A program made the position numbers and the translations under genes. Below are positions 1 through 52,610 of a DNA stretch of 52,610 nt, piece after piece. Below the pieces are notes generated by a model that worked only from the letters and a program-made list of their open reading frames with translations, made no database searches and had not been told where the DNA came from. The DNA is from Chloroflexota bacterium (lineage in GTDB: Bacteria; Chloroflexota; Dehalococcoidia; Bin125): the NCBI GenBank assembly GCA_028874365.1, contig JAPPJZ010000062.1, positions 1 to 52,610 of the forward strand, read 5' to 3'. Within the stretch, counting starts at the first letter, position 1. Each line of letters starts with the position of its first letter.

Positions 1-165
1 CGCCGCCGCGCACCCTCACTCTGACATGTCTACGCGCTACTGTGAACAGGCCCTAGGCCCGAGGACTCGCTCATAGTCGACGCGCACGACTACTTTAGGG
101 AACAGGTCTCACGCTGGTTAACAGAGCAAACAGATCTGGAAACCGCAGTCGCCGGGCTGAGCGTT

Positions 166-1374
166 GTGCTGGCTCGGATGCTTCAACTCGTCGTGATTGA
201 CCTCGATGCGGATGCCGAACCTCAAGTGATTTTCGAGACGCTCAACGCTCGCGGAACACCGCTTCTACAAGCTGATCTGGTTCGGAACTACATGATACTC
301 AAGGCGAAAGCAGAAGGGCTCAACGAGGATGCGTTCAATCGAGAGTGGTTGCTTCCGTTCAACACGCAATGGTGGCAAGAGCAAGTTCGATTTGGGCGCT
401 ATGTTCGGGCGCGCTTCGAGCAGTTTCTGTACTACTGGATTATGATGCGCACCGCCAAGGACATCAGGGTTGATGATGTCTTTCGCGGCTTCCAGAGGTA
501 CGTCGATGACGAGGTCGATTCGATCGAGGGTGTGGCAGCTGAGATCAAGCAATCCGCGGAGGTGTTCGAGTGGCTCGAGAGTCGTGATTCCGCCAACAGA
601 TCGGGTCGGTGGTATCCGTACCTGAGCACCCGACAACGTCTTGACATCAGTGTGGATACGCCAGTGATGCTGTGGTTGTTCGCACAGAAGTTGCCCGAGG
701 CGACGCTTGAGCGAGTCATGTCTGCATTCGAGAGCTGGTATGTGCGGCGAATCCTGTGGGGTCGCCTTTTGACAAGCGACAACCGTGTCCTGATGGGTCT
801 CCTTACGCGGTTGGCCCGGTCAGCACACGACGAGGCTACTGCGGACATCGTCATCGACTTCTTCAAGAACCAGGAAGCCGATCGAATGAGTTGGACCGAT
901 GACGAAGAGTTCTTCCGGACTTTGGCCGGAGTGAAGTCCTATGGCCGGCTCAGCCGGGCTCGCGTCTTGTATCTCCTGTCTCGGCTGGAGGCTCACCTAA
1001 GGACCAGTCGAGCCGAGGACGTCTCGTGGCTCAGCAACATTCAAATCGAACACGTGATGCCTCGGAAATGGCAGAAGCACTGGCCATTGCAGGGCGAGGT
1101 AGGTGAAGGCTTCACCAGCGAAGAAGAGTACAGAGACTATGTGCTCAACTGTCTGGGTAACCTCACGCTTGTCACAGGCAAGCTCAATAGCTCGGTCTCG
1201 AATGGGCCTTGGAAGCGGAAGCGCAAAGCGTTTGACAGACATAGCGTTCTGTTTCTCAACAAGGACGTTTTGGAGCAAGGCGGGGACTCTTGGACAATGG
1301 CCGACATCGAAGAGCGGTCGGAACGTCTCGCTGAGCTCGCGCTTGAGATCTGGCCAGGCCCCGATAAGTTCTAG
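166..1374 (+). CDS. GmrSD-type (DUF262/DUF1524) restriction endonuclease family protein, 5' end missing or broken
   Basis: Members of this family are type IV-like, NTP-dependent nucleases that cut modified DNA. Seen: residues 20-50 carry the DUF262 tail signature (FETLNARG, LLQADLVRN). Near the C-terminus, a DUF1524 HNH-like module has IEHVMP (His296) followed by NCLGNLTL and NSSVSNGPW. The 402 residues shown start at a GTG, but the frame is open back to base 46 and encodes plausible DUF262 sequence (AHDYFREQVSRWL). A stop at 43-45 and no ATG/GTG/TTG between 46 and 166 mean the real N-terminus, including the DGQQR-type catalytic part of DUF262, is not in this frame. The gene is therefore either frameshifted or has its start outside the window. 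Base composition looks less GC-rich than its neighbours, which fits horizontal transfer. Family call is firm; functionality is doubtful. Confidence 0.8.
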   Translation: MLARMLQLVVIDLDADAEPQVIFETLNARGTPLLQADLVRNYMILKAKAEGLNEDAFNREWLLPFNTQWWQEQVRFGRYVRARFEQFLYYWIMMRTAKDIRVDDVFRGFQRYVDDEVDSIEGVAAEIKQSAEVFEWLESRDSANRSGRWYPYLSTRQRLDISVDTPVMLWLFAQKLPEATLERVMSAFESWYVRRILWGRLLTSDNRVLMGLLTRLARSAHDEATADIVIDFFKNQEADRMSWTDDEEFFRTLAGVKSYGRLSRARVLYLLSRLEAHLRTSRAEDVSWLSNIQIEHVMPRKWQKHWPLQGEVGEGFTSEEEYRDYVLNCLGNLTLVTGKLNSSVSNGPWKRKRKAFDRHSVLFLNKDVLEQGGDSWTMADIEERSERLAELALEIWPGPDKF

Positions 1375-1377
1375 GCT
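1372..1377 (+). promoter_or_regulatory. -10 element of leaderless promoter for the four-rhodanese gene
   Basis: TAGGCT, then six bases, then the ATG at 1384. It overlaps the TAG stop of the preceding nuclease gene. The same arrangement recurs at eight other genes in the window. No Shine-Dalgarno sequence is visible. Confidence 0.5.
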
Positions 1378-1383
1378 GACATC

Positions 1384-2973
1384 ATGCCAACGCCGATTAC
1401 TCCTCACGAGCTCCACCGAAGACTCGCCGATGACGCGCCGATTGCGCTCATTGACGTGCGCGATCCACCCGAGTACAACGCGTCGCACATCGTCGGGGCG
1501 AGTTTGATTCCTCGGCGGATGCTGGAGTTTGAGCTGTCTGAGGCCGTGCCTCATCGCGACACTCCGATTGTGCTCTGCGATGAGGATGAGCGGCTGGTTC
1601 ACTTCGCGGCGGCGACGGTTGAGCGGATGGGGTACTCCGATGTATCGACGCTCTCGGGCGGGACCAACCGCTGGGCGTTCCTGGACCTGCCGACGGAGTG
1701 GGGCGTGAATGTGCCCAGCAAAGACTTCGGCGAGCGGGTTGAGGTCGTTCATCACGTGCCGGAGATCGACGCGGACGACCTGCATGCTCGGATTGAGCGC
1801 GGCGACCCGCTGGTCATTCTCGACACGCGTACGCCGGAGGAGTACCGCCGCTCCTGCATCCCCGGCGGACAGAGCATGCCGGGCGGCGAACTGGCTTTCC
1901 GGATCACCGATGTGCTTGATGACGCGCCCGACGATGCGACGGTCGTGATTAACTGCGCCGGTCGCACGCGCAGCATCATCGGCACACGCGTGTTGCAGCG
2001 GATGGCGCTCGATCGCGAGGTCGTGGGCCTGAAGAACGGTACCGCCGGTTGGATGCTGGCGGGGCACGAGCTCGAATTCGGGGCCGACCGCGATGCGCTC
2101 CCCGATGTCACACGGGATGGTCAGGCCGCCGCCGAGGCGTACGCCCGCCGCTGTGCCGAAGAGGACGGTGTGCAACTGATCAGCGTCGAGCAGTTGGACG
2201 AGCTACGCGAGCGCAGCCAGTGGGAGAGCGTGTACTTCATCGACGTCCGCACCGACGTCGAGCATGAGGCGGGTCACATTCCCGGATTCCGCTGGTTCGC
2301 CGGCGGACAGGCGGTGCAGCGCAGCGACGATGTCGCGGTCGTGCATCATGCGCCAATCGTCTTCGCCTGCGACGGCGTCGCTCGGGCGGCGCTGACTGCG
2401 TCGTGGTACCGGCAGATGGGACATCGACACATCTACGCGCTCGACGGCGGTATCGGTGCCTGGGTCGCAGCCGGCCGCAACCTCGAGCCGGGAATGAGAG
2501 TGCCCGAACCGGGGTTGGTCTCGCAGGCGCGCCAGACGGTGATCACCATCGAGCCCGCCCAGACGTTCGACCAGCCGGACGCGGTCGTCCTACACGTCGG
2601 CACCAGTGAGGAGTTCGCCCAGGCGCACCCGCCGGGCGCTCGATGGGCACCACGAGGATCGCTGGAGCGTGACATCGAGTCTCTGGCTCCAGACGATACG
2701 ACGGCGTTGATCACCGTCTGCGAAACAGGGCTGCAGTCGCTCCTGGCCGCTCAGACCCTACTCGAACTCGGGCGGCCCAACTCCTCTGCGCTCGCGGGCG
2801 GCATGGTCGCCTATCGGGAAGCAGGGCTGCCGCTGGAGATTGGGCTGACCGGTGTGATGTCGCCGCCGAGTGACATTCTCACGTTCGGGCCGCAGCGCGG
2901 CTACGCCGACATGCAGCACTATCTCCGCTGGGAGACGGCGCTGGGCGAGAAATACGTCGGCGACTCTTCATAG
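1384..2973 (+). CDS. Four-domain rhodanese sulfurtransferase
   Basis: Rhodaneses move sulfane sulfur (thiosulfate or persulfide) through an active-site cysteine. Seen: 529 residues forming four consecutive rhodanese-like domains, about 1-110, 120-235, 262-370 and 385-490. Each keeps a cysteine at the active-loop position: Cys65 (VLCDED), Cys191 (NCAGRTR), Cys329 (FACDGVAR) and Cys446 (TVCETGLQ). Domain starts carry the usual ALIDVRDPPEY, VILDTRTPEEY and YFIDVRTDVEH signatures; the fourth (VVLHVGTSEEF) has lost the arginine. Domain 2 has the most canonical CxGRTR loop and is likely the main catalyst. No signal peptide, so cytoplasmic. Most multi-domain rhodaneses have two domains with one active cysteine, so four cysteine-bearing domains is unusual. 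Physiological partner unknown. Confidence 0.9.
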   Translation: MPTPITPHELHRRLADDAPIALIDVRDPPEYNASHIVGASLIPRRMLEFELSEAVPHRDTPIVLCDEDERLVHFAAATVERMGYSDVSTLSGGTNRWAFLDLPTEWGVNVPSKDFGERVEVVHHVPEIDADDLHARIERGDPLVILDTRTPEEYRRSCIPGGQSMPGGELAFRITDVLDDAPDDATVVINCAGRTRSIIGTRVLQRMALDREVVGLKNGTAGWMLAGHELEFGADRDALPDVTRDGQAAAEAYARRCAEEDGVQLISVEQLDELRERSQWESVYFIDVRTDVEHEAGHIPGFRWFAGGQAVQRSDDVAVVHHAPIVFACDGVARAALTASWYRQMGHRHIYALDGGIGAWVAAGRNLEPGMRVPEPGLVSQARQTVITIEPAQTFDQPDAVVLHVGTSEEFAQAHPPGARWAPRGSLERDIESLAPDDTTALITVCETGLQSLLAAQTLLELGRPNSSALAGGMVAYREAGLPLEIGLTGVMSPPSDILTFGPQRGYADMQHYLRWETALGEKYVGDSS

Positions 2974-3005
2974 CCCGCCCGCCGACCTCGTGCGACACTT
3001 GAGGC

Positions 3006-3659
3006 ATGGTCCGACTGCCCAAGCTCCGACGTCGCGGACTCAAGCCGCTGCAGGGCGCACGCCTGATCGTGGGTCTGGGGAATCCAGGCCCGGACTACTC
3101 GCAGAACCGACATAACGCCGGGGCGCGTTCGGCCGAACACATCAGGCGATCGTTGGGTCTGCCTCAACCACAGCGCGAGTCGCGGTTCCGCGTCTCGCAG
3201 GGCGAGACGAAGCATGGCCCGATCGCGGTCGTGATCCCGCGCACGTTCATGAACGAGTCGGGCAAGGCGGTGCAATCGCTGCTCGACAGGTACCGCGCCG
3301 ACCCGTCCGACCTCATCCTGCTGGTTGACGAACTTGACCTCGAGCCCGGTCGGATCCGCGTCCGACCGTCGGGCTCCGACGCCGGACAGCGCGGGATGCG
3401 CTCAATCCGCGCCACAATCGGCGAACTGGACTTTCCTCGCGTGCGGATCGGCGTCGGGCGGCCGCTGGTCGACGGCAAGCCGTCGCACCATCCCGACGAT
3501 GTCGCCGACTGGCTGCTCAGCGATCCGACCCCGAGCGAGCGGCAGTTGCTGTTCGCCGCGGAGAAACGCGCCGCCGAAGCCGTCATCCACCTGCTTGAGC
3601 ACGGGGTCGAATCGGCGATGAACGAGTACAACCGGGTCGCCGAGAACAGCCAGAGTTGA
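3006..3659 (+). CDS. pth: Peptidyl-tRNA hydrolase
   Basis: Cleaves the ester bond of peptidyl-tRNA released from stalled ribosomes and recycles tRNA. Seen: 217 residues with VGLGNPGPDY (23-31, Asn26), NRHNAG (34-39, catalytic His36), TFMNESG (80-86, Asn83) and DELDLEPG (108-115). An N-terminal extension of about 18 residues precedes the conserved core. Odd feature: the motif that is normally GHNG reads GQRG (127-130), so the His and the tRNA-contacting Asn of that loop are replaced by Gln and Arg. Lies between the rhodanese gene (32 nt upstream) and mfd (84 nt downstream); pth-mfd adjacency is common in bacteria. The ATG at 3006 is preceded by GACACT plus six bases, a weak match to the leaderless promoter pattern seen elsewhere here. 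Confidence 0.93.
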   Translation: MVRLPKLRRRGLKPLQGARLIVGLGNPGPDYSQNRHNAGARSAEHIRRSLGLPQPQRESRFRVSQGETKHGPIAVVIPRTFMNESGKAVQSLLDRYRADPSDLILLVDELDLEPGRIRVRPSGSDAGQRGMRSIRATIGELDFPRVRIGVGRPLVDGKPSHHPDDVADWLLSDPTPSERQLLFAAEKRAAEAVIHLLEHGVESAMNEYNRVAENSQS

Positions 3660-3743
3660 GTCCAACGTTGAGGCGCGCATCACGTTCGCTGCCTCCGGCT
3701 CACGTAAGCTGAGCCCAGGCATCAGCGGACGGAGACTGCGCGC

Positions 3744-6700
3744 GTGAGCGCCGCCGACCCGCACGATCAACCAGTGGGCCTGCTCGCCGGGCTCAGTCCC
3801 ACTGTGCTCAACGCCGTTGAGCCCTTCGACGACCGGGAGACGCTCGGGGTCATTGACGCTGCGAAGCCGGCCGTGATCGCGGCGCTCGCCGCCCGACATC
3901 GACCTCCGGTGCTGGTTCTGACCGCAACGCCCGCCTCGGCCGCCGACCTGCTGGACGCTCTGCCGCTCTGGCTCGGCCGCGAGGATCGAGACCGATTGCT
4001 GTCGTTCCCCGCTCGGGAGAGCGCGCCGTACGAACGGCAAAGTCCTGCGCCTGACCTTGTTGAGGCACGCCTCAGCGCAGTCGAAGCGTTGCGGAGACGA
4101 TCGCCGATCGTCGTTGCCTACATTGACGCCGTTGCGCAGCGCACCGTCTCCATCGCGTCGGCGCCGTTCGACGTGTGCCGGGGCGCGGAGCTTCGCCTCG
4201 ACGAACTCGTGCGCGCGCTCGACGCGAGCGGTTATCAGCGAAGCCGGATCGTGGTGGAGCCGGCCTGCTTCGCCGTCCGCGGCGGGATCATCGATCTCTG
4301 GCCGCCGGCAGACGACGCGCCGGTGCGTGTCGAACTGTTCGGCGACGAAGTCGAATCGATGCGCCGGTTTGACCCGATGACCCAGCGCTCGACCGAGTCC
4401 GTCGAGCGGGTGGGCGTCAGGCCCGCGCGAGAGTGGAGCCAGGACGACGGATCCGGTCAACGCGTCCGGGACCTGGTCTGCGCGGTCGACGCTGCGCAGA
4501 GCGATGTGACGGCAACGGAACTGAATGACGAAGCCGCGGTCCTGGCGCTCGACATCGAGCACCTGCGCAGCGGCACTCCTGCATCCCGTCCCGACTTCTG
4601 GACACAGTTCCTGGCGTCCAGCTCGATCTTCGACCACCTGCCAGACGATGCCCTGATCCTCATTGACGAGCCGCACGACCTCGCTGCGAGGATGGAGGAG
4701 CGCGACGAACGCGCCCGGCACGCTCGCGATGAGTTGGAGCGCGGCGGCCGGATCCCGCGGGGCCTTCCGCATCCGTGGCTCGATGAGGAAGCGATGCAAA
4801 CGCGGCTGAAGGGGGCGCCGCAAGCGGTGCGGTCGCTCTCACGACTCGCCAGCGGAGACCAACGGTTGCCGTTCCGCTCTACTCCGCGGCTCGCGGGCAA
4901 GCTCGCCCAACTGTTTGAGTCGCTCCGCGCCCAGCCCGACTCCGGTGCTCGCGTGATGGTCTCGCTGCAGGAGGCTCGGCTATCGGAGCTGATGGCCGAT
5001 CTCGGACTGCCGTTGGCGACGCTCGCCGCTGAAGCCGCTCCCCTGCCTGGCGCGATCTCGGTGGGCCGCGCGGCGATCGCCGAGGGCTGGCAGCTCGACG
5101 ATCCGGCTACCGACCGGCGACTGCTGACGCTGATCAGCGACACCGAGATCTTCGGCTTCGAGCGGCAACGCCAGCGTCGTCCGCTGCGAGCGCGGGGCGG
5201 GCAGGCCGCCGATCCGCACCTGCTGGAAACGCTCAAGCCCGGCGATTTCGTCGTCCACATCGACAGTGGTATCGGGCGATTCCACGGCATCGTGCATGAA
5301 CGTCTCGGCGGGCGAGAGGGCGAGTATCTCGACCTGCGCTATGCCAAAGGGGATCGACTGCTGGTTCCCACCGACAAGCTCGACCGCGTGCAGCCGTACG
5401 TGGGACCGTCCGACGCGCCGCCCACGCTGACCCGCCTGGGCGGCGGTCAATGGCAGCGCGCCAAGGCCCGCGTACGTGGCGCCGTCGCCGAGATCGCTGA
5501 CGAACTGCTCGAAGTCCATGCCGCCCGGGAGACCGAGCCGGGCATCGCGATCGAACCGGATACGCCCTGGCAGATCGAACTCGAGGCGTCGTTCCCATAC
5601 GTCGAAACGCTCGATCAACACCGAGCGATTGAAGAGGTGAGGCAGGACCAGGAGGCGACCAAGCCGATGGACCGCCTGGTCGTCGGCGATGTCGGCTACG
5701 GCAAGACGGAGGTGGCCGTGCGAGCCGCGTTCAAAGCGGTGATGTCGGGGCACCAGGTCGCCGTGCTTGTGCCGACGACGGTGCTCGCGCAGCAGCACTT
5801 CGACACGTTCCGTCAACGCCTCGCTGCGATGCATGTGGAAGTCGATCTGTTGTCGCGACTTCGCACGTCGGCCGAGCAGCAGGTCACGCTCGGGGGTCTG
5901 CGCGCGGGCGCGGTCGACATCGTGATCGGCACGCATCGGCTGCTGCAGAAGGACATCGCGTTCAAGAGCCTTGGACTCGTTGTGATCGATGAGGAGCAGC
6001 GCTTCGGGGTCGAGCACAAGGAACGCCTCAAGAAGTTGCGGCGCGAAGTCGACGTGCTCACGCTGTCGGCAACGCCGATTCCGAGGTCGCTGCACCAGGC
6101 CGTCACCGGGATCCGCGACATGTCGACGATCGCCACGCCGCCGGAGGAACGCCTGCCGATCAGCACCTACGTCATGGAGCGGGACGACAGCGTGATCCGC
6201 GAGGCAATCCTGCGTGAGATGGATCGCGGCGGACAGGTCTACTTCCTGCACAACGAGGTCCGCTCGATTGACAGCGAAACGATCGAACTGCGCCGTCTGG
6301 TGCCGGAGGCCCGCTTCCTGATCGCCCACGGCCAGATGCCCGCCAACGTCCTGCGCGATCACATGGAGCGCTTCATCAACGGCGACGCCGATGTGCTTGT
6401 GTGCTCGACGATCATCGAGTCCGGTGTCGATATCCCGCGCGTGAACACGATCATTCTCGACCGCGCGGAGCGCCTGGGGCTGGCTCAGATGTACCAGCTG
6501 CGAGGCCGGGTCGGACGTTCTAGTGTGCGGGCCTTTGCCTACCTGATGACCGAGCCGTACCGGTCGCTCACAGAGGTCGCGCAGCGGCGGTTGGCGACGA
6601 TCATGGAGGCCGATGATCTTGGCGCGGGCTTCCAGATCGCGCTCAAAGACCTCGAAATCCGGGGAGCGGGAAACCTGCTCGGCGCTCAGCAGTCGGGACA

Positions 6701-7238
6701 CATTGGTGCGGTTGGCTTCACCCTGTTCACCCAGCTTCTCGCCGAAGCGGTTGACCGTGCACGGTCCAGGCGAAGCGGAGAGCGCTCGGTCAGTCGCAGG
6801 CAAGGCACGAGGGTCAATGTTGACCTGGCGTTGCCCCGATTCCTGCCGGAAACGTACGTCGAGGACCTTGGCCTGAGAATGACGCTCTACCAGCGCCTTG
6901 CGGCCGCTGAGTCGCCCGAAGCGGTCGAGGACTTCGCCCGAGAACTCGTTGACCGCTTCGGACCGTTGCCCGTCCCGACAATCAACCTGCTTGGCGCGGT
7001 CAAGCTCAAGGTGCTCGCTTCAAGGATCGGGGCCGAAGCGATCCAGTCCGAAGGTGAGCAGGTCATTCTCAGGCTCGCGCCAGGGCTGAGGTTCAGCCCG
7101 GAACAACGGAAGATCAGGGTTCCGCGCCAGATACAGATCGGCTCAACCCAGCTCCGGTACGCCCCATCAAGGAGGCTGGTCGAGGCGAACTGGGAGGAAG
7201 TGCTGACCGGCGTGCTGCAGCAGCTGTCCGCGACGTAA
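3744..7238 (+). CDS. mfd: Transcription-repair coupling factor
   Basis: Mfd displaces RNA polymerase stalled at DNA lesions and recruits UvrA for nucleotide excision repair. Seen: 1164 residues, the usual length for the family. Residues 1 to about 480 form the UvrB-like N-terminal module. Residues 500-560 form the CarD/RID RNA polymerase-interaction domain (GDFVVHIDSGIGRFHG). The translocase follows, with Walker A GDVGYGKT (648-655), a DEEQ box (749-752) and helicase C motifs (STIIESGVDIPR, QLRGRVGRS). The C-terminal TRCF domain starts near residue 1000. The start is a GTG with GGAG about ten bases upstream. It follows pth on the same strand. A GGCTCA/TGAGCC hairpin at 3697-3715 lies in the short leader region. 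Confidence 0.97.
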   Translation: MSAADPHDQPVGLLAGLSPTVLNAVEPFDDRETLGVIDAAKPAVIAALAARHRPPVLVLTATPASAADLLDALPLWLGREDRDRLLSFPARESAPYERQSPAPDLVEARLSAVEALRRRSPIVVAYIDAVAQRTVSIASAPFDVCRGAELRLDELVRALDASGYQRSRIVVEPACFAVRGGIIDLWPPADDAPVRVELFGDEVESMRRFDPMTQRSTESVERVGVRPAREWSQDDGSGQRVRDLVCAVDAAQSDVTATELNDEAAVLALDIEHLRSGTPASRPDFWTQFLASSSIFDHLPDDALILIDEPHDLAARMEERDERARHARDELERGGRIPRGLPHPWLDEEAMQTRLKGAPQAVRSLSRLASGDQRLPFRSTPRLAGKLAQLFESLRAQPDSGARVMVSLQEARLSELMADLGLPLATLAAEAAPLPGAISVGRAAIAEGWQLDDPATDRRLLTLISDTEIFGFERQRQRRPLRARGGQAADPHLLETLKPGDFVVHIDSGIGRFHGIVHERLGGREGEYLDLRYAKGDRLLVPTDKLDRVQPYVGPSDAPPTLTRLGGGQWQRAKARVRGAVAEIADELLEVHAARETEPGIAIEPDTPWQIELEASFPYVETLDQHRAIEEVRQDQEATKPMDRLVVGDVGYGKTEVAVRAAFKAVMSGHQVAVLVPTTVLAQQHFDTFRQRLAAMHVEVDLLSRLRTSAEQQVTLGGLRAGAVDIVIGTHRLLQKDIAFKSLGLVVIDEEQRFGVEHKERLKKLRREVDVLTLSATPIPRSLHQAVTGIRDMSTIATPPEERLPISTYVMERDDSVIREAILREMDRGGQVYFLHNEVRSIDSETIELRRLVPEARFLIAHGQMPANVLRDHMERFINGDADVLVCSTIIESGVDIPRVNTIILDRAERLGLAQMYQLRGRVGRSSVRAFAYLMTEPYRSLTEVAQRRLATIMEADDLGAGFQIALKDLEIRGAGNLLGAQQSGHIGAVGFTLFTQLLAEAVDRARSRRSGERSVSRRQGTRVNVDLALPRFLPETYVEDLGLRMTLYQRLAAAESPEAVEDFARELVDRFGPLPVPTINLLGAVKLKVLASRIGAEAIQSEGEQVILRLAPGLRFSPEQRKIRVPRQIQIGSTQLRYAPSRRLVEANWEEVLTGVLQQLSAT

Positions 7239-7242
7239 CAAT

Positions 7243-7281
7243 GTCGAACAATGGCCTCAGGCGTTCGCCAGCATGTTCGAC
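7243..7281 (+). terminator. Inverted repeat after mfd, candidate terminator
   Basis: GTCGAACA at 7243-7250 pairs perfectly with TGTTCGAC at 7274-7281, and an inner GGC/GCC pair extends the stem. It sits five bases past the mfd stop. No T-run follows, so it could instead be a transcript-end stabiliser or an operator. Confidence 0.4.
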
Positions 7282-7363
7282 TGCACAATCTCCACCCTCT
7301 CTCACCAATCTGCGAGCGACAGGTCGAGTAATGCCAGTCGCTGATCGTTGTCGGGACGCTGGG

Positions 7364-7369
7364 TAGGCT
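7364..7369 (+). promoter_or_regulatory. -10 element of leaderless promoter for the exchanger gene
   Basis: TAGGCT followed by six bases and the GTG start at 7376. Identical in hexamer and spacing to the element at 1372. Confidence 0.6.
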
Positions 7370-7375
7370 GACCTG

Positions 7376-8749
7376 GTGCAACTTCGCTCTGCCTGGACCC
7401 TGCTGATTGGCGCCACGCTCGTTGGATTGCCGGCGCTAATCTTTCGCATCGGCGGGATTCACGTCAGCACCGAGCTCGAGGTCACGATCTTCGGGCTGGG
7501 CATACTCTCGGCCGCGTTTCTGATCTCGACCGGCGCGGAGGCGGCGCAGCACGACATCCCGGCGGCGCTTTCGGTCGCCTTGATCGCGTTCATCGCGGTA
7601 TTGCCCGAGTACGCCGTCGACCTGCTGCTTGCCTTCGAGGCGGGGGGTGAAGACCTGGCATTGTGCGGCGCGGCCGGTCAGCCGGAATGCAAGCGCGAAC
7701 TGGCGTTGGCCAACATGACCGGCGCCAACCGGCTCCTGCTCGGCGTCGGCTGGGCGACCGTGATTTTCCTCTTTGCATGGAAGCGCGGGGGACCGCGCAG
7801 GATTGTGGTCACCGCCGCAAGAAGCTCCTGGCGCTACCTGCGCCGCCGCGCCCCCGATCCCGACGAGCCGCTGCTGAGGCTGCCGGGCGGGATCGGCCTC
7901 GATATTGGCATCCTCGCTGTGGCGACGATCTATTCGTTCATCATCGTCGTCAAGGGGCGACTCGCGATCGAAGACACGATTGTCCTGGGCGTGCTCTTCT
8001 TCTGGTACGTACTCCGGTTGACCCGCTCGCCGGTTGAGGAGCCGGAGCTTGAGGGTCCGGCGGCCAGGGTCGGGAGTCTCCCGACCGTCCAACGGCGAAT
8101 CGCGGTGGCCTTCCTGATCGGTTACTCGGCTGCCGTGATCGCACTGTCCGCCGAGCCTTTCGTGCATGGTCTCGAACAGATCGGTCGCGACGTGGGCATC
8201 GGTGAGTTCTTTGTGATCCAGTGGATCGCACCGCTGGCCTCGGAGTCGCCTGAGTTCCTGGCGGCGCTCTATCTCGTCTGGCGAGGCTCGGCCGGCATGG
8301 GCGTCAACATGCTGATCTCGAGCAAGGTCAACCAGTGGACGCTGCTGATCGCCTCCATTCCGATCGCCTTCATCGCCGGCGGCGGCATCATCGAAGGGAT
8401 TGCCTCCAGCAGCGTGCAACGGGCGGAGGTCTTCATCACGGCGGCGCAATCCGCATTCGGGGTGATGTTGATCATCGACCGGCGGCTCACGGCGCGCGCG
8501 GGCTTCGCTCTGATCAGTCTGTTCCTCGCTCAACTGATCACCCAGTTCTTCTTCCAGGAAGACAACACGCCTCGAATCGTGTTTGGCATCATCTATCTCG
8601 CCATCACGGCATTGATGGCCACCCAGCACTGGCGTAGCATCATGCCGACGTTGCGCGAAGCGTTCCGCTCGCCCGCTGCAGCGGCGGCGCTTCACACCCA
8701 TGGCGATGACGCAACGTCAGATCTAGAAACAGAAGGCAAGGACGAATGA
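7376..8749 (+). CDS. Cation/Ca2+ exchanger (CaCA) superfamily membrane protein
   Basis: CaCA proteins are antiporters exchanging Ca2+ or other cations for Na+ or H+. Seen: 457 residues with about ten hydrophobic segments and two inverted alpha-repeat signatures. The first is STGAEAAQ through AVLPEYAVDLL in the N-terminal half. The second is APLASESPEFLAALYL in the C-terminal half, which is very close to the family alpha-2 motif with its acidic ion ligand. A hydrophilic loop separates the halves, and the last ~40 residues are cytoplasmic. It starts at a GTG without a Shine-Dalgarno sequence, directly downstream of a -10 box. Its stop overlaps the start of the DUF169 gene (ATGA), so the two are probably translationally coupled. 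Substrate ion cannot be read from the sequence. Confidence 0.8.
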   Translation: MQLRSAWTLLIGATLVGLPALIFRIGGIHVSTELEVTIFGLGILSAAFLISTGAEAAQHDIPAALSVALIAFIAVLPEYAVDLLLAFEAGGEDLALCGAAGQPECKRELALANMTGANRLLLGVGWATVIFLFAWKRGGPRRIVVTAARSSWRYLRRRAPDPDEPLLRLPGGIGLDIGILAVATIYSFIIVVKGRLAIEDTIVLGVLFFWYVLRLTRSPVEEPELEGPAARVGSLPTVQRRIAVAFLIGYSAAVIALSAEPFVHGLEQIGRDVGIGEFFVIQWIAPLASESPEFLAALYLVWRGSAGMGVNMLISSKVNQWTLLIASIPIAFIAGGGIIEGIASSSVQRAEVFITAAQSAFGVMLIIDRRLTARAGFALISLFLAQLITQFFFQEDNTPRIVFGIIYLAITALMATQHWRSIMPTLREAFRSPAAAAALHTHGDDATSDLETEGKDE

Positions 8750-9456
8750 CGGACTGGACCGACCTCTCAGATCAACTCCAGGGCGCGTTGGGACTGGCAA
8801 ACAAGCCGTTGGCGATTACCTTCCACGACGCTGCATCCGGGGTCGCCGGATTCGATGCCCCGATGCCGGAACCGACTGACGACGGACGCACCGGTCGCGT
8901 TCCCGCCGGCTGCGTCTTCTGGATGCACGCCGCCGATCGCACCTTCTCGACCGTCGCCGCCGATCACCGCAATTGCTCGGTCGGATCGGTCACACACGGG
9001 TTCCTCGAACTGGGTGACGTGCTCGAGAGCGGCGATGTCGGCGCACTGCTCGAGTCGGGCTGGGTAACGGCTGAGGCCGCGATGGGCATACCGGTCGTTG
9101 AGGAGAAGCCGGAGGAGGTTGTCTACGGACCGCTGGGCGATTCGCCGAGCGACCCCGACGTGGTACTCCTGCGCATCACCGGCCGACAGCTCATGGTTCT
9201 GCACGATGCCTTTCCGTCGCTGCGGATCGAGGGCAAGCCACAGTGCCACATCATCGCCATCGCGAAGGCCGGCGAGATGGCGGCGTCGGTCGGTTGCCAG
9301 CTCTCGAGAGTGCGGACCCAGATGCCGAACGCCGAGGTGACCTGCGCCATTCCGGCGTCCCAGCTCGAGGGTTTGCTGGAGCGGCTCAGCGAAACGGCTG
9401 TGGCCGACCGAGCGGTCGCGCAATACGCGGCGGACGACATGGCCCGCTTCGCCTAG
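8746..9456 (+). CDS. DUF169 family protein
   Basis: Seen: 236 residues with the DUF169 pattern: [12 protein letters not shown] at the N-terminus, then [25 protein letters not shown] and a C-terminal [13 protein letters not shown] stretch with spaced cysteines. The function of the family is not established; the conserved cysteines could bind a metal or cofactor. Its ATG overlaps the stop of the exchanger gene by four bases. A MaoC hydratase follows 14 bases downstream, so all three are probably one transcript. No signal peptide or membrane segment, so cytoplasmic. Confidence 0.75.
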
Positions 9457-9470
9457 TTCGGAGGCATTCG

Positions 9471-9929
9471 ATGCCTGGCCTATGGTTCGAGGAGCTTGAG
9501 CCCGGGCTCGTTATCCAGCACGAGCCCTCGCGCACCGTGACCGAAGCAGACAATCTGCTGTTCACGGCGCTGACCCACAACTCGCAACCGCTGCATCTCG
9601 ATGCCGAGTTCGCGGGCAGCACCCAGTTCGGTCAGCGGATCGTCAACAGCATCTTCACGCTCGGCCTCGCAGTCGGCCTGAGCGTCGCCGACACGACGCT
9701 CGGCACGACGCTGGGCAATCTCGGGTTCGACGAAACGACGTTCCCGAATCCCGTCTTCATCGGAGACACGATCACATGCGAGACCGAGGTGGTTGAACGA
9801 CGCGAATCGAGAAGCCGCCCTGATCGAGGGATCGTGGTCTTTGAGCACCGTGGAATCAATCAGCGGGGCGAGTTGGTGGTCAAGTGTCGGCGGACGGGGA
9901 TGATGCTCAAGCGCCCCGACGAGGAATGA
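9471..9929 (+). CDS. MaoC-like single-hotdog hydratase/dehydratase
   Basis: MaoC proteins add water to enoyl-CoA type thioesters. Seen: 152 residues, one hotdog domain, with the hydratase helix [16 protein letters not shown], where His42 is the catalytic histidine and Asn37 sits where R-hydratases have Asp. An [13 protein letters not shown] segment follows. The start is fixed by GGAGG at 9460-9464, six bases upstream of the ATG at 9471; the frame is open further upstream but has no ribosome site there. Last gene of the exchanger-DUF169-MaoC unit; its stop abuts the convergent small gene at 9930. Related proteins act as mesaconyl-CoA or beta-methylmalyl-CoA hydratases, but the substrate here is not determinable. 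Confidence 0.8.
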
Positions 9930-10142
9930 TTAGCTTCCTCGCACGATGAGGGCAATCACTAGCGGAATAATGGCGCCTCCGATTGTGATGCTGGCCGCCA
10001 TGAGCCAGCGCAGCAATCGATTCACTTCCTTCGTGATGGCGTGCTCAACATCCTTCTTGGTTGCAAGCCCGTCGGTCGATCCCTTGATCCCATCGTCGAT
10101 TACCTCGGCGACCTCGGTGGCTGCGTCTGAAGGTGCGTCCAT
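9930..10142 (-). CDS. Small single-pass membrane protein with predicted coiled coil
   Basis: Not a recognised family. Seen: 70 residues. An acidic N-terminus leads into an amphipathic stretch (LATKKDVEHAITKEVNRLL) typical of short coiled-coil proteins. One hydrophobic helix of about 20 residues (MAASITIGGAIIPLVIALIV) follows, with a short positively charged tail. This build resembles small DUF1640/CCDC90-like membrane-anchored coiled coils. Its stop abuts that of the MaoC gene with no gap. Upstream AAGAG is a weak ribosome site. Its amino-acid composition is unlike a random antisense frame, which favours a real gene. Confidence 0.55.
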   Translation of the reverse strand: MDAPSDAATEVAEVIDDGIKGSTDGLATKKDVEHAITKEVNRLLRWLMAASITIGGAIIPLVIALIVRGS

Positions 10143-10224
10143 CTCTTGGACCAGGATGTTGTGAAGTCGGAGTCTGTTGAGCGCCGTGGATGCATCCTAC
10201 CGCGTCGCTCGGCCGACACGATGC

Positions 10225-10230
10225 TAGGCT
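10225..10230 (+). promoter_or_regulatory. -10 element for tRNA-Pro
   Basis: TAGGCT ends nine bases before the first base of tRNA-Pro. This hexamer is the same as the one at two protein genes in the window. Confidence 0.5.
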
Positions 10231-10239
10231 GACCACCGT

Positions 10240-10316
10240 CGGAGCGTGGCGCAGTCTGGTAGCGCACTTGACTGGGGGTCAAGAGGTCGCCGGTTCAAAT
10301 CCGGCCGCTCCGACCA
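10240..10316 (+). tRNA. tRNA-Pro (anticodon GGG)
   Basis: Complete cloverleaf. Acceptor stem CGGAGCG (10240-10246) pairs with CGCTCCG (10306-10312). The D-arm is GCGC/GCGC. The anticodon stem CTTGA/TCAAG closes a CTGGGGG loop, giving anticodon GGG. The T-arm is GCCGG-TTCAAAT-CCGGC. Discriminator A is at 10313 and CCA is encoded (10314-10316). Reads CCC and CCU proline codons. Confidence 0.97.
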
Positions 10317-10334
10317 TGACGCAAGGAACATGAC

Positions 10335-11063
10335 ATGACTACTGCAACGACTCCCGCAACTGTCGTACTCGTGCACGGCGCCTGGCACGGACCCTGGTGC
10401 TTCGACAAGGTCGTAGCCGGGCTTGAGGCCCGCGGTGTGCCTGTCGTCAATGTCGAGCGTCGACGCGTACACGAACCGAGCGGCACGCTCCGCGGCGTCA
10501 CCGCCTCCGCCGAAAACGAGTCGATCGTCCGAGCGGCGCTTGATCAAGTCGAAGGCCCCGTGGTGCTGTTGGGACACTCCTTCGGGGGCGTGCCAATCAC
10601 GACTGCTCCGCTCGGCAACGACAACGTCAAGCATCTTGTCTACCTGACCGCGATCATGCCCGACACCGATGGCTCGATACCTGACAACTTCGCCAACCCC
10701 GAGCTGGTCGGAGCGATTCAGGCCGGCGAAGACGGATCAACCACCGTGCAGGAAGACCTGATTCGCCCAATCTTCTACGGACAGTGTTCGGATGAAGACT
10801 ATGAGCGGGCGATGAGTGAGTTGGTCCGTGACGAGGCCGCGATCCCGCTCGGCGATGTTCCTCGAGACACGGCGTGGAACAAGATCACCACGACCTACGT
10901 CGTTTGCACCGAGGATCAGGCGCTGCTAGCCGAGGGTCAGCGAACCCTCGCCCGCCGCGCCGACCGAGTGGTCGAGTGGGCCACCGACCACTCGCCCTTC
11001 TTCTCGGCTCCGAACCTGATGATCGACCTGCTCGACAGCCTCGCCCGCGAACACGCCGCGTAG
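10335..11063 (+). CDS. Alpha/beta hydrolase
   Basis: Seen: 242 residues of the esterase/hydroxynitrile-lyase-like alpha/beta hydrolase type. VLVHGAWHGPWCF is the oxyanion-hole HG segment near residue 13, GHSFGG carries the nucleophile serine near residue 77, and TDHSPFFSAP near the end holds the catalytic histidine. A cap region lies between. AGGAA about eight bases upstream supports the ATG at 10335. It lies 18 bases after the tRNA CCA and may share its transcript. Substrate unknown. No signal peptide, so cytoplasmic. Confidence 0.85.
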   Translation: MTTATTPATVVLVHGAWHGPWCFDKVVAGLEARGVPVVNVERRRVHEPSGTLRGVTASAENESIVRAALDQVEGPVVLLGHSFGGVPITTAPLGNDNVKHLVYLTAIMPDTDGSIPDNFANPELVGAIQAGEDGSTTVQEDLIRPIFYGQCSDEDYERAMSELVRDEAAIPLGDVPRDTAWNKITTTYVVCTEDQALLAEGQRTLARRADRVVEWATDHSPFFSAPNLMIDLLDSLAREHAA

Positions 11064-11078
11064 GCGATCCCCAACAAC

Positions 11079-11105
11079 CAGGGGCGATCACAAGGACCGC
11101 CCCTG
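11079..11105 (+). terminator. Bidirectional terminator-like hairpin between convergent genes
   Basis: CAGGGGCG (11079-11086) pairs perfectly with CGCCCCTG (11098-11105) around an 11-base loop. It sits midway between the stops of the hydrolase (plus) and the molybdenum hydroxylase (minus). There is no strong T-run. Confidence 0.5.
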
Positions 11106-11129
11106 TAGGACATTTCGACGCCGAAGCCC

Positions 11130-13418
11130 TTAGTCGTCCAACAGCCGATCCAGGAGTTTTGTCGGGCTGGCGGGGAGTGAGTTCATCCTGATGCCGGTGG
11201 CGTCGTAGATCGCGTTGGCGATTGCCGCCAGGGGCGGGACGATTGGCACTTCGCCGACACCTCGGACTCCGTAGGGATGGCTCGGATTGGGCACTTCGAC
11301 CAGGATCGTCTCGATTTCCGGCAGATCCAGCGACGTGGGCATGCGGTAGTCGAGGAGGCTGGCGTTCGTCATTCGACCCTCGGGCGAATAGACGTACTCT
11401 TCGGTCAGCGCCATGCCGGCGCCTTGAGCGACGCCGCCCTGGACCTGGCCTTCAACGTAGGACGGGTGAATCGCCGTGCCGACGTCCTGGACGGCCGAGT
11501 AGCGGAGGATGTCGACTTTGCCCGTGTCGCGGTCGACCGCGACATCAACGATGTGGCAGCCGTAGGCGGGACCGGGTTGGGTCGGCAGAACGTCGGCCTG
11601 GCCCTGGATCTGACCGCCGGTTCCCGGCATTCGTCCGCACAGCTCCTTGAATGTGAACTGCTGACCGTCGGGCCCGCTGATTATGCCGTTCTCGTAGGAG
11701 ACCGCGCCGGCATCGACGTCCCAGATCATGGCTGCGCGCGCCTCCATCTGCTCGCGGACGTCCAGCGCCGCCTCGTGTACGGCGATGCCGGTGGCGTAGG
11801 CGACGCGCGAGCCGCCGGTCACGTGGGTGAAGCCGATCGAGTCCGTGTCGACGACCTGCGGGCGCACGAGGTCGTATTCGATCCCCATCGTCTCGGCGAA
11901 CTGCATCGCCAGACCGGCCCGCTGCCCGCCGATGTCGACCGAGCCGACGGAGAGATTGACCGTTCCGTCCTCGTTCACCGACGCGTAAGCGGCCGATTCC
12001 ATGCCGGCGTTGGTCCAGAAGCCCATCGAGACACCGCGACCAAGCAAGCGGCCATCCTCGTCGATTCCGATCTCAGAGCGATAGTGCGGCGAGTCGATCG
12101 CGGCCTGCATCGTCTCCTCGGCGCCGATCTTCGGCAGCACGACGCCGTCAGCGCGGCGCGTGCCCTCGTGCGCAGAATTCTGCGCACGCAGTTCCATTGG
12201 GTCGCGCTCGAGGCGCTCGGCGAGCTGATCGATCAGCGACTCGACGGCGAACGTCCCCTGCGGCGAACCGGGCGCTCGGTAGGCCTGGCACTTTGGCTTG
12301 TTGGTGACGACATCCAGCGCATCGACATAGATGTTGGGGATGTCGTAGGACGAGAACATGCAGGTCGCGCCGGCGCCCACCGGAGAGCCTGGGAACGCGC
12401 CCGCCTCGTAGGCGAGGGTGGCCTCGGCCGCGATGATCGTGCCGTCATTCTTTGCGCCGATCTTGCAGCGCACGTACGTCGCCGAAGTCGGACCGGTGCC
12501 GATCAGTACCTCTTCGCGATTCATGTACATCTTCACCGGACGGCCGGTGAGCCTCGACATGACGGCTGCCGTCGGCTCCATGTAGGCGGGCAGCTTGCCG
12601 CCGAAGCCGCCGCCGATCTCCATCGGGATCACCTTCACGTTGGCGAGCGGGATATCGAGCATCTTGCTGACCGTTGCGCGAACGGCGAACGGTCCCTGGG
12701 TGGAGACCCAGACCGTCAGGGTGCCGTCTGAGTTCCAGTGCGCGGTTCCATTCTGTGGCTCGATGTAGCCCTGGTGCGCGGCCGCGGTCTCGAACTCGCC
12801 TTCGAGGACGATATCCGCTTCTTCGAAACCCGCCGCCGGATCGCCGTGCTCGAACTCCAACTGCGAAGCGATATTGGTCTCTCGTTCGCCGCGTCCCTCG
12901 CCGGGGACGAATCGGGCGACCATCTCGACGGTCTTCATCCCATCGTGCAGAATCGGCGCGCCTTCAGCCATCGCGTCGTGTACCGAGAGCACGGGCGGCA
13001 GCACATCGTACTCGACATCGATCAAACCAAGCGCGTCTTCGGCGATGTGCGGATCGGTGGCGCAGACCGCCGCCACGGCGTGTCCCTGATAGAGCGCCTT
13101 GTCCGAGGCGAGCACGTTCTGGAGGACCCATTTGTACGGCGACACGCTCTCGCCCAGGTCAACGATCTCGTCGGTCGCGCCGGGCAGGTCTTCGTGTGTG
13201 ATGACGCACTTGACGCCGTCCAGGGCCTTCGCACGGGATGTGTCGATGCTGACGATCCGGGCGTGGGCATGCGGCGAGCGCAGGAGGCGGCCGTAAAGCA
13301 TGTCGGGCAGATTGATGTCGGCGCCATAGCGCGCCCGCCCGGTGACCTTGTCGACCCCGTCGGGGCGAAGCGGTCGGCTTCCGACGACGTTGTACGCGGG
13401 CTTCGTCTCGGTGGTCAT
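11130..13418 (-). CDS. Xanthine dehydrogenase-family molybdenum hydroxylase, large (Mo-binding) subunit
   Basis: These enzymes hydroxylate carbon centres of heterocycles or aldehydes at a Mo-pterin cofactor. Seen: 762 residues with the N-terminal aldehyde-oxidase hammerhead domain (VTGRARYGADI, LYGRLLRSPHAHARI). The Mo-binding part has STQGPFAVR, EIGGGFGGK, CQAYRAPGSPQ and the C-terminal GVRGVGE; Glu723 matches the catalytic base of the family. The AYRAPG loop is not the AYRCSFR loop of form I CO dehydrogenase, so CO is an unlikely substrate. The ATG at 13418 is preceded by GGAG seven bases upstream; an upstream TTG frame extension to 13505 has no support. Its start overlaps the stop of the ThiS/MoaD-like gene (ATGA). 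FAD and 2Fe-2S partner subunits are not in this cluster, which is unusual. Confidence 0.9.
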   Translation of the reverse strand: MTTETKPAYNVVGSRPLRPDGVDKVTGRARYGADINLPDMLYGRLLRSPHAHARIVSIDTSRAKALDGVKCVITHEDLPGATDEIVDLGESVSPYKWVLQNVLASDKALYQGHAVAAVCATDPHIAEDALGLIDVEYDVLPPVLSVHDAMAEGAPILHDGMKTVEMVARFVPGEGRGERETNIASQLEFEHGDPAAGFEEADIVLEGEFETAAAHQGYIEPQNGTAHWNSDGTLTVWVSTQGPFAVRATVSKMLDIPLANVKVIPMEIGGGFGGKLPAYMEPTAAVMSRLTGRPVKMYMNREEVLIGTGPTSATYVRCKIGAKNDGTIIAAEATLAYEAGAFPGSPVGAGATCMFSSYDIPNIYVDALDVVTNKPKCQAYRAPGSPQGTFAVESLIDQLAERLERDPMELRAQNSAHEGTRRADGVVLPKIGAEETMQAAIDSPHYRSEIGIDEDGRLLGRGVSMGFWTNAGMESAAYASVNEDGTVNLSVGSVDIGGQRAGLAMQFAETMGIEYDLVRPQVVDTDSIGFTHVTGGSRVAYATGIAVHEAALDVREQMEARAAMIWDVDAGAVSYENGIISGPDGQQFTFKELCGRMPGTGGQIQGQADVLPTQPGPAYGCHIVDVAVDRDTGKVDILRYSAVQDVGTAIHPSYVEGQVQGGVAQGAGMALTEEYVYSPEGRMTNASLLDYRMPTSLDLPEIETILVEVPNPSHPYGVRGVGEVPIVPPLAAIANAIYDATGIRMNSLPASPTKLLDRLLDD

Positions 13419-13780
13419 CGGCGGCTCCACTTCTCTGGCTCTAACGTTGGCTGGGCACTGGCGGGGACATCGGCATGATATCGGCAGGGAATCGTTGCCC
13501 GACAATCTTGACCGCCGGCCATCGCTGGGAGGATGTGGACTTCGGCGTTGGGCGGCACCTTGGCCAGCAGACCGAGCGGCTGTTCGACGCTATTGACGGC
13601 GATCGTCAGACCCCGCTTGAGGCGGTTGCCTTCGACCAGCGACTCGTGAAATCCCGGGTAGTTCGCTTCTAGGCTGTCAACTACCTCAGCGATCGTGCGC
13701 CCAGAGGCAGGCACAGTTCGCAGACCGTCGGTCAACGGCCTCATGCCGATCGGTACGAAGACGGTGATATCGGCAGTCAT
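13415..13780 (-). CDS. ThiS/MoaD-like ubiquitin-fold protein with a C-terminal tail after Gly-Gly
   Basis: ThiS/MoaD proteins carry sulfur as a C-terminal Gly-Gly thiocarboxylate for thiamine or molybdopterin synthesis. Seen: 121 residues. The first ~90 have the family pattern (ITVFVPIGMR, TIAEVVDSLEANYPGF, AVNSVEQPL, PPNAEVHILPAMAGG). In normal members the chain ends at GG; here 31 more residues follow (starting QDCRATIPCRYH). The extended stop overlaps the next gene in an ATGA arrangement, which argues that the tail is genuine. Activation would need a protease to expose GG, or this protein has lost sulfur transfer. It is flanked by a Mo hydroxylase and a MaoC protein in one operon, consistent with a role in cofactor supply to that enzyme, but this is inference. 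Confidence 0.8.
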   Translation of the reverse strand: MTADITVFVPIGMRPLTDGLRTVPASGRTIAEVVDSLEANYPGFHESLVEGNRLKRGLTIAVNSVEQPLGLLAKVPPNAEVHILPAMAGGQDCRATIPCRYHADVPASAQPTLEPEKWSRR

Positions 13781-13804
13781 CGCTGCTTCGCTGCCGCGAA
13801 CGGA

Positions 13805-14641
13805 CTAGAGCTTGAGACTGCCCTCGGCGACCACCGCGATTACACCGTTGTCCTTCTCGACCCAGCAGGCGATGTTGCGGCGCTGCGGATCGTCCTCGTT
13901 GACGCCCTGCAGGACGCCCTTCACCGCGACGGTCTCGTTCGGCCAGACGATGTTCGCGAACTTGACCAGCAGCTTGCCGGACGACTTCCAGGCGTCGCCG
14001 AAGCGTTGATCCAACAACTCGCCGATCAGCGACATCGTCATTTTGCCACCGACCACGACATCGGTGAAGCCGAGTTCCTCGGAGGCTTGCTTGTCGGTGT
14101 GGTAGTTGCGGTCGCCATGGAAGAAGGAGCCGCACATCTCAAGCGAAATGCTTCGTACCAGCGGTCCGAACGCCTCGCCCTCCGGCAGCGCGTAGCTTCT
14201 CGCGCCCTCTTTCTTCGACGGGTCGCGCAGCGTCACGTGACCCTCGCTCTGGTAGAGCACGAACGACTGGTGGTGTCGCATGGCCACGGCGATGTCGCCG
14301 ACATCGTCCTTGACCACGGTTTCGGTCAGAATCACGCTGCGGTCACGGCGCTCGTAGATGTCGATCGACCTGGCCGAAGCCTCGTAGCTTCCTCCGGGCT
14401 TGAGCGGCTTGCGGAAATCCCACTCCTGGCGCAGCCAGAGATTGCCGAAGTCGTTCGCGTAGTGCATACGGGTTGAGAGGTCGGCGTTGGCGGCGACCAT
14501 CGAGGGCGCGCTCTCAAGTTCGCCCGGCCGCTCGAGCTCGAGGCCCTCGAAATAGTCGCTTAGAGCGGTCTCGTCGATGACGACGGTTGCGGATCCGAGG
14601 TCGACGCCGGCTTGCGGATCTTCAAACTTGGTGATGGCCAC
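13805..14641 (-). CDS. Double-hotdog MaoC-like hydratase
   Basis: Seen: 278 residues with two hotdog-like halves. The C-terminal half carries the hydratase signature RNYHTDKQASEELGFTDVVVGGKM, in which the histidine and the following aspartate match the MaoC active-site helix and GG starts the long conserved helix. The N-terminal half (about 1-140) is the substrate-binding, non-catalytic repeat. Such double-hotdog proteins hydrate bulky enoyl-CoAs. The start is a GTG with AGAGGA eight bases upstream. First gene of the operon that continues 24 bases later with the ThiS/MoaD-like protein and then the Mo hydroxylase. Together these suggest oxidation of an unsaturated or cyclic acid, with the substrate unresolved. 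Confidence 0.78.
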   Translation of the reverse strand: MAITKFEDPQAGVDLGSATVVIDETALSDYFEGLELERPGELESAPSMVAANADLSTRMHYANDFGNLWLRQEWDFRKPLKPGGSYEASARSIDIYERRDRSVILTETVVKDDVGDIAVAMRHHQSFVLYQSEGHVTLRDPSKKEGARSYALPEGEAFGPLVRSISLEMCGSFFHGDRNYHTDKQASEELGFTDVVVGGKMTMSLIGELLDQRFGDAWKSSGKLLVKFANIVWPNETVAVKGVLQGVNEDDPQRRNIACWVEKDNGVIAVVAEGSLKL

Positions 14642-14713
14642 GCGTGAGTCCTCTCGAGTTCGGAAGGTTGCTGAATCTGGCTCGAATCGATGATAACGAG
14701 TGGTCGGCTGATC

Positions 14714-17700
14714 CTAGCCGGAGGACGGCTGCAGCCAGTCGACGTCAGGAGAGTCGAGGAAGATCCAGAGCGGCTGGTCGTGACTGATCGTCCGCAGGGA
14801 GTTGAGGTGCGGAGGCAGACTGGTCGAGAACAGTCGCCATTGCTGCTGATTCGCGTCCCAGGAGTAGACGCGGAGCGTTGCGCCGGCGAGCGGGGCGAGC
14901 GCATTGGTTACCCGCGTCGTCGGTCCGCTCCAGGTGACGAAGTTCCACCCCTGCCGTAACCGGACGAGTCGCTCCGCCCGGTACTCGAAGCCGTTTTCGA
15001 CCAGGATCGGGCGCTCGCCGGTCAGCAGCAGCGCGACGTCCGTTCGACCGGCGGCCGCAGGCGGCGTCGTGACCGTCACGCATTGCTCCGACCAGAACGC
15101 GACCCGCGCCTGCTGATTTCCGAACCAGACCCTTGGCGCCATCGCGTCGGTGGCCAGGCCGGCGCCGCAAATCTGGACGGATTCGCCTCCTTCGACGTAT
15201 CCGCGAGCCGGGGTAATGCTGGTGATGTTGCCCTGCGGAGAAACGGGCCACGCTTCGCTCTCGGACGTGGCATAGCCCGACCCGCTGTGACCGATCACGG
15301 AAAACTCCGAGGTCAGTGCATCGACGCCGATGTCCTCGAAGCGGAACTGGCCGTCGACGACCGGAACCGCAGCGACGAACCGGCGATCGTTGCGGGGACC
15401 GGCGTAGAGGTGAATGGTCGTCGCGTGCGGCGCCAAACCGGCGACGTCGAGACCGGCCGCGCTCCAGCGGTAGTCCTCAATCACCGGCGCGCTCAGCGTC
15501 GAGGCAATGTTCGAGCGATTGCCCTGGAGCCGATTGCCCCAGATGACCCGCCTGCCCGAGTGCGCCGCTGGGGTCGGTGCCGCGGTACGAATATCGATTC
15601 CCACCTGGTTGTCACGGATCAGGTTGGCCGCATCGGTGAAGTCGGTCCTGCCGTTCGCCGGGGCCAGCATTGACGCCGTCGTCGTCCGCAGGGTGACTAT
15701 CGAGTCGGCGCCGGCGGCGAAGTTGAGCCGCTCAGCGATCGCAGCATTGTTGACCGCAAACCGCAACTCGGTGCCTGGACCGATGACCGTCGCGCTGAAC
15801 CCGGCGAAATCGTCAACGCTCACCGATGCAGCGAGCCGCCGATCCAGATAGATGTCCACCGATGTGCCTGTCGGCGCCGGCAGACCGTCGATGCTGACCG
15901 TTCCCGCAACGCGGTGCGAGCGGCCGGTTCGAGGCTCGATAGCGGCCGAATCGATCGGGCCAATCGGCGGCCAGGACAGACTGGCCGAGGCCAGCACCGG
16001 CGGATCCTCGAATGGCCCGATGAGCACATCGCCCGCGGCGGGGTCGATACTCACGCCGGCGGCGCGGTTCCGTTCAATCATGCTGGCCGAAATGGAGGCG
16101 GACGCGGCCGGTCCCACGACGATGCCGTCCGCGGCGCTGTTGACGATGCGGGCAGCATCGATTCGCGCGTTTGAGCCGGCCACCACGATGCCGATCTGGT
16201 TGTATCGGGTCTCGACGTTCGAGACTCGCGTATTGTCACCGCTGAGTCGGATGGCAGCGTCGTTCGCGCCGTACACGGTCAGCCCCCACACTTCAGCGCC
16301 GTCCCCAAGTTCAAGACCCACGTCAACAGCGGACGCATCGATGCTCCAATCGGTGCCGTCAAGGATGGTGTCCGCCGCGACGACAGGAAGTGGAGACTCC
16401 AACACGATGGTTGGTGCTGATCGGTCGCTCTGGAAGAGGATGAACCTGGCGCCGCTCGACAGGGCCTGCCTGAGCGTCCCGGGACCGTTGTCCGCCTCGG
16501 ATGTGACGACCGCCGCGCCGTCCCTGGCAAGGTCAAGCGCTGCATCGGCATCAATCAGTCCTGCGCCTGAGGCCATGTCACGACCCAGCGGGGGAACATC
16601 GACGGCCGTGTCGATCAGGATCTCGCGGATCAGTCGTCGCTCAAGGATGGCGTCCCCGCCGTCGAGCGAGAGCAGCGCCGGTTGAGCCTCGAGCAACAAC
16701 GCCGCCACACCGGCGACGTGAGGTGCCGCCGCCGATGAGCCCGAGAAGCGTGGCGCAAAGCGCGTCGTGTCGGAAACTGTCACGCGGTCGACGGCGCTGA
16801 TCTCAGGCTTACGGTCTCCGTTGACTGTCGGTCCTCGGCTCGAGTAAGGCGCCACCCTCTGCTCGCCGACGTTCACGGCGCCGACCGTGAGCGCGCCGTC
16901 GGCATCGGATTGGGCGAGGATGCTGCCCTCGGCCGTACGGTGGTGCAGGCGAAGCTGGACCCCGCCGAGATGGAAGGCGAAGAGGTCGAAGTTTACCGAA
17001 GCGGCATCGTCGTTGTGGTTCTGGATGACGACGTAGACGTAGATTGCCTCGCCCTCATGCACGTACTCCAGGTGCTCACGTGGATAGTGATTGAGGATGC
17101 CGATGCCCTGGCGCGTCTCGCTCGAGGCCAGGATGATGCCGACGCCCGACATGAGGTAGAGGTCGTAGTCGTTGGTCGATCCGCCCCATTGATCGTCCCA
17201 GAACAACGCCAGACGGATGTGAGCGCCCGGTTCAACGCGGATGCCGTTGCCGGCCCCGAACAGAGGCTCCGGCCCGCCTGCGGCGCTGAACGCATGCACC
17301 GTCCCAGGCTGTGGCAGTCCGAGGTCGGACGCGCTCACACCGGCGCGCCAGGGTCCGGCCCAGTGCGATTCTGCCCAGTTGCCCGCCGCGGTCACGTAGA
17401 GTCGCAACGGCCAGTTGGGATGTTCCAGGGCGCGCGTGGTATTCACTGAGACGTCGCTGCGCTGATCGGCGGGGAAGGCATACGACACGTCGTCGACAAT
17501 GATGTCCACATATCGCGCGTAGTGGTTGACGGCGGCGATGTGATCGAGATCGGTTGTGACAGCCGCGAAGGAGATTTCGGCGCCCGGTGCAAGATCGTGG
17601 ACGATCTCGATCATCACGGTGCCCTCCTGGCCTCGGTTGAGATCGCCAGCGCCGAACGCCCTCGCGTCGACCAGTTTGGGAGCCTCCCCGGCGCGCTGCG

Positions 17701-18115
17701 CCTGTTCGAGTCCCTTGATGCCATCCGAAATCACCGCGACCCGAATCCCGGATCCGTCGACATTGAATCGCGTGCGGGCCAGTGAGGCGTTGAGCGCCTC
17801 ATCGCCCTCCGTCAGTGCGCTGCCAGCGGCGAAGCTCGCATAGAGCGGGCGCTGGACCGCGACGACACCATCGATCTCCAACAGCTCGTCGATTCGGCTC
17901 GCGTCCAGCCAGCCTTGCCACCGACCGAGCTCCGGAACCACGAGCTCGATCTCCAGGCCCGCCTCAGTCAGGAGACGCTCGGTCTGCGGTCCGGATTGTT
18001 CGACTCGCACATCGAGGTGTACACGGACCTCAGCCGCCCGTGCTTGTTGGGAAAGCAGGCCACCGATCGCCGTCAGGAGAACCGCGAGGCACAGGAGAGG
18101 TAAGGCGCGTCGCAT
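14714..18115 (-). CDS. Large secreted S8/S53-like serine protease with parallel-repeat, TIG and GxN(F/L)V modules
   Basis: Seen: 1133 residues with a signal peptide (1-27). A subtilisin/sedolisin-fold catalytic domain spans about 120-530: Asp131 in VISDGIKG, Glu164 in GQEGTVMIEIVHDLAPGA where subtilisins have the catalytic His, and Ser461 in GSSAAAPHVAG. The Ser-Glu-Asp set resembles the S53-like subgroup. About 555-720 has NTRVSNVETRYN-type repeats expected of a right-handed beta-helix. About 1010-1080 is an IPT/TIG domain (ITSITPARGYVEGG). The last 80 residues are a GWNFVTWSGP...LWIFL...WLQPS module also found in the zincin at 33412. No cell-wall sorting motif; the C-terminal module may serve in anchoring. 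It has its own leaderless-type promoter and does not appear to be in an operon. Confidence 0.85.
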   Translation of the reverse strand: MRRALPLLCLAVLLTAIGGLLSQQARAAEVRVHLDVRVEQSGPQTERLLTEAGLEIELVVPELGRWQGWLDASRIDELLEIDGVVAVQRPLYASFAAGSALTEGDEALNASLARTRFNVDGSGIRVAVISDGIKGLEQAQRAGEAPKLVDARAFGAGDLNRGQEGTVMIEIVHDLAPGAEISFAAVTTDLDHIAAVNHYARYVDIIVDDVSYAFPADQRSDVSVNTTRALEHPNWPLRLYVTAAGNWAESHWAGPWRAGVSASDLGLPQPGTVHAFSAAGGPEPLFGAGNGIRVEPGAHIRLALFWDDQWGGSTNDYDLYLMSGVGIILASSETRQGIGILNHYPREHLEYVHEGEAIYVYVVIQNHNDDAASVNFDLFAFHLGGVQLRLHHRTAEGSILAQSDADGALTVGAVNVGEQRVAPYSSRGPTVNGDRKPEISAVDRVTVSDTTRFAPRFSGSSAAAPHVAGVAALLLEAQPALLSLDGGDAILERRLIREILIDTAVDVPPLGRDMASGAGLIDADAALDLARDGAAVVTSEADNGPGTLRQALSSGARFILFQSDRSAPTIVLESPLPVVAADTILDGTDWSIDASAVDVGLELGDGAEVWGLTVYGANDAAIRLSGDNTRVSNVETRYNQIGIVVAGSNARIDAARIVNSAADGIVVGPAASASISASMIERNRAAGVSIDPAAGDVLIGPFEDPPVLASASLSWPPIGPIDSAAIEPRTGRSHRVAGTVSIDGLPAPTGTSVDIYLDRRLAASVSVDDFAGFSATVIGPGTELRFAVNNAAIAERLNFAAGADSIVTLRTTTASMLAPANGRTDFTDAANLIRDNQVGIDIRTAAPTPAAHSGRRVIWGNRLQGNRSNIASTLSAPVIEDYRWSAAGLDVAGLAPHATTIHLYAGPRNDRRFVAAVPVVDGQFRFEDIGVDALTSEFSVIGHSGSGYATSESEAWPVSPQGNITSITPARGYVEGGESVQICGAGLATDAMAPRVWFGNQQARVAFWSEQCVTVTTPPAAAGRTDVALLLTGERPILVENGFEYRAERLVRLRQGWNFVTWSGPTTRVTNALAPLAGATLRVYSWDANQQQWRLFSTSLPPHLNSLRTISHDQPLWIFLDSPDVDWLQPSSG

Positions 18116-18121
18116 GGCCCG

Positions 18122-18127
18122 AGATTA
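18122..18127 (-). promoter_or_regulatory. -10 element of leaderless promoter for the secreted protease
   Basis: TAATCT on the minus strand, six bases before the ATG at 18115. No ribosome site. The 172-base gap to 18287 holds this promoter and the divergent one at 18276. Confidence 0.55.
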
Positions 18128-18275
18128 CTTGAGCGAGTGGTCCCCCATACCGACGTAACCCGGCCTGGCATCAAGGCATCCGGCAGAACCTGTATGCGCG
18201 AACCCGGCCTTGGTGTCCCGTTGCAACCGTACGTAAATCGACCGCCCAGCCGCATGTGGACTTCACTGGCACAGA

Positions 18276-18281
18276 TACACT
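18276..18281 (+). promoter_or_regulatory. -10 element of leaderless promoter for the Wzz-like gene
   Basis: TACACT, six bases, then the GTG at 18288. No ribosome site. Confidence 0.6.
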
Positions 18282-18287
18282 CGAACT

Positions 18288-19457
18288 GTGTCCACAACGC
18301 GAGGACTACGGGACGGGTTCGCCTGGTGGCTGCCGCTTGTGATGGCGGCCCTGGCTGCGGTGATTGCGGTCCTCGCCTCGCAGACGGTCGCCGCGGCCTG
18401 GGATGCCGACGTGCATCTCTGGGCCCGCGAAGGGCCCAGCGCTGCCGAGTATGCGGAACTGGTACTGGACCCAGCAGTTCAGGATGCCGCCACGTCCGGC
18501 ATGATGGCGACCGAGCACGGACCGCCGGAACTCGACGGGGTCGCAATCGAACTGAACGATTCGTTGATCCGCGTCACGGTGCGTGCCCCGCGTCAGGCTG
18601 ATGCCGAAGCCCTGGCGATCTCACTCGCTCACGCAGCCGTCAACGAAGCCTACGTCCGTTACGGCGACGACGCTGGCCTCGATGTCCTGGGACTGGTTCG
18701 GCCGGGCGCGAGGAAAGTCGCGCCGGCGACGGAATGGGCGGCGGCCTGGGCCTCGGCGATCGGCCTGGCCGGCGGTCTTGCATTGGCCTGGGGCACTGCC
18801 AGGAGGTCGAGCGGTCCAACCTCGGCCCTCGGTCGGCTCGGTCGAATCGGCTTCCGTCCCCTGGCAGTGATACCCGCCGAAGCGGACCATCGGGCCGGCG
18901 AGGCAGCCGGGCAGGTATCCGGCATGGTCGTCAGGCCAACGGAGGAGCGGGAGCGCAAGGATGAGGCGGTCATGCTCGCCAACGCGATCAACGATGTCTC
19001 CGGAGTCGTTGCGCTGGTACCGCTGGATGATGCGTCCGGCGTGACCGCCACGCTGGTCCGGACCGCTCGCACGCTCGCAGCCCGGGGTCGCCCAGTGATC
19101 TGGTTGGACGGTCGGCGACCAGCATTCGAGCTCTCATACCGGGCGCCGCCGGCCTGGCTGGGCGGCGGGACATGGACGCCGCTGCGCCGATCAGAGCTAA
19201 TGCTGCGCGCGGCGACGGAGGTTCAACGCCCCAACGGCTACGTTCTTCTGCTGACCGACTCGCTCAACGACGAGGCCACCCTTGACGTGCTGGAGTCCGC
19301 GGCCGGAGTGATCCTGCTCGCCCGGGCCGATGCATCGGACGCGGAACTGGTCCACGCCCGAGTGATGCTGGGCTCTGCCCGCTTGTTGGGTGTCGCGTTG
19401 ACTCAGGCGCGAACCCCCGAACTGCGCGAATTCGAACTGGCGCAGATGGCCGATTAG
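18288..19457 (+). CDS. Two-pass membrane protein with Wzz-like topology and a degenerate nucleotide-binding-fold domain
   Basis: Seen: 389 residues. The first membrane helix is at about 13-36 (LPLVMAALAAVIAVLASQ). A periplasmic or extracytoplasmic segment of about 110 residues follows, then a second helix at 150-172. The C-terminal domain of about 215 residues alternates beta strands and helices (GVVALVPLDDASGVTATLVRTARTLAARGRPVIWLDG). The topology and this last stretch recall Wzz/Wzc-type chain-length regulators and their BY-kinase domain. However, the Walker A lysine motif and the tyrosine-rich tail are absent, so it would be a non-catalytic relative. Starts at a GTG directly downstream of a -10 box. 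No polysaccharide genes are nearby, so the role remains open. Confidence 0.6.
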   Translation: MSTTRGLRDGFAWWLPLVMAALAAVIAVLASQTVAAAWDADVHLWAREGPSAAEYAELVLDPAVQDAATSGMMATEHGPPELDGVAIELNDSLIRVTVRAPRQADAEALAISLAHAAVNEAYVRYGDDAGLDVLGLVRPGARKVAPATEWAAAWASAIGLAGGLALAWGTARRSSGPTSALGRLGRIGFRPLAVIPAEADHRAGEAAGQVSGMVVRPTEERERKDEAVMLANAINDVSGVVALVPLDDASGVTATLVRTARTLAARGRPVIWLDGRRPAFELSYRAPPAWLGGGTWTPLRRSELMLRAATEVQRPNGYVLLLTDSLNDEATLDVLESAAGVILLARADASDAELVHARVMLGSARLLGVALTQARTPELREFELAQMAD

Positions 19458-19509
19458 CGGTATCCACAGAAGAGCATGTCCATGCTTCCCGGATATCGGA
19501 GCCGCACTG

Positions 19510-20664
19510 ATGCACTTTGAACTGTCCGACGACCTCGCGGACCTACAGTCTCGACTGCTCACCTTCGCCCGCGACGAGATCGACCCAATCACGGCCGGCG
19601 CAGACCCCGAGTCCCCGTCGCAAGAGCTGCGCCGCGAGATCGCCAGGAGATCGGATGCGTCCGGCTTCTACCAGCTGGCGGTGCCTGAGTCCGACGGCGG
19701 TCTCGGCGCGGGACCCCGGGTCATCACCGCCGCCCACGAGGCGCTGGCGTTGAGCGGCAATCCCTTCGCCTCGCGCGCGCTTGGCTCGGGCCCCGGGATC
19801 ATGCGCCTCGCGGACAACGACGCGCAGCGAGAGGAGCTGTACCGCCCCGTCGTCCGCGGCGAGCGCACTGCCGCCTTCGCCTTCACTGAAGCGCTGCGAC
19901 CCGACGGGTCACGCCAGCCGACGCAGGCGGTGCGAGCCACAATCGGGGACGGATCGGACGGATTCCTGGTCACCGGCACGAAGGGCTTCGTGACGGGAGG
20001 ATCGACTTCAGACTGGCTCGTGGTCGTTGCCAATGTGCCCGACGAAGGAACGGCCCTGCTCGTCATCGACCGCGACGCCGACGGAGTGACCGAGGGAGAG
20101 CTGGGCGCATCGATTGACGGCAGCACGCACTCCCCGTTCAACTTCGAGTCGGTCGAGGTTCCCGCTTCGAGGCTGCTGGGTAGCGTCGGCGACGGTCTCC
20201 CCCGCGCTCTGCAGAACATCGATCGCATGCGCCTCGGCGTCGCCGCGGACTGCGTGGGCTGGTCGCGCTGGGTGTTGCGTACCACGCTCGAACGAATCGA
20301 GGGCCCGCACCGCAGCGGGCAGCCGCTCGCCGAGCAACAACAGGTCCAGGCGATCTTCGCCGACATGGTGGCGGACACGTTCGCGGCACGGACGGCGCTC
20401 TACCAGGCCGCCGAGGCGCGCGAGGCCGACAAGCCAACCGCCGGTACCCAGGTCGCCGCGGCCAAGTGGCTCGCCTCCGAGTGCCTGCACCGAACGGTCG
20501 ATCGGGCGATCCAGCTCCACGGCGCCCAGGCCCTGCTCAGAGGACATCCACTGGAACGCCTATATCGCACCAGCCGTTCATCGAGAATCGCCGAGGGCCC
20601 GACCGAGCTCCTCCGCCTGACCGTGACCCGTCACGTACGCCAAAACGGCGTCGAAGCCCTGTGA
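19510..20664 (+). CDS. Acyl-CoA dehydrogenase family protein
   Basis: FAD enzymes that desaturate acyl-CoA thioesters at the alpha-beta position, passing electrons to ETF. Seen: 384 residues with the N-terminal helical domain (LSDDLADLQSRLLTFARDEI), the middle beta domain (AFAFTEALRPDGS, VTGTKGFVTGG) and the C-terminal helical domain (AKWLASECLHRTVDRAIQLHGAQALL). The catalytic base position is present as Glu362 in IAEGPTE, matching the YEGT motif of medium-chain enzymes. GGAG about eight bases upstream supports the ATG at 19510. No ETF or CoA ligase genes are adjacent, so the acyl substrate is unknown. Confidence 0.9.
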   Translation: MHFELSDDLADLQSRLLTFARDEIDPITAGADPESPSQELRREIARRSDASGFYQLAVPESDGGLGAGPRVITAAHEALALSGNPFASRALGSGPGIMRLADNDAQREELYRPVVRGERTAAFAFTEALRPDGSRQPTQAVRATIGDGSDGFLVTGTKGFVTGGSTSDWLVVVANVPDEGTALLVIDRDADGVTEGELGASIDGSTHSPFNFESVEVPASRLLGSVGDGLPRALQNIDRMRLGVAADCVGWSRWVLRTTLERIEGPHRSGQPLAEQQQVQAIFADMVADTFAARTALYQAAEAREADKPTAGTQVAAAKWLASECLHRTVDRAIQLHGAQALLRGHPLERLYRTSRSSRIAEGPTELLRLTVTRHVRQNGVEAL

Positions 20665-20675
20665 GTCGGCTTCGA

Positions 20676-20681
20676 TACCAT
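20676..20681 (+). promoter_or_regulatory. -10 element for the HEPN-like gene
   Basis: TACCAT lies 32 bases before the ATG at 20714, leaving a leader of about 25 bases that carries a GAGAGG ribosome site. Confidence 0.4.
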
Positions 20682-20713
20682 GGGAATGCTGTGAAGACGC
20701 GAGAGGTGCTTCG

Positions 20714-21091
20714 ATGACGACGGCAGATCGAGCTGAAGTCGAAGACTTCGCACGGCAGTCGCAGCGGTTCTTGCAGCGAGCGCGGGAGTATGCGGCTGCT
20801 GGGGATCTGCACCAGGCCTCGGAGAAGGCCTGGGGCGCGGCTGCGCACATGGCCAAAGCCGTCGCAGCAGCGCAGGGCTGGGAGTATGACAAGCACCGAG
20901 ACTTCAGCCACGTCTTGAACAACGCCTGGGAGCTGACAGGAAACGACCAGATCCGCCCGCTGCGCGCGATCGCAAACGACCTACACGGCAACTACTACCG
21001 GCGGGCACGGTTTCTGAATGCCCAGGCGATTGCCGCCGACATCGAGAGTGTCGCGGAACTGGTAGAGATATTGACGCCGCTCACCGAGTAG
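20714..21091 (+). CDS. PaREP1/HEPN-like helical protein
   Basis: Seen: 125 residues, all helical by pattern. The PaREP1-family signature AREYAAAGDLHQASEKAWGAAAHMAKAVAAAQGW is followed by a histidine segment (KHRDFSHVLNNA) and an RxxRF helix. HEPN-fold proteins are often RNases or antitoxin/toxin partners, usually paired with a nucleotidyltransferase; no such partner is adjacent here. GAGAGG nine bases upstream supports the ATG. It converges on the LON-domain gene eight bases downstream. Catalytic activity cannot be asserted because the Rx4-6H motif is not clearly placed. Confidence 0.7.
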   Translation: MTTADRAEVEDFARQSQRFLQRAREYAAAGDLHQASEKAWGAAAHMAKAVAAAQGWEYDKHRDFSHVLNNAWELTGNDQIRPLRAIANDLHGNYYRRARFLNAQAIAADIESVAELVEILTPLTE

Positions 21092-21099
21092 GGCCGCGG

Positions 21100-21765
21100 C
21101 TAGTTCCCGACACCGAGACCTTCGTATCGCTGCTGGTGATGCAGGCTCACCCGATCCATCAGTTGGCGATTCGAAGCCCGCAGGATCCGACTCAGTAGAT
21201 TGAGCTGCTCCACCGTCGATTCCGACTTCAGGATCTCCTGCTTGACGGATGCCGGCGCTTCGATGCTCGAGGCGATGTGATTGACGAGCGGGTACGGCTG
21301 TCTCGGTAGGCGATACGTTCTCTGCCACGAATTCTGGAGTGCCAATGCGAAACCGAGGTGGTCGCGGTACAGAGAGGCCGACGTGTCGTACGCGAGGTAG
21401 GCCTCGGACGACTCTGCGTCCGCCGGATCGTCGAGATACTCCACCTCGGCCACCCAATATGGACGCTCGCCTAACTTCTCGATGATCCGGAAGCGGCGCT
21501 CGCCGAGGCAGCCGATGTTGAATCGCCCGTCGGGGAACGCCTCATTCGACTCCATTCGCACCGTGCAGCCGACCTCGTGCGTTGGTTCGCGCTCCTCGGC
21601 GCTCGTCTGTTGGCGGGTGCGGCGGGTCAGGACAATGCCAAACGGATCGCCCGTCTCGAGCGTGTCTTTGACCAGTTGCCGGTAGCGCGGCTCGAAAATG
21701 TGCAGCGGCACCGACTCGCCGGGAAACACGACAATCTGCAGCGGAAAGAGCGGCAGTTCCGGCAT
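21100..21765 (-). CDS. Standalone LON substrate-binding domain protein
   Basis: Seen: 221 residues starting with the Lon N-domain signature (LPLFPLQIVVFPGESVPLHIFEPRYRQL), then GDPFGIVL, EVGCTVRM, DGRFNIGCLGERRFRI and a helical C-terminal half. There is no AAA+ or protease domain, so it is the single-domain type related to the N-terminal domain of Lon and the eukaryotic cereblon fold. The family is presumed to bind protein substrates; exact function unknown. AGGAG directly upstream of the ATG at 21765 supports the start. Thirty-one bases separate it from the HpaB-family gene upstream, so the two may be cotranscribed. Confidence 0.85.
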   Translation of the reverse strand: MPELPLFPLQIVVFPGESVPLHIFEPRYRQLVKDTLETGDPFGIVLTRRTRQQTSAEEREPTHEVGCTVRMESNEAFPDGRFNIGCLGERRFRIIEKLGERPYWVAEVEYLDDPADAESSEAYLAYDTSASLYRDHLGFALALQNSWQRTYRLPRQPYPLVNHIASSIEAPASVKQEILKSESTVEQLNLLSRILRASNRQLMDRVSLHHQQRYEGLGVGN

Positions 21766-21796
21766 ACTCCTGATTTCCGAGTCGCGCGGCGAGGCG

Positions 21797-23236
21797 CTAC
21801 CTGACGCCTGCCATTCTACCGGCGAGGCGCATCACCCGACGCGCGTTGCCGTTCTCATTGAACGCGCGGAACACCTGCAGCCGCTCGGCCTGCAGCGATC
21901 CCTCGGCGTGGATCGCCAGCACCTCTTGGTAGGCGCCGTAATCGGACGATGTCAGATCGCGAATGAAGTTGAGCAGTTTCATCCGTTGTTCGCCGTCCAC
22001 GCCATCGCGTCCCGCCAGATACTTCTGCAAGAACGGACGCAGTTCTTCCGTCTCCCAGTCCTCGTCCCCGGGACCGGTCACCAGGATCCCGCCCGCGATC
22101 TCCTGAACATGCTGCACGGCCTCGTGATAGCCGTGGGCGAAGTGCGACTTGGCCAGGTTGACCGTCATCGGGTCCGGCGCCACCTGGCCGTTTGGCTTGG
22201 GGATGCAACGCTCGGCCGACTTCTCGATCAACGCGCGAGTCGTCTCTGCGTACGAGATTAAATCGACAAACTTCTCGCGCACGTGCGATACGCCGATGAT
22301 CCCGTTGTAGTCCGCTGCCAGCGCCGCGCAGCCGCCGAGCGCGTCAATCAGCGGCAGCTTGTACGAGACGGCGGTGAAGCGGTGGTACTCAACAAAGGTC
22401 AGCGCCAGACTGCCCGCGGCCTCCGTATCGCCGTCGAGGAAGATTCGATCGTTCGGCACGAAGACATCGTCGAAGATCGTGATCGTTTCCATCATCTTGC
22501 GCACCGCGGAGATCGGACGCTCGCCCTCGTGTTGAGCGTTGTCGCCAAATGGCGATGCGATGAAGCGCAGGTTCGGCGTGTCGACCGGAAGCGCGAAGGC
22601 GATCGCCCAGTCCTCTTCCTCCGGCCCCATTGCCCGAGTCGGGAGCACGATCACCTCGTTGGTGTTGGTCACGACTGAGGTGTGCGCCTTGGCTCCACGC
22701 ACGACGACTCCGTCGGGTCGGCGCTCCACCACGCGCAGATACATGTCCGGATCGGATTGCTGCGACGGTCGGCGGACCCGATCGCCCTTCACGTCGGTTT
22801 GCGCCACAGCCAGCGAGAGATCGTTTGAGCGGCAGTGCTCATAGAACGCGCTGGCGCGTTCGAAGTAGACCGGATCTTCAAACTCGGAGGTCACCGCGAG
22901 CAACGCAAACAGTGCGTCCGTCCCGATCTCTTTGATCAGCACCACCAGAGTGTCGCCCTCGGCCGTCGCTGCCTCGATCAGCTTCGAGCGATTGAGCAGA
23001 TCTTCCGTACTGCGGGGGATCCGGTAGTAGGCCGAGTAGCTCTCGCCGTTTTCCTCGTAGGTCGCAAGGTCGCGATACTCGTCCGACTCGGCCATCTCGT
23101 AGTCAATGCAGGCGTGTTTGACCGCCTTGCTGATCGTCGGGTGGGTCGTCACATCGTCAACGCGCTCCCCGCGGTACCAGATCTCTCGCCCGTCGCGCAG
23201 TGACTCAACGTATTCGGCAGCGGTTCGAAGTGCCAT
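21797..23236 (-). CDS. 4-hydroxyphenylacetate 3-hydroxylase (HpaB) family protein
   Basis: The family contains FADH2-dependent aromatic ortho-hydroxylases and 4-hydroxybutyryl-CoA dehydratases. Seen: about 479 residues with the HpaB N-domain (RTAAEYVESLRDGREIWYRGE), a middle domain (GDTLVVLIKEIGTDALFAL, DMYLRVVERRPDGVVVRGAKAHTS, ETITIFDDVFVPNDRIFLDG) and a C-terminal helical domain (HEAVQHVQEIAGGILVTGPG). The cysteines that ligate the 4Fe-4S cluster of the dehydratases are not found at the equivalent places, so a flavin hydroxylase is more likely. The ATG at 23236 is chosen over the TTG at 23248 because GGA sits eight bases upstream. No flavin reductase (HpaC) is adjacent. Confidence 0.85.
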   Translation of the reverse strand: MALRTAAEYVESLRDGREIWYRGERVDDVTTHPTISKAVKHACIDYEMAESDEYRDLATYEENGESYSAYYRIPRSTEDLLNRSKLIEAATAEGDTLVVLIKEIGTDALFALLAVTSEFEDPVYFERASAFYEHCRSNDLSLAVAQTDVKGDRVRRPSQQSDPDMYLRVVERRPDGVVVRGAKAHTSVVTNTNEVIVLPTRAMGPEEEDWAIAFALPVDTPNLRFIASPFGDNAQHEGERPISAVRKMMETITIFDDVFVPNDRIFLDGDTEAAGSLALTFVEYHRFTAVSYKLPLIDALGGCAALAADYNGIIGVSHVREKFVDLISYAETTRALIEKSAERCIPKPNGQVAPDPMTVNLAKSHFAHGYHEAVQHVQEIAGGILVTGPGDEDWETEELRPFLQKYLAGRDGVDGEQRMKLLNFIRDLTSSDYGAYQEVLAIHAEGSLQAERLQVFRAFNENGNARRVMRLAGRMAGVR

Positions 23237-23268
23237 CTCGTATTCCAATCACGCAGTATCGTGCCGCG

Positions 23269-23274
23269 ATCGTA
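23269..23274 (-). promoter_or_regulatory. -10 element for the HpaB-family gene
   Basis: TACGAT on the minus strand, 32 bases upstream of the ATG at 23236. The leader is about 25 bases and has a GGA ribosome site. Confidence 0.4.
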
Positions 23275-23351
23275 GCCGACGCCTGCTGGCGCACCTGTCG
23301 CCCACAACAACCCGTTCGCGCTCCTCTATCTTGCTCGCAACCACCTTGAAG

Positions 23352-24497
23352 ATGCTGCTCATGCCGCCGCTCCGTTACGTCATCCGCGTCCTGATACCGC
23401 TCGCTGCCCTGTTGCTTCTCGTCTTGCTCTTCATTGCACCGGCCCGCGCCGAGACACCCGTCCAGATCGACCTCAGCCCGACTGCTGCCTGCGCCCTGCT
23501 CGACACCGGCGAGATCGATTGCTGGGGCTTTGATATCCCCCTCGTCCATGACGTACCCGAGGGCGCCTTTACGGACCTCAGCATCGGACCGAATGACGCC
23601 TGCGCCATCTCCACAGACGGGGCTGCCGTTTGCTGGGGCGTCACCTATGCGTCCGTGCAAGCCAAGATCGACGGACTCCTGGCCCGCGACCCCGAAGCCG
23701 ACCTCGACTTCGTTGGTCTCGCCCAACTCGTTCCTCCCGAGCGCACCGATCTCGTCCAGATCGTGGTGCATCCCTGGCGACACTACGCCTGTGCGCTCAC
23801 GACTCAGGGCGATATCGACTGCTGGGGGCTGCTGCAACCTCCCCGAGCCGCTCCGGAATCCGACAACTTCGTCGAGCTGATCAACACCGGCCGCGAATTC
23901 TGTGCTCTCGATGCCGAAGGCAGCACAACCTGCTGGGGCGATCTGACCATCGATCGGTTCGTCTCCGACGCCGGTCCGTTCGTCTCGGTCGCGCCCAGCG
24001 GCAACGGCCTCTGCGGGATAACCGCCGATGGAGACGTGCGCTGCCGCACGGCCCAGGCTCGCGCCGCTCCGGGTCCGCCCCAGCCGTACACCCAGTTGTT
24101 CCGCAATGTCCACGTACTCGGCTCGCAAGGCTGTGCGATCCTCGACGACGGCTCGATTCAATGCCGCCAGATATTCCACCAGTGTCTGGACCTGATCGCT
24201 CCCGAGATTGACTTCTGCCCGCCGGACCTGATCCGGTTCCAGTACTGGGCCATCCCGTTCACCATCCTCTTCGAGGGCGGCCCCGACGAGGACACCACCG
24301 CTTCGCGTTCCTACGTCAAGCTGTTCGGCGATCAGGCCGCCTGCGCGATCACCACTGAAGGCCATATCGATTGCTGGAGCGATTTCCAGGACGACCCCCG
24401 TCACAACGTGCCCGAGCGTTTCCGTCCGCTGCCGCCGAGTGAGGATCCCGAACCTCCCGCGGACGAACCCGCAGATCCTGCCGAGGACGATCAATAA
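23352..24497 (+). CDS. Secreted RCC1-like protein with seven paired-cysteine repeats
   Basis: Seen: about 381 residues with a clear signal peptide (YVIRVLIPLAALLLLVLLF, cleavage near APARA). Then come seven repeats of the form C-(A/G)-(I/L)-x3-G-x3-C-(W/R): ACALLDTGEIDCWG, ACAISTDGAAVCWG, ACALTTQGDIDCWG, FCALDAEGSTTCWG, LCGITADGDVRCR, GCAILDDGSIQCR and ACAITTEGHIDCW. The fixed nine-residue spacing suggests one disulfide per repeat in a beta-propeller of the RCC1/BLIP-II type. A proline- and acid-rich tail of about 35 residues ends the chain. Binding partner unknown. The ATG at 23352 and the one at 23361 are both possible. A TATCTT -10 box at 23327-23332 lies upstream. Confidence 0.8.
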   Translation: MLLMPPLRYVIRVLIPLAALLLLVLLFIAPARAETPVQIDLSPTAACALLDTGEIDCWGFDIPLVHDVPEGAFTDLSIGPNDACAISTDGAAVCWGVTYASVQAKIDGLLARDPEADLDFVGLAQLVPPERTDLVQIVVHPWRHYACALTTQGDIDCWGLLQPPRAAPESDNFVELINTGREFCALDAEGSTTCWGDLTIDRFVSDAGPFVSVAPSGNGLCGITADGDVRCRTAQARAAPGPPQPYTQLFRNVHVLGSQGCAILDDGSIQCRQIFHQCLDLIAPEIDFCPPDLIRFQYWAIPFTILFEGGPDEDTTASRSYVKLFGDQAACAITTEGHIDCWSDFQDDPRHNVPERFRPLPPSEDPEPPADEPADPAEDDQ

Positions 24498-24562
24498 AGG
24501 CCAGGGTCTTCGACACCGATTCTGATCTCCGCAGCCGTGTCCTCCTGACCGTGACCTGGGGA

Positions 24563-24568
24563 TACCAT
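24563..24568 (+). promoter_or_regulatory. -10 element for the PPC-domain secreted protein
   Basis: TACCAT, 37 bases upstream of the ATG at 24606, leaving a leader of about 31 bases. Confidence 0.35.
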
Positions 24569-24605
24569 GTGTTGCGGACATAAGACATACCGATTGGATC
24601 CGAGG

Positions 24606-27218
24606 ATGCGAACACTCCTGGCTGCGCTGGCGTTGGTGTTGGTCTATGCCGTGGTCGCCGGCGGGGGGTCAGCTCGTGCGCAGGAAGAATCACCCGACTG
24701 CCCCGCGCCGACTGCCCTGGGCGAGTTGACCGATGTGCTGAACATCAGCGGCGCGTGGTCAACCGACCAATGCGACCGATCGAAGTTCCTCGACAATCGC
24801 TCCGGTCAGTTGTTCAGCTTTTCCCTCGCGGAGGAATCCGAAGTCCGGATCGACCTGAGTTCGCCCGATCGGGACGCCCTGCTATACCTACTCGCCGAGG
24901 ACGGCCGGTTGATTGAGGCCGACGACGACACGGGCGGTGGCAATGACGCGCGCATCGAGCGCGAGCTCGCAGCGGGGACCTATCAGCTCGAGGTCAGCGC
25001 GCTGGGCTGGTCCGGTCGCGAGGGCGGCTCCTTCGATCTGAGCATTCGTGTCGTCGAAGGCTGTCTTGACCTGGTCCATCTCGGAGTACTCGTACACACA
25101 CTCAGCGCCAAGGGCGCGTGGTCTCACTTCGGCTGTGAGTCCGACTACCGGTCCGATCGCGCCGGGCAGCGCTACCGCTTCGAGCTGGCCGATAATCGTC
25201 GCATTCGAATCGATCTGACGTCGGAGCTGGCCGACGCCTACGTGTATCTCTTGAGCGAGAGCGGGGCGTTGCTCGAGGCCGACGACGACGGCGGGGTCGG
25301 ACGCAACTCACGGATCGAGCGATTCCTTGGCGCGGGCACGTACATGGTTGAGGCGACGAACTGGGGCGATCGCGACCTCAAGGGGCTGATCGCAGCCGAG
25401 TTCGAGCTCACCATCGCCACAGCTGGAGACGGACCGATCGTCAAACTGGAGGCGATCGACGCGCCCGATCGCGTCGTCCGTGGTTTGCCCTTCACCATCA
25501 ACTACCGGGTGGGCAACCTGGGCGACGAGCCACTCTCCACGCTCGACCCCGATGCCAGAGTGCGGGTGCAAGTCCGCTGGCCTTACATCGCCGACTGGCG
25601 AACCTCCTGGATCGACGTCCTGGACGGGGATGCGGAACTCTTGCCCGTGGGCACGTCCTATCACTCTGACGAGACCGTGCAGGCGTTCGCAAGCCAGCCC
25701 CTGACTCAGTTGCATCCGTTCGAGGGATTGTTCACGTGGCGTACGGGCCCCACCGACGTGATGCTTGAGGTCGTCGTCATCAACGACGACTTCGACTCCC
25801 TCGCGAGCCACTGGCTGACGCGGCCGATCATGGTGCTCACCGGCTTCGAGTTCGACCCGGTCAACGTAAACGTCGACGGCGTCGGGTATCAGGTCTCCGC
25901 GATCGCCGCCAACGATGGCGAAGTCGAAACGACGGTCATCCCGGCGGATGAGGTCGGACAAGAAACCACCGACACAGCCGACCCGACTGAGAAAGGTTCG
26001 GACGACTCCGAACCCGGCGAGGACGAGGGCCTGGATCCCGAAATCACAGCCCTTGCCATCTACGCCGCCGGCGTGCGGACACAAGCGCTGGCAGACTTCG
26101 GTTCGACCCTCGAATCTCTCAACGCGCAAGCAGAATCGCTCTTCTCGATCGTCGGACGAGGCGGATTGCCGTTGTCCGAGGTCGCGACGCCGTCGGCGCC
26201 GACGCTCGAGGCGCTGCTCGCGACACTCAACGCAGCGCATAGCGAAACGCTTGTGAACGCCCGATTCGACGCACAACATTTCCAGAGCGCGGACGCGGCC
26301 GAGGAGATCGTCATTCTCGCCGGCGAGGCCGCGGCGCGACGAATCGAACAGTTCACCAGTGACTGGGCGACATTGCTGGACGCGGACCGAGTGATTTCAC
26401 CGGAAGAGGCGCTGGACGCGCAGGCCCAACTCGCGTTTGCCCAACATGTCGATGCGCCACTGGTCGAAGCCGCCCTCCTGGTGTTGGCGAAGCGTGACGC
26501 CGACAGCGGATGGAACAATCCGGAGGTGGCTGCCACGCTCCGCGCGTTTGCCGCCGGCATCGACTGCCGCGTCGACGCCGGTGCGCTGTCCTTCTCCGAC
26601 GGCGCGCTGCGGCTGCAATCGCCGATCTATCGCCTCATGCTGGATCGCGCATACTGCGGAGCCTCAACCGCGAGTGACGATCACGATTTGTTGCTCACCG
26701 GCCTCGATCTGGACTCGAACCCGGTCATTCCCGAACCGGAAGTCGACGTACAGCCTCCGGCTCCCCCCGTCGTCACCGCCACCCGCCTGCTCGCCCGCGT
26801 CCTCCCGGATGGACGGGTCGAGTTCGCAGCCGATCTCTCGAACGGCGCCCGATCGCTTCCGATCCAGCGGAGATTGCCCGTCGGCGCTCCCGCCGACCAA
26901 TGGTTGCGCACCGGGCCCGTGGCTCACGACGGCGAGGAGCTCGGTCGGATCTACGCACGACGCCTGAGCAACGGCCTCGTCCAGGCCACCTACGTACCCG
27001 ACGGCGCGGACATGGATTCGACATCGCGCTGGGTCGTACCGGCCGACGCTCCGGTCAACGCCTGGCTGGGCAGTGCGGAACTCGAGCGAGGTCCAGGTCT
27101 AAGAGATGACCTTGTTCAGCGGGTAGCTGACCAGGCCGCTGGCACCGGCGCGGCGCAGTTCGGGGATCATCTCTCGCTCCTGGCGCTCATCGAGAATAAT
27201 CTCCAGCGCAACCCATGA
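24606..27218 (+). CDS. Secreted protein with two PPC-like domains; 3' end antisense to hisG
   Basis: Seen: 870 residues. A signal peptide (RTLLAALALVLVYAVVAGGG) is followed by two bacterial pre-peptidase C-like beta domains, about 35-150 and 155-265. Each has the pattern GQxxxFxL...RIDL...DAxxYLL...LxEADDD...RIER.LxAGTY. A longer beta-rich region, an acidic linker (about 455-490), a helical segment (about 490-680) and a beta-rich C-terminal domain follow. PPC domains usually accompany secreted hydrolases, but no catalytic motif is seen, so the function is unknown. Start: the ATG at 24606 is preferred because the signal peptide begins there. Odd: the last 40 codons are exactly antisense to hisG. 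A TAA in the next frame at 27100-27102 overlaps the hisG stop, so a frameshift near the end is possible. Confidence 0.75.
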   Translation: MRTLLAALALVLVYAVVAGGGSARAQEESPDCPAPTALGELTDVLNISGAWSTDQCDRSKFLDNRSGQLFSFSLAEESEVRIDLSSPDRDALLYLLAEDGRLIEADDDTGGGNDARIERELAAGTYQLEVSALGWSGREGGSFDLSIRVVEGCLDLVHLGVLVHTLSAKGAWSHFGCESDYRSDRAGQRYRFELADNRRIRIDLTSELADAYVYLLSESGALLEADDDGGVGRNSRIERFLGAGTYMVEATNWGDRDLKGLIAAEFELTIATAGDGPIVKLEAIDAPDRVVRGLPFTINYRVGNLGDEPLSTLDPDARVRVQVRWPYIADWRTSWIDVLDGDAELLPVGTSYHSDETVQAFASQPLTQLHPFEGLFTWRTGPTDVMLEVVVINDDFDSLASHWLTRPIMVLTGFEFDPVNVNVDGVGYQVSAIAANDGEVETTVIPADEVGQETTDTADPTEKGSDDSEPGEDEGLDPEITALAIYAAGVRTQALADFGSTLESLNAQAESLFSIVGRGGLPLSEVATPSAPTLEALLATLNAAHSETLVNARFDAQHFQSADAAEEIVILAGEAAARRIEQFTSDWATLLDADRVISPEEALDAQAQLAFAQHVDAPLVEAALLVLAKRDADSGWNNPEVAATLRAFAAGIDCRVDAGALSFSDGALRLQSPIYRLMLDRAYCGASTASDDHDLLLTGLDLDSNPVIPEPEVDVQPPAPPVVTATRLLARVLPDGRVEFAADLSNGARSLPIQRRLPVGAPADQWLRTGPVAHDGEELGRIYARRLSNGLVQATYVPDGADMDSTSRWVVPADAPVNAWLGSAELERGPGLRDDLVQRVADQAAGTGAAQFGDHLSLLALIENNLQRNP

Positions 27219-27968
27219 GCTGTCGATTAGCGGGCTGATCGTGGGGGCGTGCTCGCCGAATTTGCCGATGATGGCGAGCACGTCCTCCAGCCGCTCCTGC
27301 GGCGTGTTGAGCTTGAGCCCCACCTTGGTCGTCGCCGCGATCGCGCCCTGCAGCAGCGTGTTGATCGCCTCAATCTTCTCCCGACGCTCAGGATCGGCCC
27401 AGGCGTCCTTGTTCGCGATCAAGCGGGCCGTGCTCTGAAGCACCTCCGCGATCACGCGCAGGTTGTTGGCCCGCAACGACGACCCGGTCTCCGTCACGTC
27501 GACGATCGCGTCGATAATCCGCGCCTTGACCTCCGTCGCCCCCCAGCTGAACTCGACTCGCACGTCAATGCCGCGCTGTTCGAAGTACTGGCGCGTGGTG
27601 CGTACCAGTTCCGTCGCAATCACGCCGCCTTCGAGCTGCTCAATCTCCCTGACATGTGACTCGGCCGGCACCGCCAGCACCCAGCGAGCCGGTCGGCTGG
27701 TGGCCTTGCTGTAGGTCATCTCCGCGACCTCGACGACGTCCGCCCCTGTCTCGACGACCCAGTCGTGACCCGTGATGCCCACATCCACCACGCCGTCCTC
27801 GACGTAGCGCGCCATCTCCTGCGCGCGGAACATCGTGCAACTGATGCTCTCGTCGTCGATCTCCGGGAAGTACGAGCGCGAGTTCACCGACACATGAAAC
27901 CCGGCGCGCCGAAACAGATCGAACGTGGATGCTTCGAGCGATCCCTTGGGCAATCCCAGCTTGAGCAT
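27099..27968 (-). CDS. hisG: ATP phosphoribosyltransferase (long form)
   Basis: First enzyme of histidine biosynthesis: condenses ATP and PRPP to phosphoribosyl-ATP. Seen: 289 residues. The catalytic part has LGLPKGSLEAST, ISCTMFRAQEMARYVEDGVVDVGITGHDWV and the PRPP loop region IVDVTETGSSLRANNL. A C-terminal regulatory HisG_C domain (GLKLNTPQERLEDVLAIIG through GLVSYPLNKVI) marks the long form, which needs no HisZ and is feedback-inhibited by histidine. The ATG at 27968 has GGAG eight bases upstream; the open frame to 28028 is not supported. No other his genes lie next to it. Its 3' end overlaps the convergent secreted-protein gene. Confidence 0.95.
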   Translation of the reverse strand: MLKLGLPKGSLEASTFDLFRRAGFHVSVNSRSYFPEIDDESISCTMFRAQEMARYVEDGVVDVGITGHDWVVETGADVVEVAEMTYSKATSRPARWVLAVPAESHVREIEQLEGGVIATELVRTTRQYFEQRGIDVRVEFSWGATEVKARIIDAIVDVTETGSSLRANNLRVIAEVLQSTARLIANKDAWADPERREKIEAINTLLQGAIAATTKVGLKLNTPQERLEDVLAIIGKFGEHAPTISPLIDSSWVALEIILDERQEREMIPELRRAGASGLVSYPLNKVIS

Positions 27969-28054
27969 GACGCCGGCTCCGAAGTAGGTCTGTGTCGTTC
28001 CTGTGGCTACGTGCTGATCATCGCGCATTCGCAGGAATGCCCGGTGTAGCGGGA

Positions 28055-28060
28055 TACACT
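28055..28060 (+). promoter_or_regulatory. -10 element of leaderless promoter for the ferritin-VIT1 gene
   Basis: TACACT, six bases, then the ATG at 28067. The same hexamer and spacing occur at 18276. Confidence 0.6.
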
Positions 28061-28066
28061 GGCCGC

Positions 28067-29227
28067 ATGGCGACGATGGATCAGCCTCAGACGCACGTGC
28101 CGCTCACCGATGAACGCATCGAGCGTCTGCACGAGATGATCAGTGACGAGCTCGACGCGGCCTGGCTCTACGACCGCCTGGCCGGCATGAGCGACCCGCA
28201 GCCGGCCACGGTCCTGCGCAGCATGGCCGAGTCGGAGCGCGAGCACGCCGCCCACTGGGTCTCGCTGCTGGGCGACGAAGAACCCGTCGCCTACGTCGAC
28301 GCCCATCATCCGTCTCTGCGGGTTCGGCTGATGGCCTTCGAGGCTCGCGTCTTCGGCCTCGGTTACATCATCTCGCAGCTGCGTCGCGAAGAGCTCACCG
28401 ACATCCAGCGCTACGTCGCCGACCCCGATTCAGGCGGTCTCGCCGAGGAGGAACGGGAGCACCGAGCGACGCTCGCGGAGCTGGCCCCGCAGTTCGGCGC
28501 CGAGGGTGCGATCGGCGAGGGTCATGCCGGCGTCGGCGCCAAGGGCGCCTCCACCTTTCGCGCGGCGCTCTTCGGTCTCAACGACGGCATCGTCTCCAAT
28601 CTCGCGCTGATTGCCGGCGTCGCCGGCGTTGCCATCGGCTCCGAAGCCGTAATGGTCGCCGGCATCGGCGGCTGGCTCGCCGGCGCATTCTCCATGGCGG
28701 GCGGTGAGTACATCTCCGTCCGCAGCCAGTCCGAGGTTCTGCAGCGCCAGATCGCCATGGAGCGCGACGAAGTGCTGCTCGATCCCGGCGAAGAACGGCG
28801 CGAGCTGATCAGCATCTATCGAGCCAAGGGACTCTCCCAGGAACTGGCCGAACAGGTCGCGGCCGAACTGTCGCAGAAGCCTGACGCCCTGGTCGACACG
28901 ATGGTCCGCGAAGAACTTGGGCTCGATCCGGAAGGTCTCGCCAATCCCTGGAAGGCGGCCGCGAGTTCGTTCCTGTCGTTCTCGTTCGGCGCATTAATTC
29001 CACTCGTGCCGTTTCTGCTCTGGCACGCGGCCGACTGGACGGTCAACTACTGGGCGCTCGTCGCCGGCGTCGTGGCCAGTGTCGTCACCCTCGCCGTCGC
29101 TGGTCTGTTCACCTCGCTGGTCACCAGCCGCAACCCGCTCTACTCCGCCGCTCGATCCGTCTTCGTCGGCGTCGTGTTTGCGGGAATCACATTCGCAATC
29201 GGCAGCGCCCTGCCCTTCGACCTCTAG
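28067..29227 (+). CDS. Ferritin-like domain fused to VIT1/CCC1 iron-manganese transporter
   Basis: VIT1/CCC1 proteins export Fe2+/Mn2+; a ferritin-like front domain is found in membrane-bound ferritins of the MbfA type. Seen: 386 residues. The N-terminal ferritin-like domain (about 12-150) carries diiron-type motifs (ISDELDAAWLYDRLA, ESEREHAAHW, EEEREHRATL). The C-terminal transporter has GLNDGIVSNLALIAGVAG, AGAFSMAGGEYISVRSQ, and three hydrophobic helices from about 295 to 386. The likely role is iron detoxification or oxidative-stress protection by moving iron out of the cytoplasm. Divergent from hisG, whose start is 98 bases away. Start at the ATG 28067, directly after a -10 box; the frame is open further upstream but without support. 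Confidence 0.88.
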   Translation: MATMDQPQTHVPLTDERIERLHEMISDELDAAWLYDRLAGMSDPQPATVLRSMAESEREHAAHWVSLLGDEEPVAYVDAHHPSLRVRLMAFEARVFGLGYIISQLRREELTDIQRYVADPDSGGLAEEEREHRATLAELAPQFGAEGAIGEGHAGVGAKGASTFRAALFGLNDGIVSNLALIAGVAGVAIGSEAVMVAGIGGWLAGAFSMAGGEYISVRSQSEVLQRQIAMERDEVLLDPGEERRELISIYRAKGLSQELAEQVAAELSQKPDALVDTMVREELGLDPEGLANPWKAAASSFLSFSFGALIPLVPFLLWHAADWTVNYWALVAGVVASVVTLAVAGLFTSLVTSRNPLYSAARSVFVGVVFAGITFAIGSALPFDL

Positions 29228-29251
29228 CCAACCAGCCCCCGCACAGCGCCA

Positions 29252-30517
29252 CTAGAACAGCCGGGCAAGCTCTTCGTCCGGATCGAAGTCGTCTACGTCG
29301 ACACCGAACTCGCGCGGCAATTCCGCGCCGAACGCCTGCGCGTCGCGTTCGATATCGAGCTGCTCGATCCGCGGGTAGAACTCCAGCGGCGGCATACGCT
29401 CCGGAAACCCCAGCGCGCAGAGCCGTTGGCCGCGGTCCGGGATGCTGCTCAGCGCCTCGAAGATGGCCGGTCCGTGGCCCAGCACCATGATGTCGGGCGC
29501 GTCGTCCTCAGGAGCCGCCTCGCCGCTTAATGTCTTGGCCCCGAGGAGTCCACAGATGAACTCCTCCACGACCGGGCGCATCGGCTGCGAGTCGTCGGGC
29601 CGTACCGGACTCGAGGTGTAGCCAAGGTCTTTCAGCGCGCGCCGAAATCCCGCATGGCCCGGAGCGATGTGCGCGAACAGCGCTCTGACGTCGCCGTCGG
29701 CGGCCTGTGAGCGGCTGCGCGCAAAGTCGAGCACCGTGCCCCAGTCGGGACGCGTGCCCGGATTCGGCTTCTCGCCGAGTATCTCCCCCAGTTCCTTCTC
29801 GATGCTCCGACCGTCGACGATCAGGTAGAAGTCGCGAACCCCATCACTCTCCAGGCGTTGGAACGTCGGCGGAGCAACCGGCTGCTCCAGCGCCTGCGGC
29901 TCGACCAGCGCCGGCTGATACGGCGCGGAGGGGTCAGCCTCGAAGAAGGAATCGGCATCGTCGTCGAACTCGACCCGCGGCAAGGGAGTCCGAAAGAGCT
30001 GGGCGTCGTCCTCGATGTCGTAGAAGTCGATCTGGTCCTCAAGCTCCGGCGCATCGGGGAAGAACTCCGTGAACCCGAACACGCTGACCCGGTCCGCCTG
30101 GTCGGCGAGTCGAGGCAGGTCGCCAATCAGCTCCTCGTTGTGTGTGCCGACGATGATCTGCCACTCCTGGTCGGGCAGAGCGGCATCGTTGAGACGAGTG
30201 ACCCGCTCACGGATCAGATCGGCGCAACTCTGGCCGGGGACGAAACGATCCCCGAGCGCGATCATGAATCCGGAGGATTGCAGGAAGTGCATGAATCCCT
30301 GCTGCCCCGGAGCCCAGAAGACGAACGTGGCGGTGTATGGAGCCGGACCGCAGTTCTGCTTGACGAATGATTCGAGCCGGCGCCAGTCGGGCCGTGTGTC
30401 CGGTCCCGGTGGCTGACCGATGACGCGGCCGAGCGTGCCGTCGATCGACGGTCCGTCGATGAACACGTGGTGGCCGCGAGGTGGCGCGAAGGGAGGATCG
30501 GGATGGTGCAACGTCAT
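29252..30517 (-). CDS. Tandemly duplicated NYN/PIN-like domain protein
   Basis: Not a characterised protein. Seen: 421 residues made of two copies of one domain, about 16-195 and 228-418. Both begin with an NYN-type strand (HHVFIDGPSIDGTLG; FYLIVDGRSIEKELG), followed by a shared G-x-PxPxTRPDW motif, an FxAPG/IAPG strand, and a strand-turn-helix at the place of the NYN SGDSD motif. There the sequence reads VGTHNEEL in copy 1 and LGHGPAIF in copy 2, so the second set of acidic ligands is largely lost. Each copy ends with FGFTEFFP/LGFPERMP and an IxxxDIExDAQxF segment. NYN domains are RNases; here binding rather than cleavage is more likely. No ribosome site is seen. It stands alone, 24 bases beyond the ferritin-VIT1 stop. 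Confidence 0.65.
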   Translation of the reverse strand: MTLHHPDPPFAPPRGHHVFIDGPSIDGTLGRVIGQPPGPDTRPDWRRLESFVKQNCGPAPYTATFVFWAPGQQGFMHFLQSSGFMIALGDRFVPGQSCADLIRERVTRLNDAALPDQEWQIIVGTHNEELIGDLPRLADQADRVSVFGFTEFFPDAPELEDQIDFYDIEDDAQLFRTPLPRVEFDDDADSFFEADPSAPYQPALVEPQALEQPVAPPTFQRLESDGVRDFYLIVDGRSIEKELGEILGEKPNPGTRPDWGTVLDFARSRSQAADGDVRALFAHIAPGHAGFRRALKDLGYTSSPVRPDDSQPMRPVVEEFICGLLGAKTLSGEAAPEDDAPDIMVLGHGPAIFEALSSIPDRGQRLCALGFPERMPPLEFYPRIEQLDIERDAQAFGAELPREFGVDVDDFDPDEELARLF

Positions 30518-30686
30518 GGCGGATTCGATTCGGGAATGAGATATGCGAACGATGGCTACTGGCTGACTGGCCCCTGATCTCCTGGCCTCACTACGGGGGT
30601 CAGCAGGGCGTTAAGACTAGGGTAGATCGATTAATGTCGGCGTGACGTGGCCAGGCGCGATGAGGGCGCCGTGCGGGAGCAGCATC

Positions 30687-33311
30687 CTACTCCGCCTGCG
30701 CAACAGCAACAGATGCGAGGCGTTCGGCGTTGACCGCCTGAACCGACTGCACCGCGCCGCGTTGCGCCAGGCTGGAAGTCCAGACGGCGCCCGCGGGCAC
30801 GTCTTCGGTGATCTCGGCTGCCAGGATGATCTGCGTTCCGTTGCCGGACAGACTCACCGCCGAGCCCTCTTCGATCCCGCGCGCGGCAGCGTCTGCCGGA
30901 TTGATCTGCACGCCCTCGGAGCGATGCAGCAGATCGGCATTGACATCGCCCCGAGCCGCGCTGAGGCGATCGGTGTAGAGGTCGCGGCCCATAAGCAGCG
31001 TCAGCGAATCGTCGCCATTCGTCGCGCCGGTCGGAGGAACCGACAGGAAGCGCTGCGTGGCTGCGCCGTTGACTGGCATCCGTGTCTGTGTCGCGCCGGG
31101 CTCGGCCAACGACGCATAGCGGCTGTCGGCTGCCGCCAACGCCGTTCGTGCTTCGCGCACGTCCTGCGGCTGGCTCGGCGCTGGGATCGGATCGCCCGGT
31201 TCGCCGTCCTCGTTGGTCGTCGGAGTCTCGACCGCCGGAAGCCGCTCGGCCAGCGCATGCAGCCAGTCGCCGAGCGCCCGCGCGTTGCGTTGCTCGACCG
31301 TGGCGCTCCGCAGACGAAGGATCTGACGGTCGGCGTTGGTGATATGGCCGTCCTTGCCGAACGCCGAGATATCAGGCAGCACGTGGGTGGCGCGCTCCAC
31401 CGTCTCCGTCGAAACCTCGTCGATCACGACCAGTGCGTCCAGGTTCTCCAGCGCGGCGATCGTACCGGCGCGATCCGGGTGCAACAGCACCGGGTTGTCG
31501 CGGGCGACGACCAGCGCCTTGAGGCTGCCGTCGCGCGCCGCCTCGAGCATCCCGGAGACGCCCAGTCCGCCCTCGCCGGGGGCGATACCGAGGTCTCGAA
31601 GCCCGACGGAGTTCGATTCCGGTGGAAGCACATGCAGCGAAGCCGGAGCGTCGGCCGGGCCGGCCAGCGCGATCGCCAGGTTGGCCGCCGCCCGAACCTG
31701 GGCGCCCGCCTGAGCAGAGTTCGTGCGCGACGGCGCCACCACCACTGCGACGGAACCGCCGCGTCGACGCAGCACGGTTGCTGAGGCAGCGTCGACGCCC
31801 TCAACCGAGCCGCTCACATCCGACAGGCCGTCGATCTCAGTCAGCGCCGTCCGTACGTCGAGGTCCTTGACCACGCCGGTCGCCAGCGCCTGGGCGACCC
31901 CGGCGAGATCGCCGTCGGCGGGATGAAGTACGTGGTCGTCGTCCACTGCGTATTCGGCCAGCGGGTTACGTCGCGACGAAATGCTGATCAACGATGCGCC
32001 GTTGTTGGCCACGGCGTCTTTGATCCGTACGCCGAGCACATTGTTCGAGGCCGAAATGTCGTCGCCGATTGCAATCACCAAATCGGCTGTCTCAACCGAA
32101 GTCAGGCGTGAGGGCAAGTGCTCCGAGCCGAACGCGTCATTCAACGCGTCGCCGATCGCCGCCGTCACCGGCCCCAGCGACGAATCGAGATTCGTCACGC
32201 CGAGGCGAGTCGCCAAAGTCTTCAGCGAGTAGAGCTCTTCGAGCGTCATCTGCCCCGAACCGAGGACGCCCACCGCCTCCGGCCCGTGCGCATCAAGGAC
32301 GGCCGAAATCGCGGCAGCCGCATGCTCGACCACGGCGTCGCCGTGCTGCTCGAACGCGTCCTCGCCGCGACCGATCGACGCAGCGCGCACGCGATCCTTG
32401 TCTCGGGTCTGGTCGTAGCCGAAGCGTCCCCGCACGCAGATCTGCGAGCGCGAGACATCGTTGCCGTTGCCCGGCCGCACCTGGATCCCGCGCCCGTCGC
32501 GCACGCCCATCTGGATCGTGCAGCCCATCGAGCACTCGGTGCAGGTCGTCGTCACCCAGCGATCCGGCCGCGCGACCCACTTGTTCGGCGCTTCCATCAG
32601 CGTCGCCGTCGGGCAGACGTCGATACAGGCGCCGCAGAAGTCGCAGTTCGATTCGTCGATCTGGCCGCCCGCGCCGAATGCGATCCGCGTCGAGAATCCG
32701 CGCCCCGCCAGCGTGATCGCCGTCGTGTGCCTCAGATCGTCGCAAGCACGCACGCAGCGCGTGCAGATGATGCACATCTGCGGGTCAAACTCGAAGAACG
32801 GGTTCGCCCGGTCGGGCTCCGGCTGCTGGAAGCGGTAGTAGGTGCGCGCCTCGTCGATGTATGGCTCGACGTTGGCGCGGCCCACGTCGGCGGCATCGCA
32901 CGTGGTCTGCAGTTCGCAGCGGTAGTTCTTCGAGCAGGTCACGCAGCGGTGCGTAACCTCGTTGTCGCGCAGGCAAATCTCACCGGTGCGGCAATGTTCG
33001 ATCCGGTGACAGGTCAGGCAACGGTCTGAGTGGTTCGCGAGGATCACCGCCAGGACCTCCTGGCGCATCTCGGTCACCTCGGGCGTGTCGGTGCGCACGA
33101 CCATGCCGTCCATCACGGTGGTCGTGCAGGACAGCGGCAGTCCGCGCATCCCTTCGACCTCGACCGCACAGGTGCGGCAACCGGCGTACGGGGGCAGGCC
33201 GTCGAGGTAGCAAAGATTGGAGATCGCGAAACCGGCGTTCTTGATCACCTCGACCAGCGGAGCGCCAACCTCGGCCTCAACCGACCGTCCATTGATCGTG
33301 ATCGTCGCCAT
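30687..33311 (-). CDS. nuoG: NADH-quinone oxidoreductase subunit G-like protein
   Basis: Fe-S subunit of the peripheral arm of complex I. Seen: 874 residues. A 2Fe-2S ferredoxin domain has Cys34, Cys45, Cys48 and Cys62. A His-Cys region appears twice: HSDRCLTCHRIEHC, then THRCVTCSKNYRCELQ. Two 4Fe-4S motifs (CIICTRCVRACD, CDFCGACIDVCP) follow. The molybdopterin-oxidoreductase part opens with CTECSMGC...CVRGRFGYD. A pterin dinucleotide-binding C-domain ends the chain. The SeCys/Cys-His active site of formate dehydrogenases is not seen after the 4Fe-4S segment, so I favour NuoG over FdhA. The ATG at 33311 has GGGAG six bases upstream. It is separated from nuoB-nuoI by an opposite-strand secreted-protein gene; other nuo genes are not in the window. 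Confidence 0.82.
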   Translation of the reverse strand: MATITINGRSVEAEVGAPLVEVIKNAGFAISNLCYLDGLPPYAGCRTCAVEVEGMRGLPLSCTTTVMDGMVVRTDTPEVTEMRQEVLAVILANHSDRCLTCHRIEHCRTGEICLRDNEVTHRCVTCSKNYRCELQTTCDAADVGRANVEPYIDEARTYYRFQQPEPDRANPFFEFDPQMCIICTRCVRACDDLRHTTAITLAGRGFSTRIAFGAGGQIDESNCDFCGACIDVCPTATLMEAPNKWVARPDRWVTTTCTECSMGCTIQMGVRDGRGIQVRPGNGNDVSRSQICVRGRFGYDQTRDKDRVRAASIGRGEDAFEQHGDAVVEHAAAAISAVLDAHGPEAVGVLGSGQMTLEELYSLKTLATRLGVTNLDSSLGPVTAAIGDALNDAFGSEHLPSRLTSVETADLVIAIGDDISASNNVLGVRIKDAVANNGASLISISSRRNPLAEYAVDDDHVLHPADGDLAGVAQALATGVVKDLDVRTALTEIDGLSDVSGSVEGVDAASATVLRRRGGSVAVVVAPSRTNSAQAGAQVRAAANLAIALAGPADAPASLHVLPPESNSVGLRDLGIAPGEGGLGVSGMLEAARDGSLKALVVARDNPVLLHPDRAGTIAALENLDALVVIDEVSTETVERATHVLPDISAFGKDGHITNADRQILRLRSATVEQRNARALGDWLHALAERLPAVETPTTNEDGEPGDPIPAPSQPQDVREARTALAAADSRYASLAEPGATQTRMPVNGAATQRFLSVPPTGATNGDDSLTLLMGRDLYTDRLSAARGDVNADLLHRSEGVQINPADAAARGIEEGSAVSLSGNGTQIILAAEITEDVPAGAVWTSSLAQRGAVQSVQAVNAERLASVAVAQAE

Positions 33312-33359
33312 AACGTCTCCCGGATTCCAGCCAGCCACAGGCACGCAGAACCACAGCGC

Positions 33360-33365
33360 AGTCTA
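33360..33365 (-). promoter_or_regulatory. -10 element for nuoG
   Basis: TAGACT on the minus strand, giving a leader of about 40 bases with a GGGAG ribosome site. It faces the divergent promoter at 33400. Confidence 0.4.
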
Positions 33366-33399
33366 CCAGTCGAATGGATTCAAGCCTCCATTTCTCGCG

Positions 33400-33405
33400 T
33401 AGATT
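33400..33405 (+). promoter_or_regulatory. -10 element of leaderless promoter for the secreted zincin
   Basis: TAGATT, six bases, then the ATG at 33412. No ribosome site. Confidence 0.55.
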
Positions 33406-33411
33406 GAAGCA

Positions 33412-35379
33412 ATGTCTCGCTCATCGCGGTTCGCAAGAATGGCGGGGGCCCTCCTTGCTCTCGCGCTCTGCCTGCTGTTGGTCCACTCGATCTCTGCCGA
33501 GCAGGACGCGCCCCCGGCAAGCAGAACGCTCTATCCCGGCGACAATCTGATCGGCTGGGTCGGCTTTGCGACCACGCCCCAAGCACTGTTCGACCAGATT
33601 CCCGAAGCGAAGCTGATCTACACGTGGGACGCCGATGACTCCCGTTACCGCTTCGCCGCGCCAGGGTTCCCTGCGACCCTCCACTCGATCGAGCCCGGAA
33701 TGGGCGTGATTGTGCGCATCGCCGGCGAGGACCCGATCGTGTGGCATCAACCAACCGTCGCCGACGGCGAATGGGTGTCTCTCAAACCCGGACCGAACCT
33801 CGTCGCTTGGACCGGACCCAGCGGCACGCCGATCGATCTGGCTGTCCGGTCCATCGGTGAGTCACTCACGCACGCCTTCTACTCCACACCCGACAGCAGC
33901 GAACTCGCCCTCTTTCAGCCCGGCTCCCGTCCAGGCCCCGAGCCTCAACATCAACTGCGCCGCGGCGACGGCCTCTGGGTGTTCAACGCCGCGGAAACGA
34001 ACTGGCTCCAGCCCAGCGGCGATCGCGCGCTCCATCCCCTCGGCCCGCCGCCCGACGAGGTCCGCTGGTCGGCATCATTCGACAAGTACCTCGACGCCGA
34101 CGGCATCGCCTTCATCGCCACCGAGAACGTCGCCGACGAAGCACTCTTCCGCGCCGCCGCCATCTTCGACGAGATGCTCGTCAATCGCCCCGACCTCCGC
34201 GAAGCGCTCGTCCGGCGTCGCGTGCACACCGTCATCGTGGGTCAATCCGAGCAAACCTTCGACCTCGCCCCGTACCGGCAATATCGGGATCGGATTGAGC
34301 TGCGACCGTGGGGCGAGGGCGGACCTCGAGGCCTGGGACCAAACGACTTCACGCCCACGCTGATTCCCGAGGAAAACCTCCTCTGTCTGGCCGACGACGC
34401 CTACCGAGGGCACGACGTCACGGTCCACGAGTTCGCCCACGCGATCGACTACGCACTCAGGCACGGACGCGAGGCCGGCAGCTTTCAGGCCTCGCTGGCC
34501 TCCGCCTACCGATCCCTGGTCGAGACTGAGCGCTGGAAGGGAACCTACGCCGCGCGCAACGTGCGAGAGTTCTGGGCCGTCTCGCTCGGCACCTGGCTGG
34601 GTCTGGACCGATCACTCAGATTGCATATCAGAACCGCCAACGATCTCGAGCGGTACGCACCCGACGTGGCCGAACTGATCACGTCAACCGTCGGCGAGAT
34701 CCGAGTTGATGCCACCTGCCAACCCGCCGAGGCGCCGCTACAGGGCGCGACCCGCAAGCACCTTGTGCAGGGAGCCCTGCTCACTGCCGACGGTGCCCCC
34801 GTCCCAGGCGCTCGAGTCCGCCTAGAGCGACAGCAGGACACCGCGACTCCCGGCCAGACCGGGAGCATCAGCGAGTACTCCCTCTGGAGCGACGGCCGCT
34901 TCGCCCGCTTCATCCTGCCCGGCGAGTACCGACTCAGCTTCCGCTGGGAGCACTGCCCGCTGTTCTACCACGCCGACGGACTTACGATCGCCAAAGGCGA
35001 CGCTCAGCTCATCGCCCTCGCCGAGAACGGAATCGAGATCAACGTCCACCTTCCCGAAGACGTGTGCCGCCAGCGTTTCAGCGGGACCATCGTCGATAGC
35101 GACGGCAATCCCGTGCGCGTAGGGATCGCCGTCCTGCGCGAGCCATCCGCCGACATCGACACCGGCGGCGCCTCCTTACGTTCGGACGTTGACGGCCACT
35201 TCGCCGTGCGCCTGCCCACGACCGGCCGCTATCGCATGTACATGTACGCCAGAGGCTGCTGGCTCACCTACGACGGCCAATCGCTCGTCGACTACGACAC
35301 CGAGACACACATCGATGCCGACCAACTGGACGGCCAGGAACTCAAACTGACCTTGCCCGATCGCACTTGCAGCGAATAG
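33412..35379 (+). CDS. Secreted zincin metalloprotease-like protein with two GxN(L)(V/I)xW modules and carboxypeptidase-regulatory-like domains
   Basis: Seen: 655 residues. A signal peptide (AGALLALALCLLLVHSISA) is followed by two tandem ~80-residue modules, about 40-120 (GDNLIGWVGF...TWDADDSRYRF...IVWHQP) and 122-205 (GPNLVAWTGP...LWVFN...NWLQPSG). The catalytic-looking domain has HEFAH at 339-343 and Glu386 in NVREFWAVSLG, the third zinc ligand expected of gluzincins and similar in layout to lethal-factor-like peptidases. Two Ig-like carboxypeptidase-regulatory repeats complete the chain (about 455-550: VQGALLTADGAPVPGARV; about 555-650: FSGTIVDSDGNPVRVGIAV). Predicted extracellular protease. 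It sits between nuoG and nuoI on the opposite strand and has its own leaderless promoter, so it is an insertion into the complex I neighbourhood. Confidence 0.78.
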   Translation: MSRSSRFARMAGALLALALCLLLVHSISAEQDAPPASRTLYPGDNLIGWVGFATTPQALFDQIPEAKLIYTWDADDSRYRFAAPGFPATLHSIEPGMGVIVRIAGEDPIVWHQPTVADGEWVSLKPGPNLVAWTGPSGTPIDLAVRSIGESLTHAFYSTPDSSELALFQPGSRPGPEPQHQLRRGDGLWVFNAAETNWLQPSGDRALHPLGPPPDEVRWSASFDKYLDADGIAFIATENVADEALFRAAAIFDEMLVNRPDLREALVRRRVHTVIVGQSEQTFDLAPYRQYRDRIELRPWGEGGPRGLGPNDFTPTLIPEENLLCLADDAYRGHDVTVHEFAHAIDYALRHGREAGSFQASLASAYRSLVETERWKGTYAARNVREFWAVSLGTWLGLDRSLRLHIRTANDLERYAPDVAELITSTVGEIRVDATCQPAEAPLQGATRKHLVQGALLTADGAPVPGARVRLERQQDTATPGQTGSISEYSLWSDGRFARFILPGEYRLSFRWEHCPLFYHADGLTIAKGDAQLIALAENGIEINVHLPEDVCRQRFSGTIVDSDGNPVRVGIAVLREPSADIDTGGASLRSDVDGHFAVRLPTTGRYRMYMYARGCWLTYDGQSLVDYDTETHIDADQLDGQELKLTLPDRTCSE

Positions 35380-35415
35380 CCCGCAGCCCCCGACATCCCC
35401 GCCCAACACGCTCCC

Positions 35416-35901
35416 CTAATGGTGCTGCCGACGCTCCTCGGGATGTACCGTCTGCTGCACCGCCTGCTGACCGTTCGGGTAAACCCAGTCGTGCTGCTCC
35501 AGATACTCGTTGGCCAGCTCGATCAGGTCGTCCTTGTCCTTGTACAGACGATTCGGATTCGTCACCACGTTCGTGTACGACCCGCCGACCTGGATCGCCT
35601 CATACGGACACGCCTCCGCGCACAGCCCGCAGTACATGCACAGCCGGAAATCGATCTCGTACCGATTGACCAGGAACGAGCCGTCCTCGCGAGGCTCCGT
35701 GTCGACCAGGATGCAGCCGTCGGGACAGGCCTGCGCGCAGGTCGAGCAGCCCGTGCAGCGCTCCACGAACCAGACCAGGTTCGTCCGCGCCCGCGGCGGG
35801 ATGTTGCGCTCCTCCTCCGGGAACTGCACCGTCACCGGTTCCTTGCGCACGTGCTTGACCACGGTCATCAGTCCCTTGGCGATGCCCTTGCCGAAGACCA
35901 T
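35416..35901 (-). CDS. nuoI: NADH-quinone oxidoreductase subunit I
   Basis: Carries clusters N6a and N6b that pass electrons to NuoB. Seen: 161 residues with two canonical 4Fe-4S motifs, CTGCSTCAQACP and CMYCGLCAEACP, preceded by a NuoI-type stretch (KHVRKEPVTVQFPEEE, PPRARTNLVWFVERC). The C-terminal tail is hydrophilic. It follows nuoB by 37 bases on the same strand, so the pair forms an operon. The usual neighbours nuoC, nuoD, nuoH and nuoJ are missing between and after them. Confidence 0.92.
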   Translation of the reverse strand: MVFGKGIAKGLMTVVKHVRKEPVTVQFPEEERNIPPRARTNLVWFVERCTGCSTCAQACPDGCILVDTEPREDGSFLVNRYEIDFRLCMYCGLCAEACPYEAIQVGGSYTNVVTNPNRLYKDKDDLIELANEYLEQHDWVYPNGQQAVQQTVHPEERRQHH

Positions 35902-35938
35902 GTACCCGTCTCTCTAGCGGCTTTGCCCGCTCAACCGA

Positions 35939-36646
35939 TTAGCGGCTCGTGAAGAAGTTCTGGTCGTGCGGCAGCGCGCCCGTCCACTTGTCCCGAGGCT
36001 GACCGTCCGCGCTCAGGTACGGCGGGAACAGCGATTCCAGCTCCTGCCGGATCGGGTCGCCCTCGGGCAGCATCCGCGAGAAGTCGCCCGTCGGCTCCGG
36101 CCGACGCTTGCGATGGCCGTTCGCGTGCTCCTCGTCGATCACCTGCTGCAGCAGCATCAGACCGGCCAGCAGCGACTCCGGCCGCGGCGGACAGCCCGGC
36201 ACGTAGACGTCGACCGGGACGATGTTGTTCACACCCGGCAGCGTCGAGTAGCCGTGCGCGAACGGACCGCCGATGTTCGAGCATGAGCCCATCGAGATCA
36301 CCCACTTGGGCTCGGCCATCTGCAGGTAGATCCGCCGAACCGGAGGCGCCATCTTCCAGGTCACCGTGCCGGCCACGATCATCAAATCCGCCTGCCGAGG
36401 CGACGCCCGAAACACCTCGGCCCCAAACCGGGCCAGGTCGTACCGAGCATTCGCCGTCGCGATCATCTCAATCGCGCAGCAGGCCAGCCCGAACATCGCC
36501 GGCCACAGAGAAGACCGCCGAGCCCAGCCAAACACCTTGTCCACCGTCGAGACCAGAAGCTGAGACCGAAGCTCGTCCTCAACATCCGTCACCGGGTCCA
36601 ACAGGGGGATCGGAGCCCCCCCAGTGTCAAACGTCGGAGAAACCAT
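35939..36646 (-). CDS. nuoB: NADH-quinone oxidoreductase subunit B
   Basis: Holds cluster N2, the final Fe-S centre before quinone. Seen: 235 residues with the family cysteines in [10 protein letters not shown] (Cys pair), [11 protein letters not shown] and VPGCPPRPE, plus the [23 protein letters not shown] segment. Longer than the usual ~160-190 residues because of an extended C-terminus of about 70 residues. The ATG at 36646 is chosen: GGAG lies six bases upstream, whereas the GTG at 36661 has no site. First gene of the nuoB-nuoI unit. Confidence 0.93.
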
Positions 36647-36672
36647 CCCAACTCCATTCACCCATCCGCCTC

Positions 36673-36678
36673 AGGATA
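36673..36678 (-). promoter_or_regulatory. -10 element for nuoB-nuoI
   Basis: TATCCT on the minus strand, about 27 bases upstream of the nuoB ATG, leaving a short leader with a GGAG ribosome site. Confidence 0.4.
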
Positions 36679-36710
36679 CACGAGCCCTCCCACTCCCCGA
36701 CCCGCTCCGT

Positions 36711-36729
36711 TCCCCGACTCGATCGGGGA
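36711..36729 (+). other. Short perfect hairpin upstream of nuoB
   Basis: TCCCCGA (36711-36717) and TCGGGGA (36723-36729) form a seven-base-pair stem with a five-base loop. It adjoins the structured repeat at 36740 and may help end transcription of the restriction gene at 36831 (minus). No T-run. Confidence 0.4.
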
Positions 36730-36739
36730 CCAGCCCCTT

Positions 36740-36788
36740 CCCCTCTCCCCCGCGCCAGCGGGCGGATGTCCCATTGAGACAGGGGGCT
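36740..36788. repeat. Structured dispersed repeat, copy A
   Basis: Outer arms CCCCTCT and ACAGGGG enclose two small hairpins, CCCGC-GCCA-GCGGG and TGTC-CCATTGA-GACA. A second copy with the same plan but different paired bases lies at 52511-52560. Confidence 0.6.
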
Positions 36789-36830
36789 TGCAGTTCTCAA
36801 CCCGCTGAGCGACGCGATCGCCTCAGGACG

Positions 36831-39401
36831 CTATGAGCCGTCAATGGCGTTGGACGCCACGGGAAACTCGTTCTCATCGAAGATTAGCTGGAACGAGCCT
36901 GTGACAGGCCCGTCAGTCACGCGGACCGCACCGTAGCTCGTCAGCGGTTCATCACCGACGGCCCGGGGACTCCGATTGAAGGCTTGCTGCAACACCTCGA
37001 ACACCTTCTGTTTGTACTTGGTGTCTTCGGCGTCTTTGAGGTGGTCACCCTTCGTCTCGAAGACGAGCAGGCGCTTTCCGTTGTCGGCGGGTGTTGCGAT
37101 CGCGATGAAGTCTGGCCAGATGCGATACGGCTTCCAGCCGCGAATGGCGTACTCGCCACGCTGACGCACGGCGATGCGGTGCCACCACTCAATCGCCCGC
37201 TTTTCGTCCAGGTAGCGGGCGAAGCGACGCTCCAACTCAGTGTCATACTGGCTGCGCAACTGCGGCGTGAACAGGCTGAGTTGCAGCGGTTGACCGGGCC
37301 GACGCTCGAGCGAGGAGTCGGTGTCCTCGTTGTAGTGGACTTCGTACGACTCTTCGCGCAGCCGATGCCTGAGCGATGTGGTCAGGTCGAAGCGCACTTC
37401 TTCCTCTCGCAGTTTGCGCTTGAAGATCTGCTCGGTTTGCTTGTAGATCTCGTTGGTGACGTGTTCGCGCAAGACGGCGGCGAGATGCGAGCGCTGGCCG
37501 TAGATGTCGTCGTCCGACTGGTCGGCCTCGCGCAGCCGCTCGATCATGTCTTCGACGATCCGCCCGGCCTGCCAGGGATTTGGGACGACATCTGCCAAAC
37601 GGCGCGTGTACCAGGCGATCTTCACGCTTGTGTCGACCTCGATGCGGCGCGGCTGGTCATAGTGCGGAGTGAGGCCGTGCTCGCCGAGCATGACGGTGGC
37701 GCGTGACACGGACGCTCCTTCGCCGCTCGCCGCCTGGATGTCGGGAGGATCGATCAGATTCCAATCGACTTCCCGAAGCAGGTCACGCGTGTAGCTCAGA
37801 TGGCGCCAATCTGCGCCATCTGCATGCGTGACCAGCGGCAGGTAGATCATCTCATTGCGGAACTGCGATCGGCGCTCGATTGTAGTTGTCTGTAACTCCC
37901 CGCTATCAGTCAACACGAGGCCCGACAGACCGGTCAAGCCTTCGTTCTCAAGCCCGAGCTTGACGCTAGTAACAGCGTCGCCGACATCAGTATTGAAGCA
38001 ATGTACGTAACACTGATCGAGTTCGGCTCGATTGGTGCGCTTGGCGTGCGGCTGGCGCATCACCCGACCAATCAACTGCGTGATCGCGGTCTGGGCGCGC
38101 GTGTTGTCGAGCAGCACAAGGAGCGACGCGAAGGAGCAGTCCCAGCCTTCCATCAGCGCCGCTTTGGTGATGATCCAGCGGATCGACTCTAAAGGCGAAA
38201 GCAGGTCGACATCCTTGAGATCGTGCTGACCGCTTGCCTGGATAGCAATCTGGTCAGCCGGCACGCCGAGCTCTTGCAACGCCTCACGCACGTCTTCGGC
38301 GTGAATCCGCTCTCCGTCGCGTTGATCCTTGCCGGTGCGTTCGACACGCACGACCGCAATCGGTCGGATGTAGCGATCCTCGTTTTCTTCGAGTTCGCGC
38401 GCCGCCGCTTCCAGGTCTTCCAGCTTGGCATGCGAACGTTGCAATACATCGGTCCAGTCACTCTTGTCCGTAGCCTCCACTTGGACCGGCAGCTTGATCA
38501 TTTCCTCTTTGTGGAGTGTCGGGCCGTCGATGTCGACTAGCAGATTGCTGATTCCACGGTTGGGTGTCGCAGAGAGCTCGATTACGAGCTTCGGGTCGAG
38601 TCGGTTGACCGATTGCACAAACTCCTCATTCGCCTCGCGCTTCTTGCCGTATGCCTTGTGCGCTTCGTCCAGCACGACCACCGGCCTCAGCATCTTGAAG
38701 ACGTTGAACAGGCTCTCTTTGACCGGACCGTCTCTCGTCGTCCGTTCCAGATCAGGAAAGTGGTTGAGCAGCTGCTGATCCGCCAGCAGCATGTCTCGCT
38801 CCGGGAAGAAGGACGGGTAGCGGCCGCTGTCGCGGAACATCCTCAGGAAGTCGCGCCCCTTTTGCCGATTCGCGGCGGGCAGCATCAGCAGCATGATGCA
38901 CAGGTAGTGTTCGATGTCATCAGCTGTGAAGTGGTCGTCTTTCTCAAGCAGCTTCACCTTGCCGCCGCTGGCGCGTTCGAGCATCTGACGATACGGGTGT
39001 TCCCGATCCCACAGTGCTCGTTTCGTCTGGTCGTAGATTGCGCGGGTCGGGACGATCCAAAGGGTGAAACCCGTATCGCGTCCGACTCGATCCAACGCGC
39101 CGGCGGCGAGCAGCGTCTTGCCACCGCCTGTGGGGACCTTAAAGCATGCGTGTGGAATCGGTCGCTCAGCCTCATCGGTGCGCGACACGTAGGCGCCGAC
39201 GCCGGACGGCAATTCGCCATCCTCCTGCAAGGTTGCCCAGGCTTTCTTCGGATAGTTGGATATATCGTCGGGTACTTTGGCGCCGACATCGCGCAGCGCG
39301 GCGACTGCCGGCGCGAGACTGGTCTGCGCTTGCTCCAGCGCGCGCAGCCACAGTGCGAACTTATTCAGCGCCTCGGCCTGGTACTCTTTGAGCTGCATCA
39401 C
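36831..39401 (-). CDS. res: Type III restriction endonuclease Res subunit
   Basis: ATP-dependent helicase-nuclease that cleaves DNA carrying unmethylated type III sites in complex with Mod. Seen: 856 residues with Q-type start LKEYQAEALNKF, Walker A VPTGGGKT (about 88-95), DEAH (about 246-249), SATPNR, and a helicase C motif (QLIGRVMRQP). A C-terminal PD-(D/E)xK nuclease core has WPDFIAIA followed by LLVFETKGDHL. The start is a GTG at 39401 directly after the mod stop (39402-39404), or the ATG three bases later; AGGGG lies upstream. Tightly coupled to mod, as is normal for type III systems. Confidence 0.92.
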   Translation of the reverse strand: MMQLKEYQAEALNKFALWLRALEQAQTSLAPAVAALRDVGAKVPDDISNYPKKAWATLQEDGELPSGVGAYVSRTDEAERPIPHACFKVPTGGGKTLLAAGALDRVGRDTGFTLWIVPTRAIYDQTKRALWDREHPYRQMLERASGGKVKLLEKDDHFTADDIEHYLCIMLLMLPAANRQKGRDFLRMFRDSGRYPSFFPERDMLLADQQLLNHFPDLERTTRDGPVKESLFNVFKMLRPVVVLDEAHKAYGKKREANEEFVQSVNRLDPKLVIELSATPNRGISNLLVDIDGPTLHKEEMIKLPVQVEATDKSDWTDVLQRSHAKLEDLEAAARELEENEDRYIRPIAVVRVERTGKDQRDGERIHAEDVREALQELGVPADQIAIQASGQHDLKDVDLLSPLESIRWIITKAALMEGWDCSFASLLVLLDNTRAQTAITQLIGRVMRQPHAKRTNRAELDQCYVHCFNTDVGDAVTSVKLGLENEGLTGLSGLVLTDSGELQTTTIERRSQFRNEMIYLPLVTHADGADWRHLSYTRDLLREVDWNLIDPPDIQAASGEGASVSRATVMLGEHGLTPHYDQPRRIEVDTSVKIAWYTRRLADVVPNPWQAGRIVEDMIERLREADQSDDDIYGQRSHLAAVLREHVTNEIYKQTEQIFKRKLREEEVRFDLTTSLRHRLREESYEVHYNEDTDSSLERRPGQPLQLSLFTPQLRSQYDTELERRFARYLDEKRAIEWWHRIAVRQRGEYAIRGWKPYRIWPDFIAIATPADNGKRLLVFETKGDHLKDAEDTKYKQKVFEVLQQAFNRSPRAVGDEPLTSYGAVRVTDGPVTGSFQLIFDENEFPVASNAIDGS

Positions 39402-41129
39402 CTATCCGCCCCTGAACAATTCGTAGGGAAGCTGGCAGAAGGTGATGCCCATATCGGTCAGCTCGCGCTGGCTCAGGTACTTACCCGCCCCGAAGACGAC
39501 CGCATCCCTGCCAACTGCTTCGATCTGCTTCGCGCGCTCCGGAGTCAACATCGCCTCGTCGCTCTTGAGCCACTCGATGTCCGGTTCGTAGTACAGGTAA
39601 TAGTCGGTCGTCTCGGCTTGGTAGAAGCGCTGGTCGTTGCGGGCCGTGCGCAGCGCGTCGGCGTCGAGCGAAAGACCCGCTGCCGTGTGAATCAGGAAGA
39701 CGGCCAGCGTTTCGTAGTTGGGCAAGCCCTCGCCATTGAGTAGGCTCTCGGCATCGAATGGATCGCCAAGCGTGCAGTAGGTGAAGGACCCACCCAATCC
39801 GTCCTTTAGTGCTTCGTCCTTGGCCTCGGGTATGCCGTCGATCACATATCGCACGCGCTGTGCGGTGATCGAATCGGCGTAGTCTTCGCACTCCACAAGA
39901 ATGAAGCGGCGATTTCCGCCTTCCCTCGCGTTGAGCGAAAGAGTGGCGTGAGCCGTGGTACCACTGCCGGCAAATGAATCGAGGATGATTGCTCGGTCAC
40001 TCACAACGGTACCGATGAGAGCCTGAACCAGCGCAGATGGCTTCGGAGAGGGGAAGCTCACGCCAAGCTGTTTCAGTTCATCGTTCCCGTTCGAGAGGTT
40101 TGTGATCAAGTCTTTCATCGCGGTGACACGATAATCTCTAATCTTCGTGTAGATGCGATAGCTGTTCTTGTGCTCTTCAAAATGAAGGTCGTGGAGCTCC
40201 TCAGATATCTTCCTCTGACTCCAACGCCAGGCGTGCCAGCTGTGGACCCCGTCGCGACAGTCCCTAGGTCGGATCAACGTGAACCCATCGAATGTCTCTT
40301 CTGAGTCTACCTCGGTGAAGCGCACTGCACCTTCATGTGGCGAATAGTGAATGTTGAATACCAGCGTCGGTGCTGTTTCTTCGTTGAACTTTGAGTTGGT
40401 GTTGTACAGTTGGTTCTTAATGACATATGGCCCGATGTCGTCATATTGTTCCTCATAGGTCTTGATGCGATAAGCATCAGGCATAACGCCCGTCGCAAGG
40501 CCAATGTCGATTTGAAACGGCCAATCGATGAACCTCGTGTCCTTCGCATAAGCGAAAATCGGCTCATGGGTTCGTGCCGCGCCACGACCGGTCAGTTGCC
40601 TGCCTTTGAGGTTGTTCACCCAAGCGAAGGAATTCAAGAAGTTGGCCTCACCGAAGACGCTGTCCATAAGCATGCGTAGGTGGTGCTCTTCATTCTCGTC
40701 GATGGAGACAAAGATTACACCATCGTCAGCTAGCAACTCTCTCAGCAGCTGCAGGCGAGGCCACATCATACAGAGCCACTTGTCGTGGCGCTCGAGATCT
40801 TCGTTGTCAACCGGCCCGTTGTCCTTTAGCCACTCCTGCATCATCGGGCTGTTGACGTTGTCGTTGTAGGTCCATCCTTCGTTGCCGGTGTTATAGGGCG
40901 GATCGATGTAGATGCAGTTAACTTTGCCGGCGTAGCGCGGCAGTAGCGCCTTGAGGGCGTAAAGGTTGTCCCCGTGGATAATCAGATTGTCGTTGGGAAC
41001 GAGATCGGAATCGGTGGCGTGTGCGGACGGCGGGTGGCTCTTTAGCGGGTCAACCACCAGGGGGCTGTAGGGCACCGTCAGGTGGTGGGCGTAGATGTGC
41101 TGCTTGCCCTTGAATTCCAGCGTCGGCAC
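39402..41129 (-). CDS. mod: Type III DNA adenine methyltransferase Mod subunit
   Basis: N6-adenine methyltransferase and specificity subunit of the type III system. Seen: 575 residues with motif IV DPPYNTGNEGWTY early and motif I DSFAGSGTTAHA late, the beta-class order. The target-recognition region lies between, about residues 150-340. The GTG at 41129 is used: AAAGGA lies nine bases upstream and the usual MPTLEFKGK start follows. The open frame continues to 41264 but encodes no family sequence. The middle third (about 40090-40720) is visibly richer in A and T than the ends, as expected for an exchanged target-recognition domain. Confidence 0.93.
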   Translation of the reverse strand: MPTLEFKGKQHIYAHHLTVPYSPLVVDPLKSHPPSAHATDSDLVPNDNLIIHGDNLYALKALLPRYAGKVNCIYIDPPYNTGNEGWTYNDNVNSPMMQEWLKDNGPVDNEDLERHDKWLCMMWPRLQLLRELLADDGVIFVSIDENEEHHLRMLMDSVFGEANFLNSFAWVNNLKGRQLTGRGAARTHEPIFAYAKDTRFIDWPFQIDIGLATGVMPDAYRIKTYEEQYDDIGPYVIKNQLYNTNSKFNEETAPTLVFNIHYSPHEGAVRFTEVDSEETFDGFTLIRPRDCRDGVHSWHAWRWSQRKISEELHDLHFEEHKNSYRIYTKIRDYRVTAMKDLITNLSNGNDELKQLGVSFPSPKPSALVQALIGTVVSDRAIILDSFAGSGTTAHATLSLNAREGGNRRFILVECEDYADSITAQRVRYVIDGIPEAKDEALKDGLGGSFTYCTLGDPFDAESLLNGEGLPNYETLAVFLIHTAAGLSLDADALRTARNDQRFYQAETTDYYLYYEPDIEWLKSDEAMLTPERAKQIEAVGRDAVVFGAGKYLSQRELTDMGITFCQLPYELFRGG

Positions 41130-41548
41130 AGCGAGCCATCCTTTCTTGCTGTGGAGGAGGGTACGGCAGACCTCCGCGAGCAAACAAGGTAGTGCACATG
41201 CCGCCGACCTCCGCCACCCCTTCCAATCTCCGCTATAGTGACACCAGAACAGGAGATCTATCACGGTGCCCCGTCAACACCCAGCCACAATCCCGGACGC
41301 TCCTGTACTCACCCGGATTCGCCTGGATCAAAGCTGGCAAAATCGAGCCCCATCTGGACCAATCTGGACAGATCTGGACAAATCTGGACACCCGAACGCG
41401 TTTTTTCGTTTCCCGGCGCCCCAGGAAAAATTCTCACCTGACCACCTACCACCGATCACAAAACCCAGCAAAACACAGGGAATTCGCAAACCCACTCGAC
41501 ATAACACCCTTACCGAACCTGACCAAAGCCGACCACCCTGACCACCGC
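41130..41548. other. Non-coding region upstream of mod
   Basis: About 420 bases with no convincing gene. It holds the mod leader, four tandem decamers (41351-41390), a run of six T at 41402-41407 and a noticeably A-rich stretch (about 41420-41510). A TATAGC-like hexamer on the minus strand at 41232-41237 is the best, but weak, candidate for the mod -10 box. Confidence 0.5.
41351..41390. repeat. Four tandem decamer repeats upstream of the type III operon
   Basis: Four consecutive ten-base units with the core ATCTGGAC: CATCTGGACC, AATCTGGACA, GATCTGGACA and AATCTGGACA. Core identity is complete and the period is one helical turn, as in multi-site operators. The repeat begins about 220 bases upstream of the mod start. 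Confidence 0.85.
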
Positions 41549-42340
41549 CTACCCCATCCGCCCCCAGAGCAGCAGCCGCTTGAACGGGTACAGGAACGGA
41601 CGCTCGTCGGGCAGCACCGACAACAACCGCGTCCGATAGTCGGCCAGGAACGCCTCGTAGTCCTCCGCCGACATCCGATTCCGATAGCCCGTCAGCAGCG
41701 ACCCCTTGACCCACTCGATCACGTCCTCGGGCCCGGGCAGGCGATGCAGGTAGACCTGCACGCGCACGTGCTGCTCGACGAACCCGAGCCGCGCGAGCTG
41801 CTCGGCGTACCACTCCGCCGACTCGATCGAGTGGCGGTAGACGAAGCCGCCCAGCGCCTCGGCGTGCGGCGACTCCTGCGCCACCGCGCGTGCCACCGCG
41901 TGCGAGGGATGATCCTCATTGGCCGGCATCTGCACCGCCAGTTGCCCGCCCCGCCCAAGCGTCGCCGCCAGCCGAGGAAACAGCGATGCATGGTCCGGCA
42001 CCCACTGGATCGACGCGTTCGCGAACACGACATCCAAACCGGACGCCGAGAACTCCGCAATGTCGCCCTGCTCGAACCGCACCCCGCCGCCCGCGTGCTG
42101 TGCGCTCTGCTCCAGCATCGCCTCCGAGCGGTCAAGCCCAACCGTCTCGTCCGCCAACGTCTTCGAATGCAACACGACTGTCAGCGCGCCCGTACCGCAA
42201 CCGAGGTCAACCACGCGCCCGGCGAGGACCGGCTCGACCAGGTCCAGCAGGTCGTAGAACGGCTGCTCCCGCTCCGCCTTGAAGCGGGCGTACTGGTCCG
42301 GCTGCCATCCATCGCCGCGTGGACTGGGTGGACTCGTCAC
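41549..42340 (-). CDS. Trans-aconitate 2-methyltransferase-like SAM methyltransferase
   Basis: Tam methylates trans-aconitate, protecting aconitase and isocitrate metabolism. Seen: 263 residues with the Tam layout: WQPDQYARFKAEREQPFYDLL at the N-terminus, motif I VVDLGCGTGALT, the second SAM motif VGLDRSEAMLEQS, FANASIQWVPDHASLFPRL, GGQLAVQMPANEDHPSH and a C-terminal WVKGSLLTGYRNRM segment. Starts at a GTG with no ribosome site, seven bases after a -10 box. Divergent from the winged-helix gene, sharing a 41-base intergenic region. The exact substrate should be treated as probable rather than proven. Confidence 0.82.
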   Translation of the reverse strand: MTSPPSPRGDGWQPDQYARFKAEREQPFYDLLDLVEPVLAGRVVDLGCGTGALTVVLHSKTLADETVGLDRSEAMLEQSAQHAGGGVRFEQGDIAEFSASGLDVVFANASIQWVPDHASLFPRLAATLGRGGQLAVQMPANEDHPSHAVARAVAQESPHAEALGGFVYRHSIESAEWYAEQLARLGFVEQHVRVQVYLHRLPGPEDVIEWVKGSLLTGYRNRMSAEDYEAFLADYRTRLLSVLPDERPFLYPFKRLLLWGRMG

Positions 42341-42347
42341 GACCGTG

Positions 42348-42353
42348 AGCCTA
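42348..42353 (-). promoter_or_regulatory. -10 element of leaderless promoter for the Tam-like gene
   Basis: TAGGCT on the minus strand, seven bases before the GTG at 42340. It faces the divergent -10 box at 42369. Confidence 0.6.
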
Positions 42354-42368
42354 CCAATTCAGCCTACC

Positions 42369-42374
42369 TACGCT
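42369..42374 (+). promoter_or_regulatory. -10 element of leaderless promoter for the winged-helix gene
   Basis: TACGCT, seven bases, then the ATG at 42382. No ribosome site. Confidence 0.6.
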
Positions 42375-42381
42375 GATACCC

Positions 42382-43506
42382 ATGCCCGCCGAAATCACGC
42401 TCAGCCGCCGCGACGCGCACCGCCTGCGCCTCCACGCCCAACTACTCGGCGCCCAACGCGGCGCAGGCGTCGCCGACACAGTCCGGTCAGCCGCCGCCAT
42501 CCAGGCCCAGGACCGCCTCGGCGAACAGCTTGGCGTCGGAGTCCGCTCGACCGGTCTCACCGCCGCCGACGTCGACCACGCCCGCCTCGTCGACCGCTCG
42601 ATCGTCCGCAACTGGCTCATGCGCGGCACCCTGCATCTCGTCCCGTCCGAGGATCTCCGCTGGATGCTTGACCTGCTCGGCGAAGCCATGGACGCCAAGG
42701 CCCTCAAGCGACGAGCCGACCTCGGCATCTCCGACGACGATCACGCCAAAGTGCTCAAGTTCCTGCGCGACGAACTCGCGACCAACGGACCGATGACCCG
42801 AGCTGAGATTGGCGACGCCTTCCGCACCGCCGGACTGCCCTCCGACGGCCAGGCAACCCCGCACCTGCTCCGCACCACGTCCTTGCTAGGCGTCACCTGC
42901 TTCGGACCCGAACGCGACGGCGAAACGACCCACGTCCTGATCGACGACTGGCTGCCCCACGCCGATCCACCGCCAGACCCTGGCGCCGAGCTCGCCCGAC
43001 GCTACTTCGCCGCCTACGGCCCCGCCTCGCAGTCGGACTTCCGCTGGTGGTCCGGTCTGCCCGCTGCCGACACCCGTCGATGTCTCCAGGCGGCCACGGA
43101 CGATCTGACCGAAGTTAACGTTGACGGACAGACGATGTGGGTGTCGCGCGACGCCGCAGAACGGCTCAACGATGTGCTGAACGCCCCACAGGGCGTCTTG
43201 CGAGTCCTGGGACCGTTCGACCCGTACATCGTCGGCTACGCGAAACGAGACCTCGACGTCCCCGACCATCTCCTCAAGCGGGTCAACGCCGGCGGCGGCA
43301 TGCTCCGCCCCTGCGTCCTCCTGGACGGCCGCCTCGTCGCCACCTGGGACCGCAAACGCCGAGCCCACGGACTGACCGTCCGCGTCACATGCTTCGAGGA
43401 ACTGTCGGCCGACGCCCAAACACAACTCGAAAACGAGTTCACGGAAATCGCGAGGTTCCTGGAAACCGATATCAGCTGGTCTCTGCAACTCGACTCAACC
43501 GGGTGA
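42382..43506 (+). CDS. Winged-helix (HTH_42) protein, AlkZ/AlkX-like DNA glycosylase family
   Basis: Some HTH_42 proteins (AlkZ, YcaQ/AlkX) are DNA glycosylases that remove bulky or crosslinked alkyl lesions. Seen: 374 residues with the conserved IQAQDRLGEQLGVGVR region, in which Gln41-Ala-Gln43 matches the catalytic Q-x-Q pattern of AlkZ. It is followed by RSIVRNWLMRGTLHLVPSEDL and a winged-helix segment. The C-terminal half has VLGPFDPYIVGY and RPCVLLDGRLVATWDRKR, as in the family. Divergent from the Tam-like gene. Starts at the ATG directly downstream of a -10 box. Glycosylase activity is inferred from the motif only. Confidence 0.78.
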   Translation: MPAEITLSRRDAHRLRLHAQLLGAQRGAGVADTVRSAAAIQAQDRLGEQLGVGVRSTGLTAADVDHARLVDRSIVRNWLMRGTLHLVPSEDLRWMLDLLGEAMDAKALKRRADLGISDDDHAKVLKFLRDELATNGPMTRAEIGDAFRTAGLPSDGQATPHLLRTTSLLGVTCFGPERDGETTHVLIDDWLPHADPPPDPGAELARRYFAAYGPASQSDFRWWSGLPAADTRRCLQAATDDLTEVNVDGQTMWVSRDAAERLNDVLNAPQGVLRVLGPFDPYIVGYAKRDLDVPDHLLKRVNAGGGMLRPCVLLDGRLVATWDRKRRAHGLTVRVTCFEELSADAQTQLENEFTEIARFLETDISWSLQLDSTG

Positions 43507-43517
43507 TCCGCAAGCGC

Positions 43518-44681
43518 CTACACCGGCGACAACGCGCGGAGGCGCGCCGTGATCTCCTCGATCGTCCGCGCAATCCCGTCGATCTGCTCCTCGGTGTTCG
43601 ACTGGCCCAGGCTTAACCGCAGCGTGCTGTGCGCCGTGTCCGGATCCAGTCCGATCGCTGTCAACACGTGACTCGGCTCAGTGCTCCCCGTACTGCACGC
43701 CGAGCCCGACGACGCTGCGAAGCCCTCCAGATCGAGCTGCAGCAGGATGCTCTCGCCCTCGACTCCCGGGAAACTCACATTCAGGTTGTTCGCCAGCCGA
43801 CGCGACCAGTCCGACGGCCCGTTCAGGCGGATCGGATGCACGCGCTCGTTCAGCTCGCGCCACAGACGATTACGCAAGTCCGATGTATGTCCCGTCCGCT
43901 GAAGCCGTTCCTGCTCCGCCAACTGCAGCGCCTTTGCCAGTCCCACGGCCTGCGCCACCGACTCCGTGCCTGCCCGGCGCTCCTCTTCCTGGCCGCCGCC
44001 CAATTGCAGCGGCTGCAGCGGCGTCCGACGCCGCACGTAGAGCGCCCCTGCACCCTTCGGCCCATAGATCTTGTGCGCTGTCAGTGACATCAGGTCGACG
44101 CCCAGTACGTCGGGACGGATATCGACCGCGCCTGCCGCCTGCACCGCGTCCGTATGCACGATCGTCCGCCGATTCCGAGCCTTCACCGCGCGCGCGATTT
44201 CGCCGACCGGCTGCAGCGCCCCGATCTCGTTGTTGGCCAGCATGATGCTGACCACCGTCGTGTCATCCCGCACTACTGAGGCGACGTCGTCCGGTTCGAC
44301 GAAGCCCTCGCCGTCCGCGCCCAGCACCGTCAGCTCGAAGCCTTCATGCTCAAGCTGCTCCATCACATGCAGCACCGCATGATGCTCGGTCGCCTGGGTA
44401 ATCAAGTGCCGACCCGCCGCCTGACGCGCCAGAGCCGCTCCGCGTATCGCCAGGTTGTCCGACTCCGTCCCGCCCGATGTCAGCACCACCTCCGAGGCGG
44501 AACACTCGAGAACCCCCGCAATGTCATCGCGCGCCTGATCCAATAGCCCAGCCGCGTACTGAGCCTCCCGATAGATCCCTGAAGGATTCCCCCATCCGTA
44601 CTGGAGCGCCGGAACCATCGCCTCCAACACCCGAGGCTCCAATGGTGTCGTCGCTGCATGGTCGAAATATGCGCGTTCCAT
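43518..44681 (-). CDS. Cysteine desulfurase (NifS/IscS type)
   Basis: PLP enzyme that takes sulfur from cysteine for Fe-S clusters and thio-modifications. Seen: 387 residues with YFDHAATTPL at the start, TSGGTESDNLAI, HTDAVQAAG, the PLP-lysine motif SLTAHKIYGPKGAG and the mobile-loop cysteine in SSGSACSTGSTEPSHVL, followed by RLSLG. The loop length is of the group I (NifS/IscS) type. The ATG at 44681 lies six bases after a -10 box; upstream in-frame codons to 44756 encode nothing conserved. Likely leaderless. It may supply the A-type carrier at 49573 and the Fe-S proteins NuoB, NuoI and NuoG, though it is not cotranscribed with them. Confidence 0.92.
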   Translation of the reverse strand: MERAYFDHAATTPLEPRVLEAMVPALQYGWGNPSGIYREAQYAAGLLDQARDDIAGVLECSASEVVLTSGGTESDNLAIRGAALARQAAGRHLITQATEHHAVLHVMEQLEHEGFELTVLGADGEGFVEPDDVASVVRDDTTVVSIMLANNEIGALQPVGEIARAVKARNRRTIVHTDAVQAAGAVDIRPDVLGVDLMSLTAHKIYGPKGAGALYVRRRTPLQPLQLGGGQEEERRAGTESVAQAVGLAKALQLAEQERLQRTGHTSDLRNRLWRELNERVHPIRLNGPSDWSRRLANNLNVSFPGVEGESILLQLDLEGFAASSGSACSTGSTEPSHVLTAIGLDPDTAHSTLRLSLGQSNTEEQIDGIARTIEEITARLRALSPV

Positions 44682-44687
44682 GGGGTT

Positions 44688-44693
44688 AGCGTA
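44688..44693 (-). promoter_or_regulatory. -10 element of leaderless promoter for the cysteine desulfurase
   Basis: TACGCT on the minus strand, six bases before the ATG at 44681. It lies in the 74-base gap after the dnaE2 stop. Confidence 0.6.
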
Positions 44694-44755
44694 ACGATTC
44701 GTCTGATTCACTGTCCCGAATCGGGCGTTGTCCCACGACCCCATCGACGATCGCA

Positions 44756-47700
44756 TCAGTGCCAGTCGTGAGCGGACGGCAGACGGACCTCGGCGCCGAC
44801 CACGTCGACCCGCTCGGCGAAGATATTGGTGGTGCCGTCCCAGCGATCGATCCGGCCAGTGAGCAGGATGATCTGGTTCGCCAGCGCCCGCCGGCTGCGA
44901 GCGAACACCTCGGGCGAGATGAACGCCTGCACGTCGCCGGTCTCATCCTCGATCGTGACGAACACGATCCCGTCTGCGCCGCGTGGATGCTGCCGAGCGA
45001 TCGGCCAACCCGCGACCTGGATCCGCTCGCCGTCTTCAGCCTGATACGTCTCCGCGGTCGTGCGCACGCTGGCGTCCAGGCTGGGGCGGATGAACTCCAT
45101 CACGTGACCGCGGGGATAAATGCCGAGCACGCGGTACTCGCCGGCCATCTTCTCGAAGTCCGTGAAGTCGTTGAACGTTGGTGGCGGCTCTGCCGTAGCG
45201 ACGGGGAAGGCGCGCTGGCCGTGGCGCGCCGGCCGGATCGAGAGCCCAGCATCCCAGAGCGCCTCGCGGCGGTTGGGCGTCAGCGCGTCGAACGCACCCG
45301 CCTCGACCAGCGAGCGGACGGACTGCGGCTTGAGCCCGGTGCGGCGCACGAGCTCGCCGGCGTCCGAATAGGGTCCGTGTAGCTCGCGCTCCTTCACGAT
45401 CAGTTTGGCCGACTCGGGGCCGATGTCCTTGATCATGCCCAATCCCAGCCTGGCCGCGCCGTCCTCGGGCGCGCAGCGCACTTGGCTGCGGTTGACGCAG
45501 GGGTTGAGGAAAAACACGCCGAACCTGCGTGCGTCCTCTTTCAGCGTCTCGACCGGGTAGAAGCCCATCGGCTGGTTATTGATCAACGCGACGAAGAACT
45601 CCAACGGGTGGTAGCGCTTCAGCCAGGCGGCCTGGAAGGCGGTGATCGCGAACGCGTGCGAGTGCGACTCGGGGAACATGTAGTGTCCGTTGATCTTGGC
45701 GAAGATGCGTTGCGCGACATCGCTCGCGACGCCGTTTGCTCGCGCACCCTCGAGAAAGCGCTCACGGTGCATCTTGATCAGATGCTCGTTGTTCGTTTTC
45801 GCAAACGCGCGCCGCACCTGATCGGCCTCGGCGCTGGTCATCCCGGCGACGTCCATGATCAGCTGCACGACCTGTTCCTGCCAGACGATCACGCCGTAGC
45901 CACGCTCCAGCGCGCGTTGCTCAAGCGGATGATCGTATTCCCATTCCGCACCATGGCGATAGCGCTCGACGAACTGGCTCACCGCGCTGCCCTGGGTGCC
46001 GACGCCCGGCCGGATCAGAGCGATCTGGTACGCCAGATCGCGCAGATTGCGTGACTTGAGCCGTTGCGCCATCTTGAGTTGGGCCGGCGACTGGAGCAGA
46101 AAGACGCCCTTCGACCGGCCGTCGTTGATCAGGTCGTAGACGCCGTCGTCCTCGGGACTGATCCGGCTCAGGTCGGGACGCTCGCCCTCCCGCTGCTCGA
46201 CCAGATCCAATGCCTCATCGAGTTGATCCAGGACGGGCAGTGAGAGCAGATCGATCTTGGCGAAGTTGGCGTCGGCCACGCTGTCCTTGTCCCAGTCCAT
46301 GATGTGACGGCCCGCGATCGCGCCGGCTCGCACCGGAACCATCTCCGGGATTGGCGAACTGCTCAGGATCATCCCGCCGACATGCTGGCTCAGTCCGCGC
46401 GGCGCGCCGATCAACTGCGGCGCCAGTTCGGCGAGGGTGCGCCAGCCGTGGGCGTCCACCTTGTCTCTGAACGTGGGCAGTTGTTCCATCTGCTCGCGCA
46501 GCCCGCCTCCTCCGCGCGAGTGCAGTTGCTCCGACAACGAGCGCAGCTCGTCCGGCGGCAAATCCAGCGCTTTGCCCAGGTCCTGGATGATGCCCTTGAT
46601 CGAGTAGGTCGAGATCGCCCCCGCCAGGACGGCATAGTCGCGGCCAAAATGTTCATGCACGCGCTCGATCAGCTCCTCGCGCAGACCGCGCGGGAAGTCG
46701 AGATCGATATCGGGCAGCGCGGTCATGTCCTCGGGCAGGAAGCGTTCGAGCGTGAGGTCCCAGCGCAGCGGATCGATGTGGCTGATCCCGATCAGGTACC
46801 CGACCAGGAACGCCACGGACGAGCCGCGCCCGCGTCCGGGCGGCTGCTGCTCGAGCGGCGTCTCCGGCTCGACCAGGCCGCGCTCCTCCATGATCCGCCG
46901 GGCCAGACGCACGATCTCGTGGTAGAGCAAGAGGAAGCCGGCCAGGTTGTGCCGGTTGATCAGGCCGAACTCTTCGTCCAACCGCGCCGCGACCTGCCGG
47001 TTGAGCGAGCCATAGCGTCGGACGGCGGCTTCGTCGCAGAGCCGCCTGAGGTAGCTCTCCGTCGTGTAACCCTCCGGCACCAATGGCTGCGGCAGCGTGT
47101 AGCCGAGGTCGGCGTCGAGCCGGAAGCTGCACTGCGCGGCGATTCGTTGACTGTTGTCGAGCGCTTCGGGCAGATCGGCGAACAGCTGCGTCATCTCCGC
47201 CTCGGACTTGAGGTGCAAGTGGCAATTCGGATGCAGATGGCGCAGCGCCTGGTCCAGCGTCGTGTTGTGTTTCGCCGCGACCAGCGCCTGCTGCAGGCGG
47301 TGACGCTCGGGTGCGTGGTAATGCACGTCGTTTGTGGCGACCAGCCGCGCGTCAAGCTCGCGGGCCAGCGAAACGAGTTCGCGGTTGCGCTCGCGGTCGC
47401 CGTGCAGGAAGTTCCGCTGCAACTCGATGTAGACCGAATCGGCTCCGTACCACTCCAGATAACTACCCAGCAGCTCGCGCGCTGCGGCTCGATCGCCCGC
47501 CAGAGCGAGCCGCGAGAGTGGTCCATTGCGTCCGCCGCTGAGCAGCACCAGGCCCTCGGCGTGCTCGGCCAGGAGCGCCGGATCGAGTCTGGGCTCGCGC
47601 CGGTCGACCTCGTTGGCCAGCGTGAACAGGCGCGAGAGGTTGGCGTAGCCCGTGCGTGTCTTGGTCAGCAAGGCGAGGCGAGAGCCGTCCGTCAGAGTCA

Positions 47701-47896
47701 GCTCGCCGCCCGTGATCGGCTGGATCTTGAGGCTGGTCGCCAGCCGCGCGAACTCCAGCGCGCCGCAGAGGTTGGTATCGGTCAGGGCCAGCGCGGGCAT
47801 CCCGAACTCGGCGGCTTGCGCCAGCAGCTCGTGGACGTGAGACGAGCCCAGGCCGAAGGAGCAAAAGCTCTTGGCATGAAGTTCGACGTAGCTCAT
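44756..47896 (-). CDS. dnaE2: Error-prone DNA polymerase III alpha subunit (DnaE2/ImuC)
   Basis: Mutagenic translesion polymerase working with ImuB under SOS control. Seen: 1046 residues, shorter than replicative DnaE. An N-terminal PHP domain starts YVELHAKSFCSFGLGSSH. The polymerase core has PDIDLDFP (395-402, with catalytic Asp398 and Asp400), GVIVWQEQVVQLIMDVAG and FPESHSHAFAITAFQAAWLK. A helix-hairpin-helix region (PQSVRSLVEAGAFDAL) and a C-terminal OB fold (RIQVAGWPIA, FVTIEDETGDVQAFI) follow. The ATG at 47896 overlaps the imuB stop by four bases (ATGA). The open frame to 48031 is overlapping imuB sequence and is not used. The imuB-dnaE2 order matches known SOS mutasome operons. Confidence 0.95.
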   Translation of the reverse strand: MSYVELHAKSFCSFGLGSSHVHELLAQAAEFGMPALALTDTNLCGALEFARLATSLKIQPITGGELTLTDGSRLALLTKTRTGYANLSRLFTLANEVDRREPRLDPALLAEHAEGLVLLSGGRNGPLSRLALAGDRAAARELLGSYLEWYGADSVYIELQRNFLHGDRERNRELVSLARELDARLVATNDVHYHAPERHRLQQALVAAKHNTTLDQALRHLHPNCHLHLKSEAEMTQLFADLPEALDNSQRIAAQCSFRLDADLGYTLPQPLVPEGYTTESYLRRLCDEAAVRRYGSLNRQVAARLDEEFGLINRHNLAGFLLLYHEIVRLARRIMEERGLVEPETPLEQQPPGRGRGSSVAFLVGYLIGISHIDPLRWDLTLERFLPEDMTALPDIDLDFPRGLREELIERVHEHFGRDYAVLAGAISTYSIKGIIQDLGKALDLPPDELRSLSEQLHSRGGGGLREQMEQLPTFRDKVDAHGWRTLAELAPQLIGAPRGLSQHVGGMILSSSPIPEMVPVRAGAIAGRHIMDWDKDSVADANFAKIDLLSLPVLDQLDEALDLVEQREGERPDLSRISPEDDGVYDLINDGRSKGVFLLQSPAQLKMAQRLKSRNLRDLAYQIALIRPGVGTQGSAVSQFVERYRHGAEWEYDHPLEQRALERGYGVIVWQEQVVQLIMDVAGMTSAEADQVRRAFAKTNNEHLIKMHRERFLEGARANGVASDVAQRIFAKINGHYMFPESHSHAFAITAFQAAWLKRYHPLEFFVALINNQPMGFYPVETLKEDARRFGVFFLNPCVNRSQVRCAPEDGAARLGLGMIKDIGPESAKLIVKERELHGPYSDAGELVRRTGLKPQSVRSLVEAGAFDALTPNRREALWDAGLSIRPARHGQRAFPVATAEPPPTFNDFTDFEKMAGEYRVLGIYPRGHVMEFIRPSLDASVRTTAETYQAEDGERIQVAGWPIARQHPRGADGIVFVTIEDETGDVQAFISPEVFARSRRALANQIILLTGRIDRWDGTTNIFAERVDVVGAEVRLPSAHDWH

Positions 47897-49326
47897 CCGA
47901 CCCCGCCCTGCCGATACCAGCGGTCTTCGTGTTGATCGCGGAACAGGACGAGCTGCTGGTCGTTCGCCTGGCTCACCCGGTAGTACGTCCGGGTCGTTGA
48001 CCTGGCTCTCCACCAGAGATCGAAACTCCACTGCTCTTCGATTCCCGTCACCTCTCGCCAGCGCTCGCCGATCTGAACCGCGAGCGGTTCTTGCGCCGGC
48101 CCCGCGCGCACCGCGACGATCTCAGGTGTGCTCAACGGCCGCATGCCGTCGTCGCTCGACGGGTCGATCGAGACCTGCGCCGTGCGCAGTTCCGGGACCG
48201 GATGCCAGGGCGCGACCTCGACCAGGCGGCTGAGCGAGCGCTGGCCGTTCAGCCGCACCCGGAGCTGCCGTTCGGTCTCCAGCAGGCGCCGCTCCCGATC
48301 GTGCCGCAGATCGGGGAAGAGCGAACCCTGCTCGCCTGTCGCCCCGCCGAGGTTTGCCAGCGTGATCGTCATCGCTTCGACCGGAGCCGGCGGATGCTCC
48401 GTCTCCAACCGTCCCTTGATGATCTCTGCGGCTCGCTGCCACCCGCCCACGCCGCTTTTGAAATGAAATGTCTGCTCCCAGTCCGGCGCGTCGTCGAGCG
48501 AGCAGTTCAGCCTGGCTGTGTTGGCGTAACGGCCTTGCATCCGCGGCTGCGCGAAGGCCCGTTGCAACAGCCGGTCCACCGCCGCCCGCAACAGTTCCAG
48601 CGTGGTCGCCTCAGCCGGCAGCGCGATCGTCTCCGTGATCGATTCCTCGTGCGTGCGAGGAACAAGCGGACGGTCGTCGATCCCGCGCGAGAGTTCCCAG
48701 GCCCGCCGTCCCTCGTGCCCGAAGCGATCCAGCAACGCGTTGACATCCTGCGCCGCGACCTCGCCTAGCGTGCGCAGGTCAAGCAGACGTAGCTCGTCGG
48801 TCAGAGCGGTTGAGCAGGGCAGCAGATCAATCGGGTGTGGCGCGAGAAACGCTGCCGCGTCGGGCGGGACGTGACTCACGCCCGACGAACGACGCGTGTA
48901 CGCAGCGACGAACGCGCCAAACTTGTTCGCGCCGATCCCGATGCGCGGCTGGTAGTGTTCGGGCATCGCGCCAAGCAGTTCCTCGCTCATCGCCGACGTG
49001 CCATCCACTCCCACGTAGGCGACGCCCAGCTCCGCTCCTTCCACCTGCTCGCTGACCTGCTCAAGCGCGCACAGCATCCGCTCGAACTCGCGCCGGTAAT
49101 GCGGCTCGTCCGCTTCGATCACCACCGCGTCCGGCGTAAGCGAGCGCGCACGCTCCAAGGGCATCCCCAGCAATGACCCGGAAACCGCCGGCAGGCAATC
49201 GACCACGACGGCCTTGCGCCCCGAACGATCGACGATCAGACCGGCGCAATCCGTCAACTCGGGCCGTCGGACTAACTCCACCCGCGCCCGGAAGTGAGTG
49301 ACTTGCACGGAGGAAACTGGTGGCAT
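47893..49326 (-). CDS. imuB: ImuB-like Y-family polymerase homolog (catalytically degenerate)
   Basis: ImuB is the hub of the ImuA/RecA-NT-ImuB-DnaE2 mutasome; it binds the beta clamp but does not polymerise. Seen: 477 residues with a Y-family layout: VVDCLPAVSGSLLGMPLERARSLTPDAVVIEAD, a palm segment VAYVGVDGTSAMS where active enzymes have the SxDE acids, IGIGANKFGAFVAAYTRR, a helix-hairpin-helix around LLDLRTLGEVAAQDVNALLDRFGHEG, and a little-finger and C-terminal region about 200 residues long. The missing acids fit an inactive ImuB. The ATG at 49326 has GGAG seven bases upstream; the GTG at 49338 lacks one. Its promoter carries a LexA-type box. imuA is not present upstream. Confidence 0.85.
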   Translation of the reverse strand: MPPVSSVQVTHFRARVELVRRPELTDCAGLIVDRSGRKAVVVDCLPAVSGSLLGMPLERARSLTPDAVVIEADEPHYRREFERMLCALEQVSEQVEGAELGVAYVGVDGTSAMSEELLGAMPEHYQPRIGIGANKFGAFVAAYTRRSSGVSHVPPDAAAFLAPHPIDLLPCSTALTDELRLLDLRTLGEVAAQDVNALLDRFGHEGRRAWELSRGIDDRPLVPRTHEESITETIALPAEATTLELLRAAVDRLLQRAFAQPRMQGRYANTARLNCSLDDAPDWEQTFHFKSGVGGWQRAAEIIKGRLETEHPPAPVEAMTITLANLGGATGEQGSLFPDLRHDRERRLLETERQLRVRLNGQRSLSRLVEVAPWHPVPELRTAQVSIDPSSDDGMRPLSTPEIVAVRAGPAQEPLAVQIGERWREVTGIEEQWSFDLWWRARSTTRTYYRVSQANDQQLVLFRDQHEDRWYRQGGVG

Positions 49327-49353
49327 ATCTGGCTCCACTCAGAGTTGAAGAAC

Positions 49354-49359
49354 ATTATA
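49354..49359 (-). promoter_or_regulatory. Perfect TATAAT -10 box of the imuB-dnaE2 promoter
   Basis: Reads TATAAT on the minus strand, 27 bases upstream of the imuB ATG. It directly abuts, and by one base overlaps, the LexA-type palindrome at 49359-49376. Confidence 0.65.
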
Positions 49360-49376
49360 CAGAACGGGAGTTCTGT
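49359..49376. promoter_or_regulatory. LexA-type SOS operator upstream of imuB-dnaE2
   Basis: ACAGAAC and GTTCTGT form a perfect 7+7 inverted repeat around GGGA. The core GAAC-N4-GTTC matches the LexA box of Gram-positive bacteria. The position against the -10 box is that of a steric repressor. Confidence 0.75.
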
Positions 49377-49523
49377 AGGGGCACAACAGTACTACGTTGT
49401 GACAATCTGTGGACAGTCCATCGCCGAACCCGGGGCGTTCCGCACTGCTCGCAAGTCGCAAATCGCAAATCACAGATCGCATAGCCGTCAACCCCGAACA
49501 CCCGATCGGCCCACCGCGCCTGC

Positions 49524-49529
49524 TACACT
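49524..49529 (+). promoter_or_regulatory. -10 element for the A-type Fe-S carrier
   Basis: TACACT, with a leader of about 37 bases to the ATG at 49573. The leader holds an AGAGGA ribosome site. Confidence 0.45.
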
Positions 49530-49572
49530 GGCTCCAACCTCCCGACAACGAGGCGATGAGAGGACTGTTGCG

Positions 49573-49956
49573 ATGGTCTTTCAAATGACTGACATGCTGG
49601 ACGTTTCCGACCTGGCCGCTGAGAAGGCCAAGTCGCTGCTCGAGGACAAGGGCTTCGCCGAGGGCGCGCTGCGCGTCTTCGTGGTCGGCGGCGGCTGCTC
49701 CGGCTATCAGTACGGCATGGCCCTCGCCATGGATGCCGAGACCGGCGACCAGGTCGTCGAGAAGAACGGCGTCCGCTTCCTGGTCGACGAGGAGTCCGCT
49801 CCGCTGATCGCTGGCTCCCGCGTCGACTACATCGACGACGTGATGAAGCAGGGTTTCTCGATCTCGAACCCGAACGCATCACACTCCTGCGCCTGCGGTT
49901 CCAGCTTCGACACCGCCGATGCCGGCGGTGCCTCACAGGCCCGCTCCTGCATCTAG
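49573..49956 (+). CDS. A-type iron-sulfur cluster carrier (ErpA/SufA/IscA family)
   Basis: Transfers Fe-S clusters from the assembly scaffold to client proteins. Seen: 127 residues. VSDLAAEKAKSLLEDKG is followed by RVFVVGGGCSGYQYGMAL with the first conserved Cys, FLVDEESAPLIAGSRVDYIDD, and the closing CACGSSF with the other two Cys. This is the full three-cysteine signature. Translation starts at the ATG 49573 with AGAGGA eight bases upstream; the longer frame from 49294 is the non-coding leader. ErpA, SufA and IscA cannot be told apart by sequence alone here. Confidence 0.92.
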   Translation: MVFQMTDMLDVSDLAAEKAKSLLEDKGFAEGALRVFVVGGGCSGYQYGMALAMDAETGDQVVEKNGVRFLVDEESAPLIAGSRVDYIDDVMKQGFSISNPNASHSCACGSSFDTADAGGASQARSCI

Positions 49957-49983
49957 TCGCCCGTTCCTTCCCCTTCCGGTTTC

Positions 49984-50015
49984 CTCTCCCTCTGGGAGAG
50001 GGTTAGGGTGAGGGC
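49984..50015. repeat. Widespread intergenic hairpin repeat
   Basis: CCTCTCCC (49984-49991) pairs with GGGAGAGG (49995-50002) around TCT and is followed by GTTAGGGTGAGGG. This CTCTCCC/GGGAGAG-GTTAGGGTGAGGG element is a type often seen between bacterial genes. It separates the Fe-S carrier from metF. Confidence 0.6.
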
Positions 50016-50044
50016 TCCCCAGTTCCCATAGATGGAATCAGATC

Positions 50045-50902
50045 ATGGCCCGCATCACGCAGCTGCTTGATGCGGGCCCAACACTGTCCTTTGAATTCTC
50101 CGCACCCCGCGACGAGGAAGGCGCCGAGCGTCTGAGGCGAACGCTGGCCCGCCTCTCGACGCACCGACCCCACTTCATGTCCGTCACCTACGGAGCCGGA
50201 GGCACCACCCGAGGCCCCACACGGGACTGGGTCCAGACCATCCGAGACGACTTCCAGGTCGAGGCCATGCCTCACCTCACCTGCGTGGCCCACAGCCGCG
50301 ACGAGGTTGCCGACATCATCAAGAGCTACCAGTCTGACCGGATCGAGAACATCCTCGCCCTCCGCGGAGATCTCCCGCACGGAGCCCAGTCCAGCACCCA
50401 GGCCTTCGACACCGCCGCACAACTCGTCGACTTTATCCGACAACGAGCCGACTGGGACATCGGCGTCGCCGCCCATCCCGAGGGCCACCCGATGGCTGCC
50501 TCGGTTGAAGCAGACCTCGCCCACCAGACCGCCAAGCTGCGCCAGGCTGACTTCGCCATCACCCAGTTCGGCTATCGCGCCGAGTACTACGAGCAGTTCG
50601 TCAATCAACTCGATGCGCGAGGCGTCGAAACGCCGGTCATTCCCGGCATCATGCCGCCGACCAACGTCGCCGGCATCGAGCGCATGTCGGCGCTCAACGG
50701 CACGGAGTTCCCGACCGACATTCGCGACCGGCTGGAGGCCGCCTCCGGTGCGGCCCAAAGGCGCGAGATCGGCGTGGAGGTCGCGGCCCATCTCGGACGC
50801 GAACTCCTGGAACTCGGAGCTCCCGGCCTGCACATCTACACGATGAACTTCGCCCGCGCCGCCTCCGAAGTCGCCGCCGCGTTGGGCTGGACGGCCGACT
50901 GA
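50045..50902 (+). CDS. metF: Methylenetetrahydrofolate reductase
   Basis: FAD enzyme reducing 5,10-methylene-THF to 5-methyl-THF for methionine synthesis. Seen: 285 residues in a TIM-barrel layout: SFEFSAPRDEEGAERL, FMSVTYGAGGTTR, PHLTCVAHSRDEV, NILALRGDLPHG, IGVAAHPEGHP, KLRQADFAITQFGYRAEYY, PVIPGIMPPTN and GLHIYTMNFARA, each matching MetF motifs in order. The ATG at 50045 lacks a strong ribosome site. Its stop is directly adjacent to the stop of the convergent DinB-like gene. Confidence 0.95.
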   Translation: MARITQLLDAGPTLSFEFSAPRDEEGAERLRRTLARLSTHRPHFMSVTYGAGGTTRGPTRDWVQTIRDDFQVEAMPHLTCVAHSRDEVADIIKSYQSDRIENILALRGDLPHGAQSSTQAFDTAAQLVDFIRQRADWDIGVAAHPEGHPMAASVEADLAHQTAKLRQADFAITQFGYRAEYYEQFVNQLDARGVETPVIPGIMPPTNVAGIERMSALNGTEFPTDIRDRLEAASGAAQRREIGVEVAAHLGRELLELGAPGLHIYTMNFARAASEVAAALGWTAD

Positions 50903-51355
50903 CTACGTCGGCTGCAGCTGAGCCCGCAGCGTGTTCAGAATCTCCAGATCCGTCTGATGCATTGAGCGCGCGATCGACTCCACGCTCAACTCGCCCTGGA
51001 ACCGGTGATTCGCGGTCTGCTCCCATTCGAACGGAGACATCATGTAGAGCACGCCCGAGATCTGCTCGCGCGTGTGATACCACTCGCGGAGCTGCTCATA
51101 GCAGTCCGGAACCATTGCCTGTTCCAGCCACTCGTAGTCGTGCAGCGGCAGATCGTCGACATCCTGGAACAGCAAATGGCCCAGTTGCCAGGCGGCGATC
51201 GTCTCGTGCCGCCAGGCGCGCTCGATCAACGCCTCCGCCTCCGGCATCGAGCCTCGCAGCGCGCGCATCATCAACTCGTGCATCTCGCCCGACGCCTCGC
51301 GCAGGGCCTTCATCAGCCAGCGTCGCGAGGTCTCCGTGTCGCTCATGCCCGTCAT
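50903..51355 (-). CDS. DinB-like four-helix-bundle protein
   Basis: DinB/YfiT-fold proteins are putative metal-dependent thiol transferases or hydrolases. Seen: 150 residues, helical. Histidines lie at the expected positions of the three-His site: AAWQLGHLL, WEQTANHRFQG and IARSMHQTDLEIL. The fold is recognisable but the subfamily and substrate are not. Start either at the ATG 51355 or at the ATG 51346; neither has a strong ribosome site. Convergent with metF without a gap. Confidence 0.6.
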   Translation of the reverse strand: MTGMSDTETSRRWLMKALREASGEMHELMMRALRGSMPEAEALIERAWRHETIAAWQLGHLLFQDVDDLPLHDYEWLEQAMVPDCYEQLREWYHTREQISGVLYMMSPFEWEQTANHRFQGELSVESIARSMHQTDLEILNTLRAQLQPT

Positions 51356-51386
51356 TCTGACATACGGAGCCCCCCGATCGGTGGGC

Positions 51387-51392
51387 TACGAT
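51387..51392 (+). promoter_or_regulatory. -10 element for the 70-residue gene and membrane protein
   Basis: TACGAT, with a leader of about 25 bases carrying GGGAGGG before the ATG at 51424. Confidence 0.4.
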
Positions 51393-51423
51393 AGTCCGGT
51401 ACGTCTGTCGCGGGAGGGATCCG

Positions 51424-51636
51424 ATGCTGACGGAGTTCTGGGAGTCTGACACCTTCACCGAGCGGCGCGAAGTGCTGCTCGACACGCTGGAGACGGACTA
51501 CCCCTGGAACAAGGGCGACATCCTGCGCTTCCGCCGCGGCGGACGAGATGATCGCTATCGCGTGCTCAGCGTGCAGGTGGAAATCGGCGACGAGGGGCTG
51601 CGACGCACGGTCTTGCTGTTGAAACTGGGGTCGTAG
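51424..51636 (+). CDS. Small conserved-looking protein of unknown function
   Basis: Not recognised. Seen: 70 residues, charged, with likely beta strands (DILRFRRGGRDDRYRVLSVQVEIG, RRTVLLLKL) after a short helix; no signal peptide and no membrane helix. GGAGG six bases upstream of the ATG is one of the best ribosome sites in the window and argues that the gene is real. The membrane-protein gene starts six bases after its stop, so the two are probably cotranscribed. Confidence 0.6.
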   Translation: MLTEFWESDTFTERREVLLDTLETDYPWNKGDILRFRRGGRDDRYRVLSVQVEIGDEGLRRTVLLLKLGS

Positions 51637-51642
51637 TCGACG

Positions 51643-52473
51643 GTGGCAGATTCCGTGGCTGTGTCGGGAGCATTGCCCTACACGCTCCTGCTCCTGCTCC
51701 TCGAATTGGGCGTCGGTGGCGCGCTGGTCATGCACGCCGTCCATCTCCGCGGACAGGCCACGCCGGGCTTCGTCCGCGCCACCACGATCATGGTCCCCAT
51801 CGTCCTCGGACTCGCCTTTTGGACCGCGTTCACGCTCGACGGCGACGTGGTCGAGGGCTTCCCCGTCCGCTCCGCTCCGCGAGATGCACTGGTCTGGGTG
51901 CTCGCGACGCTAACCGCCGTCTCGGTGCTGCACAACCTGGCGCTCTACACCGACCGCGACGCATGGGCGCGTCGACTTGGGTGGGCGCTCAGCGGACTCT
52001 CACTGGCCGCCCTCGGGCTCATGGCCGTGACGCTCGCCGGATCGCCCGAGGCCCTCACCGCGTTCAGCCTCAGCTTCGGCGCGCTGGCGCTGGGCCTCTC
52101 CGCGGTCGGATTGGCGCTCGGACACTGGTATCTCGTCACGCCGCGATTGCCGGCCCGACCGCTGGTCGAGATCACGTCGGCATTTCTGATCGTCGTCGTG
52201 GTTCAGGCCGTGCTCTTCGGGGTCGCGCTGGCCATCTCGATCGAAGATCCCGTCGGCGGACGCGATCAGTCGCTCACCGGCGACCCCACCTTCTGGCTGC
52301 GTATCGTCGTCGGATTCGCCCTGCCACTCGTGTTCGGCTGGATGGCCTGGACTACCGCGCGCATGCGCTCGATGATGGCCGCCACGGGTCTGCTCTACCT
52401 CACGACCGCAGCAGTCCTCGCCGCCCAGATCGCAGCCCGAGCCCTGATGCTCGACAGCGGCCGACCGTTGTAG
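51643..52473 (+). CDS. Multi-pass membrane protein of unknown function
   Basis: Seen: 276 residues with about eight hydrophobic segments: TLLLLLLELGVGGALVM, TTIMVPIVLGLAFWTAF, ALVWVLATLTAVSVLHNL, LGWALSGLSLAALGLMAVTLA, FGALALGLSAVGLALG, ITSAFLIVVVVQAVLFGVAL, LRIVVGFALPLVFGWMAW and MMAATGLLYLTTAAVLAAQIA. Histidines sit near helix ends (LGHWYLVTP; HAVHLRG), as in haem- or quinone-binding membrane subunits, but no defining motif is complete. The start is a GTG six bases after the stop of the preceding small gene. Confidence 0.6.
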   Translation: MADSVAVSGALPYTLLLLLLELGVGGALVMHAVHLRGQATPGFVRATTIMVPIVLGLAFWTAFTLDGDVVEGFPVRSAPRDALVWVLATLTAVSVLHNLALYTDRDAWARRLGWALSGLSLAALGLMAVTLAGSPEALTAFSLSFGALALGLSAVGLALGHWYLVTPRLPARPLVEITSAFLIVVVVQAVLFGVALAISIEDPVGGRDQSLTGDPTFWLRIVVGFALPLVFGWMAWTTARMRSMMAATGLLYLTTAAVLAAQIAARALMLDSGRPL

Positions 52474-52510
52474 GCAGTTCGCTCCTCGCGACGAGCTGCG
52501 GTTCGCACTT

Positions 52511-52560
52511 CCCCTCTCCCCCCGCGAAGCGGTAGGAGATGCCGAAGGCAGAGGGGGGCT
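52511..52560. repeat. Structured dispersed repeat, copy B
   Basis: Outer arms CCCCTCT (52511-52517) and AGAGGGG (52550-52556) pair perfectly and enclose hairpins CCGC-GAA-GCGG and TGCC-GAA-GGCA. Same plan as copy A at 36740-36788. Confidence 0.65.
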
Positions 52561-52610
52561 CCGAGCGGATCGTGCCGTCCTGGTCTACTCCACGACGTCC
52601 TGCTGGGTCA
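52561..52610. other. Window edge, possible end of a minus-strand gene
   Basis: On the minus strand the last bases can be read as TQQDVVE followed by a TAG at 52585-52587. Seven codons are too few to call a gene. Confidence 0.2.

Follow-up and report, generated by a model that had tools for sequence, protein, structure and literature searches.

A MoaD-type sulfur carrier of an uncultured Chloroflexota bacterium with an unconserved read-through tail after its Gly-Gly, probably tolerated through trimming

A Gly-Gly as the encoded C-terminus is a trait of classical, unprocessed ThiS/MoaD proteins, and known fused or extended members break this rule. Carriers of the QbsE/QbsD and HcyS/HcyD types have one or two residues after the Gly-Gly which are removed by a JAMM protease, with carrier, JAMM and E1 encoded in one operon and with a fixed extension. 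The carrier described here, encoded in a window of 52,610 nucleotides (the whole stretch of DNA analysed), resembles them in its group's short extensions, two extra residues being common among orthologs of the genus, but differs in that the JAMM is encoded remotely and in that the length of the extension has drifted between 0 and 35 residues.

Among fused carriers, HvJAMM1 of Haloferax cleaves SAMP1-MoaE exactly after the terminal Gly (PMC4443979) and DRJAMM of Deinococcus cleaves MoaD-MoaE (PMC8832034). The window's genome, G000, is similar in combining a MoaD-type carrier that has residues after its Gly-Gly with a desampylase-like JAMM, and it has a MoaD-MoaE fusion of its own; the difference is that the extension is not a folded partner but an unconserved tail drawn from the leader of the next gene, whose cleavage is presumed. 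In MoaX of M. tuberculosis, a cut between Gly82 and Ser83 is required for the protein to work (PMC4326299). The internal Gly-Gly of a MoaD unit, after whose second Gly MoaX must be cut to be active, is shared by the window's carrier, which, unlike this MoaE fusion, has a random tail of 31 residues. Finally, operon type 4c of Iyer et al. 2006 comprises ThiS/MoaD, E1, JAB and cysteine synthase, the JAB being predicted to free the fused ThiS/MoaD (PMC1779556). A cluster on contig 51 of G000 has the same components, whereas the window's carrier lies outside it, beside a MaoC-like protein and a Mo hydroxylase.

The carrier and its Gly-Gly domain

The residues beyond the Gly-Gly from which the sequence-only reading had started were confirmed: the protein runs ...HILPAMAGG, then QDCRATIPCRYHADVPASAQPTLEPEKWSRR, then the stop TGA, with the Gly-Gly at residues 89-90 and two cysteines (Cys93 and Cys99) in the tail (Table 1). 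Assignment to the ThiS/MoaD beta-grasp family is based on a Pfam ThiS match over residues 20-90 that passed the gathering score (7e-7, 30.1 bits against a cut-off of 22.5) and on the Gly-Gly at the end of the domain, which is invariant among all aligned orthologs; the family trait from which the carrier departs is the Gly-Gly as encoded C-terminus. The nearest NCBIfam models, SAMP1 (5e-6) and moaD_arch for the archaeal-type MoaD (8e-6), both scored below their cut-offs. E1-like genes are encoded in G000, and its MoaD-MoaE fusion is separate from the carrier, beside which no MoaE was recognised in the ORF list, itself not systematically annotated. Structure prediction with 13 shallow sequences gave a mean pLDDT of 37 and a pTM of 0.27, and no conclusion was drawn from the model.

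Over the last 88 codons to the Gly-Gly, dN/dS was 0.078 between the window and its sister species G001, 0.087 for the pair G003/G004 and 0.080 for G006/G007. The Gly-Gly domain is under strong purifying selection, with no decay of the tailed proteins; the carrier as a pseudogene is ruled out by a dN/dS of 0.08.

Table 1. Features of the carrier locus (window positions unless a contig is given) and of the sulfur cluster.
Feature	Position	Strand	Remarks
MoaD/ThiS-like ORF	13780-13415	minus	121 aa; 31 codons past Gly-Gly to TGA
Beta-grasp sulfur-carrier domain, MoaD/ThiS-like	13511..13780	minus	Residues 1-90, end AMAGG; profile match
Read-through tail QDCRATIPCRYHADVPASAQPTLEPEKWSRR	13418..13510	minus	31 codons; confined to this species; shares its DNA with the Mo-hydroxylase leader
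TATCAT, -10-like element within tail codons	13475..13480	minus	Probably part of the Mo-hydroxylase promoter
GGAG, ribosome-binding site of the Mo-hydroxylase gene, within tail codons	13425..13428	minus	Ortholog conservation
TGA stop of the extended ORF, within ATGA	13415..13417	minus	Sequence
Mo-hydroxylase large subunit (xanthine dehydrogenase family)	11130..13418	minus	762 aa; Pfam Ald_Xan_dh_C, MoCoBD_1, MoCoBD_2
MaoC-like hotdog protein	13805..14641	minus	278 aa; Pfam MaoC_dehydratas 3.5e-9; upstream of carrier
Subtilase-like protein (by eye)	14714-18115	minus	1133 aa; directly upstream of MaoC
Sulfur cluster (L067)	G000 contig 51, 17957-23093		ThiS-ThiF fusion (362 aa), MoaD-like protein ending GGSR, cysteine synthase (CysM), rhodanese; further PaREP1-like protein, MT-A70-like methyltransferase, JAMM

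The tail, the leader of the next gene and the neighbourhood

As the sequence stands the tail would be translated, since there is no in-frame stop between the Gly-Gly and the TGA. Stretches of 31 stop-free codons are found in 54% of the non-coding frames of the window. The codon score of the tail, -0.26 per codon, is ordinary for non-coding frames, while only 0.24% of 31-codon coding stretches are as low; GC3 is 0.55 in the tail, 0.74 in the carrier domain and 0.81 in genes. The TGA of the carrier (13417-13415) overlaps the ATG of the Mo hydroxylase (13418-13416) as ATGA, an overlap which had been taken as an argument that the tail is real. This argument was not borne out, because ATGAC begins every one of the 15 aligned orthologous Mo-hydroxylase genes and a read-through would consequently end at that TGA with a chance of about 1 in 3, which makes the overlap weak evidence for a functional tail.

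The tail codons also coincide with elements of the Mo-hydroxylase leader. Each of the 14 genus loci extending as far as the Mo-hydroxylase gene has TATCCT or TATCAT (TATCMT) at 31-62 nt ahead of the gene's ATG, the background rate for the longer ATATCMT being 5 in 3000 random 30-nt stretches. The TATCMT element is probably part of the promoter of the Mo hydroxylase, and the assignment to it of the window's TATCAT, at 62 nt the farthest from the ATG among the genus loci, is likely though not certain. GGAG or GGGAG stands ahead of the ATG in nearly all orthologs.

As far as the contigs reach, gene order in the genus is subtilase-like protein, MaoC, carrier and Mo hydroxylase (the NCBIfam XdhA match of the last, 8e-142, being below the cut-off), and the Mo hydroxylase lies downstream of the carrier in every genus locus that extends to it. 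The subtilase-like gene is kept at this place in most genus genomes, as far as their contigs allow. The sequence-only reading had also offered the carrier as dedicated to the adjacent molybdenum enzyme, and this is unsupported, because MaoC is the stable upstream neighbour (24 bp away in the window, 19-33 bp over the genus), while the spacing between carrier and Mo hydroxylase ranges over 75-2221 bp and frequently includes a further gene. Conserved co-transcription with the Mo hydroxylase, as expected of a dedicated accessory protein, is accordingly not observed, given the variable gap and the convergent gene lying between in several relatives. This small convergent gene, seen at L052, L055, L063 and others and absent from the window, encodes a product of about 88-130 aa with a VIAILIAVL-like end, and its stop overlaps that of the carrier in several genomes.

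Residues after the Gly-Gly in the genus and the phylum

The carrier of G000 was compared with those of 14 relatives of the same genus, one ortholog each from the same neighbourhood, which are 62-88% identical to it. After the invariant Gly-Gly, these 15 genomes encode 0, 2, 3, 9, 18, 20, 31 (window) or 35 residues without shared sequence; the end is exactly at the Gly-Gly in four of them, and five have two extra residues (AT, AR, VV, AG and KC). Sister pairs, taken from a tree of MaoC and carrier, have unequal tails (31/0 in G000/G001, 20/2 in G003/G004 and 18/3 in G006/G007). The codon after the Gly-Gly is CAA in the window and TAA in G001, which stops exactly there, so that the lost stop might be due to one substitution. 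The window's tail occurs in its own species alone. An apparent RATI match to the tail of G003 was not above shuffles (237 of 2000 as good), and therefore a common origin of their first tail codons is not established.

The tail is conserved neither in length nor in sequence, and the idea that it is a meaningful conserved element finds no support, with no counterpart in any ortholog and a codon usage like that of non-coding DNA. A conserved domain is likewise ruled out, as the tail is shared by no ortholog. The outcome that would have undone the sequence-only reading, namely homologs ending at the Gly-Gly and a tail due to a sequencing frameshift, was found in its first half, since close homologs do end there; its second half was not, because frame 0 stays open and the stops of close orthologs, directly after the Gly-Gly or two codons later, lie in that very frame. 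No frameshift is needed, and stop loss would explain the tail instead.

Ten ThiS-family loci were found in G000. Thiazole ThiS, serving as internal control, ends exactly at the Gly-Gly in 15 of the 15 genus genomes. Extension is not universal in the other groups either, because C76 still has the exact end in 13 of 15 of the same JAMM-bearing genomes; the figure is 10/15 for C43, 7/15 for C81 and 4/15 for the window's group, and it is zero for C51b (0/12, with 1-16 extra residues) and C80 (0/14, with 2-17). All twelve C51a loci seen encode a ThiS-ThiF fusion, and C50 in G000 is the MoaD-MoaE fusion. Several MoaD-like groups of the genus, and never thiazole ThiS, carry unconserved residues after the Gly-Gly, and the window's case is one extreme of this common state. 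The extensions of the C80-type group (G000 contig 80, 173638-173910; orthologs L154-L166) are mostly 12-14 residues long and hydrophilic, and look selected in length, unlike those of the window's group.

The protease that processing of such a precursor would call for was found in the same cell. Each of the 15 genus genomes has one strong Prok-JAB/JAMM match, and that of G000 (contig 51, 7.6e-19) has the full E...HxH-x7-S-x2-D motif intact (E23 and HSH-x7-S-x2-D). It does not share an operon with the carrier, which is on contig 21. The MT-A70 gene beside the JAMM is an odd neighbour. In the ThiS-ThiF and MoaD-MoaE fusions of G000, the carriers would need a cut after the Gly-Gly.

Outside the genus, 36 MoaD-like proteins were sampled from genomes of the class that carry a JAMM, and of these 16 end exactly at the Gly-Gly and 20 have 1-11 extra residues. 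Genomes of the phylum were taken as JAMM-lacking by a profile threshold (best PF14464 E-value above 1e-10, including G053 with a weak hit), and there 24 of the 25 Gly-Gly-bearing ThiS-family proteins, a few hits without Gly-Gly having been set aside, end exactly, the exception being longer by one Ala. At the protein level the difference between 24/25 and 16/36 gave a Fisher p of 2e-5, for JAMM-lacking genomes that are few and phylogenetically clustered and for proteins mostly of different subtypes. Per genus, counted by hand from tables, the exact end was found in 12/13 without JAMM against 16/34 with it (p = 0.007), and in the PPxSGG subtype, a split chosen after the data had been seen, in 6/6 against 0/3 (p = 0.012). 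Post-Gly-Gly extensions in MoaD-like proteins thus associate with JAMM presence over the phylum, as a correlation only. The proteolytic activation proposed from the sequence is supported indirectly by the extensions found throughout the genus, the JAMM, the fusions with internal Gly-Gly and this association, with cleavage itself still presumed.

Stop loss, its rivals and its meaning for sulfur carriers

We consider it fairly probable that the tail results from loss of a stop and is tolerated because the group's carriers are cleaved behind the Gly-Gly, most likely by the JAMM. Against this count the place of the JAMM gene on another contig and the exact end that C76 mostly keeps in the same genomes. 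The functional part of this MoaD-type carrier would end at Gly90, and a stop codon that once followed the Gly-Gly would have been lost in this species, so that translation would continue into the leader of the Mo-hydroxylase gene and, 31 codons on, stop by chance in the ATGA. The tail would probably be tolerated through the trimming of the group's carriers after the Gly-Gly, the cutter most likely being the single clear JAMM metalloprotease of the cell, acting ahead of adenylation by E1 and of thiocarboxylation. On this view the tail arose by accident, through stop loss, and is not an evolved part; the stop-loss origin, the trimming by JAMM and the work of the freed Gly-Gly as a sulfur carrier are what we infer from these comparisons.

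The tail might also be tolerated without trimming, in a paralog that is no longer a thiocarboxylated carrier and whose Gly-Gly is a structural or recognition element. The frequency of tails of any length would fit such a paralog, as would the carrier's place as the weakest ThiS-family locus of G000 above the Pfam cut-off (30 bits) and the fact that no dedicated E1 was seen beside it. However, the Gly-Gly is kept in all orthologs including the tailed ones, albeit at the end of the domain, and this together with the JAMM association and the strong purifying selection on the domain makes loss of carrier function rather unlikely. The missing stop might instead be a sequencing or assembly error, by which CAA would stand for TAA and the real protein would end at the Gly-Gly: G000 is a draft of 82 contigs and one base separates its CAA from the TAA of G001. 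But four other genus genomes have tails of 9, 18, 20 and 35 residues, and other paralog groups and families likewise run several residues past the Gly-Gly. That each of these sites should independently be wrong is implausible, although an error at any one of them is possible, and for the window an error appears quite unlikely.

The notion of the tail as a functional element, for instance a tag carrying the cysteines or a docking peptide, which commits the carrier to the Mo hydroxylase beside it, draws on the adjacency and ATGA overlap in the window and on the downstream presence of that enzyme in every genus locus long enough to include it. It is largely contradicted already and must be regarded as very improbable: the tail is unconserved with non-coding codon usage, in many relatives carrier and Mo hydroxylase are kept apart by another gene or by up to 2.2 kb, the Mo hydroxylase possesses a leader element of its own, and MaoC is the tightly kept neighbour.

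Returning to stop loss with trimming, its wider form is that in JAMM-bearing bacteria the MoaD-like carriers have been freed as a class from selection to end at the Gly-Gly, whereas thiazole ThiS, being unprocessed, still must; this we put forward tentatively, as a distinct possibility. JAMM processing of fused carriers has so far been known case by case. If the wider form is true, a broad Gly-Gly endopeptidase would mature MoaD-like carriers whatever follows, so that stops could be lost and random tails accumulate, and fusions such as ThiS-ThiF and MoaD-MoaE would arise easily. One protease would then set the freedom of carrier C-termini to evolve, which would account for the origin of precursor-type ubiquitin-like proteins and of carrier fusions even where the tail itself is not selected for. 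For annotators, the Gly-Gly need not be the encoded end of a carrier.
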